46,874 bases of DNA from a candidate division Zixibacteria bacterium RBG_16_53_22 (GTDB lineage: Bacteria; Zixibacteria; MSB-5A5; UBA10806): contig MEWP01000155.1 of the NCBI GenBank assembly GCA_001775395.1, positions 52,457-99,330 of the forward strand. Direction: 5' to 3'. The position numbers and the translations under genes are program-made. The first letter of the stretch is position 1; every line of letters begins with the position of its first letter. Below are positions 1 to 46,874 of the stretch, piece after piece. The notes below the pieces were generated by a model, which did not search any database, was not told the origin of the DNA, and saw only the letters and a program-made list of their open reading frames with translations.

Positions 1-734
1 TCCCCGGCCGGAACCTCGATATGTTCCCTCCGGCGCACGATAACCTTAAGAGGATAATTTTTCTTATCGGTGTGATTATCGATAAAAACATCCTTGCCGG
101 GCACCAGCTCCTGAGTGCGAATGTAATAGAGACTTGACAGCGGATCCTGTACAAACGCATAGGTAGGTATGGTATCATTCCCGGTAATGGCAAGGTGCTC
201 CTTCTGGTCAATAATGGTGGTGCGGTCGATCCTGTATCCCCCCTCTCGCAGCTTCTTGTGAAACCGCCGTGGAAATATGCCATCCATGTCTACTAACGTC
301 TCGACGCTGTCTCTGACTTTGTAAAATACCGATACGATACTATTCGAATTCGCCGTTGATGTGATCCTATAACATTCCCGATTATCGTATGCCACCATCT
401 CGGGGATTTCCATCACGGCGCTGCCGGCCGGCAGCTTGCCGTACTTGACATCGAATTCCAGCCTCTCCCCGACTCTGAACGCCCGATTTTGCAGCTTACG
501 ATACCACCACGATGAATCCGCCGGCATGGCGGAATAGACATTACTCATTTGAGCCGTGTCGACAGGAACTTTGCCGGTATCGGTCGGCAGCGACGGTTGA
601 GTGCTTACATCCGGCATGACCGTTGCAGGCGAAGGTGACTGAGCGGCCTCCCTTGATTCAAAGCCGTTCGCAGGCAGATCAACCGGCAATGAAAACATAA
701 TGATAAGGGCGGTTAACGTAAAAAAGCCATTCAT
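1..734 (-). CDS. DUF3108 domain-containing exported protein (C-terminus cut by window edge)
   Basis: The reading frame is open from the ATG at 734 to the window edge, giving 244 codons with no stop. The start has a short hydrophobic segment (NGFFTLTALIIMFSLP) like a signal peptide, then a Pro/Ser/Thr-rich linker. From about residue 85 the sequence fits DUF3108: a GERLEFDVKYG-type strand, a VRDSVETLVD segment, the basic FPRRFHKKLREGGY stretch and PLKVIVRRREHIEVPAG near the edge. DUF3108 proteins are periplasmic or outer-membrane-associated beta-rich proteins of unknown reaction. The ATG overlaps the stop of the phosphatase gene (ATGA at 731-734), so translation is probably coupled and this is the last visible gene of the operon starting near 5200. 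The family call is fairly sure; the function is unknown. Confidence 0.8.
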   Translation of the reverse strand, partial: MNGFFTLTALIIMFSLPVDLPANGFESREAAQSPSPATVMPDVSTQPSLPTDTGKVPVDTAQMSNVYSAMPADSSWWYRKLQNRAFRVGERLEFDVKYGKLPAGSAVMEIPEMVAYDNRECYRITSTANSNSIVSVFYKVRDSVETLVDMDGIFPRRFHKKLREGGYRIDRTTIIDQKEHLAITGNDTIPTYAFVQDPLSSLYYIRTQELVPGKDVFIDNHTDKKNYPLKVIVRRREHIEVPAG

Positions 735-1234
735 CCGGAACCCTTCCGAGCCGAATTGGATTTCTCGATGATTTTGCCCTCGATTCTTCTCAGAATTTCG
801 TCAAGCTCGAGAAAGGTCTGGTTGTATTCTTCGAGTGTGCCCCCAATCGGATCGTTCACGCCCTCCTGCGAGGTTGCATGTGCATCCGGAAATGCCCTGA
901 TTAGATACGTTTTACTCCCGGCCTCGGGGGCCCTCTTCAATATATATTCTACGTGCTCGGGGGCCATGGCCAGGATCAAATCGGCCCATTCGATAGCCTG
1001 GCGCGTGAGTTGACGGGCCCGATGGCCGGAGATATCGATATTCCAGTGTTTGGCCGCCTCGATGGCGAACGGCGTCGCCGGCATGCCCCCAAGCGCCCCC
1101 ATGCCGGCCGACATGACTTGGATATGCTCCAGGCCTTTTTCGGCCAGCAACGATTTTAGTATACCCTCGGCCATCGGCGAGCGACAGGTGTTTCCGGTGC
1201 ACACTATGAGGACATTATAATTAGGGGTGCTCAA
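731..1234 (-). CDS. low-molecular-weight protein tyrosine phosphatase family protein
   Basis: A 167-residue protein of the usual LMW-PTP size. The N-terminal phosphate loop is VCTGNTCRSP, with nucleophile Cys12 and Arg18 in a CX5R arrangement. The general-acid motif appears as VNDPIGG (Asp128-Pro129). Such enzymes remove phosphate from phosphotyrosine or phosphoarginine; arsenate reductase and exopolysaccharide-linked phosphatases share the fold. It overlaps the Sua5/YrdC gene by 14 nt. This pairing is common because bacterial YwlE-type phosphatases often sit beside the threonylcarbamoyladenylate synthase gene, so a protein-arginine or housekeeping phosphatase is as likely as a capsule regulator. 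The cytoplasmic location follows from the absence of a signal peptide. The substrate cannot be read from sequence. Confidence 0.9.
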   Translation of the reverse strand: MSTPNYNVLIVCTGNTCRSPMAEGILKSLLAEKGLEHIQVMSAGMGALGGMPATPFAIEAAKHWNIDISGHRARQLTRQAIEWADLILAMAPEHVEYILKRAPEAGSKTYLIRAFPDAHATSQEGVNDPIGGTLEEYNQTFLELDEILRRIEGKIIEKSNSARKGSG

Positions 1235-1832
1235 ACTCGATCCCCGTCGCCTTGTAGATTTCTTCTTTGGTGATTGTGCCTTCTCGTCCGATCCTTAATA
1301 TGCCGCCCTCGATTGTGACCACAGTCGACGGCAGGCCGTTGGGTACAAGGTCGAAATCGATCACATGATCGACCTGCTTTTTAATCACCGGGTCGACATC
1401 GGACAACGCTGTCGCGGCCGGCCGGCCATGGAAATTGGCGCTCGTCGCCGCGATTGGCATTCCAATCGTATCGATTATTTTACGCAGCAGCTCGACATCG
1501 GGCATCCGAATCCCGAGGGTATTGCTTTCACCGCTGCACGGAAAATGCTCCTCCGAGGTCATCACGATGGTCAAGCTTCCGGGCCAGAAATTTCGCATCA
1601 GGATATTGGATAGGCGGCTTCTCCTAACTTGAAGCTCTTCCAACTGCTGTTCATCGGATATGAGAACGGCCAGAGGATTTCTTTCGTTGATACCCTTTAT
1701 CCGCCTGATGCGGGCGATACCTGCGGAGGAATCGAATCGGCATCCCAGCCCGACTACGGTGTCAGTGGGGAATAACACGACATTGTCTTTCTTAAAAAAG
1801 CCGGCCAGTTGCTTCATCTCACGTGGACGCAT
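1221..1832 (-). CDS. L-threonylcarbamoyladenylate synthase (Sua5/YciO/YrdC family)
   Basis: A 203-residue, single-domain YrdC-type protein. It would make threonylcarbamoyl-AMP from threonine, bicarbonate and ATP for the t6A37 modification of ANN-decoding tRNAs. Visible family motifs are FPTDTVVGLGC near residue 21, the basic IKGINERNPLAVLI segment, the LGIRMP strand, and the AATSANFHGRPA motif holding the conserved SAN. The C-terminal Sua5 extension is absent, so it is TsaC-like rather than full Sua5. It lies 25 nt downstream of the SPOR lipoprotein gene and overlaps the phosphatase gene by 14 nt, consistent with one operon. The TsaB/D/E partners are not in the window. Confidence 0.92.
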   Translation of the reverse strand: MRPREMKQLAGFFKKDNVVLFPTDTVVGLGCRFDSSAGIARIRRIKGINERNPLAVLISDEQQLEELQVRRSRLSNILMRNFWPGSLTIVMTSEEHFPCSGESNTLGIRMPDVELLRKIIDTIGMPIAATSANFHGRPAATALSDVDPVIKKQVDHVIDFDLVPNGLPSTVVTIEGGILRIGREGTITKEEIYKATGIEFEHP

Positions 1833-1857
1833 TATTACAATTTCCTCTCAGACAAGA

Positions 1858-2337
1858 TCACTTTCTCAGTCTTACCAGCCATGCCCTGGAGAAACCCATC
1901 GCATTTACCCTTTTCAGAAGCTCCTGCGCGGCATCGAAACCGGCTACGTACCCAACGCAAACCCTGTAATACGGCGCCTGATAGTCAATTCTTATTTCAT
2001 CCTGGAAAAGCGAGGCGATAGATTCCTTGAATTCCCGGGCCTCGGAGTTGGACTTGGAGGCGAAAACCTGAGCCGCGAAAAACTGATTGTCCCGGGGAGC
2101 CTGGTCAAGCCGGGGTGCGAGATTTATATTATCATGCTCCCTGGTTTCATCGGCCTCCGGTACCCCTGATGTTACCACTCCCTCGTCATCGATGATATCC
2201 ATGCTCTCAAGCCTGTGCTCGAGGCGGGTGCGCCCGTCCGCGTCCGCCTTTGGCTGGGTTCCACGCCCGACACCCCCGCATGAGATAATAACCAGCGCCG
2301 AATATGAAAGTAAGACGGCTCTATAGGAATTTATCAT
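1858..2337 (-). CDS. SPOR-domain lipoprotein
   Basis: A 159-residue protein. The first 20 residues form a lipoprotein signal with the box VIIS-C, predicting lipidation at Cys20 and attachment to a membrane. A charged linker follows to about residue 80. The C-terminal part (NQFFAAQVFASKSNSEARE through YYRVCVGYVAGFDAAQELL to the end) has the length, spacing and beta-alpha-beta pattern of a SPOR domain, which binds denuded septal peptidoglycan. The 5' end overlaps the mannose-1-phosphate guanylyltransferase gene by 17 nt, so it is co-transcribed. A role at the division site or in envelope assembly is inferred from the family, not shown by the neighbours. Confidence 0.75.
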   Translation of the reverse strand: MINSYRAVLLSYSALVIISCGGVGRGTQPKADADGRTRLEHRLESMDIIDDEGVVTSGVPEADETREHDNINLAPRLDQAPRDNQFFAAQVFASKSNSEAREFKESIASLFQDEIRIDYQAPYYRVCVGYVAGFDAAQELLKRVNAMGFSRAWLVRLRK

Positions 2338-3400
2338 ATTTTTCGTCAGCCGCTAACTTTACAAGCAGGTCTTTTATTTCGCCAACTCTCGTCTTATGCG
2401 CCACCATAACTATTTCCCCGGCCCTGACAATGACAAGGTCGGTAACGCCAAATCCGACTATGATCCCTTCATCGTCGTTGACAACGATGTTTTCGTAGCT
2501 ACCGTCGAGTAGAACATCGCCCATGACAACATTGCCGGCCCTGTCTTGATTTCTTATCCTTCCCAGGGCCAGCCAGGAACCGACATCATCCCACTTGATC
2601 TCGCCCTTCATGGTTAGGACATTGGGGGCGTTCTCCAACACGGCAAAGTCTATAGAGATACTTGTCGAGTCGCAATAAAGTTTCTCGCGAGCCGCTTTTT
2701 CGCCTTTCTTGCCCATTTGCGTCTGGTAACTCATCAAGCAGTCGTGTATTCCGGGGGCGAACTTGGCGATCGACTCCAGGATGGCATCGGCCCGCCAGAC
2801 AAACATCCCCGAGTTCCACAAATGCTTGCGATCGAGGTAATACTCCTGGGCCCTGGTCGGATTCGGCTTTTCCTTGAATTGCTTTGCATGATAAAAGGCT
2901 ATCCCGCCATCTAATGCGAATTCTCCTCCCAATTCGATATATCCATAGGCTGTCTCGGCCCTGGTAGGTACCACCCCTATGGTTATCAAGTGATTGGATT
3001 TGGCGGCTTGCTCGGCGCCGGCCCTTAACAGCGAGACCAGCTTCTCGGTGGGTGAAATAAGGTGATCCGACGATAGGACTATCATCACGGCCTCGGGATC
3101 ACGCGCTTTGAGATGCAAGGCCGCCAGCCCTATCGCCAGGCATGTGTTCTTGCCTTCCGGTTCGAGCAACAGATTATCGTCGTTAATTCCGGGGACTGCG
3201 CTCAGAATCTTGTCTTTCAGATGCCGGCCGGTGACAATTACGATTCTATCTTTCGAAATGAAACCATCGAGCCGGTCAACGGTCTCGAGCATCATGGTCT
3301 TTTTGGAGGTCAGCTTTAGAAGCTGTTTGGGATTGTCCTGGCGAGAAAGCGGCCAGAATCGCTCACCTCGCCCGCCGGCCAATATTACGCCGTAGATCAT
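2321..3400 (-). CDS. mannose-1-phosphate guanylyltransferase
   Basis: A 359-residue nucleotidyltransferase. It is expected to make GDP-mannose from mannose-1-phosphate and GTP, supplying glycans for lipopolysaccharide, capsule or glycoproteins. The N-terminus has the pyrophosphorylase signature GVILAGGRGERFWPLSR followed by NPKQLL. FKEKPN near residue 180, LWNSGMFVWRA near 195 and the metal/sugar motif WDDVGSWLAL near 275 are typical of the ManC/GMP family. It ends without the C-terminal cupin phosphomannose isomerase domain, so it is monofunctional. The ATG overlaps the stop of the acyl-CoA synthetase gene (ATGA at 3397-3400). No other GDP-sugar gene is visible here, so the end product is not known. 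Confidence 0.93.
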   Translation of the reverse strand: MIYGVILAGGRGERFWPLSRQDNPKQLLKLTSKKTMMLETVDRLDGFISKDRIVIVTGRHLKDKILSAVPGINDDNLLLEPEGKNTCLAIGLAALHLKARDPEAVMIVLSSDHLISPTEKLVSLLRAGAEQAAKSNHLITIGVVPTRAETAYGYIELGGEFALDGGIAFYHAKQFKEKPNPTRAQEYYLDRKHLWNSGMFVWRADAILESIAKFAPGIHDCLMSYQTQMGKKGEKAAREKLYCDSTSISIDFAVLENAPNVLTMKGEIKWDDVGSWLALGRIRNQDRAGNVVMGDVLLDGSYENIVVNDDEGIIVGFGVTDLVIVRAGEIVMVAHKTRVGEIKDLLVKLAADEKYDKFL

Positions 3401-5142
3401 GCCCGCCCCTTTCCGTTCCTGACATTGATAGGCTCGGCTTTGCGGTTGAACAAATACCGCTTGATCTTGCGAGTCGAGGTTTTCTCGAACTCCTCCAGCC
3501 GAATTTGCACGTATTTGACCCTCTTGAATTCCGCCAGGCCGGAGCTCAGCCTCTGAACCTCCGATGTTATTATCTTTTCGATCTCCTCGGAGGTGAAATT
3601 GTGCCCGGTCTCGGTCGTCAGATTATTGAAATACTCCTGGTCCGGGACCACGATGGCCTCTATTTCCTCACCGCGCATCCCTTCCGGCGCCCGGCCCAGA
3701 ACCAGCGACTCCAGGATATAAGGCGATTTGTTGAGCTCGCTTTCGATTTCCTCGGGATAGACATTCTTGCCGGCCGGGGTAACTACCACGTTCTTGACAC
3801 GCCCGGCGATATAGTAATAACCGTCCTCGTCAACCCAACCGGAATCGCCGGTGTAAAGCCATCCGTCCTTCAAGACCTCGGCGGTGGCCTCGGGATTGTT
3901 ATAGTAACCCTGCATTATCATCGGGCCGCGCGCCACTATCTGCCCGATGCCGCGGCTGTCGCGGTCGATTATTTTTAACTGCGCATCTGGAACGGGCAAC
4001 CCTATCGAGGCGTCCTTATGTTTGTCTACCGGGTTGAGTGTCAGAACCGGTGCCGATTCGCTCAAGCCATATCCCTGAATGAATCTGAAACCGAGCAGAT
4101 TGAAAGTCCTGGCTATATCCGGGGGCATGGGGGCCCCGCCGGAAACCATGAGCCGCAAGCTGGCCAGCCCCGCTTTTTCCCTCAAGCCCTTGAAGATGCG
4201 CTTCCCCGGCTCGGCGCTGAATACGTTGCTGAGCAATTTGGCTACCGAGTAGCTGGCCTTGAAAACGATTCTCGTAAATGGCGGCTTCTTGGCGATTGCC
4301 CTGAAAATGCCGGCGTGCATCTTCTCGTAGAGAAGCGGCACACCGAGTAGAATCGTTGCTCTGTTATTCCTGATGTCTTCTATGATTTGTTTGGACGCCA
4401 GCCCTCGGGCGTATGTTATCGTGATCCCCCATGACATCGGAGTCAAGAAACCGCAGGTGCACTCAAAGGCATGGTGGATCGGAAGCACCGAGAGAAAATT
4501 ATCGCCCTCGACAAAATCAATCATCTGGGTCATGTTGTCGACATCGGCGACGATATTCTCATGCGATAGCATGACTCCCTTGGCCTGGCCGGTCGTGCCC
4601 GACGTATAGAGGATCGAGGCTGTGTCCGATGGTCTGGCTTTTGGCAAGGCGCCTTTGTAGACAGAGCCTTTCCGGATCAGGTCCTGCAGCGACATGGCCC
4701 GTGAACCGGACTCGACATTATCCATGCAGATCATATATCTCAGGTCGGGGAGATCGTCGACGGCCAACTCGAACTCCGGCAGAAAGCCCTTTGAGATTAG
4801 CAGCATCCGGCAGCCGGAATTGCGCAGTATGAAGCTCCAGGATGGCAACTTGAGAAGCGCGTCGAGCGGCACGTTTATGCCCCCTGCGAAGAGTACCCCC
4901 ATGTAAGATACCCCCCAGTCGGGGCGGTTCTCGGAAAGGACGCCTACGCGGTCGCCCTTCTGTAAACCCAGCGCGGCCAGCCCCTTGCCGATAGAGAGCG
5001 ATTTATCGGCGAACTCTTTGAATGTCATATCGACAAAGCGATCGCCGGAGAAGCTCTTCATGAAGGCGCGCTCGCCAAACAGGTCGCTGCTCTGATTGAG
5101 AACATCGACCAGGCTCTTGCCTTTCAACGGGACCTTATTCAT
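3397..5142 (-). CDS. AMP-dependent long-chain acyl-CoA synthetase-like ligase
   Basis: I start the protein at the ATG at 5142 because GGGAGG lies 6-11 nt upstream and the extra upstream residues would run back over the promoter; this gives 581 residues. ANL-superfamily motifs appear in order: ILYTSGTTGQAKGVMLSH (ATP P-loop), GYGLSESAPVL (A5-type motif), YTGDSGWVDEDGYYYIAGR (Asp that binds ribose) and the lysine-containing C-terminal TSTRKIKRYLF. The family activates a carboxylate, usually a long-chain fatty acid, as acyl-AMP and then as acyl-CoA. It is the first gene of the operon. Whether the acyl-CoA feeds degradation, lipid synthesis or acylation is not shown; the substrate is inferred from similarity to FadD/LACS-type enzymes. 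Confidence 0.88.
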   Translation of the reverse strand: MNKVPLKGKSLVDVLNQSSDLFGERAFMKSFSGDRFVDMTFKEFADKSLSIGKGLAALGLQKGDRVGVLSENRPDWGVSYMGVLFAGGINVPLDALLKLPSWSFILRNSGCRMLLISKGFLPEFELAVDDLPDLRYMICMDNVESGSRAMSLQDLIRKGSVYKGALPKARPSDTASILYTSGTTGQAKGVMLSHENIVADVDNMTQMIDFVEGDNFLSVLPIHHAFECTCGFLTPMSWGITITYARGLASKQIIEDIRNNRATILLGVPLLYEKMHAGIFRAIAKKPPFTRIVFKASYSVAKLLSNVFSAEPGKRIFKGLREKAGLASLRLMVSGGAPMPPDIARTFNLLGFRFIQGYGLSESAPVLTLNPVDKHKDASIGLPVPDAQLKIIDRDSRGIGQIVARGPMIMQGYYNNPEATAEVLKDGWLYTGDSGWVDEDGYYYIAGRVKNVVVTPAGKNVYPEEIESELNKSPYILESLVLGRAPEGMRGEEIEAIVVPDQEYFNNLTTETGHNFTSEEIEKIITSEVQRLSSGLAEFKRVKYVQIRLEEFEKTSTRKIKRYLFNRKAEPINVRNGKGRA

Positions 5143-5169
5143 CTTCCTCCCTTCTCGCAATAACTTTCG

Positions 5170-5198
5170 AATATATGACTTAGAGGCGGATATGGCAA
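5170..5198 (-). promoter_or_regulatory. sigma-70-type promoter of the acyl-CoA synthetase operon
   Basis: On the minus strand, TTGCCA (5193-5198) is separated by 17 nt from TATATT (5170-5175). The predicted start near 5163 leaves a leader of about 20 nt ending in GGGAGG before the ATG at 5142. It lies between the pilQ terminator and the gene, where a promoter is needed. Confidence 0.6.
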
Positions 5199-5278
5199 GT
5201 TTGAAGATAGGCGCGGCGGCTCTATCTCTCGAACTTGCACAGTGGCGCATCCCGGGGCTGCGGATCGACCCTGGCCAA

Positions 5279-5307
5279 ATAAAAAACCCCGGCCAAAATG
5301 ACCGGGG
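5279..5307 (-). terminator. rho-independent terminator after pilQ
   Basis: Read on the minus strand, CCCCGGTC and GGCCGGGG pair as an 8-bp stem (one T-G pair) around the loop ATTTT, followed directly by six T residues. It sits 28 nt past the pilQ stop and closes the pilus operon. Confidence 0.85.
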
Positions 5308-5334
5308 CTGGAAATTCGCAGGATTTTTAAACCG

Positions 5335-6687
5335 TTATTCTATTGACGCTTGCGCCGGCTTTTCGACTATGGTCGGCGTCACGAAGATAAGCAGGTCGCG
5401 GGTGATGACCTCTTTCTTGTCGTATCCGAACAGATAGCCCAGAAGCGGGATGTCTTTCAGCAGCGGCAGACCGACCTTGAGGTTCTTGATCTCCTGGTTG
5501 GTGAGCCCGCCGATAACCGTCGTCTCGCCATCCTCTACTACCACGTTCGTCTCGGCGTTCTGAGTGTTGATGATAACGCCGTTGGGGTCGAATTGGTAGG
5601 AGCTGCGCTCTGGAATCATATGCAGTAGAATGCGGCTCTCCGACGTCACGTGCGGAGTTACGCGAAGCTTGGTGCCAACGTCATAGAAGGTAATGATGGT
5701 GTTGCCCGAGGGGTCAAACTGCTTGATCGGAATCTTCTGGCCCATCTGAATATAGGCCTCAACATTGTCAAGCGTGGTGACCTCGGGGTGAGCTATGATC
5801 TTTCCCTTGTTGGATGATTCCACCATCGCCAGTACCGCACCGAGGCTGAAATTCTCGAATGTGCCTGCGAAAGAGAATTGGCCGATCTTGGCCGATGTAA
5901 CCTGGTCGGTGCCCCTAATCTGGCCTTCCTGCTCTGCCCAGGTCTTCCTTTCCGGATTTTCCAGGAATAGCTGATCATCGGTCGGCGCTTCGGATATGAA
6001 ATGCTGGTTTATGGCGCGCCAGTCGACTCCAATCTCGCGCAAGAAGCTGCTTTCGACCTCGAGCAACTGGGCCGAGATCTTGACTTGCTGGGTTTCCTTA
6101 TCGAGCTCGCCAATCAACCCCTCGACCCGAACCAGGATCTCCGGCAGGTCCCGCAGGATCAATGAATTGGTGCGCTGGTCGACATCGACCGTGCCGCGCG
6201 CCGAAAGCAGCCCTTTGACTGCCGTCTTCATTTCGGCGGCGACATTGTATTTGATATCGACAATCTTGGTGGTCAGCGGCTTCATCGTCTCCTGCTCTTG
6301 ATTGTGCTTTTCCTCGGCCGCTTTCTCCATGTAATATTCGGAGGCCTTCACGACCCTGATGTAATTGTCGGATTGCACGCCAACCAGGTTGTAGGTTTGC
6401 AGGATGATATCGAGGGCATCTCTCCATGTCACATTCGATAGATGAATAGTCACCGGACCCTCGACCGACGGGGATGCTACTATATTCACGCCCCCATAAG
6501 ACGAAAGGTACATCAAAACCGACTTGATATCGGCCTTGGTCAATGCCAGGGTTCTTATGACTCCACCCTTGCCCTGCTCTCCTGGGACAACCTCAATGCC
6601 TCCCTGGCTTCGAAGCGTGCCGTAGTTTACCAGCAGCAGGCAACCGAACGCCAGAATGGCCGCTATCAAAATTGAAATCCTGCGCAT
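5335..6687 (-). CDS. pilQ: type IV pilus secretin (PilQ-like, short form)
   Basis: A 450-residue secretin, well below the usual 600-750 of PilQ. It has an N-terminal signal segment (residues 5-22), one STN/N0-like module (about 45-112, with DIKSVLMYLSSYGGVNIV), one N1-like module (about 137-200) and the secretin beta-domain (about 205-440). The C-terminal signature is VGLPLLKDIPLLGYLFG followed by LLIFVTPTIVE. Secretins form the outer-membrane pore for the pilus. The AMIN domains that usually precede the N0 module are missing here, but one is found in the PilP-like protein next door. It is the last gene of the pilM-Q operon, 32 nt after pilP, and is followed by a strong terminator. Confidence 0.9.
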   Translation of the reverse strand: MRRISILIAAILAFGCLLLVNYGTLRSQGGIEVVPGEQGKGGVIRTLALTKADIKSVLMYLSSYGGVNIVASPSVEGPVTIHLSNVTWRDALDIILQTYNLVGVQSDNYIRVVKASEYYMEKAAEEKHNQEQETMKPLTTKIVDIKYNVAAEMKTAVKGLLSARGTVDVDQRTNSLILRDLPEILVRVEGLIGELDKETQQVKISAQLLEVESSFLREIGVDWRAINQHFISEAPTDDQLFLENPERKTWAEQEGQIRGTDQVTSAKIGQFSFAGTFENFSLGAVLAMVESSNKGKIIAHPEVTTLDNVEAYIQMGQKIPIKQFDPSGNTIITFYDVGTKLRVTPHVTSESRILLHMIPERSSYQFDPNGVIINTQNAETNVVVEDGETTVIGGLTNQEIKNLKVGLPLLKDIPLLGYLFGYDKKEVITRDLLIFVTPTIVEKPAQASIE

Positions 6688-6719
6688 ATCCTACTCTCCT
6701 TTTTAGTCGACTTTAACGA

Positions 6720-7850
6720 CTACTTGATTTCCGGAATCGCCAACTCCAAGGCCACGGTCCTCGTCCAACCATATTCGGTCACCTGGAAAATCGCCTTGCT
6801 GTCGGTGACCGTAACCAGGTAACCGCCCTTGATCTTGTCGTTGGGCTTGAGCATATAGCCATTCCCCTCGGCGTCCTCAAGCAGGGCCCGGTGCATCTCC
6901 AGGTCCTCGAGGATTCCGACGAGCTTTAAATTCTCAAGCGATGGAAGCCCCTCGCGTATGCGGCCACTGCCGGCGCCGACCAGCGGCGTGAATGGATCCT
7001 TCATCCCCATCGAGGCATATTCCACAATCTTCCTTTTCGGGGTCGTTTCCACCTGCATACCGGAAGGTGTCGAGGGATCTGAAACAGCCAACTTTGGCGG
7101 CATTATCGACTCGGCCCCGCTATCCTCATACTCTTCTTCAACTGCGACCTCTTCATTAGTGGTCTCTTCTTCAGCGACCTCTTCCGCCGCGATACTCTCA
7201 ATGGAGGCGGTTTCTACAGGAATCGCCTGGGCCGTCTCCACCTCGGAATCGATCTTCTCAGGAACCGCCTCGGCGATCTCCAATTCGGAATCGACCTTCT
7301 CAGGCGCCGCCTGGGCGACCTCTTCCACGGATGCCAGCTCCTCGGGGGTCGCTCTGGTGGCCTCGACCTCCTCGGGATCGACAGCCGGTTCGTCGGCGAA
7401 AGTGCCGCCGGCGGGATATTGCCAGGCCGCAAACTGGATTTCATCGGCAATGGCCGGGAGCTTTACCACGATCTTATCGTCGCTTCTGAAACTTCTAAAC
7501 TCAATCGGCCGCTCGATATCAAGCACCACCCGGGCCTGCATATCGGGCTCCGACTTGAATTGACTGGTCCTGATGGAATGTATCGAATGGAGCGGCAACT
7601 CCTTGAATTGTTTTTCCTGGAGGTTATTCTCGACTCCAACCAGGTCGATGACAATCCTCTCGGGTTTGCTGTCGGTTAAAAAGGCGTTATATTCGCAACT
7701 GGAGGACGTGGCTATCGTCACGACGACGGAATCCCCGTCGCGATATACGCCTATGTTTTCCAGGCTGTTTGCGATTGCCCCTGTGGCTCCGGGACCCAGA
7801 ATCAGCGCCCCCAGCGCCAGCACCGTTATGATGTTACTTACCCTTCTCAT
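6720..7850 (-). CDS. AMIN-domain plus PilP-like pilus assembly protein
   Basis: A 376-residue protein with a signal segment (MRRVSNIITVLALGALILG). An AMIN-type beta-domain spans roughly 30-130 (VVTIATSSSCEYNAFL, PERIVIDLVGVENNL, ARVVLDIERPIEFRSF). A Glu/Ala-rich acidic linker with imperfect repeats follows (about 145-245). A C-terminal PilP-like domain runs from about 280 (MKDPFTPLV, LKLVGILEDLEMHRALLED, MLKPNDKIKGGYLVTV). PilP normally links the PilN/O membrane complex to PilQ, and AMIN domains bind peptidoglycan. The gene lies between pilO (ATGA overlap at 7847-7850) and pilQ, the standard pilP position. The domain fusion is unusual. The acidic linker could span the periplasm. Confidence 0.8.
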   Translation of the reverse strand: MRRVSNIITVLALGALILGPGATGAIANSLENIGVYRDGDSVVVTIATSSSCEYNAFLTDSKPERIVIDLVGVENNLQEKQFKELPLHSIHSIRTSQFKSEPDMQARVVLDIERPIEFRSFRSDDKIVVKLPAIADEIQFAAWQYPAGGTFADEPAVDPEEVEATRATPEELASVEEVAQAAPEKVDSELEIAEAVPEKIDSEVETAQAIPVETASIESIAAEEVAEEETTNEEVAVEEEYEDSGAESIMPPKLAVSDPSTPSGMQVETTPKRKIVEYASMGMKDPFTPLVGAGSGRIREGLPSLENLKLVGILEDLEMHRALLEDAEGNGYMLKPNDKIKGGYLVTVTDSKAIFQVTEYGWTRTVALELAIPEIK

Positions 7851-8434
7851 CCGACCGCATCCTGTTTGACGTTATATGTTGACATCTTAAACGTAGCTAT
7901 CAAGGTTTTGTCCGGGTCCTTGTCGCCGGCGTTCATGCCCGGTATCAGACCCTTGGCCGTCTTCATCTCGAGATCGGAAACGTTGACTATGAACGGGAAA
8001 TTGGCGACCTTGGCGAAAAATCGCCCCAGGCCGTGGTATGACGATTCCACCTCGAGCGAATAGGTGTTGGTATTGTAGAAATCCCCAACCTGCGTGCCCA
8101 TCGGAGTTAGATCCCGCACCACGGAGCCGGTCAATTGAGCGGCGGCGTGGAGCTGACTTAAGAAAGCCTCGTCTTCCTTGATCTCCGGCAGCAGCAGCTC
8201 GACCTTCTTGTACCTCATTTCGAGATCATCGAATTCCCGCTGCAAATCGTCCAGCGTGGCGGCTTTTTGCTTGACGGCGTGCAAATCCTGAAGCTCCTTC
8301 TGATATTGAGCCGATTTGTCCGCGATTTTCGCGGCGTAGCTGGTGTAGACCTTGTTGAACCAAAAATAACCCGCCACCGCGAAAATGAACACGATGAATA
8401 TCATTACTTGCGTCTTGGGGTCTTTGTAATTCAT
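7847..8434 (-). CDS. pilO: type IV pilus inner-membrane protein PilO
   Basis: A 195-residue bitopic protein of typical PilO size. One N-terminal membrane helix (VMIFIVFIFAVAGYFWF) is followed by a coiled coil (about 30-90) and a ferredoxin-like periplasmic domain containing LEVESSYHGLGRFFAKVANFP, a recognisable PilO motif. PilO pairs with PilN to form the alignment complex that connects the PilM ring in the cytoplasm to PilP and PilQ. GGAGGGG lies just upstream of the ATG. The gap to pilN is 74 nt, the largest within this operon. Confidence 0.9.
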   Translation of the reverse strand: MNYKDPKTQVMIFIVFIFAVAGYFWFNKVYTSYAAKIADKSAQYQKELQDLHAVKQKAATLDDLQREFDDLEMRYKKVELLLPEIKEDEAFLSQLHAAAQLTGSVVRDLTPMGTQVGDFYNTNTYSLEVESSYHGLGRFFAKVANFPFIVNVSDLEMKTAKGLIPGMNAGDKDPDKTLIATFKMSTYNVKQDAVG

Positions 8435-8508
8435 TTATCCCCTCCAGAGTATCCGTACTGTCATACCAGTCCTTAGGAACCTGGCGACCGGTGTTTTGCC
8501 TCTAAACA

Positions 8509-9183
8509 TCAATAATGAACCTGCAGCATATCATCGACCTGCGCGGTCTGAGTATCGAGATTGACCGGTAGCGCGGTCACCAGGTTGCAGTTTAGCTTGA
8601 AATTATAGGCTTTCACCTTCTCGACATCCTGCAGCTTAATCGATGCGATTTCAATATTTTCGAAAAAGTCGGACTTTTTCAGCCTCACCAGGAAAGTGGC
8701 CAGGGCATTGAGCGAGAATGAGTACCCCTCCAGCGACGATTTGACCGCCGGCGGAGGCGGAGTCGGAGCGGCCGGCTGACCGGGTTGGGTAACCGCTTGC
8801 ACTACTGCCGGAGCCTGTTTGACATTGGTCAGCCACACGTATTCGGGGATACGGCCGGCCAGGTCCTCCATCAGGGTCACCCAGTACTCACGGTTTCTAT
8901 CGAGAAGCTGAATCGAGGACATTCTGGACAGTATCTGGTCCTTCTTCCTGCTAATCTCCTCGATCTTGGCAATCTCGGGGGCGTACTTTTCCGTTTCGGC
9001 TTTCGATATGGCCAACTGCTTTTCCAGCTTGGCATATTTACTGGCCTGAAATACGAAGCTATACGCTGCCATGACAGCGATAAACGCCAGGCACGCGCTC
9101 AACGTCACCACGATGTTTTTATCGAGCTTGAAGCTGAAGCGCTTCCTCTGCAAGTCCTTTGGCAGTAAATTAATTTCTATCAT
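8509..9183 (-). CDS. pilN: type IV pilus inner-membrane protein PilN
   Basis: A 224-residue protein that begins MIEINLLPKDL. The INLLP motif is the segment of PilN that inserts into PilM. A membrane helix (IVVTLSACLAFIAVMAAYSFVF) follows, then a coiled coil to about residue 95 and a periplasmic ferredoxin-like domain (WVTLMEDLAGRIPEYVWLTNV). A Pro/Ala-rich insertion near residue 140 is not usual but looks like a loop. Start and pilM stop overlap as TAATG at 9181-9185, so the two are translationally coupled, which fits a 1:1 PilM-PilN complex. Confidence 0.92.
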   Translation of the reverse strand: MIEINLLPKDLQRKRFSFKLDKNIVVTLSACLAFIAVMAAYSFVFQASKYAKLEKQLAISKAETEKYAPEIAKIEEISRKKDQILSRMSSIQLLDRNREYWVTLMEDLAGRIPEYVWLTNVKQAPAVVQAVTQPGQPAAPTPPPPAVKSSLEGYSFSLNALATFLVRLKKSDFFENIEIASIKLQDVEKVKAYNFKLNCNLVTALPVNLDTQTAQVDDMLQVHY

Positions 9184-10232
9184 TAGATCCTCCGGGCCGC
9201 CAAACCTATGGGCACAGCCAAAAGGGGTGCCACCTTCTCAGGTTGGTATTCCATGAACATCTCCGGGTCATATTCTATATTCCGCAGAGGATTGAATATC
9301 TCTACCGGAATTCCGAGCTTGTTCTGTATCAATTCGGGAAAGTAAGGCACCAGGGCGCCGCCGCCGGACAGGACTATCCAATCGAGTTGTCTGACACCGG
9401 AAGAGCTCTTGAAATACGAAATAGCCACCTCCAAACCGGCCAGCAGCTCCTCGGACGACGTAAAAACAGTCGCCTTGAACATGTCCTGGTCGATAGAGCC
9501 GTCCATCTCGCCTTTGAGGGCCTTGCTGGCCATCTCCTGGTTGAGGCGGAACTCCTTCCCGATCGCGTCATAGATCAGCCGGATGCCGTTGGATGCATCC
9601 CTGGTGGAATGGTACAAGCCATCCTTAATAAACGTTATATTGGTGGTATCGAATCCGACGTCGATCAGGGCCGTGACCCTGTTGGGGTCGACCTCGTAGT
9701 TTATCTCGTAGGCGTTAAGTATCGCGAATGCATCGGTGTCGACCAAAACGGGGCGCAGGCCGGCATCGAGGATGAGATCGAGGTAGTTTTTCAAGAACTC
9801 ATTCCGGGCGGCCACCAACAGGACTTCCATCTTGTTGGTTTCCTCATCGATCTGAATAATATGGTAGTCGAGGGTCACGTCCTCGACATCGAACGGGCTT
9901 CTTTGCTCGGCCTCGAACAAGATGGCCTGCTCCGCCTCGCTGCCCGACTTGCGATCCATGACTATCTTGTCGGTTATGACGCCATGCCCCGATATTGAAA
10001 TCACCACGTCCTTTATCTTCGGATCCGTTTGATCAACCAGATTCTGGATATCGAAGATCACGGCGTCGCGGTCTTTGATTTCTTCAGCGGCGATGGCGTC
10101 CAGAGGAAGCTCTTTTAGCGCCAGCGATTTCAGGGCGTAGCCGCCCGGCTTTCTCTGGAGCTTGACGAGCTTAATGGAGCTGGCACCGATATCCAGCCCT
10201 ACTGCCAATTTTGATTTTCTTCCGAAGCCCAT
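9183..10232 (-). CDS. pilM: type IV pilus actin-like ATPase PilM
   Basis: A 349-residue actin-like protein. The phosphate-1 loop appears as VGLDIGASSIKLVKL near residue 11, the adenosine motif as LSGGGALVPYF near 290, and a second phosphate-type segment as ALIDVGFDTTNITF near 190. PilM forms a cytoplasmic ring that binds the PilN N-terminus. It is the first gene of pilM-N-O-P-Q and is preceded by a well-formed promoter at 10283-10311. The usual pilB, pilT and pilC genes are not in the window. Confidence 0.94.
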   Translation of the reverse strand: MGFGRKSKLAVGLDIGASSIKLVKLQRKPGGYALKSLALKELPLDAIAAEEIKDRDAVIFDIQNLVDQTDPKIKDVVISISGHGVITDKIVMDRKSGSEAEQAILFEAEQRSPFDVEDVTLDYHIIQIDEETNKMEVLLVAARNEFLKNYLDLILDAGLRPVLVDTDAFAILNAYEINYEVDPNRVTALIDVGFDTTNITFIKDGLYHSTRDASNGIRLIYDAIGKEFRLNQEMASKALKGEMDGSIDQDMFKATVFTSSEELLAGLEVAISYFKSSSGVRQLDWIVLSGGGALVPYFPELIQNKLGIPVEIFNPLRNIEYDPEMFMEYQPEKVAPLLAVPIGLAARRI

Positions 10233-10282
10233 AGTTTTTTCACCTGTGAAGACAGTGGATGCCCTTGATTAATTTCGATTTT

Positions 10283-10311
10283 ATTCTATTTCCTTCAAAT
10301 TTACCTGTCAA
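10283..10311 (-). promoter_or_regulatory. sigma-70-type promoter of pilM-N-O-P-Q
   Basis: On the minus strand, TTGACA (10306-10311, a perfect -35) and TAGAAT (10283-10288) are separated by 17 nt. The site lies in the 173-nt gap between the prepilin gene and pilM, so the assembly genes can be expressed apart from the prepilins. Confidence 0.72.
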
Positions 10312-10405
10312 GGCAAATTGACTTTACATGCTTATTATCGTCTTGTTGATTCAAAAGTTAACCCCGTATGAAAAAATTATTGAGGGCTTCCGGCCGAGGG
10401 TTAGA

Positions 10406-10894
10406 CTACTGAAGCTTCGTCTTCCCGGTCGCGGCAAGCACTGAGATGGTATAGGGGGTATCACCACTGCTGGTATTGACGCCGACCGTGCCGGTCTCGG
10501 AAGCGGCCCCGGTGGGAAGCATCACGAGCGTACTGGCTGTAAATGTCGTGCCCGTGAACACCACATTGGCATCGAGCTCCACCGGCCCCACTATGATCGA
10601 GTCGCCATTATTGTATCTGAATAGAGTCTGGTTGACTATATCCTTAAATATCAGATATGTCCGAGCATTTGTGTCGAAATAAACACCATACTGTGTGTTT
10701 TCGGCAATTGCCCTGCTTCGAGCGATGCGGACCGAGTTGAGAAGGTTCCTGGCCTCGGCGTGACATTTGAGCCTGGGCAGGGTCCTGGAAAACAACGGCA
10801 CCGCCAGAGTCGCCAGCACTCCCACCAGGACGGCTACAATCGCCATCTCGATCATGGTAAAGCCGGCGGTCTTCTTGGAATTTTTTGGTATCAT
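10406..10894 (-). CDS. GspH/FimT-type prepilin-like minor pilin
   Basis: A 162-residue type IV prepilin-like protein. The leader MIPKNSKKTAG ends at a classical PilD site, G11-FTMIE with Glu at +5, followed by a hydrophobic helix (MAIVAVLVGVLATLAVPLF). The region after it (AEARNLLNSVRIARSRAIAEN) is the GspH/FimT hallmark. Minor pilins of this class prime pilus or pseudopilus assembly and sit at the tip. GGAGGAGGT lies upstream of the ATG. It follows the other prepilin gene by 74 nt and precedes the pilM promoter. Type IV pilus and type II secretion pseudopilins cannot be separated by sequence alone; the PilM-Q neighbours favour a pilus. Confidence 0.85.
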   Translation of the reverse strand: MIPKNSKKTAGFTMIEMAIVAVLVGVLATLAVPLFSRTLPRLKCHAEARNLLNSVRIARSRAIAENTQYGVYFDTNARTYLIFKDIVNQTLFRYNNGDSIIVGPVELDANVVFTGTTFTASTLVMLPTGAASETGTVGVNTSSGDTPYTISVLAATGKTKLQ

Positions 10895-10968
10895 CGGAGA
10901 ATTACCTCCTCCTGACTTAAACGATTGGTTTCTCCGATTGTAGTTATCGGCACCGAAACCGGTATTGT

Positions 10969-11511
10969 TTAATGAGTCTCAGCCAAGATGCTGCCCTGCG
11001 ATATCCCGTTGGTGGCCACCACGGTCGAGAAACTCCGTGAAACACGGGTTTCGGGGCTTAGGCCCTGATCGTCCCGAAGATTGGTCGAAATCGTGACCAC
11101 CAGCGTCTGACCCCCTACTCGAGTCACTCTGAGTGAGCCGACCCCATCGGCCATCACTGTGTCTTTGCCTTCGCGACGTCGTATCAGGTCGTTGTCCTGG
11201 TCGACGAAATACTCATACTTCGCGTTGCCGTGAAATACGACAATACGGTCGCTTTCGGCTCCATTTTCAATTATCAGGGGCTCAGCAACCTCATGACCTG
11301 TCCCCCGGCGGGCAAAGCTGATATGGTACCCGATCTCGCCGAGAGCGGCCTGGATGAAGCCGTTTTGCGCGGTGACCTCCTGTATCTGCGGAAGAGGCTC
11401 ATGCTGGCCGGAGCGAAAATTCAAATACGCGGTTGCGGCCACCGATATCAATATCACGACAATCATTAGATCGACCAGAAATACGCCGCTGTTTTTGCCT
11501 CTCAAAGCCAC
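10969..11511 (-). CDS. prepilin-like (PilW-type) minor pilin with variant cleavage site
   Basis: A protein of about 180 residues with a short basic leader, a Gly (residue 9) and then VFLVDLMIVVILISVAATAYL, the pattern of a type IV prepilin. Two positions are off consensus: Val instead of Phe/Met at +1 and Asp instead of Glu at +5. The rest is a beta-rich domain with LRVTRVGGQTLVVTIST near the end, as in PilW or GspJ-like minor pilins. The frame opens with GTG at 11511, but GGAGG at 11511-11515 lies 5 nt before a TTG at 11505, which I think is the real start. A candidate sigma-54 promoter lies just upstream. It probably forms an operon with the GspH/FimT-like gene. Confidence 0.7.
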   Translation of the reverse strand: MALRGKNSGVFLVDLMIVVILISVAATAYLNFRSGQHEPLPQIQEVTAQNGFIQAALGEIGYHISFARRGTGHEVAEPLIIENGAESDRIVVFHGNAKYEYFVDQDNDLIRRREGKDTVMADGVGSLRVTRVGGQTLVVTISTNLRDDQGLSPETRVSRSFSTVVATNGISQGSILAETH

Positions 11512-11550
11512 CTCCAGAGAGCATGTGAGTCCTTCTCAATAAATGATATA

Positions 11551-11569
11551 CCGCAAACCCTGTGCCCAA
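11551..11569 (-). promoter_or_regulatory. candidate sigma-54 promoter for the prepilin genes
   Basis: On the minus strand, GGGCAC then TTTGCG places GG (11565-11566) and GC (11553-11554) exactly 10 nt apart, as in the -24/-12 consensus TGGCAC-N5-TTGCW (two mismatches). The predicted start is near 11541, giving a leader of about 30 nt to the prepilin gene. An inverted repeat CCTGTGC-N9-GCACAGG (11559-11581) overlaps the -24 element. This window also encodes an NtrC-type activator. Confidence 0.5.
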
Positions 11570-11698
11570 TTTTAGCACAGGTGCTTAGGCATTTAGCAAC
11601 ATATGCTTATTCGCACTGGCCGGGAATGACATTAAAGGGAACCGGCTTCTATTATGGGATTTGCCCCAAAGGTGTGGGTTGCAGGCAACACTTTGTTG

Positions 11699-13723
11699 CT
11701 ATCTTAAGATGGTGATTTTCCTGAAAGCAGTTTTCTTTTCCCCCGACAGGCTCGCGCAATAGACACCCGAGGCCAGCCTCTGGCCTCCATCGCCAAGACC
11801 ATCCCATTTAATCGAATAATGCGCCGGGCCGTATCGGCCCTCAAGGAGCCTTCTAATAAGTCGGCCATTGATGTCATAAATAGAAAGTCGAATCGACTGC
11901 GAACCCCCCTCGATAGCAAATTCAATAACCGCGGAATTATTGAATGGATTCGGATAGATATTCTCGATGGACAGCTCTTTCGGCAAAGGCAACCGGCCGG
12001 AATCGTCGATACCGGTAACAACCCGAGCGCTGTCCATTATCCAGTTGTCGGGATCAAACAGCAGCGCTGTCGGCGGTGATTGCAGGGATATCTGATAACG
12101 CTGTAGGGGCAGATAATTATCGAGCCTGATTTCCAGGGTATCGCCGGCTATTATTCCGATCGGGACTGGCATGGTGAATATCGGGGATTGCACTTGAACC
12201 TGCGCGATATCGAGAAAGACCGTAAACGAATCCCCCTCCGCTGACCAGCTCCATGAATAATTATAAACCGGGAAGCCCTGGCCATAAATCCATTGATCGA
12301 AAAATGGATCGAGCTCGCATCCACAAGCTCCCTCCATGACATCGCGGAACTCGTCGGTGGTGGCATTACCATATGCGTAGGTTTGAGCGTAGGCGTGAAG
12401 CCCGGCATAAAAATTCTGGTCCCCCGTTATGCCGCGAAGCATATGCAGGACCCAGGCCCCCTTGACATAGACATTCACGCCGAACAGATCGGGAGGATCA
12501 AAGATGGGATGACGACCGGCGCTCTGCTCGTATGCATAATAAGTGTTCTGGTAATCGAGCATGGTCTGAGCGAACGCCTCCTCACCATGCGCGGCCTCGT
12601 TGTACAGGGCCGAGGAATACGTTGCAAAACCCTCGTTCAGCCAGATATGACGCCAGTCGGCCATCGTTACCAGGTCGCCCCACCACATGTGGGCCAATTC
12701 ATGAGCGTAACCGAGTTCCAACGCCCTGTCCCCGGTTATCCAATTGCGATTGATGGTGGTCATGGTTTGATGTTCCATGGCCCCGGCGAAAAACGGCGCA
12801 ACGCTTCCCTGGCCATACTTTTCGAACGGATATGGATAAAACAAATCGGAAAAAAGGCTCATCATGTCGGGCACGGTGGCGAAATCATACGCCGCATCCA
12901 GGGAATCCTCGCGCCAGACCATGTAGAATATCGGAATGGAATCGCCGTCGTCCTCGACATAGTAATCAGTCCAGGTGGCATAGTCGCCCATGATGAGGTT
13001 GATCAGGTAGGTAGCTATCGGCAGGTTGGTCACCCAATGATAAGTTTTGACATGCGATACCTGATCGTGTATGACGTCGGCAAGATAACCATTGGAGCCA
13101 ACCTCGTAAGTTTCCGGCACGGTGGCGAATATCTCCGCGGTAGCCTTGTCCCACGGCTCATCGTAGCAGGGGAACCACCAGCGAGCGTCCTGCGGCTCGG
13201 CCATGGTATAGCTGTTGCGGGCATAATGGTAATAGCCTCGGCCGTCCGAGGTGTCGTGATAGAAAATTCGGACCAGGAGCGTCTCGGGAAAATGATGAAC
13301 CGCTCCCAGATTGATCGCTATGGACGTATCATCGAAGCTATAATTGGCGCGAACCGCCCCGGCGAACACGGAATCCGCGATAAGACCCGCCATGTGAAGC
13401 CTGATATGTGAAATCGTGTCATCGACCACCTGGAACCGCATCGCGACATTGCCCAGGTAAAAATCGGATGTCATTGGGAAATTTAGAAATATCCGATATG
13501 AGAGCGCATCGAACGAATGGACCGAGTCGAATAAGGCCTTTGAGAATCTGCCGAGCGGTTTTTCTTCGAGGAAGGCCAACGGCTTGATTTCGCTCGACCC
13601 CTCGTTATGGGGAATATAGGCCGAAACACGGTCGCCGGCGAGCCCATCGGCCGCAAGATAAGAACATATCGGGAAAGTCACCAGGATCAGAAACAACAAT
13701 AGAGGTTGCGTCGAACGCCCCAT
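11699..13723 (-). CDS. exported M1-family aminopeptidase with C-terminal sorting domain
   Basis: A 674-residue protein with an N-terminal signal peptide (hydrophobic about 7-22). The gluzincin catalytic set is intact: HELAH (His341, Glu342, His345) and Glu364 in WLNEGFATY. The exopeptidase motif reads GAMEH (314-318) rather than GAMEN. The M1 N-terminal beta-saddle precedes it. There is no ERAP-like C-terminal domain. The last 85 residues form a sorting-type Ig-like domain: ENIYPNPFN, YDINGRLIRRL, a WDG turn, LASGVY and a basic end KITILR. It should cleave N-terminal residues from peptides outside the cell or at the surface. It is last in a four-gene run of exported hydrolases, 71 nt after the M36-like gene. 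Confidence 0.87.
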   Translation of the reverse strand: MGRSTQPLLLFLILVTFPICSYLAADGLAGDRVSAYIPHNEGSSEIKPLAFLEEKPLGRFSKALFDSVHSFDALSYRIFLNFPMTSDFYLGNVAMRFQVVDDTISHIRLHMAGLIADSVFAGAVRANYSFDDTSIAINLGAVHHFPETLLVRIFYHDTSDGRGYYHYARNSYTMAEPQDARWWFPCYDEPWDKATAEIFATVPETYEVGSNGYLADVIHDQVSHVKTYHWVTNLPIATYLINLIMGDYATWTDYYVEDDGDSIPIFYMVWREDSLDAAYDFATVPDMMSLFSDLFYPYPFEKYGQGSVAPFFAGAMEHQTMTTINRNWITGDRALELGYAHELAHMWWGDLVTMADWRHIWLNEGFATYSSALYNEAAHGEEAFAQTMLDYQNTYYAYEQSAGRHPIFDPPDLFGVNVYVKGAWVLHMLRGITGDQNFYAGLHAYAQTYAYGNATTDEFRDVMEGACGCELDPFFDQWIYGQGFPVYNYSWSWSAEGDSFTVFLDIAQVQVQSPIFTMPVPIGIIAGDTLEIRLDNYLPLQRYQISLQSPPTALLFDPDNWIMDSARVVTGIDDSGRLPLPKELSIENIYPNPFNNSAVIEFAIEGGSQSIRLSIYDINGRLIRRLLEGRYGPAHYSIKWDGLGDGGQRLASGVYCASLSGEKKTAFRKITILR

Positions 13724-13794
13724 TTTCCATTTCTTCTTTCCCTGTTGAACAATGACATCATATCAACAGTTCGATGACAATATACCCAAACTCC

Positions 13795-16700
13795 TCATCT
13801 CAACAACGTCATTTTCTCCTGCCTGGCGCCTTGCTCCGTAACAAGCCGATAGAAATATACCCCCGAGGCCACGGGAGATCCGGCCCGGTCGATACCTTTC
13901 CAGACTGCATTATAACTGCCCGCGTTCAACTTCTCGTTGATCAGGCTGACTACGCTGCGGCCGAGGATATCGAAAATTTCAAGCCGCACATGCGACGGCT
14001 GCGGCAGGCTGAAACTGATGTTAGTCTCCGGATTGAAGGGGTTGGGCCAGTTTTGCCCCAAAGACAATCGACCTGGCTGAATAATATCCTGGTCCACGCC
14101 CACGAGCGTTTCCATGGCCCAGCCGATGTCATCGAAGACCAGGCCGACCCAGGTAGATTCAGCGTCCGTCTTGAAACGAAGGCGGAATCTGTACTGGTGG
14201 GCGTTTGGATGCAAGATGGGAGTTATGTTGTACTCTCTATAATGATATCCCGAGATCTGTTCCCCGGTTATGAATCCGGCCCTATACCAATTCTGTCCAT
14301 TATTGTTGGAGATTTCAATCAGGCAGGAATCGTTCGACCTGACGGCACCCCTGGTATGGAAAAATACCTTTCCGGCTCCGAATGGGGAAAGGTCGAAAAT
14401 CGTATTCGCGGTTATGGAGGAGTTGGCATTGTTAGGGTAATTGGGGCTCGAATACCAGATTGAATGGTTTGAGTAGTAGCCGTCATCGCGGAGAATCCAG
14501 CCTCCATCGTTTGTCCAGCCTCCCATGCCGTTGCGCTCAAAATACTCGAAAACCTCCGTCATGACCATTACATAGCCGAATGAGCCGGTTTGGGGAAGGC
14601 GGCCGGTATTCGGCTGGTGAGCGGTATCCCGCGCCGTAAAATAATAATGGATTGTGTCTCCGATGGCAAGCTGACGGTCGAGGTCGATCGAGGCCAAGAT
14701 AAATTCACCGTCGTTTGGCCCGGGGGAAAGCGACGCCGCCGCTTCCGATTCGTTGTTAACATAGTAATGAAGCCTCACCTGCGATGGATCGATGCCATTT
14801 ATGTCAAAAGCATTCATGACAAACGGCCCATAAGGCCCGAATAGGTTGACTGTATTCCGGGGACCTTCAATGAGAGCCAGAGTCGGGGGAATTAGATCGG
14901 GGCCGACATAAAACGAATAATGCGTGTCCGGCGCTCCCGGGGGCCAGGTGCCTCTGAATCCTCCGTTGTCGACTGCCAGAACGTAGTAACCCACATGGGT
15001 GTCATTCGGCTGCGGCGGGATGGCGGCCTGCCACTCACTGCCATTCTGAGCCATATTGATCGGCTGGAAACCGCCGCCGTTGTCATAAAACAGGATTATG
15101 GAATCAGGATTAATGCTGAATATCGTGGAGATCGAGGCGCTCACCGTGAAAGAGCGTGTCGTATCCTCGGAATCAAACAACGTGTCGGCGGAGATCGAAA
15201 TCGTTGTTCCCGGGCCTATTCCGTGCCTGTCGCCGAAATTATGGAATATGGTCCAGGCGTTCGGCGTGCCGTTTTCGAGATTGCCATCGTCGTCATCGAG
15301 AGCGACGAAGGCCCAGAAATACGGCTCGAACTCCTGGGTCAATGCGTAGCGGGCGTAATGCCACAGGGAATCGACATATCCCATGCCGTAAGGCGAAAGG
15401 TCGGACCTCGCATGCCACAGGGCGCCTCCGATTATCAAGCCGTCATTGTGCGGTTCTCCATTCCAGTGAATAGGATAGCGGCGGTCGTTGTCCAGAGTCC
15501 TCAGGTAGCCGTTGGGATCGTTGGAGTAGAAACCCCTGCCGACTATCGGCTGATTGGTAACGGTGCAGGCCAGGTAATCGGAAAATCCTTCGTGCATGGC
15601 GCCGTCGGGCCCAATTGGCCTGGTCTGAAGATCGGTGACGCCGTGCCCATACTCGTGATAAACGACATCGGCAATCTGGGCCGTATTGTTGCATTGGCCA
15701 CCGGCGCTGTAGAAATTGATACTCAGGTCCCAGCCGCTCCAGAATGCGTTGCAGGTGCCACTGACATAAACATTGCAGGTCATCGGGAAATCCATAACCG
15801 TCAGGTTGGGATCGAGCATTTTTATCCATTGATGGACATAGACGGCGCTATACCAGGCATCCCGCTCGGCCGGCAGAGAATTATCCTGGTTCCAATAGAC
15901 ATTGTAGGTCGCCGGAGGATCGACAATATCGGCGATATGCGATTCCGGGCCGGCCTCATTCCAGACTTCCATAAAGGGGCCGCGGAAATAGGCGTCGACA
16001 GAAACAGGATTGGAGCCGGCCAAATCTATGGTGTAACCGCCATTCATATCGGTGGTGACCGGGCTGCCATTGAAAAATATATCTTGATGGAAGAAATTGC
16101 GGTCCTGCCAGGGATCGAACGGATAAAGTGGCTGGATCGATCCCGAAATGGTGCCGGAGACTACATCGTAGTAGATCTTGTTTGTCCGCTGAAGCAGTTC
16201 ACCATTTTCGGCGTCAACGAGAGTTTCCCATACGGCATACGGTTCGCTCACCTTTACAATCACTCGATAAGCCGGACGATAAACGGTCCCGCTTTCGAGA
16301 TAAAGCGGTATTATCACCCGGTCCTGATAATCCTTGCTTGCCGCATGCCCTGAAAGGCCGTTTCCGGCGATTTCCACAGCCTCATCAGGCGATAAGGTGA
16401 ATTCGGAAATGCTCATGGCTGACATATCGAGATCGCCCCAAAGCAGATTCGCCCGGCCCTGGGGGCTGATTGCGATTCCGACTCCCGCATCGAGTATCTC
16501 CACACCGCCAAGCTCCTTGATAAACCTCACAAACCAGACACGGTCCATAGCGAATTTGCTGGAAACGAGCTTAAGTTCAAAATTGGCAGGAACCAGTTGA
16601 TTTGAGGCCAGAAATTTCCGCGCCGCCTTTTCGGCGTTGGATTCGTCTATGAGCGAGAAACCGGTGGTCCCTCTACCGGGAGCGACCACAACCATTTGTG

Positions 16701-16908
16701 ACGGTATTTGGTTGTTAACGGCAACGTATGGAGCTTCGAATCGCCTCTCCTGCCCGGCGACCCTGGAATCCCCACTCCAATTCACGTAATCGGGTGTCCT
16801 GAAATCGAAACCAGGTTTCTCGATTGTCCCATCAGTGCTTTCATGTCCGGTAATTGCCATAGCCGATGAGGCCATAAGCGCGAAAAAGAAGAATACCCTT
16901 GTTCTCAA
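13795..16908 (-). CDS. exported M36-like (fungalysin-type) metallopeptidase with C-terminal sorting domain
   Basis: A 1037-residue protein read from a TTG start with AAGGAG about 10 nt upstream. A signal peptide (about 1-18) is followed by a fungalysin/thermolysin-type propeptide region (about 85-245, including ESNAEKAARKFLASNQ). The catalytic domain has HEYGH (His418, Glu419, His422) and the third ligand Glu440 in GAMHEGFSDY, an M36-style arrangement. M4 is less likely because the second motif is HEGFSDY and the domain is interrupted. A carboxypeptidase-regulatory-like insert near 255-300 is possible. After about 570 come Ig-like and jelly-roll (MAM-like) regions. The last 90 residues are a sorting domain (NWPNPFNPETNISF, FDILGRSVVSL, VASGVYFYRL, ending KMTLLR). 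It probably digests proteins extracellularly, feeding the M1 enzyme. Confidence 0.83.
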   Translation of the reverse strand: MRTRVFFFFALMASSAMAITGHESTDGTIEKPGFDFRTPDYVNWSGDSRVAGQERRFEAPYVAVNNQIPSQMVVVAPGRGTTGFSLIDESNAEKAARKFLASNQLVPANFELKLVSSKFAMDRVWFVRFIKELGGVEILDAGVGIAISPQGRANLLWGDLDMSAMSISEFTLSPDEAVEIAGNGLSGHAASKDYQDRVIIPLYLESGTVYRPAYRVIVKVSEPYAVWETLVDAENGELLQRTNKIYYDVVSGTISGSIQPLYPFDPWQDRNFFHQDIFFNGSPVTTDMNGGYTIDLAGSNPVSVDAYFRGPFMEVWNEAGPESHIADIVDPPATYNVYWNQDNSLPAERDAWYSAVYVHQWIKMLDPNLTVMDFPMTCNVYVSGTCNAFWSGWDLSINFYSAGGQCNNTAQIADVVYHEYGHGVTDLQTRPIGPDGAMHEGFSDYLACTVTNQPIVGRGFYSNDPNGYLRTLDNDRRYPIHWNGEPHNDGLIIGGALWHARSDLSPYGMGYVDSLWHYARYALTQEFEPYFWAFVALDDDDGNLENGTPNAWTIFHNFGDRHGIGPGTTISISADTLFDSEDTTRSFTVSASISTIFSINPDSIILFYDNGGGFQPINMAQNGSEWQAAIPPQPNDTHVGYYVLAVDNGGFRGTWPPGAPDTHYSFYVGPDLIPPTLALIEGPRNTVNLFGPYGPFVMNAFDINGIDPSQVRLHYYVNNESEAAASLSPGPNDGEFILASIDLDRQLAIGDTIHYYFTARDTAHQPNTGRLPQTGSFGYVMVMTEVFEYFERNGMGGWTNDGGWILRDDGYYSNHSIWYSSPNYPNNANSSITANTIFDLSPFGAGKVFFHTRGAVRSNDSCLIEISNNNGQNWYRAGFITGEQISGYHYREYNITPILHPNAHQYRFRLRFKTDAESTWVGLVFDDIGWAMETLVGVDQDIIQPGRLSLGQNWPNPFNPETNISFSLPQPSHVRLEIFDILGRSVVSLINEKLNAGSYNAVWKGIDRAGSPVASGVYFYRLVTEQGARQEKMTLLR

Positions 16909-16926
16909 AATGAGTCTACTCCTTCC

Positions 16927-18483
16927 CTATCTAATCAATAACATCTTATTATCAGCCTTAAGAGGGCCATTGTCCAGCACGTAAAGGTAAATGCCCGATG
17001 CCAGCTTGTTGTCAAATGAATCTTTGCCGGCCCAATAAACCGTACCCTCGGGATTATTGTTTCCGGCTATCCTTGCAATCTGCCTGCCCTGGATATCATA
17101 AATGCGCAGGGTCACCGGATACTCGACGCTGGCGCCGGCATAATGAATGAATGTGCCATCATTGAACGGATTCGGATAATTCGAGATGAGAATCGTATTC
17201 GGCAATGGCGGGGGTTCGGGCGGGAAATCATCTATCAACTCAGCGGTTTCACGGTAGAATCCGGTGAAAATGACGCCGGCGATTCTGTTTTCCTCGTAGT
17301 AAACCTCGCTTGCGGAGGGCGGGTCGGATGACCAGTTCTCGAGCATCGATCCGGCCTGATCAATGCCCCATTTCTCGAGGGGCAAAGTATATGAATATAC
17401 ACCATGGCCGTCTTCATCCAGCAAATATCGGCTGTTGAGATGGTATGAGGTCTGAGGGTTGTCATATAACTGCCGGGATCGCGAATTGCAGTATTGGACG
17501 ACGGGTGCGCCCTGCGGATTCGATAAGGGCTCCGGGACGTTTCCACACCTTACCCACAAGGGGAACGCGACCGATAAAATCGGCTGCCCCAGCATGGCAA
17601 ATATCGTCGTTTGATGGGCCGGCTCATCTCCCCTGGTTCCCCTGATAACCACAGCCGACGTCGTCGAACGGTTGCAGATTGTCACGCCCGAATTATAAAT
17701 ATATCCGGCCGGTCCTCCATGCTGTATGCCGTTATATGGGAGCGGATATGGGTCATCATAGATATTCGCCAGATCGCGGGCCAGGCTTTCAAGAACAAAT
17801 CCGGCATCGATGGCATAGCTTGCGGCACGATTCGCAGTCAGGGAGCAGGCCCGATCATACCTATCCTGTCCAGTGTGATTTACATTGCCGCTCAATGAAA
17901 AATTGGCTCTAATGATATACATCCCCGACTGTGCCCCGGTATCCTGGGCCGCATACCTGACATAGCCATAGTTGGCGCATTCATATAGCGCCGACGCTCC
18001 GGTAGAATCGAGGCAACCGAAATTCCAGCAATCACGCCGCCCGGTGATATTGGTAGAATCCAAAAGCGCCTCGAAATCTCCGAGCGTTCGGCACGTCTCG
18101 AGCGCGATCCTCATCAGTGTGCCGTCATCGGTGCCATAGCTAAGTGAATCGCCCAGGTTATACGAATCGGAATTCATGACGGCGAATCCGCGCTCATTCG
18201 CGCCCATGTATATCCTGGTGGTGTCGTTTCGGTAGCAATCTCCTACTAAAGCGAGGGTGGTGATGCCATCTCGCGAATATGGACTGCAATGGATGAAGCG
18301 CTGGTCGGGATTGCCAACGTCGCGATTCTTCCAGATCATCGGCCGGCCGTCGGCCGTGACACCGCCCCCAAACACGCCGACAGTGCATTCCCCCAACCCC
18401 CCAATATTGATCCAATCTTCCGCATAGATAACCACATTCGTCAGAAGGAAAGTTGCAGTGATAAAGCAAGCCTGTATTCGCAT
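16927..18483 (-). CDS. exported Ntn-hydrolase-like (C45-type) protein with sorting domain, paralogue 2
   Basis: The frame opens at 18549, where ATG overlaps the stop of the previous gene. I prefer the ATG at 18483, which starts a proper signal peptide (RIQACFITATFLLTNVVIYA), giving 518 residues. After it comes GECTVGVFGG with Cys33, then DGRPMIWKNRD, the pattern of linear-amide C-N hydrolases and C45 acyltransferases, where autoprocessing exposes Cys as nucleophile. The middle shares long blocks with the next gene upstream (DDPYPLPYNGIQHG, WNFG, RIYMGANERGFAVMNSDSYN), so they are tandem paralogues. The C-terminal 85 residues are a sorting domain (SNYPNPFNDGTF, ending KMLLIR). The substrate is unknown; an amide or acyl bond is the family expectation. 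The family call is by motif only. Confidence 0.65.
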   Translation of the reverse strand: MRIQACFITATFLLTNVVIYAEDWINIGGLGECTVGVFGGGVTADGRPMIWKNRDVGNPDQRFIHCSPYSRDGITTLALVGDCYRNDTTRIYMGANERGFAVMNSDSYNLGDSLSYGTDDGTLMRIALETCRTLGDFEALLDSTNITGRRDCWNFGCLDSTGASALYECANYGYVRYAAQDTGAQSGMYIIRANFSLSGNVNHTGQDRYDRACSLTANRAASYAIDAGFVLESLARDLANIYDDPYPLPYNGIQHGGPAGYIYNSGVTICNRSTTSAVVIRGTRGDEPAHQTTIFAMLGQPILSVAFPLWVRCGNVPEPLSNPQGAPVVQYCNSRSRQLYDNPQTSYHLNSRYLLDEDGHGVYSYTLPLEKWGIDQAGSMLENWSSDPPSASEVYYEENRIAGVIFTGFYRETAELIDDFPPEPPPLPNTILISNYPNPFNDGTFIHYAGASVEYPVTLRIYDIQGRQIARIAGNNNPEGTVYWAGKDSFDNKLASGIYLYVLDNGPLKADNKMLLIR

Positions 18484-18545
18484 ATTGGCGGCTACTCTTG
18501 GGTCATGGCCCGGATCTACTCTATGGCGGGAGTTGGGCCGACCTC

Positions 18546-20090
18546 TCATTTCATCAAGATTGTCTTAATTGTTGCCGAACGGCTGGCCGAGACGGCATTC
18601 ACCAGGTAAACCCCGGAGGCCAGGGAATTGCCGTCTGCATCACGGCCATTCCACCTAAGCCTGACCTCATTTGACGCGGCGACTCCCACCTTGTATACCA
18701 GTTGGCCCAGCATGTTATAAATTCCGACATCAACCCATTCTCCTTCCCCGAATCCCGATAAGGCCATCGACGCCTCGGAATTAAAAGGATTGGGATAGCA
18801 TGATATCGATGCTATTTCGGGCTGATCTGCGATTGCTTGATTGGGGAAATCAAGAGGAATCCCCAGGTAGCTGTCATAAATACTATCCGCCAGAGCGCTC
18901 TGGACAGAGGCAAATGTGGCCGAACCCGGCAACATCAGACGCCAGTCGGTCAGGTAACCCTCGACAGCATCGATGATGCCGGATTCGAGGGCAAGCGTAT
19001 ATGTAAGAAGGCCGACGCCGTCCTTGCCTATCAGGTACCGGCTATCGATGTAGTTGGCATCACCCCTGAGCGGATACAATCTTCCGATTCGTCTGGTAAC
19101 CTGAACGAACATCGGCACCTGAACGCCGGCGTTCAGGACGGCCGGTACGGTATGCGATCTCACCCACATCGGAAATGCCACCGACAAGACGGGCGGCCCA
19201 ATCATGCCCCAGACTGTGGACAGGCAGGGATTTTCGCCCGGCGCCACCCCTTGTATTACAATTAGGGAGCGGGAAATCGTGCGGCTGATGGTGACGTCGC
19301 GCGCCAGGATAAAACCGGCGGGTCTCCCGTTCTGGATACCGTCATACGGCAATGGGTAAGGGTCATCGATCGGGTTGGCGAGGTCGCGCGCCAGCGTTTG
19401 AAGCACGTATTCAACGTCGATGCGGTCTGTCCGCAGGCGATTCCTGACCAACTGGGTGGCGCGTTTATAACGCGGAAAACCATCGCGATTGTTATCCCCG
19501 GAGAGGCTGAATGTGGCGCGGATAACCACACCTTCCCCCTCGTTCAGCGAATCGTTGGCATCGTACTTTGCATACCCGAAATTCGCGGCCTCGTACATGG
19601 CGGCGTTGCCAAAAGCATCGATGGCGCCGAAATTCCAGCAGTCGACGCGGCCGGCCACCGAGGTCACATCGAGTATCGCCTCGAAGTCAAATATGGTCCG
19701 GCAGGTTTCAAGAGCGAGCCTCATGATACGGCCATCGTCTATGCCATCCTGTCTTTGATCGCCGAGATTATAGGAATTGGCATTCATTATGGCGAAACCG
19801 GCCTCGTTAATCCCCATATAAACCCTGGTGGTATCGATAGAATAGCAATTAGCAAGATATGCAAAGGTGGTATCGAAACCTATTATTACGGGATCGTAAT
19901 GGCAAAATTTCTGGATAGCGTTGGTGACGTCACGGTTTTTCCAAAGAATCGGTCTGCCATCGACTGTGGCCTGCCCGGTGAAAATACCGATGGTGCATTC
20001 ACCCACAGACGGCGGGGTAATCGACATGGGATTGTCGATCAGTAAGACCGGAAGTGTTAAATAGAGGACAAAGCTCAAAAAGCGACGCAT
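18546..20090 (-). CDS. exported Ntn-hydrolase-like (C45-type) protein with sorting domain, paralogue 1
   Basis: A 514-residue protein, first of the four-gene run. The signal segment (RRFLSFVLYLTLPVLLI) is followed by GECTIGIFTGQ with candidate nucleophile Cys32, then DGRPILWKNRD. IYMGANERGF-like and DDPYPLPYDGIQNG blocks match the downstream paralogue. The end is a sorting domain (ISCYPNPFNSEAS, IYNMLGQLVYKV, LASGVYLVNA, ending TILMK). In Ntn hydrolases of the C45/C59 type the Cys becomes N-terminal after self-cleavage; here 31 residues precede it, including the signal, so cleavage would remove only a short propeptide. It follows a promoter at 20115-20142 and overlaps the next frame as ATGA at 18546-18549. 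The start has only a weak ribosome site (GGAAATGATGG). Confidence 0.65.
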   Translation of the reverse strand: MRRFLSFVLYLTLPVLLIDNPMSITPPSVGECTIGIFTGQATVDGRPILWKNRDVTNAIQKFCHYDPVIIGFDTTFAYLANCYSIDTTRVYMGINEAGFAIMNANSYNLGDQRQDGIDDGRIMRLALETCRTIFDFEAILDVTSVAGRVDCWNFGAIDAFGNAAMYEAANFGYAKYDANDSLNEGEGVVIRATFSLSGDNNRDGFPRYKRATQLVRNRLRTDRIDVEYVLQTLARDLANPIDDPYPLPYDGIQNGRPAGFILARDVTISRTISRSLIVIQGVAPGENPCLSTVWGMIGPPVLSVAFPMWVRSHTVPAVLNAGVQVPMFVQVTRRIGRLYPLRGDANYIDSRYLIGKDGVGLLTYTLALESGIIDAVEGYLTDWRLMLPGSATFASVQSALADSIYDSYLGIPLDFPNQAIADQPEIASISCYPNPFNSEASMALSGFGEGEWVDVGIYNMLGQLVYKVGVAASNEVRLRWNGRDADGNSLASGVYLVNAVSASRSATIKTILMK

Positions 20091-20114
20091 ATTCGGCCAT
20101 CATTTCCAACAGTA

Positions 20115-20142
20115 AAAATACCTCTTACCCGGTATAAGTCAA
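20115..20142 (-). promoter_or_regulatory. sigma-70-type promoter of the exported-hydrolase operon
   Basis: On the minus strand, TTGACT (20137-20142) and TATTTT (20115-20120) are separated by 16 nt. It lies 25 nt upstream of the first Ntn-hydrolase-like gene. The remaining gap up to 20351 shows no gene. Confidence 0.5.
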
Positions 20143-20351
20143 GAAATTATTGGCGCTTATGACGACAGGGCCGGGCCGGAGCCGGGCGGATGCAATTCTC
20201 AGGTGAATTTCACGCTGCTGTCTATACGAACTTAACAGATTACCGGGCGCCCAAGTTCCTATGGATATTCACATTGCCATGATAAAGAGGCGCTAAATAA
20301 TGCCGACAAAATATAACGAGTAAGTGAAACCCTGGACGGAGGTTAAAATTA

Positions 20352-22412
20352 ATGAAATGCCATGAATGTGGAACCGAGAATAATTTCGAGTGGGCTACGT
20401 TCTGCCGCAACTGCAACCAACCGTTGCAGAGTGAAGATAGTGGCAGCGCCGCCCAGGGTTCGATGAACCAGGATCCGGTTCTCGAATCGAGTCCTTCAAC
20501 CAATGAGCAAGTCGCGCGCCTCAATGAAAGCGACAAGATCGATATCCGTATTGCCGACCCGATGGATTTCGCGGTCGGCGCCGGGAAAGCCGATACTGAA
20601 TCACCCTCGATGGAAATTTCTGAACGGATTTCCCCTGAGCCTATCGAGAGTGAGCTGACTCTCTACAGGGACGATTCCGTGCGGCTCAGCGTTTCGGAAA
20701 ATGCCGAGAGTCAAAAAGTTACCATCGAATCGATTAAAAGCGGCTTCAAGGTGGCTGCCGATGGGGAGGACAAAGTCGAGATCACGGAAAATTACGACGA
20801 TTATGAGAGCGACCGCATGACGGAGACAGCCAACCGGTTAAATACGCCCGATCAATCCCCAGGGCCCGAGACGCATGTTGAGCCCCCTCAGCCTTCGTTC
20901 CTAAAACAGGATTCATATGAGGCGGAAATCTCGGCGCCATCGCCGGAATCCGATATCGAAATAGAGAGGCCGACGCCCCCAACCAACCTCAGTGACGTCA
21001 TGCATTCCAAAGGAGTCATTTATCTGGCCGGCAAATCGCTGAAATTAACCGGCGGCCTGAAGGTCGAGCCTGGCGACGAGATAATGATCAACGACAAGGC
21101 CTTTCAGGTCAAATTGGAAAAGAAGAATAATCGCGGCTTGATATTGTGGATCGCCGGCGGCGCCCTGGCCCTATTTGTCATGCTTCTGATTATGACCGGC
21201 TTCCTGTCGAATGATATCGGCCAATTAGCAGGCTTGGTAACCGACGGCGTCACCGGCAGACCACTGGCCGGCATTAATGTGCGGCTCAGCGAAATTAACA
21301 AATCCGTAAAGACCAACGAGGCCGGATTCTTTGCGTTCGATCAAATCCCCAGCGGCATTCACTCGATCGAATTCCAGGCCCCGGACGGCAACACTACCAA
21401 AGACAAGGTGACCGTCATCAGGAACCAGACCAGCACGGTCTCCCTGGCTACCAGCGTTGTCAGCAAGGCCGTAGCCGAACCGCAGGCCGCCGTGCCGAAA
21501 CCCGCGCCATCGGTGGAGAAGGCGTCGCGAGCGACGCCCTCGGACAAGGGCTTCATGAAGCTGGCTATTGTTCCTAACAATTCCTCTGTTTATCTCGATG
21601 GCAAGCCGATCGGTGTCGGATCGAACACATATAAGATCCCGGCCGGATCGCATGACCTGACCATACGAAAAGACGGTTACGAAGACCATCATCAAGACAT
21701 AAGAATTGAATCGGATAAGACTCATAACGTCAAAGTTACCCTGATCCAGAGCGAGGAGTCTTCAAGGCCGATCAAGAAAACGACTACCGAACTGGCATTG
21801 GAGAGGGAATCGGCCAGTGATTTTAAGGAGGCCGCGCGCCTTTACGACCAGGCCTTGAAAGCCAGCCCGCGGGATCTTAAGGCAATTCTGGGCAAGGCTC
21901 GATGCGCCCGAGAAGAAGGGCTTTTCGAGGAAGCCACGACGCGCTTCCAGCAAGCCGCCAAAATCGCCTCTGATAAAGGAGATACCAGGGCACAAATAGA
22001 GGCCCTCACCGGCGTCATCGAGATCAGGCCGAACACTTATAACGCGTATGCCTCGCGCGGCGATGTTCTCTACAGCCTGGGTCAATATCAGAAGGCCGCG
22101 GACGACTTTTCGAAAGTTATCGAACTCGACAAGAGAAACCTGGGCACATATTACAAGCTCGGCAATTCATATTATGTGCTCGGCCAGTATGATGACGCCC
22201 TTGGCGCCTTCAAGGCCGCCGAGGAGATCAATTTCGCCGACCCCAAAGCTCAGGTTTGCCTGGCCAAGACTTACCTGGCTCTCGGCGACCGGCGCAATAC
22301 CAAGAGATCGTATGAGAGGTTTAAGGAACTGGCCAGTTATTCCGCGCGGCTGGAATTCAAGAAGGATCCCGAATGGCAAAAGGTCCTGTCCGCGCTGGGG
22401 GAAAAAGATTAA
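20352..22412 (+). CDS. zinc-ribbon, transmembrane, PEGA and TPR multidomain protein
   Basis: A 686-residue protein with GGAGG 8 nt before the ATG. Residues 1-26 are a zinc ribbon with CHEC and CRNC (Cys3, 6, 18, 21). A long acidic, low-complexity stretch follows to about 215. One membrane helix at about 260-283 (GLILWIAGGALALFVMLLIM) divides cytoplasm from periplasm. Outside lies a carboxypeptidase-regulatory-like beta-domain (about 294-370, GLVTDGVTGRPLAGINVRL), a PEGA domain (about 400-468, VYLDGKPIGVGSNTYKIPAG) and TPR repeats (about 480-680). PEGA and TPR domains bind glycans and proteins. I infer an envelope scaffold with a cytoplasmic zinc-binding end. It has its own strong terminator, so it is a single-gene unit. 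Function unknown. Confidence 0.8.
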   Translation: MKCHECGTENNFEWATFCRNCNQPLQSEDSGSAAQGSMNQDPVLESSPSTNEQVARLNESDKIDIRIADPMDFAVGAGKADTESPSMEISERISPEPIESELTLYRDDSVRLSVSENAESQKVTIESIKSGFKVAADGEDKVEITENYDDYESDRMTETANRLNTPDQSPGPETHVEPPQPSFLKQDSYEAEISAPSPESDIEIERPTPPTNLSDVMHSKGVIYLAGKSLKLTGGLKVEPGDEIMINDKAFQVKLEKKNNRGLILWIAGGALALFVMLLIMTGFLSNDIGQLAGLVTDGVTGRPLAGINVRLSEINKSVKTNEAGFFAFDQIPSGIHSIEFQAPDGNTTKDKVTVIRNQTSTVSLATSVVSKAVAEPQAAVPKPAPSVEKASRATPSDKGFMKLAIVPNNSSVYLDGKPIGVGSNTYKIPAGSHDLTIRKDGYEDHHQDIRIESDKTHNVKVTLIQSEESSRPIKKTTTELALERESASDFKEAARLYDQALKASPRDLKAILGKARCAREEGLFEEATTRFQQAAKIASDKGDTRAQIEALTGVIEIRPNTYNAYASRGDVLYSLGQYQKAADDFSKVIELDKRNLGTYYKLGNSYYVLGQYDDALGAFKAAEEINFADPKAQVCLAKTYLALGDRRNTKRSYERFKELASYSARLEFKKDPEWQKVLSALGEKD

Positions 22413-22437
22413 GATCAGTGCCAATTCCACTTCGTGG

Positions 22438-22464
22438 CCCGGGCCGTCGGCCCGGGTTTTTTTT
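22438..22464 (+). terminator. rho-independent terminator after the PEGA/TPR gene
   Basis: CCCGGGCC and GGCCCGGG form an 8-bp perfect stem around a GTC loop, followed directly by eight T residues. It is 26 nt past the stop codon. Confidence 0.93.
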
Positions 22465-22525
22465 GGCAGGATGACAAGCGGCAATAATTCCTTTATATTT
22501 ATGGGGGCAGGCTTATATTAATCTC

Positions 22526-23251
22526 ATGCAGGATTCTGAACCGATCATGAAAGCCGACCCTGCCGCCAGGGCCGTTCCGGGCGCCCAAAGATATTTATTG
22601 CTCCTGATCCTTTTCGGCTATCCGGCGCTATCATATATCCTTAATCAATATAATCCCATAGAGCCGGAGAAGATCATCTCAAAAATCAGCCAGGTCTATC
22701 TTCCGGCGCTCGTCATTCAGCTTTTCATGCTTCTCGTCGTTCTGACCGTGATCAGGCGCTCAGAGCATGATTATGGAAGTCTGGGGCTTGCGAAATCGGA
22801 CCTGACCTGGTCGAATGTCCTTTCGGGTGTCATCTTCTTCTTCGGCGCCTGGGCCATGATCATACTCATCAGGGGAGCGGTGGAACGCTCGGGATACTTG
22901 CCGGAAAAGGAGTTCATCTTCCTGCTGCCCGTTACTGCTACCGAAAGGATTGTATGGTTTTTTCTGTCTTTGGGCGCCGCTCTTTCTGAGGAGATTACAT
23001 TCCGGGGATTTGCGGTCTCCAGGATGAAAATGCTTACGGGGGGATACTTCATCGCGGCCACGGTCTCGTCGGCGGCGTTCAGCATGGGCCACCTTTACCA
23101 GGGGGTTGCCGGCGTTTTTTTGACATTCGTTTATGGAATGCTATTCGCCGGATTGTTTGTCGCCCGCCGAAGCGTTTTCCCCTGCATTATAGCTCATTTT
23201 CTTCAAGATGCGATGATTCTCATCGTGTTTCGCGGCCCTGCGGCAAATTAA
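22526..23251 (+). CDS. CPBP-family intramembrane glutamic protease
   Basis: A 241-residue polytopic membrane protein with about seven hydrophobic helices. The CPBP (Abi/CAAX-protease-like) motifs are intact: motif 1 SEEITFRGF (the two Glu and Arg), motif 2 FSMGHLYQG (His) and motif 3 VFPCIIAHFLQDA (His). These residues form the catalytic site of Rce1-type proteases, which cut near membrane helices. Bacterial members act in bacteriocin immunity, regulated proteolysis or unknown roles. It stands alone between the zinc-ribbon gene and a convergent cohesin-like gene, so its target is not suggested by context. Confidence 0.88.
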   Translation: MQDSEPIMKADPAARAVPGAQRYLLLLILFGYPALSYILNQYNPIEPEKIISKISQVYLPALVIQLFMLLVVLTVIRRSEHDYGSLGLAKSDLTWSNVLSGVIFFFGAWAMIILIRGAVERSGYLPEKEFIFLLPVTATERIVWFFLSLGAALSEEITFRGFAVSRMKMLTGGYFIAATVSSAAFSMGHLYQGVAGVFLTFVYGMLFAGLFVARRSVFPCIIAHFLQDAMILIVFRGPAAN

Positions 23252-23253
23252 TA

Positions 23254-23272
23254 GGGGGCCCAAGAGGCCCCC
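23254..23272 (-). terminator. GC-rich hairpin between convergent genes
   Basis: GGGGGCC and GGCCCCC pair perfectly around CAAGA, just after the CPBP stop and 24 nt past the stop of the convergent cohesin-like gene. On the minus strand TATTAATTT follows the stem, so termination there is plausible; there is no T-run on the plus strand. Confidence 0.45.
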
Positions 23273-23295
23273 GGACAGCGAATCTTCACGCCCTT

Positions 23296-23844
23296 TTATT
23301 TAACTTTTATGGTTCCGCCCTTGAAAAGGCAATCCACCTCCAGAGCAGATGGTGTCCAGAAATGATACCCGTAGTCAATCCTGGGATTTGGCAGGAACGC
23401 ATTGGGGCCACTTTCAAGGGTTAGTGTACCGGCTTTCATATCGGCGGGCGCCGTAAACCAGAGCGTGGCCACCAGGCCATCGCCGGGAAGCAGCGGGGCC
23501 ACTTCCTGATTAGGGTCGACCATATAGATAAACGCGAAATAGACCGTTCTCCCAACCGGCTCGATCTTGTAATCGCTCAGTCCGAAATGAGCGCAGCGCG
23601 AGCCCTGGAATGTGACGGAATCACATACGACTTTGACGTCCTCGGATCGATAATAAATCGGGACCTGCATGCCGGCCAGAGTGTCGATATTGTCGACAAA
23701 GACCTTAACCGGGAATGAACTGCCTTTGGCAATCTCGACGCTTTCGGTATAACAGGTGTTGGCTTTCTTCGCGACCTCTTTTTCCTCGGCCGCAATTATC
23801 CCCCATGTCCCAAGCGCAAGCACAAAGAATAACAATTTTCTCAA
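23296..23844 (-). CDS. exported cohesin-like protein
   Basis: A 182-residue protein read from TTG with GGAGG 4 nt upstream. A signal peptide (RKLLFFVLALGTWGIIA) is followed by one beta-sandwich domain with cohesin features: a VEIAKGSSFPVKVFVDNID strand, LAGMQVPIYYRSEDVKVVCD, and GDGLVATLWFTAPADMKAGT near the end. Cohesins bind dockerin domains. It starts 19 nt after the LVIVD/dockerin gene, so a cohesin-like and a dockerin protein are made from one message. It lacks the sorting tail seen on the other two cohesin-like proteins, so it may be soluble or held only by its partner. The call rests on pattern, not on a full alignment. Confidence 0.6.
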   Translation of the reverse strand: MRKLLFFVLALGTWGIIAAEEKEVAKKANTCYTESVEIAKGSSFPVKVFVDNIDTLAGMQVPIYYRSEDVKVVCDSVTFQGSRCAHFGLSDYKIEPVGRTVYFAFIYMVDPNQEVAPLLPGDGLVATLWFTAPADMKAGTLTLESGPNAFLPNPRIDYGYHFWTPSALEVDCLFKGGTIKVK

Positions 23845-23863
23845 ACTGCCTCCTATTTTTAAA

Positions 23864-25885
23864 TTAACAATCGCCTCGAATTGGCGCCGGGCCCGTACCT
23901 TTGAGATAGGCCACCAGATAGGTCACGTCGAGTCCGTTTACGGAACAACTGCCGTTGACATCTCCTCTCAGCAGGGGGTCGGGTGGCGGCACCTGCCCCT
24001 TAAAGTACGCTACCAGGTATATGACATCCAGGCCATTGACGCTGCCATCGCCGTTGGCATCGCCCGGTGAAAAATCCTGGAAATATAACAAAATCAACGA
24101 ATAGTAATCCGAGATATAGGAAATCTCATTATAAGTAAAAGCGCCGACAGCAATTCCGGGCGTATCAAATGCGGCGCTGCGGGTCGGGCTGGTCTTGTTG
24201 ATGACATTTATTACCGTATAACCGCCATTGCGATGGCTGACGTGCAGGAAGTTCGACGAGAAATAAATATCGGATATGACATCGGTAAGGGTGTAATTAG
24301 ACACGAAAAACGGGTTTGCCGGATCCCCGACATTTATTATTACGGCATCATCAACAGCGTCAGCCAGGTAGGCGTAATTCCCGTCCGCCACAACAGCCGC
24401 CACATTTCCCGACGAAACATAAGTTCCGAGAAGAGCCGGATTGGCCGGATCGACCAGGTCATAGATATGGCACCCGGCCTCGGATGAGGCTATGTATAAC
24501 CTGGTTCCATTTACAAATACGTTCACTGGATATCCTGCTGGCGTAAAACTCCCGACAAACCCTATATTATGGGGATTGCCGATATTAAAGATCTGCACAG
24601 AATTATAGTCCGCAACATAACAGTATGTTCCCAGGATGGCCAGCGACTTGGCAAATCCGGGGGTGTCGTAGGTGTCTGCGATGGTAGGCGCCGCGGGATT
24701 GGTCACGTCTGCCGAAACCAAACCGCCCTGCCGATCGGCCACGAATGCATAATTGCCGGCGCACTTGACATCTTCGGCATTTCCGGGCGTATCGATCGAA
24801 CCAAGCCAGACCGGCACCTCCGGATCCTGGATATTGACCACCTGCAGTCCTGTTTCCCACGTGGCGACATAGGCATAATTGCCAACGACGTCGCATTTTT
24901 TGACATAGGAGGTCTTAAAGTCGCCGGCGGCTACGGGCAGGGATGGATCATTGATATTGTAGATTTCCATCCCAGCCTGCCCATCGGCCACGAATGCATA
25001 GTTAGGTGTCACCCACAATGATCGCGCGGTTCCGGGAGTGATATGGCTCCCGAGCAAAAAGGGGCTGCCCGGGTTGGTGATGCTTACGATTTCCAGCCCA
25101 TTTGCGAAATCGGCCAGGTAGGCGAAGTCGGGGGTGACTCTGACCCTGTTGACATAGGAGCCCGCCGGATTCGTATAACGTCCGACAAAACTTGGATTGA
25201 CCGGATTGTTGATGTTGACAATCGTCAGGCCGTTAAAGGAATCCGACAGGTAAGCATAATTTGCCTGAATTGTTACCGCTACAATGTAGCCGCCTGAACC
25301 ATAAGCCCCCACCCTGACCGGCGACGCGGGATTGAAGACATTAATAATCTGAAGGCTGTCGCCGTCAGCAACATAAGCGTAGCTTCCGACTACTTTTACG
25401 CCCCAGGCAGCCCCGGGCGTATTGTACGCCGTTAATATTGTGGGCGCTGTCGGATTTGAGATGTTGACAATATAGAGCCCGGCGTTCAAGTTTGCCACAA
25501 AGGCATAGCTTCCCAGAACGGAGATATCGACCGCGGGGGCGCCTGGTGGGAACGGCTCAATCCCAATCACGGTGGGCAGGTGCGGATTAGCCACGTCGAC
25601 GATCAAGACGCCTGCTTCTTCGTTGGCGATATACAGGTAATTTCCCACCATTTCGATATTGAGCGAATTATTTTCAAAACCGAGAGTGGAAATGAGAGCT
25701 GGTTCGGTCAAATTGGTAATATCGAAGATTCCCAGGCCGGAAAAGAAGGTGACATAAGCATATTGCCCCGAAACCCTGACATCCTTGGCCTCAGTCCAGA
25801 CCGTCGATGACAGAAAATCGATATTCTGCGCGCTTGCCGAGGCCGCCATTAACAATATCCCCAATGCGACTGCTGTCCTTTTCAT
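23864..25885 (-). CDS. exported LVIVD-repeat propeller protein with C-terminal dockerin
   Basis: A 673-residue protein with a signal peptide (KRTAVALGILLMAASASA). Thirteen LVIVD-type repeats of about 42 residues fill about 30-590, each with a core like LYIVNISNPTAPTIL or LQVVNIQDPEVPVWL preceded by YAYVAD. They should fold as beta-propeller blades, probably two stacked propellers. The last 70 residues hold two dockerin-type calcium loops, DANGDGSVNGLD and DVNGSCSVNGLD, each followed by YLVAYxKG, and the chain ends RGDC. It lacks the C-terminal sorting domain, so it probably attaches by dockerin-cohesin binding. The cohesin-like gene follows 19 nt later. The ligand of the propellers is unknown. 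Confidence 0.82.
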   Translation of the reverse strand: MKRTAVALGILLMAASASAQNIDFLSSTVWTEAKDVRVSGQYAYVTFFSGLGIFDITNLTEPALISTLGFENNSLNIEMVGNYLYIANEEAGVLIVDVANPHLPTVIGIEPFPPGAPAVDISVLGSYAFVANLNAGLYIVNISNPTAPTILTAYNTPGAAWGVKVVGSYAYVADGDSLQIINVFNPASPVRVGAYGSGGYIVAVTIQANYAYLSDSFNGLTIVNINNPVNPSFVGRYTNPAGSYVNRVRVTPDFAYLADFANGLEIVSITNPGSPFLLGSHITPGTARSLWVTPNYAFVADGQAGMEIYNINDPSLPVAAGDFKTSYVKKCDVVGNYAYVATWETGLQVVNIQDPEVPVWLGSIDTPGNAEDVKCAGNYAFVADRQGGLVSADVTNPAAPTIADTYDTPGFAKSLAILGTYCYVADYNSVQIFNIGNPHNIGFVGSFTPAGYPVNVFVNGTRLYIASSEAGCHIYDLVDPANPALLGTYVSSGNVAAVVADGNYAYLADAVDDAVIINVGDPANPFFVSNYTLTDVISDIYFSSNFLHVSHRNGGYTVINVINKTSPTRSAAFDTPGIAVGAFTYNEISYISDYYSLILLYFQDFSPGDANGDGSVNGLDVIYLVAYFKGQVPPPDPLLRGDVNGSCSVNGLDVTYLVAYLKGTGPAPIRGDC

Positions 25886-26297
25886 TGCTCTACCCTCATT
25901 TTATTGGTTTTCCTCCCCTGCCGGGAGATATCCTATTTTCAGCCTATCAGGTATTATGATGTTAAGCATGAATGAATATCCGGGACAATTACTCGTCGGC
26001 GGCCGACACCCCGTCAATTCCGTTTGGCATAGCCCGAATAAGGTAAAATGCGGCTCGATGCGGGATAATCTCACATCACCCCTTGATTAAAGCGAGTATT
26101 TGGCGAAGTCTTTTCTACAGAACCGCTCAAAGCAGGCTCAGAGAATATTTAAGGTTTCAAGAACGAAGAAGTTTATGGTCCGCCCAAAACCCCTTGTATC
26201 AGACCAATAAAGACACAGCTAAGATAGGCCATTCGAAATTTGTTGGCAAGAAAATTTTTAATAAAGTCGCGACCCGCCGGCAACGTGACATGCCGGC
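25886..26297. other. 412-nt intergenic stretch without a supported gene
   Basis: No reading frame here has a convincing ribosome site, homology or length. GCCGGCA (26276-26282) and TGCCGGC (26291-26297) form a 7-bp hairpin directly after the stop of the 253-residue dockerin gene, but no T-run follows. I could not find a convincing promoter for the LVIVD gene in it. Confidence 0.5.
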
Positions 26298-27059
26298 TCA
26301 GCAATCGGGGCAACTCCGGGGAGCTGATCCGACCCCCTTGAGATATGCCACCATGAAAGTGACATCAATACCATTGAACTGGCAATCACCGTTGGCATCG
26401 GCCGCGGCATAGACCGGGCCATGAGGAGGGCATTCACAGCTATTCGGAGGGGCTGCGCCCAATCCTTTGAGATATGCCACCGAGTAAGTCACGTCCAATC
26501 CATCGAAGGCTCCGTTGCCGTTAGCGTCACCGCCAATCACATCGCATCCCGGAGAGAAATATAAGCAACTGGAGCTCTGGAGGGGCAGAAATTGCACGGT
26601 TCCGTAAATATTGCCCCATAATGACGGTATGGGGCATAAGCCGATTGGGCATACGGTCTGACCGATATACCAGGGATCACTCGTAAGGCGAAATAAATAA
26701 TAGCCTATTTGGATCGTATCGCCGGCCGTATTTATGGGGTACATGGTGTAAAGAGTTGGACAAAAAAATGGCGGAGGCTCATAAAAGCTGCAGCAGGAGT
26801 CGCATAAAGTACAGCCACGCCACAATATTTGGCTTATGATTTGAGAGTTTATCTGCATGGTATTCGACATAAAAGCTATCGTATCTTCCGACCATCCCGG
26901 GGGAGTAGATACCCAGACCGGGAATTGAATTGAGTCACCAATCATGACAGTCATTCTGCTTGCATCACGATTGCCATATATTAAATTGAATCCCTCTTGA
27001 GCGGAGCCAATGACCGGCGCCGACAAAGCTGCCACGAGCATAATAACGGTAAGCCTCAT
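26298..27059 (-). CDS. exported protein with C-terminal dockerin-type repeats
   Basis: I start at the ATG at 27059 because GGAGGG lies 5 nt upstream and the residues begin a signal peptide (RLTVIMLVAALSAPVIGSA); the longer frame begins with TTG. This gives 253 residues. A Cys-rich central beta-domain (about 25-165, with CTLCDSCC and repeated LCPI) is not recognised. The C-terminal 90 residues carry two dockerin calcium loops, DANGNGAFDGLD and DANGDCQFNGID, each with a YLKG-type helix end. It ends CPDC. Like the LVIVD protein it lacks the sorting tail. It has its own promoter (27133-27161) and a hairpin after its stop. The central domain could be a second cohesin-like fold, but I see no clear signature. 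Confidence 0.7.
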   Translation of the reverse strand: MRLTVIMLVAALSAPVIGSAQEGFNLIYGNRDASRMTVMIGDSIQFPVWVSTPPGWSEDTIAFMSNTMQINSQIISQILWRGCTLCDSCCSFYEPPPFFCPTLYTMYPINTAGDTIQIGYYLFRLTSDPWYIGQTVCPIGLCPIPSLWGNIYGTVQFLPLQSSSCLYFSPGCDVIGGDANGNGAFDGLDVTYSVAYLKGLGAAPPNSCECPPHGPVYAAADANGDCQFNGIDVTFMVAYLKGVGSAPRSCPDC

Positions 27060-27132
27060 AGAGCCCTCCAAGCGAAAAGGATCGCAGCTTTAGAACATAT
27101 TGGCAGAACAAAGATCAACGATGTAATAACTA

Positions 27133-27161
27133 GTGTTAGAAGACTAAAAATAGGGTGTCAA
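27133..27161 (-). promoter_or_regulatory. sigma-70-type promoter of the 253-residue dockerin gene
   Basis: On the minus strand, a perfect TTGACA (27156-27161) is 17 nt from TAACAC (27133-27138), a weak -10. It lies just below the terminator of the preceding gene, as expected for an independent unit. Confidence 0.5.
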
Positions 27162-27181
27162 GGCTTTTTTGGATCGGAAAT

Positions 27182-27208
27182 AAAAAACGGGCCTAAGTAA
27201 GCCCGTTT
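27182..27208 (-). terminator. rho-independent terminator after the 280-residue cohesin-like gene
   Basis: On the minus strand, AAACGGGC and GCCCGTTT pair as an 8-bp stem with an 8-nt loop, running into a T-rich tract (TTTTTTA). Confidence 0.88.
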
Positions 27209-27231
27209 CAATAACTTACGCAATGGGCCCT

Positions 27232-28074
27232 TTACTTGAGCATGACCATCTTCATCGATTGTGAGTAATCACCGGCATCCATTCGATAGAAATAGGTGCC
27301 CGATGGTACGTTCTGACCGTTGTTGTTGGTGCCATCCCAAATGACTTTGTGGAACCCGGCCTGCATTTCGCCCGAGACCAGGTTCTTGACCTCCTGCCCC
27401 AGGATATTGAATACCGAAAGTGATACCATACGATCACTCGGCAGCGCGAATGATATCTCGGTGCTGGGATTGAACGGATTCGGGAAATTCCGGCTTAAGG
27501 ACACCTCGGTCGGCAGAGGCTTATCCGGGACAGGCTCACCCGCCCCAAGTGTCAGCATTCCGCCGACAACGACCGGTTCGGAGCTTCCCAGACCATCGCT
27601 AAGGCCGAATAGCGGGCCGCCCGCTCTCCGGTCGATTCTGGGCAATATGGCGACCTGCGAAAATTGGGAGGCATCATCGATGGCCATGATCAGATTGAAA
27701 GCCAAAAGCCTCCTGCCGTTTGTGTTCATCCCGGGATTATCCTCTCCGCCCAGGTCCGCGAAACCCATGTGGAGAGCCTGAGCGCCGTTTTCGCTCACTC
27801 CCTGCCAGGAGTCATCCCAGCCCGCCACAGTCGCGGCGGCCTGCTGGCCGTGGAATCTGACATCTCCCGCGCCCTCGATCTCGAGGGGCAAATTGAAGTA
27901 AGTGACATCACCATGCGTAACGAAATAAACCGGCACAGCCACGCTCGACTGCCCTGCTACAACTGTTGCATTACCAATGATGATACTGTCGGGGCCGGCG
28001 TTCACGGTACCCCCCATCGCCGGCAACGACAACGATAGGACCATTGCCATCCCCAGCAGCAACCCGTATCTCAT
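27232..28074 (-). CDS. exported cohesin-like protein with C-terminal sorting domain (280 aa)
   Basis: A 280-residue protein with AAGGAGG 5 nt before the ATG and a signal peptide (RYGLLLGMAMVLSLSLPAMGG). Residues about 25-180 look cohesin-like: VAGQSSVAVPVYFVTHGDVTYFNLPLEI, then GRRLLAFNLIMAI, typical of domains that bind dockerins. Residues about 190-280 are a sorting domain: LSRNFPNPFNPSTEISF, VFNILGQEVKNL, VPSGTYFYRMD, ending KMVMLK. The combination predicts a surface-anchored receptor for the dockerin proteins next door. It is a separate unit, with terminators before and after. The cohesin call is by pattern only. Confidence 0.65.
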   Translation of the reverse strand: MRYGLLLGMAMVLSLSLPAMGGTVNAGPDSIIIGNATVVAGQSSVAVPVYFVTHGDVTYFNLPLEIEGAGDVRFHGQQAAATVAGWDDSWQGVSENGAQALHMGFADLGGEDNPGMNTNGRRLLAFNLIMAIDDASQFSQVAILPRIDRRAGGPLFGLSDGLGSSEPVVVGGMLTLGAGEPVPDKPLPTEVSLSRNFPNPFNPSTEISFALPSDRMVSLSVFNILGQEVKNLVSGEMQAGFHKVIWDGTNNNGQNVPSGTYFYRMDAGDYSQSMKMVMLK

Positions 28075-28157
28075 TTTTCCTCCTTAGGTAAAAGTTAATG
28101 GAGCCAGACCGTCGTCTCAAAAGCTTTTTACCAGGGTTTGGGGCAAATGGTTCCCTC

Positions 28158-28189
28158 AAAAAAATAAAGGCAGGCCGACGAGGCCTGCC
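28158..28189 (-). terminator. rho-independent terminator after the 290-residue cohesin-like gene
   Basis: On the minus strand, GGCAGGCC and GGCCTGCC pair as an 8-bp stem with a TCGTC loop, followed by TTTATTTTTTT. Confidence 0.9.
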
Positions 28190-28210
28190 CTTAAAATCTG
28201 GAATCTTTGC

Positions 28211-29083
28211 TTACCTCACCATGACCATTTTGTTGGTCTGGCTGAATTCGGGAGTATAGAGCCTGTAGAAATAGACTCCTGACGGGACCACTGTACCATT
28301 ATCGTTCTTGCCATCCCAATGCGCGACATGCCTGCCCGCCTCAACTCTGGCATTGACCAATGTCCGCACCTGCTGGCCGAGGAGATTATAGACTGAAAGA
28401 TAGACATCCTGCTCCTTCGGCAGCATGAATTCGATATTGGTTTCCGGATTGAAGGGGTTGGGGTAGTTCTGCATCAGGGCGAATTCCGCCGGGATTTGGG
28501 TTGCCGGCTCATCGGCCCCCACTACCCCGGTCGACATGAAACCACGCTGGACTCCGGGAGTGATTTCGATTTCCCCGAGCTCGTTGGTGAAGGCCACAGA
28601 GCCACTGCGGTCGTCCCAGGTAGTATCGAGAACGATCAATTGCGAACGCGTATTGGGCGCAATGATGAAGCGCAGGCTCCAGCCATGAACTCTTTGGCCG
28701 TTAGTGAAAAGCGGAGGATTGTGGGATTCAGGCGCAAGATTGCAGAAACCGAACTGCCTGACATAATTCTGGCTGGCAATGACCGTGTCATAGGCATCGT
28801 CCCATTGATTTAGAGGGAAATTGTAGGTCGTGCCGGTTCCGCAGGTAACGCCGCCAAGGGGCGCAATCCACTTCAGAGGCAAGTTGTAATAAAAGACGGA
28901 ATCGTCGCATACGGCATAGATTTGAACGAATCGAAACTGATATGAGTTCGAAGAGTCGACGTGATCCTGAAGACATCCGATAATCAAGCTATCCTGGATG
29001 CCGGGATCATCTGGGTCCTGCTGCGCATAGGCAACGCCTGTCAAGAGCAGGCCTGCCATCAACAACATAATCATCTTTTTCAT
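28211..29083 (-). CDS. exported cohesin-like protein with C-terminal sorting domain (290 aa)
   Basis: The frame opens at 29143, but AAGGAGG 8 nt upstream of the ATG at 29083 and the clean signal peptide KKMIMLLMAGLLLTGVAYA fix the start there, giving 290 residues. Residues about 35-185 resemble the 280-residue neighbour (FYYNLPLKWI, GQRVHGWSLRFIIA, DRSGSVAFTN) and are probably cohesin-like, though more divergent and Cys-containing. The last 90 residues are a sorting domain: MQNYPNPFNPETNIEF, VYNLLGQQVRTLV, VPSGVYFYRL, ending KMVMVR. It has a good promoter and a strong terminator. The tail region is more similar to the neighbour than the head is, so they are likely paralogues. Confidence 0.62.
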   Translation of the reverse strand: MKKMIMLLMAGLLLTGVAYAQQDPDDPGIQDSLIIGCLQDHVDSSNSYQFRFVQIYAVCDDSVFYYNLPLKWIAPLGGVTCGTGTTYNFPLNQWDDAYDTVIASQNYVRQFGFCNLAPESHNPPLFTNGQRVHGWSLRFIIAPNTRSQLIVLDTTWDDRSGSVAFTNELGEIEITPGVQRGFMSTGVVGADEPATQIPAEFALMQNYPNPFNPETNIEFMLPKEQDVYLSVYNLLGQQVRTLVNARVEAGRHVAHWDGKNDNGTVVPSGVYFYRLYTPEFSQTNKMVMVR

Positions 29084-29176
29084 TACTAAGGGCCTCCTTA
29101 AAATTATTGCTTTATTTGATCCTAAATCCACCCAAACCACCATTATCAGTCGTCGCCCCCGACCTGCTTTGCAGAA

Positions 29177-29206
29177 ATATTACATAATTTGCCGCGCCAA
29201 AGTCAA
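29177..29206 (-). promoter_or_regulatory. sigma-70-type promoter of the 290-residue cohesin-like gene
   Basis: On the minus strand, TTGACT (29201-29206) and TAATAT (29177-29182) are separated by 18 nt in an AT-rich setting, 94 nt before the chosen ATG. Confidence 0.7.
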
Positions 29207-29242
29207 GATTTTTTTACACTTTCGCCAGATTTATTCGAATCC

Positions 29243-30670
29243 CTAAAACTTGCCGCCAAAAACCTCTACCGCGGCATCTTCCTCTATCACCTGCCGGGGC
29301 GACTGTAAACCGTATTTTTTTAGTTTTTCAAAAAGCGTGGTATAGTCGATTTTTAATATCTCGGCGGTCTTTCTCTTATTGCCATGAGTCTGATTCAGAA
29401 TACGCCTGATAAGCGATTTCTCGGCCTCGGCCTGGGCCATGGCGCCCACCTCTTTCAAGCCGGCGCCCTCGCGGAGGCTGATTTCGCTGGCCCTGGGAAG
29501 CCTGATCGCCAGATGCTCGGGCGTTATCGTCCTGCCCTCACAGAGTATTATAGCTCTTTCGATCGTATTCTCCAGTTCGCGCACATTGCCCGGCCAATGG
29601 TATTTTTCCAGCAGAGTCAGGGCATCCCTGGATAGCTTGACTGGTCTTTTTTTCATTTCCGAGGAAAATCGTTGAATGAAGTAGTCGGCCAGGGCCGCTA
29701 TATCCTCGCGCCTTTCGCGAAGGGGAGGTATGGTGATCGGAAAGACCGAAAGGCGATAATAGAGGTCCTCCCTGAACATCTTTCTGGAGATCGCCTCGCG
29801 AAGATCCATGTTGGTCGCCGCCACCACCCTGACATTGACATTGATAGTCTTGGTGCCACCCAGCCGCTCGAATTTCTTTTCCTGGAGGACGCGCAGTAGC
29901 TTGGCCTGAAGCGAAACGTCGAGGTCCCCGACTTCATCGAGAAAGATGGTCCCCTGCTCGGCGATTTCGAATTTCCCCATTTTGCGGGCGATGCTGCTGG
30001 TAAAAGCGCCTCGCTCGGAGCCGAACAGTTCATTTTCGAGCAATTCCCTGGGAATGGCGGCGCAATTTATGGCCACATATGGGCCATTCTTGCGGGGAGA
30101 AAGATTATGGATAGCCCTGGCGAAAAGCTCCTTGCCGGTGCCTGATTCGCCCTGTAAGAGCACGGTTGTATCGGATGGCGAGACTTTTTGCACAAGCTCC
30201 GAGGCCTGCACCATTTTCTCGGATTTTCCTATGATCTCGCTTAAGCCGATAGTCTGGGCGAGCTCCTCTCGGAGGAGCGTGTTTTCGGCAATCAGGCGCC
30301 TGTTTTCGAGAGCGCGCTTGATTAATATAGACAGCCTGTCGGTATCGAACGGCTTGGTGAGGAAATCAAATGCCCCCATCTTGATGGCCTGGACTGCGTT
30401 TTCGACAGTGGCGTAAGCGGTCATAATTATGACTGGAGCCTCGGGGTCGTTCTTCTTTATCTCGGACAAGACCTGCAGACCATCAACGCCGGGAAGCTTC
30501 AGGTCGGTCAGGACTATGTCATATCTCTTGTCCTTGGCGCGGTTAATACCTTCCTGGCCGTCGGAAGCCAGTTCGACCTCATACCCCTCGGTGGTCAATG
30601 TGGCAGCCAGCATCTGCTGCATGGCGCTTTTGTCCTCGATAACAAGTATGGACGGCAGAAATCCTCCCAA
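29243..30670 (-). CDS. NtrC-family sigma-54-dependent response regulator
   Basis: A 475-residue protein. An N-terminal receiver domain (ILVIEDKSAM, phosphoacceptor Asp in DIVLTDLKLPGVDG, TKPFD) is followed by an AAA+ sigma-54 activator domain (Walker A GESGTGKE, the sigma-54-contact loop near GAFTSS, Walker B GTIFLDEVGDL) and a Fis-type helix-turn-helix at the end (NQTHGNKRKTAEILKIDYTTLFEKL). It should activate sigma-54 promoters when phosphorylated. The start is uncertain: the frame opens with TTG at 30670, but GGGAGG at 30663-30668 suits a CTG at 30658 better. It is the last gene of the kinase/quinone string, 43 nt past the SNase gene. It is the natural partner of the HPK4-type kinases upstream. 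Confidence 0.93.
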   Translation of the reverse strand: MGGFLPSILVIEDKSAMQQMLAATLTTEGYEVELASDGQEGINRAKDKRYDIVLTDLKLPGVDGLQVLSEIKKNDPEAPVIIMTAYATVENAVQAIKMGAFDFLTKPFDTDRLSILIKRALENRRLIAENTLLREELAQTIGLSEIIGKSEKMVQASELVQKVSPSDTTVLLQGESGTGKELFARAIHNLSPRKNGPYVAINCAAIPRELLENELFGSERGAFTSSIARKMGKFEIAEQGTIFLDEVGDLDVSLQAKLLRVLQEKKFERLGGTKTINVNVRVVAATNMDLREAISRKMFREDLYYRLSVFPITIPPLRERREDIAALADYFIQRFSSEMKKRPVKLSRDALTLLEKYHWPGNVRELENTIERAIILCEGRTITPEHLAIRLPRASEISLREGAGLKEVGAMAQAEAEKSLIRRILNQTHGNKRKTAEILKIDYTTLFEKLKKYGLQSPRQVIEEDAAVEVFGGKF

Positions 30671-30713
30671 TTATATGATTCCATGGTATTTATCGGCAGG
30701 AATTGCGAGGGCC

Positions 30714-31361
30714 TTAAGGGCGACATTCGCGGCAGGGTGAGAGGCCCTGTTCGAGAGCGGAATCGCGATCCTTATGCTTTTTTGCTTTGCGGGGATTAAT
30801 GTGCTTTATAAGGGTACACAGGGGCCTGTGGAATCTGTAAGATCCGCCGGCGGAAACATAATACTTCTCGTCCACCGGCGTTGGCAACGACCAGATTCCG
30901 ATTTTCCGCCGCCGGGCCTCACTTTGGGCCCTGATAAGCCTCTTGGAATAGCGCTTGTTTTCCTTGAATAAATAGACATGAGCCAGCCCCCGGCCGATAA
31001 GCAACTCGTTGAAAAAAACCGTGTCGACAAAGACGTAGCCGAGGATTCGATCGTACCGATCCAGGCGCATCCTGTCATTTTCAATTTTAACCGACTTTCC
31101 CGTCAGGACAGAATCAGCGAATTCCCTGGCGATATCCGCGTAGGGCTCTCCCCTTTCGGGCGTGTCGACTCCGATCAGCCGCAGACGCCTATTGTCGGAA
31201 AGGACAAACGTGTCGCCGTCAAGGACCCTGGCCACAATCCCATCCGTATCCGACGCAGGGGCCTTCCGGCTGACAAGCTGAGGCGCCCCGGCAAATGCGA
31301 CATTCGTCGATATGAGAGCCAAGATGAGAATCGAGGCCGTTATGGACTTGATCTCACGCAC
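30714..31361 (-). CDS. exported staphylococcal-nuclease-like protein with C-terminal Cys-rich zinc-type motif
   Basis: The frame opens with GTG at 31406 inside ubiE, but the residues before 31361 are unlikely. I start at the GTG at 31361 (or TTG at 31367), which begins a signal peptide (REIKSITASILILALISTNVAFA); this gives 215 residues. The SNase fold shows RVLDGDTFVLSDNRRLRLIGVDTPERGEP, then RYDRILGYVF, with Asp, Arg and Glu positions of the active site. The C-terminal segment (AGGSYRFHRPLCTLIKHI and SPCRECRP) is an Ada-like metal-binding motif seen in other exported SNases. It would cut nucleic acids in the periplasm or outside. It follows ubiE by a few nucleotides and precedes the NtrC-type gene. 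Confidence 0.8.
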   Translation of the reverse strand: MREIKSITASILILALISTNVAFAGAPQLVSRKAPASDTDGIVARVLDGDTFVLSDNRRLRLIGVDTPERGEPYADIAREFADSVLTGKSVKIENDRMRLDRYDRILGYVFVDTVFFNELLIGRGLAHVYLFKENKRYSKRLIRAQSEARRRKIGIWSLPTPVDEKYYVSAGGSYRFHRPLCTLIKHINPRKAKKHKDRDSALEQGLSPCRECRP

Positions 31362-31368
31362 TTTCAAC

Positions 31369-32055
31369 TTATCCGTTGGCCATCCTGTAGACGGCCGCAA
31401 TTCCACCCATGATATTGCGATAATTGCATTCAGCCCAGCCCTGACCTATCAAACGAATCACTTCATCTTGTCTGGGGAATGCCTTGAGCGAGCCGGGCAG
31501 ATATCTGTAGGCATAGGTTTTTTTGGTGAAGAGTCCGGCGATACGCGGGGAAAAATTATAAAAATACAGCTTGAAAGCGGCTTCCAATAATCTGTTTTGG
31601 GGGTGCGCGATTTCAAGATAGCATGCTATTCCCCGAGATTTCAGAGCGCGCCTGACCTCCCTCGAAAAGCGTTCCAGGCTGGTGAGGTTTCGCAGGCTGA
31701 AGGCGCTCATGGCTCCGGCGAAAACAGAGTTCCTGAACGGCAGGTCTTCCACATCACAAATGACGAGAAAGTATCGACCGGAGTATCTCGGCCCCAGGAT
31801 TCGCCGATAATGCGAAATCATCGGCATCGAGATATCGGCCATCACAATCTGGCCGTTGAAATCCGGCCTTGCAAATAACGCCCGCGCCAGTTCTCCCCCG
31901 CCGGAGCAGAGGTCGATGATCATGCCACTCGACGGCATCTCTTTCACCGTAACCTTGCGCCAGCGCCTGTCCTGACCGAATGACAATATGGTGTTGAGCA
32001 GGTCATAGCGGGCATGGATATCATCGAACATGCGCCGGACGAAGGCCTTTTTCAT
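31369..32055 (-). CDS. UbiE/MenG-type (demethylmenaquinone) methyltransferase
   Basis: The frame opens at 32094 with GTG. The ATG at 32055 has GGAG 5 nt upstream, and the family N-terminus (KKAFVRRMFDDIHARYDLLN) starts there, giving 228 residues. The SAM-binding motif is IDLCSGGGELA; the UbiE signatures are VEDLPF, AFSLRNLTS and the C-terminal NIMGGIAAVYRM. The enzyme adds the C-methyl group to demethylmenaquinone. It follows the polyprenyl synthase gene almost directly, so a menaquinone pathway role is strongly suggested. Confidence 0.88.
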   Translation of the reverse strand: MKKAFVRRMFDDIHARYDLLNTILSFGQDRRWRKVTVKEMPSSGMIIDLCSGGGELARALFARPDFNGQIVMADISMPMISHYRRILGPRYSGRYFLVICDVEDLPFRNSVFAGAMSAFSLRNLTSLERFSREVRRALKSRGIACYLEIAHPQNRLLEAAFKLYFYNFSPRIAGLFTKKTYAYRYLPGSLKAFPRQDEVIRLIGQGWAECNYRNIMGGIAAVYRMANG

Positions 32056-32097
32056 GTCGACTCCGGATGGGGAAAGATCGTCGGATCGGCCCACTGG

Positions 32098-33135
32098 CTA
32101 AAGCTCTCGGCTGACCATGAAATCGATGAGATCGATGATCACCTGTCTGTAGTGGGGATCGGCTGAGCTATCGATCGAATCCATAAACGTCTGCTGGGCG
32201 CGGCGAGCCAGGCTCTGGGAAATTCCTGCGGCATACGCTATACAGCCATACCGTTTGATGAATCCCAGCACTTTGTCGATATCACCCTGGCTCTTCTTTT
32301 CGCGCTCTTTGTTGAGAATACCGATAATGAATTCCCTTTCTTTTCCGGAGCACTTTCGAAGAAGGTCTATAATCACCAGGGTGCGCTTGCCCTCCCAGAG
32401 ATCGCCACCGATCTCTTTGCCGTATTTATTTATGTCACCGGCGAGATTGAGCACATCGTCCTGTATCTGGAACGCCACCCCCAGATCCATCCCGAAATCG
32501 ATGAACGCGTCTCGCATCGCCATGTCGATTCCGGCGATAAGCGAGCCTGTCCAGCAAGGGGTGATAACCGTGTACCAGGCGGTTTTGCGGCGGCACATCT
32601 CGAAATAGTCGCTTTCGGCAAGATCCCACTTCCGGGCAGCGACCCAGTTCAATTCGATATGTTGGCCCGCAGTCGTGTGCGAGTACATATTGAGGAATTC
32701 GTCGAATACCGCCATCGTCATTTCCGGCCCGATGATACCGCGATTTTGCAGAAGCAATTCCCACATCTTGCCGGCCAGGGCATCGCCGGCGTTCAGAGCC
32801 AGTGGAACGCCGTGCTTTATATGCAACGCCGGCAGCCCGCGCCGCAGATCCGACTGGTCTTCGATATCGTCGTGAATCACAATCCAATTCTGGAAGATTT
32901 CCAGAGCCGCCGCCGTGGTCAGCGCCCGCTCGTCGACACCGCCGAACGCCCGATTGAATATCAGAAGCAATCCCGGACGCAGGCCTTTCCCCAGGCGAGA
33001 TGGGTAATCCCGCATCATCTGGTATAGCAGATCTATTTCGGGTATCTCATGCGCGGAGGGAAGGAATTCGAAAATGCGCCGGTCAACCTCTGATTTCAGC
33101 GACTTTAGAAGATCGAAAATTGCGCCGTTTTCCAT
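32098..33135 (-). CDS. polyprenyl diphosphate synthase (IspA/IspB-type)
   Basis: A 345-residue trans-prenyltransferase. The first Asp-rich motif is IHDDIEDQSDLRRG, the second QIQDDVLNLAGD, with LGKGLRPGLLL near the N-terminus (IPP-binding Lys/Arg). These enzymes condense IPP onto allylic diphosphates. With ubiE next door, a quinone side chain is the likely product. The residue before the first motif is Ile-His, so the chain length cannot be set by eye. It starts 16 nt after the second hybrid kinase, linking the quinone genes to the sensory genes. Confidence 0.9.
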   Translation of the reverse strand: MENGAIFDLLKSLKSEVDRRIFEFLPSAHEIPEIDLLYQMMRDYPSRLGKGLRPGLLLIFNRAFGGVDERALTTAAALEIFQNWIVIHDDIEDQSDLRRGLPALHIKHGVPLALNAGDALAGKMWELLLQNRGIIGPEMTMAVFDEFLNMYSHTTAGQHIELNWVAARKWDLAESDYFEMCRRKTAWYTVITPCWTGSLIAGIDMAMRDAFIDFGMDLGVAFQIQDDVLNLAGDINKYGKEIGGDLWEGKRTLVIIDLLRKCSGKEREFIIGILNKEREKKSQGDIDKVLGFIKRYGCIAYAAGISQSLARRAQQTFMDSIDSSADPHYRQVIIDLIDFMVSREL

Positions 33136-33151
33136 CAGGGCTTTAGATACC

Positions 33152-35317
33152 CTAACGGCCTGCCTGTGTCAACCTAATACTGGTGGTCGAGCGCTTGGCC
33201 GGATTGGAGGCTTTCGACATCACTGCCGTGATCGTCTCCCTTATTTCCTCCAACTGGAATGGCTTGGGCAGGATGGCATCCACCCGGCTGAGCGCTTCTT
33301 CGTTATTTAATTGGGCGCCCCAACCCGAAATGAGGATCACCGGCATACCCGGGTAATTTTCGCGGCAGAATCTGGCGACATCCCAGCCGCCGATCTCCGG
33401 CATTCCGAGATCGGTCACAACCAGATCATACCTTTTTTCCTGAAGAAGCTGCAAAGCCCTTTTGCCGCCGTCGGCTTTCTCGTGCCCGAATCCCATGAAT
33501 TCCAGCATGTCACCGACAACATCGAGCAGGTTTTTGTCGTCATCGACCAGCAATATCGAAAGCGATCCGGGCCCATCGGCTTTGGGCGCCGCCTGATTGT
33601 TATTGGCTCTCCCCCGACTGGGATTGAACCTGAATGTGAACACGGCCCCCTGGTCGGGAGACGAGTCGACATGGATATCGGCTTGATGACGAAACAGGAT
33701 GCCATATACCACTGCCAGGCCCATGCCGAAACCATTCTTCCCCTTGGTAGTAAAGAATGGGAAAAACAGCTTGCTTTTCGTGTTCTCATCCATTCCGACG
33801 CCGTCGTCGCGTATCTGGAGCACAACCTTGCCGTCTTCCATGAAGGTCTTAACCCAGATATTGCCGCCATCGGGGAGCGCATCGACGGAATTCAGAATTA
33901 CATTGCAGACAGCTTCCTTGAGTTCGTCGTGGCTGCCGTCTATTATTTCGACGGGACCCAATTCCCTGTGGAGATTGATGGTTCGGCCTGACATCTGCAC
34001 GGTATCTTTCCATGCCGGCTTGGTGGTTTCGATCGCCTCCTCCACGGTTTTGTTCAGGTCGACCTGGCTATGCTGCAGGCGGCTCGAAACGTGGGTGAAA
34101 TCCTGAAGGCGTTGAACCGTGCGCCGCCCCTTAAGGGTTACATCGACTATTGTCTGAAGATCCATTTGCAGGTCGGGGTCTTTTATTTTCTTCAGCAGAA
34201 GCTGAGTCCTGCCCAGGATAGTCCCCAGGACATTATTGAAATCGTGGGCCACGCCCCCGGCCATATCCCCCAGGGCTTTGAGCTTCTCGGTCATGATGAG
34301 CTGCTCCTGGGTGGCCGAAAGCTCCTCGTAAGCCTTCTCCAGGCTTTCGAAGAGCTTGGCATTCTCGATAGCATCGGCCGTCTGGCGCGCGAAAATGGTC
34401 AGGATCTCCAGATCCTCGCGCGCGAATTCCATACCCGAATAGCTCCAGAGGGTAATTGCCCCTATGACATCACCCGACCAGGTCAGCGGGGCGCTGATCA
34501 GCGATTCCCGCTCGACCGGCGTTCCCGGCACCTGTATGGAACGGGGATCGATATTCGAATAATTCGATATTATGCCTTCCCCTGACTGCGCCACGCTCCC
34601 CGTGACACCCTCACCCATTTTGAGGTTGAAGGTGCTGAGTTCCTCTTTATAGCGGTCATCGATAATGACCAGAGGTCTCAGGAGCATTTCGCCTTTGTCG
34701 ATAATGAAGATTCCACCGCCATCGGCAGTCATGATCTCCATGGCCAGCTTCAGGGCTTTCTGCAGCACCTCGGTGTAATTTCTCGATGAATATATGGAGG
34801 TTGATAGTTCCAGCAGGGCGGCCAGCCTGTCGCCCCGCTCCCTGGCCCTTTTCTTATTCTGCAGGGACTTGAGGGAGAGGCACAGCAGATCGGTCAGGAG
34901 ATTGGCCTTCATGAGATCGTCGTCCTGGATTTGCCGGGAAGCGTTCCAGATCCAGCAACCCAATCCGTATTTCTTTTCATCCGCGGGAAAAGGGGCGACA
35001 ATGATGCTCGAGGCCCCCAGAATTTTCATAAGGTAGCAGGCGAATTTATTGCCTTTGCCGCGGCTGGAGGTATGAATAGAGCCATTGTTACTGCCTGTCA
35101 CCCACAGTTCGGGGGGCATGGCATTGAGGTCGTTAAAGAGGTTTCGACGGGTAAGGCGATCGAGTTGATCCTCGGTGTATAGCTCGAATTCCCGGCCATT
35201 CGATTGAGGCAGCAGGAGTATGAAATAGTCGGAGCCCAGGGCAACTCTGGCCTTTTCCAGGCTCGATTTGAATATCGAGCGATCGGTATCGAAAATCGTT
35301 TGGCTAGTATTGGCCAA
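33152..35317 (-). CDS. GAF-domain hybrid histidine kinase (721 aa)
   Basis: A 721-residue soluble kinase. Two GAF-like domains (the first divergent, about 10-160; the second about 175-325, with TADGGGIFIIDKG) lead through a coiled coil to an HPK4-type DHp (ALGDMAGGVAHDFNNVLGT), then an HATPase (VICNVILNSVDALPDGG, IRDDGVGMD, GFGMGL) and a C-terminal receiver (ILLVDDDKNLL, phosphoacceptor Asp in DLVVTDLGMPEIGGWD). It starts with TTG inside the last codons of the giant kinase gene (14-nt overlap). The HPK4 type is typical of NtrB-like kinases, which pair with NtrC-type regulators such as the one at 29243-30670. The signal sensed is unknown. Confidence 0.9.
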   Translation of the reverse strand: MANTSQTIFDTDRSIFKSSLEKARVALGSDYFILLLPQSNGREFELYTEDQLDRLTRRNLFNDLNAMPPELWVTGSNNGSIHTSSRGKGNKFACYLMKILGASSIIVAPFPADEKKYGLGCWIWNASRQIQDDDLMKANLLTDLLCLSLKSLQNKKRARERGDRLAALLELSTSIYSSRNYTEVLQKALKLAMEIMTADGGGIFIIDKGEMLLRPLVIIDDRYKEELSTFNLKMGEGVTGSVAQSGEGIISNYSNIDPRSIQVPGTPVERESLISAPLTWSGDVIGAITLWSYSGMEFAREDLEILTIFARQTADAIENAKLFESLEKAYEELSATQEQLIMTEKLKALGDMAGGVAHDFNNVLGTILGRTQLLLKKIKDPDLQMDLQTIVDVTLKGRRTVQRLQDFTHVSSRLQHSQVDLNKTVEEAIETTKPAWKDTVQMSGRTINLHRELGPVEIIDGSHDELKEAVCNVILNSVDALPDGGNIWVKTFMEDGKVVLQIRDDGVGMDENTKSKLFFPFFTTKGKNGFGMGLAVVYGILFRHQADIHVDSSPDQGAVFTFRFNPSRGRANNNQAAPKADGPGSLSILLVDDDKNLLDVVGDMLEFMGFGHEKADGGKRALQLLQEKRYDLVVTDLGMPEIGGWDVARFCRENYPGMPVILISGWGAQLNNEEALSRVDAILPKPFQLEEIRETITAVMSKASNPAKRSTTSIRLTQAGR

Positions 35318-38300
35318 TCAAAACCCCTTTTCCCTCATCGGTCAATGCCTCATCGACCGCTCTCAAGATCTCCTCAATCTTAAATGGCTTGTAAATCAGG
35401 GACCGGATATTATGCGCGCGCAGCGTCTCATCGTCCAAATTGGCGCCCCAGCCGGTCGCCAGGATAATCCGGGTTTCAGGGTAAGCCCTGTGAATCTGAT
35501 CAGCCAGCTCCCAGCCGGAGATTCCGGACATGCCGAGATCGGTGATGATGATGTCGAAACTGCTTTCCGTCAGCATCTCGAGGGCCTGTTGACCGTTGCC
35601 GGCCGACTCCACACGGTGGCCGGCCGATTGCAGTATCTCGGTCACGACGTCGCGAAATTGCTCCTCGTCATCGACTATCAATATGCTTCCGGCATTACCC
35701 TTAATAGCCGGGACTTCGATGAATCTGGTTTCGTCCTCTCCGGCCTTTCGTATCGGTATCGTGATATCGAATTTGGTCCCTCGCCCGAACTCCGACTCGA
35801 CTTCGATGAGTCCTTTGTGCCTGGCTATTATGCCGTACGTCACCGATAATCCCAGGCCGGTGCCGTGGGCGCCCTTGGTTGTGAAAAACGGCTGGAATAT
35901 TTTCTTGCGGGTTTCCGGTAACATGCCCTCGCCGGTGTCCTCGACCGTGATCCTGATGACCGAATTGTTCTCCGGCCAGGCATTGATGATGATCTTCCCC
36001 ATCTGCTGAATGGCATCCGCGGCGTTGTTGATGAGATTGGTGAACACCTCTCGAAGTTCCGAGGGGCTACCCGTGGTTTGAAGCTGGCCGGTCCTGTGAA
36101 ACTCCACGTCGATAGATTTGCCCATAGCCAGGGCGTATTCATGCCATCGGGGCTTGGTCAGCTCTATGGTGTCCGATATGATCTGGTCGATTTGAAGTTC
36201 TATGAATTTCTCCGACGGTCTTTTCTTGGTGAACTCGCTGATTCTCGAGAGAATTTGGCTGCCGTCGTTGGCCGCCTTCTCGATAAGGTCCAGATTCTTT
36301 TTCAAATACGATTTGCCCGAACAATCCTCGATGTCGTCAAACTGGCGCGAGATTAATTGAAGCCTGCCGAGGATGGCGGCCAGGATGTTATTGAAATCGT
36401 GCACGACGCCCGATGACATCTCGCCCAGCGCGCGGAGTTTCTCGGTTTGTATAATCCTGTCCTGGGCCTCCTGAAGCTGCTCGTAGGCGGTCTTGAGTTG
36501 CCGGTAGAGCTGGGCATTTTGCCAGGCGATTCGCAGATGCACCGCCAGGTCCTTTAGCAACGCCAATTCCTGTTTCGAAAAACCCTCCGAGTTCGACGAG
36601 CCGACTATCATGACAGCTTCGGCCCGAGTGTTGTCGCCGATCGGGAACAGAGCCAGGCTTCTTATTCCGGCATCCACCACCGACTGCAATCTCTCCGGGC
36701 CTCCGAGACTGACCATCTGCGAGAACGAGACGAATTCCGGTTTGACATTGGCGATTACGTCCTCGAGTTTCTGGCGAAGCATGCCGAGCATATTTTCGGC
36801 CGATATATTCCCGGCTGTCTTGGGAGTGTAGCCGGCCTTGAAGATAAACGAGTCACTCTCCGGCACGACCAGCGCTGTCCAGCGGTAGCCGGCGTTATCG
36901 GCCACGGCCCTGGCCACGACGCGGAAAAAGCTGTCCAGGTCGAGAGTGGCGGAAATCGCCTTGTTGATATTATCGATGAGGGCGAGGCGCTCGGCCTTCT
37001 CGATAGTCTCACCGAATAGAAATGAATTGTCCATGGCCACGGCCATGATATCTGCCAGGGCCTCGAGCGTACTGATATCCTCGGGTGTGAAGTCGTCGAG
37101 CGTCATCGATTCGACATCGAGCACGCCGATCACTCTCTCGGCAATGAAAATGGGGATGCAGACCTCGCTCTTGACATCGCCGACCGCCACAACATATGTC
37201 GGCTCGGAGTTCACGTCGGGGCTGTATATCGTCTTGCGCTTTTCGGCGGCCATGCCCAGCAGGCCCTGGCCGAGGGGCACGGTGAAATCATCGGGAAGCT
37301 TCTTATCGGTGGCGGATGACTGATGCCCTATATGAAAATGATGACTCTTATGATCGATCAGAAATACGGTAACTAATTGGTATCCGAATGCTTCTTGAAT
37401 GGAGTTCGAGGCCAGGCGGAGAACCTCCTGAGCATCCAGCGATTTCGACAGCTTTCTCGAGAAATCGAATATCGTCTTCAGCTTTAGCCCGCGCTCCCTT
37501 TCCCTTTCGAAAAGCCTGGCCCTCTCCAGAGCCACCGCTATTTGTCCGGCCAGCGCCTTTAAAAAACTTTCATCGACACGCCCGTAAGCGCATTTTTCGG
37601 AGGAGCCGACACTGAACACTCCTATCAGCCTCTCCCCCATTAGAATCGGGACCGATATTTCCGATAATGTTTTAGGGAAAGTGGGGCGGAAATCCGATTC
37701 GACCCGAATATCCTCGACGATTATCGATTCCTCGGTAGAAGCGACCAGCTGGGCGGCTCTGATCGCGGTTGTGTCCGGCAAATGCTCGTCAGGTTGCTCG
37801 GTGTCGAAACCGTTGCCGACCAGCGGGGGCAGAAGGTGTTTTTTCTCATCCACCGGAAAAACAGCCGCCGCGGAGTACCGCAGGAATTCGCGGGTTGCAG
37901 TCAGGACCTTTTCCAGCATGGAGTTGACGTTTATCTCGGAATGAATGGCGGCGCTGGCGTTGTAGAGGACTGTCAATTGATCGACTCTTCGATTGATGAA
38001 CCCGTACAACCGGGCATTCTCGATCGCCGAGGCGGCCTGCGACACGACGGCCTGAACGAAATTGAGCCTGTCGGACCCGACTGAGGAACGGGAGCGAATC
38101 CGTTCTTCTCCCAGGATCACCACCCCAATCGATTTTGCCGAATGGGATATGGGTATGATCGTTAGCAGCTTGACGGTCTCGATCTTGAAAAATCCTCTTT
38201 CCGAATCAGTCAGCTCGCCCTCGTCCTGCGGCCCGAGGATAAGTGTGCGTCGAGCTTCCATGGCCTCCGCCAACCTGGGGAATTCCACGAGATTGACACG

Positions 38301-39950
38301 GCTTATTTCGGGGGCGCTGACTCCGTTCTGGCGCTTGGTATGGAAAGAGGCCACCTCCATGACATTTTCTATATCCGTATTCAGCAGGATTACGCAATAG
38401 GTGCCCCCCGCGTATTCGGTCAGTCGTGTGGCGACGATCTGAAGAACCGACGGCAATTCCAGGGTCGACGAGATTGCCAGCGATGTCTCCTGCAGAATTC
38501 GCGTTTTGTCTTGCCTGGCCGATTTTTCTTTTTCCATGGCCAGGCCAAAGAGTATCGCCCCCAGCAGGTCGCTTATCAGGGCGATCGAGCTATCGTGCAG
38601 TTCGTTCCCCGGCTCGGAACCGAAAGAAACAAGCACCAGGAACCCGGAAAATTGCGACTTGAAGGAAAGCGGAATGCAGTAGACATGGCTGTAACCCTTG
38701 AATACGCCTCCGTAGGTCTTTTCGAAAACGCTTGAATTGGGGTCCAGATCGATCAGGCGCGCGTGCTGCTTGCGACAGTGATTGACCAAACCAAGGCCTG
38801 TGGGCGTTCGGCAAATACCAATGATGACGTCATTCGTGAGGTTTGCCTTGCCGACAGCTTCGATCTTCTCCTCGGCCGAATCGAACAGAAACGCCGCGCC
38901 TCCATAAGTGCCCGAAACGCCGACAGTAATTTCGATTATTTTATCGATAACATCCTGGCCATACCCTTTTTCCCGGATCAAATCCATCAAAGCTGTAATT
39001 ATATCGATAGCGCGCTTGAAGCGAGCCTTCTCGCCCTGATTTTCGTCAACCAGGGCGAAGATATCCGACAATTCAGGCATGGTGCTCTTGACGATTTGTT
39101 GATCGCGTCTGAATATCTCGACTCCGGGTTTTTCCAATTTCAAAATTCGCCGCAGCAGATCGAAGTGCCCTTCCAGCGATTCAAAATGACCATAAAGGAG
39201 ATACAGAAAAACCAGAAAGGCGAAAATCGGCAGGGAACCCAAAGCAACAAGCTCCCACCCGGAGATATCCGACTTGGACTCTGCCGTCTTTGGCTGAATG
39301 GAGACGGCATAAATCTCCTGGCCATCGAGGCCTTTGACTGGAAAAGCCGTCAGAGGCGGCCCGATTTCGGCGTCAGCCAACCGATTGATTCCGGTAATCC
39401 TCCTCTCTGGATCTGCCATCGAAAATGCCTGATCCAGCGGAAGAGCCAGAACTACGATCATTTCTTTGCCGCTCCTATCATTTGCCGGAGCGGCAGCGAT
39501 GATATACGGCTTACCCTCCAGTTCAACGACAAGACTTCCTGCCCAGCCCGAAATGCCTTTTGACAGGCCGCCGGGAATCTTGGGAACGGATCCCTGGGGA
39601 ATACCGCCATGAATGAGGCCGCCGCTATCGACACACCACGTCAGGAGCCCCGAGGATGTCCCGATTAATTTGTCTACCGCCGAAATCAAGGCCTGGTCGA
39701 TTCCCACTTCCTCGGCGACATTATCCGCAAAAGACTCCGCGCAATCGCGGGTCATCTGTTCACAGCGCCGGAGGCCTCCGTTGAGGATCGATTCGAAATA
39801 CCTCCTCGATTCTTCATAAGCGAATTCTTGTATCTGGTGATTGGTCTTAGCCCTGGCCAAAAGGTATAGCGGGACCGACAATGACGAAATGAAAATCCCG
39901 GTCATCACGATTCTGACATAAAGCGATTTATGTGATCCGGCGATTTTCAT
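35304..39950 (-). CDS. giant membrane-anchored five-GAF hybrid histidine kinase (about 1548 aa)
   Basis: I use the ATG at 39950 (GAGAG 8 nt upstream); a TTG lies two codons earlier. Two membrane helices (about 13-33 and 232-253) flank a periplasmic domain of about 200 residues, possibly Cache-like. Five GAF domains follow (about 315-475, 485-655, 660-830, 835-1010, 1015-1180 by repeated patterns such as AVALERARLF and AIENARLY). Next come a coiled coil, a DHp with ALGEMSSGVVHDFNNILAA, an HATPase (LINNAADAIQQMG, VEDTGEGM, GTGLGLSV) and a receiver (ILIVDDEEQFRD, IIITDLGMSGISGW). It is far larger than a usual hybrid kinase. It overlaps the next kinase gene by 14 nt and follows the DHp-only GAF protein gene. 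Several signals may be integrated here. Confidence 0.9.
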   Translation of the reverse strand: MKIAGSHKSLYVRIVMTGIFISSLSVPLYLLARAKTNHQIQEFAYEESRRYFESILNGGLRRCEQMTRDCAESFADNVAEEVGIDQALISAVDKLIGTSSGLLTWCVDSGGLIHGGIPQGSVPKIPGGLSKGISGWAGSLVVELEGKPYIIAAAPANDRSGKEMIVVLALPLDQAFSMADPERRITGINRLADAEIGPPLTAFPVKGLDGQEIYAVSIQPKTAESKSDISGWELVALGSLPIFAFLVFLYLLYGHFESLEGHFDLLRRILKLEKPGVEIFRRDQQIVKSTMPELSDIFALVDENQGEKARFKRAIDIITALMDLIREKGYGQDVIDKIIEITVGVSGTYGGAAFLFDSAEEKIEAVGKANLTNDVIIGICRTPTGLGLVNHCRKQHARLIDLDPNSSVFEKTYGGVFKGYSHVYCIPLSFKSQFSGFLVLVSFGSEPGNELHDSSIALISDLLGAILFGLAMEKEKSARQDKTRILQETSLAISSTLELPSVLQIVATRLTEYAGGTYCVILLNTDIENVMEVASFHTKRQNGVSAPEISRVNLVEFPRLAEAMEARRTLILGPQDEGELTDSERGFFKIETVKLLTIIPISHSAKSIGVVILGEERIRSRSSVGSDRLNFVQAVVSQAASAIENARLYGFINRRVDQLTVLYNASAAIHSEINVNSMLEKVLTATREFLRYSAAAVFPVDEKKHLLPPLVGNGFDTEQPDEHLPDTTAIRAAQLVASTEESIIVEDIRVESDFRPTFPKTLSEISVPILMGERLIGVFSVGSSEKCAYGRVDESFLKALAGQIAVALERARLFERERERGLKLKTIFDFSRKLSKSLDAQEVLRLASNSIQEAFGYQLVTVFLIDHKSHHFHIGHQSSATDKKLPDDFTVPLGQGLLGMAAEKRKTIYSPDVNSEPTYVVAVGDVKSEVCIPIFIAERVIGVLDVESMTLDDFTPEDISTLEALADIMAVAMDNSFLFGETIEKAERLALIDNINKAISATLDLDSFFRVVARAVADNAGYRWTALVVPESDSFIFKAGYTPKTAGNISAENMLGMLRQKLEDVIANVKPEFVSFSQMVSLGGPERLQSVVDAGIRSLALFPIGDNTRAEAVMIVGSSNSEGFSKQELALLKDLAVHLRIAWQNAQLYRQLKTAYEQLQEAQDRIIQTEKLRALGEMSSGVVHDFNNILAAILGRLQLISRQFDDIEDCSGKSYLKKNLDLIEKAANDGSQILSRISEFTKKRPSEKFIELQIDQIISDTIELTKPRWHEYALAMGKSIDVEFHRTGQLQTTGSPSELREVFTNLINNAADAIQQMGKIIINAWPENNSVIRITVEDTGEGMLPETRKKIFQPFFTTKGAHGTGLGLSVTYGIIARHKGLIEVESEFGRGTKFDITIPIRKAGEDETRFIEVPAIKGNAGSILIVDDEEQFRDVVTEILQSAGHRVESAGNGQQALEMLTESSFDIIITDLGMSGISGWELADQIHRAYPETRIILATGWGANLDDETLRAHNIRSLIYKPFKIEEILRAVDEALTDEGKGVLIGQY

Positions 39951-39972
39951 GGCCAATTCTCTCGACGACGCT

Positions 39973-42033
39973 TCACTTCTCCGCCGTTCCCTGTGTTATC
40001 TCGTGAATACGCTCGGCGTTTTTCTCGATAACCTCGAGGTATCGCCCAACATGCCGATCGATGTCCGGGCAACTGTCTTTAAGATACTCGCATGATGCCA
40101 GGATACCGGCCAGGGGCCCGTTGATTCTCGACCTAACTCCCACAGCCAATCGCGGTTCAGCCAGCCCGGACTTAACTTCCGCCTTGACCACCTTTAACTT
40201 CTTCTGGCCCTCCCGACCGCCGCCGGCTAAGGATTTCACTTTGTGCCTCATCAGAATCAGGGAAAGCAGCCCGGCAATATTGCCCAGGAACAATTCTGCC
40301 AAATCGTCCGAGCCCGGCCTCTGGGAACCCCTGAAATCGCCTGCAATCAATGCGCCCATGGCTTTGTCTTTTAGAATTATGGGGACAATCATCCCCCGCT
40401 TGATACCCTCGGTCAAGAGCAGGCAAGCCTCGTCATGCGACATAATCAAGCCCGGCTTTTCCTGTCCGAAGGCCACGGTTGTCTTCGCGACCAGAGCCCT
40501 CTTATGAAGAGGGGTTCTTTCCAATGGTATGGAAGGTTGAAGTTGGGATTGAAGTCCTGCGGGCCATAACCGGGCCAAAGCCGCAGTCTTAAGCTCGCTC
40601 TTGCGGGAGTCGCAAATGGTCAACCTGCAGAACTGGAAGATACCTGATTCGACCACGACCTGAGCGGTCTCCTGCAGAATCTCGTCGATATTTTCGCCGG
40701 TCAGGGCCCTCTCCTGCAGATGCCGAACCGCTCCCAGCAATTGGGTAAATCGACTATTCTGCTCGATGGCGTCCTCCCTGCCAAGCCTGAGTGCTATCAG
40801 GTCGCACAAAGCGCACAATATATCGGCCGGCGCCTGGCCAGCCGGACGGGAGTCGGAGAATCCGGTCTCGATCCAAAAGCGCTTGCCAATGGCGGAATTA
40901 CCGGTGGCCAAGAGCGACCCTCTCGACGGAATTGCCCGCACCCTGGCCGTATCGCACGATTCCCCTTCGCCTGGCGTTGAGAATAGAAACGGATATTGTG
41001 CCTTCGCCAAATGACCAATCTTGATTCCAAGCACCGAACCCGGATGAATCTCGAAATCAAATGACTGCACCGGACCATCACCCCCGATATATAAATTCAT
41101 TTCGGAGAACGGTAAGTGCTTAGCGATCAGTTTAGCCGATATTATGAGAGGAGAATATAATCCTGAATTGGCTCTGAATATTCCCGATAGCGTCGATTGA
41201 AGATCGCGAAGCTGAAGTTGCCGCTTATTCTCGCGGTCGGCCGCCGCAAGTCTGATATACTTGCCGAGCGCCGAGGCCATGATATTCAATATTTCCAATT
41301 CGACGCTATTTAATCGGTGTTTTCTCGAATAATACGCAGCCAGAACTGCGGTGCCGTTTTCAAAGGGGATGGCGGCGAAACTTTCGACCGGCCCTCTCGA
41401 CGTGGCGACAAGACCGGCGGCATGAATCCGGCCGGAATCGCTCGACACAACAGACTCCCCATGGAGAGCGGCCTCAGCTATTAAACTTGACTGCTGAGGG
41501 TCCCGAACCGAGCTCGGTATGTCACTGCCGAGACCGTTTTCGAACAGCAGCTCGAATTTGCCTTCTCCCTTTACGGTATGCAGGCTCACACCATCGCAAT
41601 CCAGGGCCATCTTGAGGTATCTCGACATCTGCTCCCAAAACGTCCCAATGGCCTGTTCCCGGACGACCGCCCGGGCCAATTTCTCGGCAAATGCCCTTGA
41701 ACGAGAGGCTGTGATCGGACTATCCAGTTCACCGCCACCCGATTCCATGACGCCCCAGACTATGAGGCACCATCCCCCGAGGCATCCGATGATATTTTCA
41801 AGATAAAAAACCAGGCCTGAACGAAGTAAAGCTTGGTCTATAACCCCGAGGCGCCCGACAATGCCTGCCATAGCCCCGAACAGGAGCAACGATAGGCCCA
41901 GCTTGATCTTAGACAAGGAGACTCCCGACGCTGCGAATTGGCGAGTTGTCATCCTGGAAAGCACGATAAGGAGCGATGCGGTCCCCAATAGCCAAATCAG
42001 TCTCTGTTGGATTATTTCCATAGAATACCCCAT
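39973..42033 (-). CDS. membrane GAF protein ending in a degenerate DHp helix (no HATPase)
   Basis: A 686-residue protein. Three N-terminal hydrophobic helices (about 10-28, 42-62, 75-97) are followed by GAF-like domains (about 115-270, 280-430 and 435-615). The last 65 residues look like a histidine-kinase dimerisation helix (AVGVRSRINGPLAGILASCEYL), but the phosphoacceptor His is replaced by Ser (codon 40129-40131), and no ATPase domain follows before the stop. It cannot act as a kinase. It is encoded directly upstream of the giant kinase, so it may dimerise with it and pass on a signal. The start could also be the ATG at 42021. It is the first gene of the string and probably has a weak promoter upstream. 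Confidence 0.75.
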   Translation of the reverse strand: MGYSMEIIQQRLIWLLGTASLLIVLSRMTTRQFAASGVSLSKIKLGLSLLLFGAMAGIVGRLGVIDQALLRSGLVFYLENIIGCLGGWCLIVWGVMESGGGELDSPITASRSRAFAEKLARAVVREQAIGTFWEQMSRYLKMALDCDGVSLHTVKGEGKFELLFENGLGSDIPSSVRDPQQSSLIAEAALHGESVVSSDSGRIHAAGLVATSRGPVESFAAIPFENGTAVLAAYYSRKHRLNSVELEILNIMASALGKYIRLAAADRENKRQLQLRDLQSTLSGIFRANSGLYSPLIISAKLIAKHLPFSEMNLYIGGDGPVQSFDFEIHPGSVLGIKIGHLAKAQYPFLFSTPGEGESCDTARVRAIPSRGSLLATGNSAIGKRFWIETGFSDSRPAGQAPADILCALCDLIALRLGREDAIEQNSRFTQLLGAVRHLQERALTGENIDEILQETAQVVVESGIFQFCRLTICDSRKSELKTAALARLWPAGLQSQLQPSIPLERTPLHKRALVAKTTVAFGQEKPGLIMSHDEACLLLTEGIKRGMIVPIILKDKAMGALIAGDFRGSQRPGSDDLAELFLGNIAGLLSLILMRHKVKSLAGGGREGQKKLKVVKAEVKSGLAEPRLAVGVRSRINGPLAGILASCEYLKDSCPDIDRHVGRYLEVIEKNAERIHEITQGTAEK

Positions 42034-42093
42034 TCCCCCCGGTTTCTAAGTAATTTATCGACATCTCGCAGGCCGAATTAAGAGCAAACCACC

Positions 42094-42122
42094 TTGACAT
42101 TTAAATTCAGTTAGGGTAAGAT
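42094..42122 (+). promoter_or_regulatory. sigma-70-type promoter of the OPT/amidohydrolase operon
   Basis: TTGACA (42094-42099, perfect) and TAAGAT (42117-42122) are separated by 17 nt. The start would be near 42129, giving a leader of about 120 nt before the OPT gene. A short frame with GAGGTG upstream begins at 42136 in this leader. Confidence 0.72.
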
Positions 42123-42251
42123 TTTGAGGTGATCGATGTCATTCTTGAGACGGCGACGGGACCTGGCGTTTTTCCTTCCCGATTTGCCTTCGCTTATTTT
42201 ATCAGGCCTAAAACCGACATATTACCCCATTAAAACAACAGGGAGATCTGC

Positions 42252-44303
42252 ATGGCTGAAAAAGAGTTTAAACCATATGTCCCTCACGATAAGGACATAC
42301 CTGAGTTTACAGTCAAATCAGTTATTACCGGCACCGCGCTGGGCATAGTATTCGCGTGGGCCAATGCCTATGTCGGGCTGATATCGGGATTGACAATATC
42401 GGCCTCAATTCCGGCGTCTGTCATGTCGGTGGCGGTGTTTGCGTTCTTGCATAAAGCTTTCAAAGCCCGCAAGGGCACCGTCCTGGAAACCAACATGTCG
42501 CAGACCATAGGGTCGTCGGGCGAATCGTTAGCGGCCGGCGTCATTTTCACAATTCCAGCCATGTTCATGCTGGGATGGAATCCGGACTACGGCACCCAGG
42601 TCATTACCATCACAATCATCGCGGCCATAGGCGGTATCCTGGGCATCACCTTCATGATTCCCCTCAGGCGCTATCTCATGCAGCGGGAACATGGGATCCT
42701 GCCGTTTCCCGAGGGCACGGCCTGCGCCGAGGTGATCAAATCGGCCGAGGCCGGCGGCACTCAAGCCGGTTACGTGTTCGGCGGGCTCGGCGTGGGGGCG
42801 TTCGTGGAATTGATCAGGAATGGCTTTTCGGCATTCGCCGGTACAATTGCCGCGCCGATACCGATCGTTTCCAGGATGATGGTATCGTTGGAGGTTAGCC
42901 CGGCGCTTCTCGGCGTGGGGTATATCCTGAACCGATACATTTCGATAATCATGGTTGTGGGCGGCGCCATTGCCTGGATAGTTCTGATCCCGCTGATTGC
43001 CCATTTCGGCGATAGCTGGGGAATGTTTCGTTTCCTTAATGAGAACGCCGTGCGCACGTTATCCGACCTGGGCATAAAGGAAATAGCCGGAATGTCGCCG
43101 GATCAGATTTGGAATTATTTCATCCGCTATATCGGGGCGGGCGCAGTCGCCTTCGGCGGTTTTGTGACCCTGATAAGATCGATTCCCACGATAGTGGAAT
43201 CGTTCAGGCTCGGGTCGAAGGAGCTGTCACAGGGAGCCGGTGTCTCCACGAAAGTCAGAACCGACCGGGATCTTCCTATCAGGTTCGTAATCTGGCTGAC
43301 CGTGGCGGTCGTAGTCGTATTGACAATCGGTATCTGGGCCGGCCTGGAGCAGATAAGCGGAATCACGTCGTTGTTAGCGGCAGTCCTGGTTGTCATATTC
43401 TCGTTCTTCTTTGTCGTCGTCGCCGCCAGAATAGTCGGCCTTGTGGGCTCGACTTCCTCGCCCGTCTCTGGCATGACAATAGCCACGCTCCTGGGCACGT
43501 CGATCATCTTCGTCATCTTCGGGCTGACCTCGGGCCCGGCCAAGATTGCGGCGCTGACAATCGGGGCCGTGGTTTGCGTCGCCGCCTGTTCCGCCGGTGA
43601 CATATCACAGGACTTGAAAACCGGATTCCTATTGGGTTCTACCCCGCGCCGTCAGCAGGTGGCGGAAATTATCGGAGCCCTGGCCAGCGCTATCATCCTC
43701 GGATTTACGCTGATTACGCTTTACAACGCCTACGGCTTTGCCGGGGCGCCCTCGCCGATGACAGGTAAGGCTGAGCTGCCGGCGCCGCAGGCCACGCTGA
43801 TGTCGTTCGTGGTCAAGGGTGTGATCGACAAAAACATTCCCTGGATACTGGTCGGATTCGGCGCTCTTATCGCCGGCATTTTTGAATTCCTCAAGATTCC
43901 TTCGCTGCCGGCGGCGGTTGGGCTTTATCTTCCGCTGGAAACTACCACGCCGATTTTCGTGGGCGGCATGCTCAGGCATTATCGCGATAAGAGGTCGGGC
44001 ACGGAATCCACCGATTCCGACAAAGGCATCCTGTTTTCCTCGGGGCTTGTGGCCGGAGTGGGGGTTATAGGAGTCTTGCTGGCTATCACGGCCATCATTC
44101 CCATGGGCATGATTGACGGCAGGCGAATATTCCTGTTGGACAATCTGCGTCAGCCGTTGGCCGATCTCTGGGCCGGTTTCGCTGGCGGCGACGTTATATC
44201 AATGCTGGTTGGCGCAGTCATCTTCATAATGCTGTGCGGCCTCCTTTACAGGATTGCCAGGCCAGATAACAATCCAGGCAAGAGCATCAAGGATATCAAA
44301 TGA
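42252..44303 (+). CDS. OPT-family oligopeptide transporter
   Basis: A 683-residue polytopic membrane protein with GGGAGA 7 nt before the ATG and about 14 hydrophobic helices. OPT signatures include the N-terminal WANAYVGLISGLTISASIP, the QTIGSSGESLAAGV segment, LPFPEGTACAEVIKS and the C-terminal IPSLPAAVGLYLPLETT. Family members are proton-coupled importers of oligopeptides or metal chelates. The stop overlaps the ATG of an exported amidohydrolase gene (ATGA at 44300-44303). The set suggests uptake of peptides or an amide compound together with extracytoplasmic hydrolysis. The substrate is not shown; a metal-chelate role is possible for this family. Confidence 0.93.
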   Translation: MAEKEFKPYVPHDKDIPEFTVKSVITGTALGIVFAWANAYVGLISGLTISASIPASVMSVAVFAFLHKAFKARKGTVLETNMSQTIGSSGESLAAGVIFTIPAMFMLGWNPDYGTQVITITIIAAIGGILGITFMIPLRRYLMQREHGILPFPEGTACAEVIKSAEAGGTQAGYVFGGLGVGAFVELIRNGFSAFAGTIAAPIPIVSRMMVSLEVSPALLGVGYILNRYISIIMVVGGAIAWIVLIPLIAHFGDSWGMFRFLNENAVRTLSDLGIKEIAGMSPDQIWNYFIRYIGAGAVAFGGFVTLIRSIPTIVESFRLGSKELSQGAGVSTKVRTDRDLPIRFVIWLTVAVVVVLTIGIWAGLEQISGITSLLAAVLVVIFSFFFVVVAARIVGLVGSTSSPVSGMTIATLLGTSIIFVIFGLTSGPAKIAALTIGAVVCVAACSAGDISQDLKTGFLLGSTPRRQQVAEIIGALASAIILGFTLITLYNAYGFAGAPSPMTGKAELPAPQATLMSFVVKGVIDKNIPWILVGFGALIAGIFEFLKIPSLPAAVGLYLPLETTTPIFVGGMLRHYRDKRSGTESTDSDKGILFSSGLVAGVGVIGVLLAITAIIPMGMIDGRRIFLLDNLRQPLADLWAGFAGGDVISMLVGAVIFIMLCGLLYRIARPDNNPGKSIKDIK

Positions 44304-45577
44304 GAACAATCGCTTTATCGATTTTGGTAATCATGATGATTTCGCCGCCAGGCGCGGCGCCTCCAATTCTTATCAAGGGAGGCACAATCATCACAGTCAC
44401 CAAAGGGACAATCGAGGGGGGCGACATTCTCTTAAGAGATGGCAAAATAGCGCAGGTCGGGAAAGGAATCAAAGCTCCAAACGAAGCTGTTATCATCGAT
44501 GCCGCCGGCAAATTCGTTATGCCGGGGATTATCGATGCCCATTCGCATATCGGGGTCTATTCGTGGCCCGATGTCCCCGCTAATGACGATGGTAACGAGG
44601 GCACCGACCCGATAACGCCGCACGTTCGGGCTGAGGATGCGTTCAACGCCAATGATCCTGCCATTACGCGCGCCATAGCCGGCGGAGTCACCACCATCAT
44701 GACAGTTCCCGGCTCGGCCAACCTGATAGGAGGCCAGGCGATCGTGGTCAAGCTTAAACCCGGCCGCACGGTGGATGAGATCAGGATCATAGGCGCCCCG
44801 CCCGGCATGAAAATGGCTCTGGGCGAAAACCCCAAAGGTGTTTATGGCGAACGCAAGCAGATGCCATCGACACGGATGGGCAACATCGCGCTCATGAGAC
44901 AGTGGTTCCAGAAGGCCAGGGAGTATAACCTCAAATGGGATGCATACGGACTCAGGAAAGAGAAAGACGAGAAGGCTGAGCAACCGGAACGCGATCTCAA
45001 GCTCGAGGCCCTAAGTGATGTTCTCAAGGGAAAATACCTGGTTCATATCCATTGCTACGACCGCGACGAGATGCTTGCCATGATAAAGGTCGCTGACGAA
45101 TTCGGTTTCAAGATAAAGTCATTCATTCATGGCCTGGAGGCATATCAGATCGCAGATACACTGGCCGCCCGCGAAATTGCCGTTTGCACCTGGACCGACT
45201 GGTGGGGTTTCAAGCTCGAAGCCTGGCAGGGCATTCCGCAAGCTCCCGGCATCCTGGCCTCTAAGGGAGTCCGACTGGTATTCCACTCCGATTCGCCCAA
45301 TCAGATTCAGCGGTTGTGGTTGGATGCCGCCAAAGCAGTTCGCTATGGCCTGGATCGCCAGAAGGCATTCGAGGGGCTGACAATCAATCCGGCGTGGACA
45401 ATCGGTCTCGAGGACCGCATAGGCTCGATCGAGGAGGGTAAGGACGCCGATATAGCCATCTTCACCGGCCATCCTTTCGACATATATTCGAAGGTGGAAA
45501 AGACAATCGTCGACGGCGAGATTTTATACGATCGCTCGAAAGAAAAATCTCCCTTGGAGGCCGAAAATGACAGGTAA
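44300..45577 (+). CDS. exported amidohydrolase with intact metal ligands
   Basis: A 425-residue amidohydrolase-superfamily protein with a signal peptide (RTIALSILVIMMISPPGA) and AAGGAT before the ATG. Composite beta-sandwich and TIM-barrel features are GGTIITVT, GGDILLRDGKIAQVGKGI and AGKFVMPGIIDAHSHIG. Candidate ligands are His81 and His83 (HSH), His251 (VHIHCYDRD), His277 (FIHGLEAY) and Asp331 (FHSDSP). The C-terminal GLEDRIGSIEEGKDADIAIF is typical of imidazolonepropionase-like or dipeptidase-like members. It follows the OPT gene directly and its stop overlaps the next, inactive-looking paralogue. The substrate is unknown; an amide or peptide is likely from context. Confidence 0.87.
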   Translation: MRTIALSILVIMMISPPGAAPPILIKGGTIITVTKGTIEGGDILLRDGKIAQVGKGIKAPNEAVIIDAAGKFVMPGIIDAHSHIGVYSWPDVPANDDGNEGTDPITPHVRAEDAFNANDPAITRAIAGGVTTIMTVPGSANLIGGQAIVVKLKPGRTVDEIRIIGAPPGMKMALGENPKGVYGERKQMPSTRMGNIALMRQWFQKAREYNLKWDAYGLRKEKDEKAEQPERDLKLEALSDVLKGKYLVHIHCYDRDEMLAMIKVADEFGFKIKSFIHGLEAYQIADTLAAREIAVCTWTDWWGFKLEAWQGIPQAPGILASKGVRLVFHSDSPNQIQRLWLDAAKAVRYGLDRQKAFEGLTINPAWTIGLEDRIGSIEEGKDADIAIFTGHPFDIYSKVEKTIVDGEILYDRSKEKSPLEAENDR

Positions 45578-46874
45578 GCTCATCATGGCTGTGGCCGTTG
45601 CCGTATTTGGCAGTTCTCCGGTCTTTTCTCAAAATATGGCAGTCAGAGGTGGCCGAATAATCACCATGGCCGGCCAAGTTATCGAAAACGGCCTGATCCT
45701 TATAGAAAATGGCCGCATCAAGGCGGTCGGACAGAATATCGAAATACCACCAGGCGCGGAGATTATTGACGCCTCCGGAAAGACTATTTTGCCGGGGCTG
45801 ATCGACGCTTATTCACAAGTTGGCCTGGTGGAGATTTCGGCTGTGCCGCAGAGTGTCGATACCGAGGAAAGATCATCGCCGATCACTCCTGAGGTCAGGG
45901 TAATCGACGCTATCAACACCGACTCCGAAATCATCCCTGTCACGCGCATCGAGGGTGTGACCACGGTCCTCGTATCACCCGGAGGCAGTAATATCATCTC
46001 CGGTCAGAGCGCGGTTGTTAACTTGTTCGGTAATTCGGTCGACGAGATGCTGGTCAAGTCGCCGGCGGCCTTGCATATCAATTTCGGCGAGGGACCAACC
46101 GGGGCCTGGAGGCCGCAGAAGAAGGTCGAATCGCGGATGGGATTGATGGCCTTGTTGCGCCAGACTTTCGTTGATGCCCAGAATTATGCGCGTGGTATGA
46201 GCGAGTTCGAGGACAAGATGAGCGAATTCGAGATGAACGCCGACTTGCCCGAAAGCAAGCGCAAGAAGGATATCGAGGAGCCCGTCCCGCCCGAGCGCAA
46301 ACTGGGCATGGAGGCGGTGATGATGTCTCTCGATCGCAAGATTCCGATTGTGGCCTCTGCCCAGCGCCGCGACGATATCCTGGCCGCGATAAAATTCGCG
46401 GAGGAATTCAATTTGAATCTGATTCTCCTCCACGCCGCCGAGGCTTATATGGTTGCCGATTTACTCGCCTCGAGGAAAATCCCGGTTCTTCTCGGGCCGG
46501 TCACAGTTCAGCCGTCAGCGATGGAGACCAGGGGCGCGATCTACGAAAATGCGGCGCTCCTCGACAAGGCCGGTGTCACATTCGCGATAATAACCGGCGG
46601 GGCGCATAATGTTCGAGACCTGCGATTCCAGGCCGGAATCGCAGTCGAATACGGCCTTTCCCGCGAGGCAGCGCTCCGCGCAATAACAATTGCACCTGCT
46701 GAAATTTTGGGAGTTGCAAAGGACCTCGGCTCGCTGGCGCCCGGCAAACTTGCCAATATCGCCATTTTCGACGGCGATCCGCTGCAGCCGGTAACTAAAG
46801 TGACAGATGTCATCATCGAGGGGCATCGCATACCGATGCGGTCATTTCAGACCGAGTTGTATGAGAAATATAGG
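45567..46874 (+). CDS. exported amidohydrolase-like pseudoenzyme (3' end cut by window edge)
   Basis: An open frame runs from the ATG at 45567 (GGAGG 6 nt upstream, overlapping the previous stop at 45575-45577) to the window edge, 436 codons. It has a signal peptide (TGKLIMAVAVAVFGSSPVFS) and the beta-sandwich segments GGRIITMAGQVIENGLILIENGRI. The metal motif expected as HxH reads DAYSQVG (Tyr82, Gln84). The HIHCYDRD segment is ASAQRRDD, the FIHG His is kept (LILLHAAEAY), and the catalytic Asp segment is ITGGAHN. The C-terminal LGSLAPGKLANIAIFDGDP block is intact, so this is not a decayed gene. I infer a partner or regulatory subunit of the active enzyme. It could be a different activity. 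Confidence 0.8.
   Translation, partial: MTGKLIMAVAVAVFGSSPVFSQNMAVRGGRIITMAGQVIENGLILIENGRIKAVGQNIEIPPGAEIIDASGKTILPGLIDAYSQVGLVEISAVPQSVDTEERSSPITPEVRVIDAINTDSEIIPVTRIEGVTTVLVSPGGSNIISGQSAVVNLFGNSVDEMLVKSPAALHINFGEGPTGAWRPQKKVESRMGLMALLRQTFVDAQNYARGMSEFEDKMSEFEMNADLPESKRKKDIEEPVPPERKLGMEAVMMSLDRKIPIVASAQRRDDILAAIKFAEEFNLNLILLHAAEAYMVADLLASRKIPVLLGPVTVQPSAMETRGAIYENAALLDKAGVTFAIITGGAHNVRDLRFQAGIAVEYGLSREAALRAITIAPAEILGVAKDLGSLAPGKLANIAIFDGDPLQPVTKVTDVIIEGHRIPMRSFQTELYEKYR

Follow-up and report, generated by a model that had tools for sequence, protein, structure and literature searches.

The five exported genes that lie between positions 29083 and 23296 of the window, which is the whole 46,874-nucleotide stretch of DNA analysed, are best read as including a non-cellulosomal cohesin-dockerin pair, whose two products would bind one another, within an exported proteome that seems to carry two alternative C-terminal tags. 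The pair consists of a beta-propeller protein with a C-terminal dockerin (23864-25885) and a small cohesin (23296-23844), and it is supported by the predicted cohesin fold, the intact calcium loops of the dockerin, the conservation of the gene pair in seven of seven genomes and the joint absence of cohesins and dockerins in two families. The initial annotation had proposed a non-cellulosomal system in which a surface-anchored scaffold displays the propeller and a Cys-rich protein. The cohesin-dockerin pair within that proposal is supported, but the anchored scaffold is not: the 23296 cohesin carries no anchor, so the scaffold reading fails for it, and the T9SS-tailed proteins at 27232 and 28211 are not recognisable cohesins.

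All five adjacent genes encode Sec-type signal peptides, in line with the export claimed in the initial annotation; they are on the minus strand and are transcribed in the order 28211-29083, 27232-28074, 26298-27059, 23864-25885 and 23296-23844, with intergenic spacers of 136, 172, 412 and 19 nt. On the same strand, a hairpin search placed strong terminator-like hairpins directly 3' of the 28211 gene (28165-28193), the 27232 gene (27184-27209) and the cohesin gene (23254-23272), in a region whose total of 8 terminator-like matches is close to chance (shuffle mean 6.5). The five genes form four transcription units, and a five-gene operon is ruled out by the spacers and hairpins. The only coupled unit among them appears to be the propeller-dockerin gene with the cohesin gene. 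The 19 nt between the stop of the former and the latter, which had been reported before, contain an AGGAGG ribosome-binding site (23849-23854, minus strand).

The 23864-25885 gene encodes an exported LVIVD-repeat (beta-propeller) protein of 673 aa with a C-terminal type I dockerin, in agreement with the earlier description of a 13-blade LVIVD propeller with a dockerin as far as the number of repeats and the dockerin go. The 13 LVIVD stretches (profile search, E=8e-95) seem likelier to form two six- or seven-bladed propellers than one ring. The dockerin (23876-24067, minus strand; Dockerin_1, PF00404, E=1.1e-8) ends 3 aa before the stop, and both of its calcium loops, as read from the sequence, are intact, with the pattern D-x-N-x-[DS]-x-S-x-N-G-L-D in each. 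PF00404 likewise matches the second dockerin that had been assigned, in the 26298 gene, and neither dockerin protein has a TIGR04183 match, consistent with the claim that both lack the sorting tail.

The downstream gene (23296-23844, minus strand, TTG start) encodes an autonomous exported protein of 182 aa, which has a signal peptide and, in this genome, is without a T9SS tail, second domain or lipobox. Its match to the Pfam cohesin model PF00963 is weak (E=0.006; 17.2 bits, under the cut-off of 24.1), and 9 of 14 members of its family match the same model at E<=0.1, the best at 1.4e-6. A sequence profile of the family found no match in the PDB at E<=1, and cohesins surfaced only by fold search. 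The AF2 model, built on 12 sequences (the window and related loci L137-L147), reached a pLDDT of 87.6, and the structure search that the initial annotation had suggested returned cohesins: the 50 PDB matches listed are all cohesins or cohesin-containing entries or complexes, the best among them having E=8.9e-11 and the best TM being 0.84 by target length. The top structural matches include cellulosomal cohesins. The model also matches 2xdh (E=2.1e-9), a non-cellulosomal cohesin of Archaeoglobus fulgidus, and 4n2o (E about 5e-7) of Ruminococcus flavefaciens, titled an autonomous cohesin protein; these share the cohesin fold, but come from different phyla and have at most 19% identity to the 23296 protein. 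We know of no LVIVD-dockerin partner gene for either. A search of a plasmid collection gave no match for 23296. The protein is taken as a cohesin by its predicted jelly-roll fold and, having neither second module nor anchor, would serve as a partner or cap/adaptor for a dockerin rather than as a scaffold. Of the three cohesin-like domains claimed initially, only this one is thus upheld, by the Pfam matches of its family and the AF2 fold; the Pfam cohesin model matches neither of the other two (27232 and 28211).

Full-length orthologs of the propeller-dockerin protein, with 53-70% identity, are present in six relatives (G001-G004, G006 and G007); relatives that bear a name are Candidatus Zixiibacteriota MAGs. 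In each of these genomes and in the present one (G000), seven of seven, a cohesin gene directly follows the propeller gene, with gaps of -10 to 34 nt when starts are called mechanically, and the genomes that share the adjacent pair span two families. The propeller ortholog is never without the adjacent cohesin, suggesting that the two are preferred partners. Across the seven pairs the identity between cohesins is 34-69%, and the dockerin is the best-conserved part of the propeller gene (mean identity of 77%, versus 60% for the propeller body, over seven orthologs). A mirror-tree comparison of the seven pairs gave an identity correlation of 0.62 between cohesin and dockerin, below the 0.92 between cohesin and propeller; co-divergence is uninformative here and says nothing for or against cohesin-dockerin binding. 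In two further genomes (G005 and G008) the cohesin is kept downstream of an rlmN-like gene and the propeller ortholog is absent, which indicates that the cohesin can exist alone, and standalone cohesins of the 23296 type elsewhere in the class are mostly without a dockerin neighbour.

In the mechanism favoured here, with a probability of roughly 55%, the dockerin would fold with calcium after Sec export and be bound by the cohesin made alongside it, which would act as a partner, cap or adaptor. The bicistron would yield the LVIVD propeller-dockerin protein together with the single-module cohesin; after export, the 23864 dockerin would fold around calcium and could then bind the 23296 cohesin, either as a dedicated partner or as a cap/adaptor. 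Alternatively, the two near-identical calcium repeats of the dockerin might engage T9SS-anchored cohesins encoded on another contig (C137), which would hold the propeller at the cell surface. That contig encodes T9SS-tailed proteins with one or more cohesins, among them a 286-aa cohesin protein and a 707-aa protein in which an internal dockerin accompanies the cohesins. As both bicistron products are without a T9SS tail, no route across the outer membrane suggests itself for them, and they may remain in the periplasm.

The pair would be part of an exported proteome that is mainly non-carbohydrate across the genome and in which two C-terminal tags alternate. Profile searches, and the loci taken around their matches, gave about 31 exported dockerin proteins in this genome (local profile), nearly all ending <=40 aa from the dockerin and only one also bearing a T9SS tail. 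Among those scanned, the dockerin carriers include many peptidases (M28, three M14, M6, C1, S8 and C25, the dockerin of the last by local profile match only), besides kelch proteins, FG-GAP proteins and one of GSDH type. No glycoside hydrolase or other CAZyme occurred among the 20 proteins scanned, 18 of which have a dockerin by local profile or Pfam, and dockerin-bearing plant-cell-wall enzymes were found neither there nor in the window. The initial annotation had likewise seen no carbohydrate enzyme in the cluster. The window is also free of any non-catalytic scaffoldin with several cohesins.

Cohesin-like loci are few in this genome, four clear or near-clear and one very weak, against about 31 dockerins, and 41 of the 46 dockerin loops matched have G[ILV] at positions 10-11, a near-uniformity that suggests one specificity class. 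These figures, together with the two genomes that keep the cohesin and have no propeller, would suit a soluble 23296 cohesin that serves many of the cell's dockerin proteins, or all of them, as a common adaptor and that lies beside the propeller gene only because the operon was retained. Such a role is considered unlikely, since the unbroken association of propeller orthologs with an adjacent cohesin points instead to a preferred partner.

Relatives of the 23296-type cohesin are present in 109 of 118 relatives within the class and dockerins in 53 of 58. Those 58 genomes divide into 50 with both cohesin and dockerin, none with cohesin only, three with dockerin only and five with neither. A Fisher value of about 1e-5, calculated by hand for this co-absence, would overstate the association, as the five genomes represent only two families and the co-absence may reflect one or two events. 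In many relatives of the class (L117-L126) cohesin and dockerin are fused in single polypeptides, some of which also carry a T9SS tail. Such fusions, and the lack of a co-divergence signal, could be explained if the two domains were generic structural modules in this lineage, a beta-sandwich and a calcium-loop module, with no mutual binding. This is judged slightly less probable even than the shared adaptor, given that the gene pairing is tight and conserved, that within the propeller gene conservation is highest in the dockerin and that cohesins and dockerins are absent together in two families. Were binding nonetheless absent, the pair would illustrate how cohesin-dockerin annotation outside cellulosomes can mislead.

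The remaining three genes of the cluster share a domain. The N-terminal domains of the 27232, 28211 and 26298 proteins belong to one family of roughly 170 aa, which lacked a name and is called LIGN here after a common motif. LIGN domains are present in nine of nine genomes searched from the same order (as many as 45 matches in a single genome) and in none of 12 others of the class; the family is order-restricted. The exported proteins at 27232-28074 (minus strand; LIGN E=6e-48) and 28211-29083 (minus strand; LIGN E=3e-56; AAGGAGG before the ATG at 29083) have the features of T9SS type A cargo, namely a signal peptide, a T9SS in the genome and a TIGR04183 C-terminal domain, scoring 29.1 and 38.9 bits, respectively, against a cut-off of 23 bits, which agrees with the sorting domain originally assigned to them. 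As cohesins they found no Pfam, PDB-sequence or strong profile support: the Pfam cohesin model matches neither of them and none of 34 LIGN family members, and hhalign alignment of LIGN with the 23296-family profile gave a weak match (probability of 26% over 40 columns). Weak overlaps with the cohesin profile occur in a few LIGN domains (loci L174, L222, L226 and L229). A distant kinship of LIGN to cohesins may exist. Judged by their predicted domains, the 27232 and 28211 proteins belong to the LIGN family and are T9SS cargo in their own right. That these two would instead form a surface scaffold of T9SS-anchored cohesins displaying the 23864 and 26298 dockerin proteins is very doubtful, as the tails, the neighbouring dockerin genes and the faint likeness to cohesins are outweighed by the missing Pfam matches, the fusion of LIGN itself to dockerins, the confinement of LIGN to one order when dockerins are class-wide and the separate transcription units. 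The LIGN AF2 model, made from four sequences, had a pLDDT of only 37.7, too low for a fold to be read from it.

The protein at 26298-27059 (minus strand; ATG at 27059), previously described as Cys-rich cargo for display, is by profile searches an exported LIGN protein with a C-terminal dockerin, its relationship to the 27232 and 28211 proteins having been overlooked. The dockerin (26310-26531, minus strand; PF00404, E=4e-4) scores 21.0 bits, just under the cut-off of 22.9, and 24.9 bits with neighbours in frame. In this reading 26298 is a LIGN family member that carries a dockerin where others carry a T9SS tag. A LIGN protein of a same-genus relative (G001, L077:3975-4826), encoded immediately upstream of that genome's propeller gene, has a T9SS tail and 37% identity to 26298. 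The same alternation is seen more widely: throughout the order the C-terminus of LIGN proteins is either a dockerin or a T9SS tail, and the LVIVD-type proteins of this genome end four times in a dockerin and seven times in a T9SS tail. The genome has a T9SS, with SprA at 687 bits (with neighbours in frame), PorV-like proteins below the cut-off only and about 110 T9SS tails (112 at E<=0.01). That the two tags alternate within protein families suggests that the ends they serve may be interchangeable, surface retention being one such end. A broader proposal, offered tentatively and with less confidence than the favoured mechanism, is that in this lineage the dockerin would be a second C-terminal tag for general retention, standing in for the T9SS tail on orthologous and paralogous exported proteins, and that soluble single-module cohesins, 23296 among them, would be its adaptors, so that each cell would have two parallel systems for tagging its surface proteome. 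The exchange of T9SS tail for dockerin between same-genus relatives offers a direct route to ask whether a dockerin can replace the surface-sorting signal.

Most of what is known of cohesin-dockerin pairs comes from cellulose degradation, and their roles in other bacteria are little studied. Cohesin and type I dockerin modules are common to this cluster and the clostridial cellulosome, but the cluster is without a multi-cohesin CBM scaffoldin and without plant-cell-wall enzymes. A cellulosome-like complex has been described in the Cloacimonadota Ca. Stygibacter, built from glycoside hydrolases and one scaffoldin of 3,755 aa that carries CBMs and tandem cohesins; the scaffoldin has a conserved C-terminal domain for cell-surface attachment, for which a T9SS review is cited (PMC8542988). 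Exported enzymes with C-terminal dockerins, S8 and C25 peptidases included, are common to Ca. Stygibacter and the present genome, whereas the single scaffoldin of the former contrasts with a lone cohesin that has no anchor and lies next to a propeller without enzymatic function, and with small anchored cohesin proteins elsewhere, in the latter, and its glycoside hydrolases with the lack of CAZymes among the 20 proteins scanned (PMC8542988). The planctosome of freshwater Planctomycetes is likewise a hypothetical non-cellulosomal cohesin-dockerin complex with peptidases, of which M14 is shared; its anchor is a lamin-tail-domain protein with P-domains, and neither T9SS tails nor an LVIVD propeller nor a LIGN domain figures in the available text of its description (PMC6461901). 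Both complexes were inferred from sequence (PMC8542988, PMC6461901). No open-access paper that combines cohesin, dockerin and Zixibacteria turned up in a text search, most subscription journals lying outside its scope. Compared with these systems, the present one varies in coupling a single, unanchored cohesin to a propeller that bears a dockerin, in its exchange of tags and in its LIGN family. The two-gene pair is conserved across two families and is small enough for direct expression and testing.

A cluster on another contig of the same genome (C137; L032:14019-17168 and L033:2636-5646), in which neighbouring proteins with a T9SS tail (C-terminal type A sorting domain, TIGR04183) carry cohesin or LIGN domains, is the genome's better scaffold candidate. 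One gene order in it is repeated in four relatives, G001-G004 (L211, L217, L204 and L208): a dockerin protein of ~250 aa comes first, and a T9SS-tailed LIGN protein of ~730 aa comes next. LIGN is an unnamed exported domain of ~170 aa, restricted to one order and without a match to Pfam or PDB sequences; a single genome can contain as many as 45 matches to it. It is present in the window at 26538-26999, 27520-28011 and 28499-29023, and elsewhere in L148-L177 and L201-L229; tandem arrays occur, including five copies in L201:1397-6067, and proteins containing the domain end in a T9SS tail or a dockerin. Four adjoining T9SS-tailed proteins are also encoded at 11699-20090 of the window; two have AAT domains, one is an M1 peptidase and one a thermolysin-like metallopeptidase.

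Cohesin and dockerin also occur within a single exported polypeptide of ~775 aa that recurs class-wide (L117-L126, L128, L131-L133), with an N-terminal cohesin, Ig/BACON-like repeats and a C-terminal dockerin, and which could in principle assemble head-to-tail. In two genomes, the cohesin contains an inserted zinc-ribbon-like loop (L087:7005-7640, L088:7240-7926) that matches Pfam ADK_lid (best E=6.7e-12) and is absent from the window cohesin (23296-23844, minus strand); LVMGC, a candidate lipobox, is additionally present in the L088 cohesin. An rlmN-like gene lies upstream of the cohesin locus in three genomes (L081, L082 and L088); the propeller gene is absent there in L081 and L082, and the order in L088 is rlmN-like gene, propeller gene and cohesin locus.
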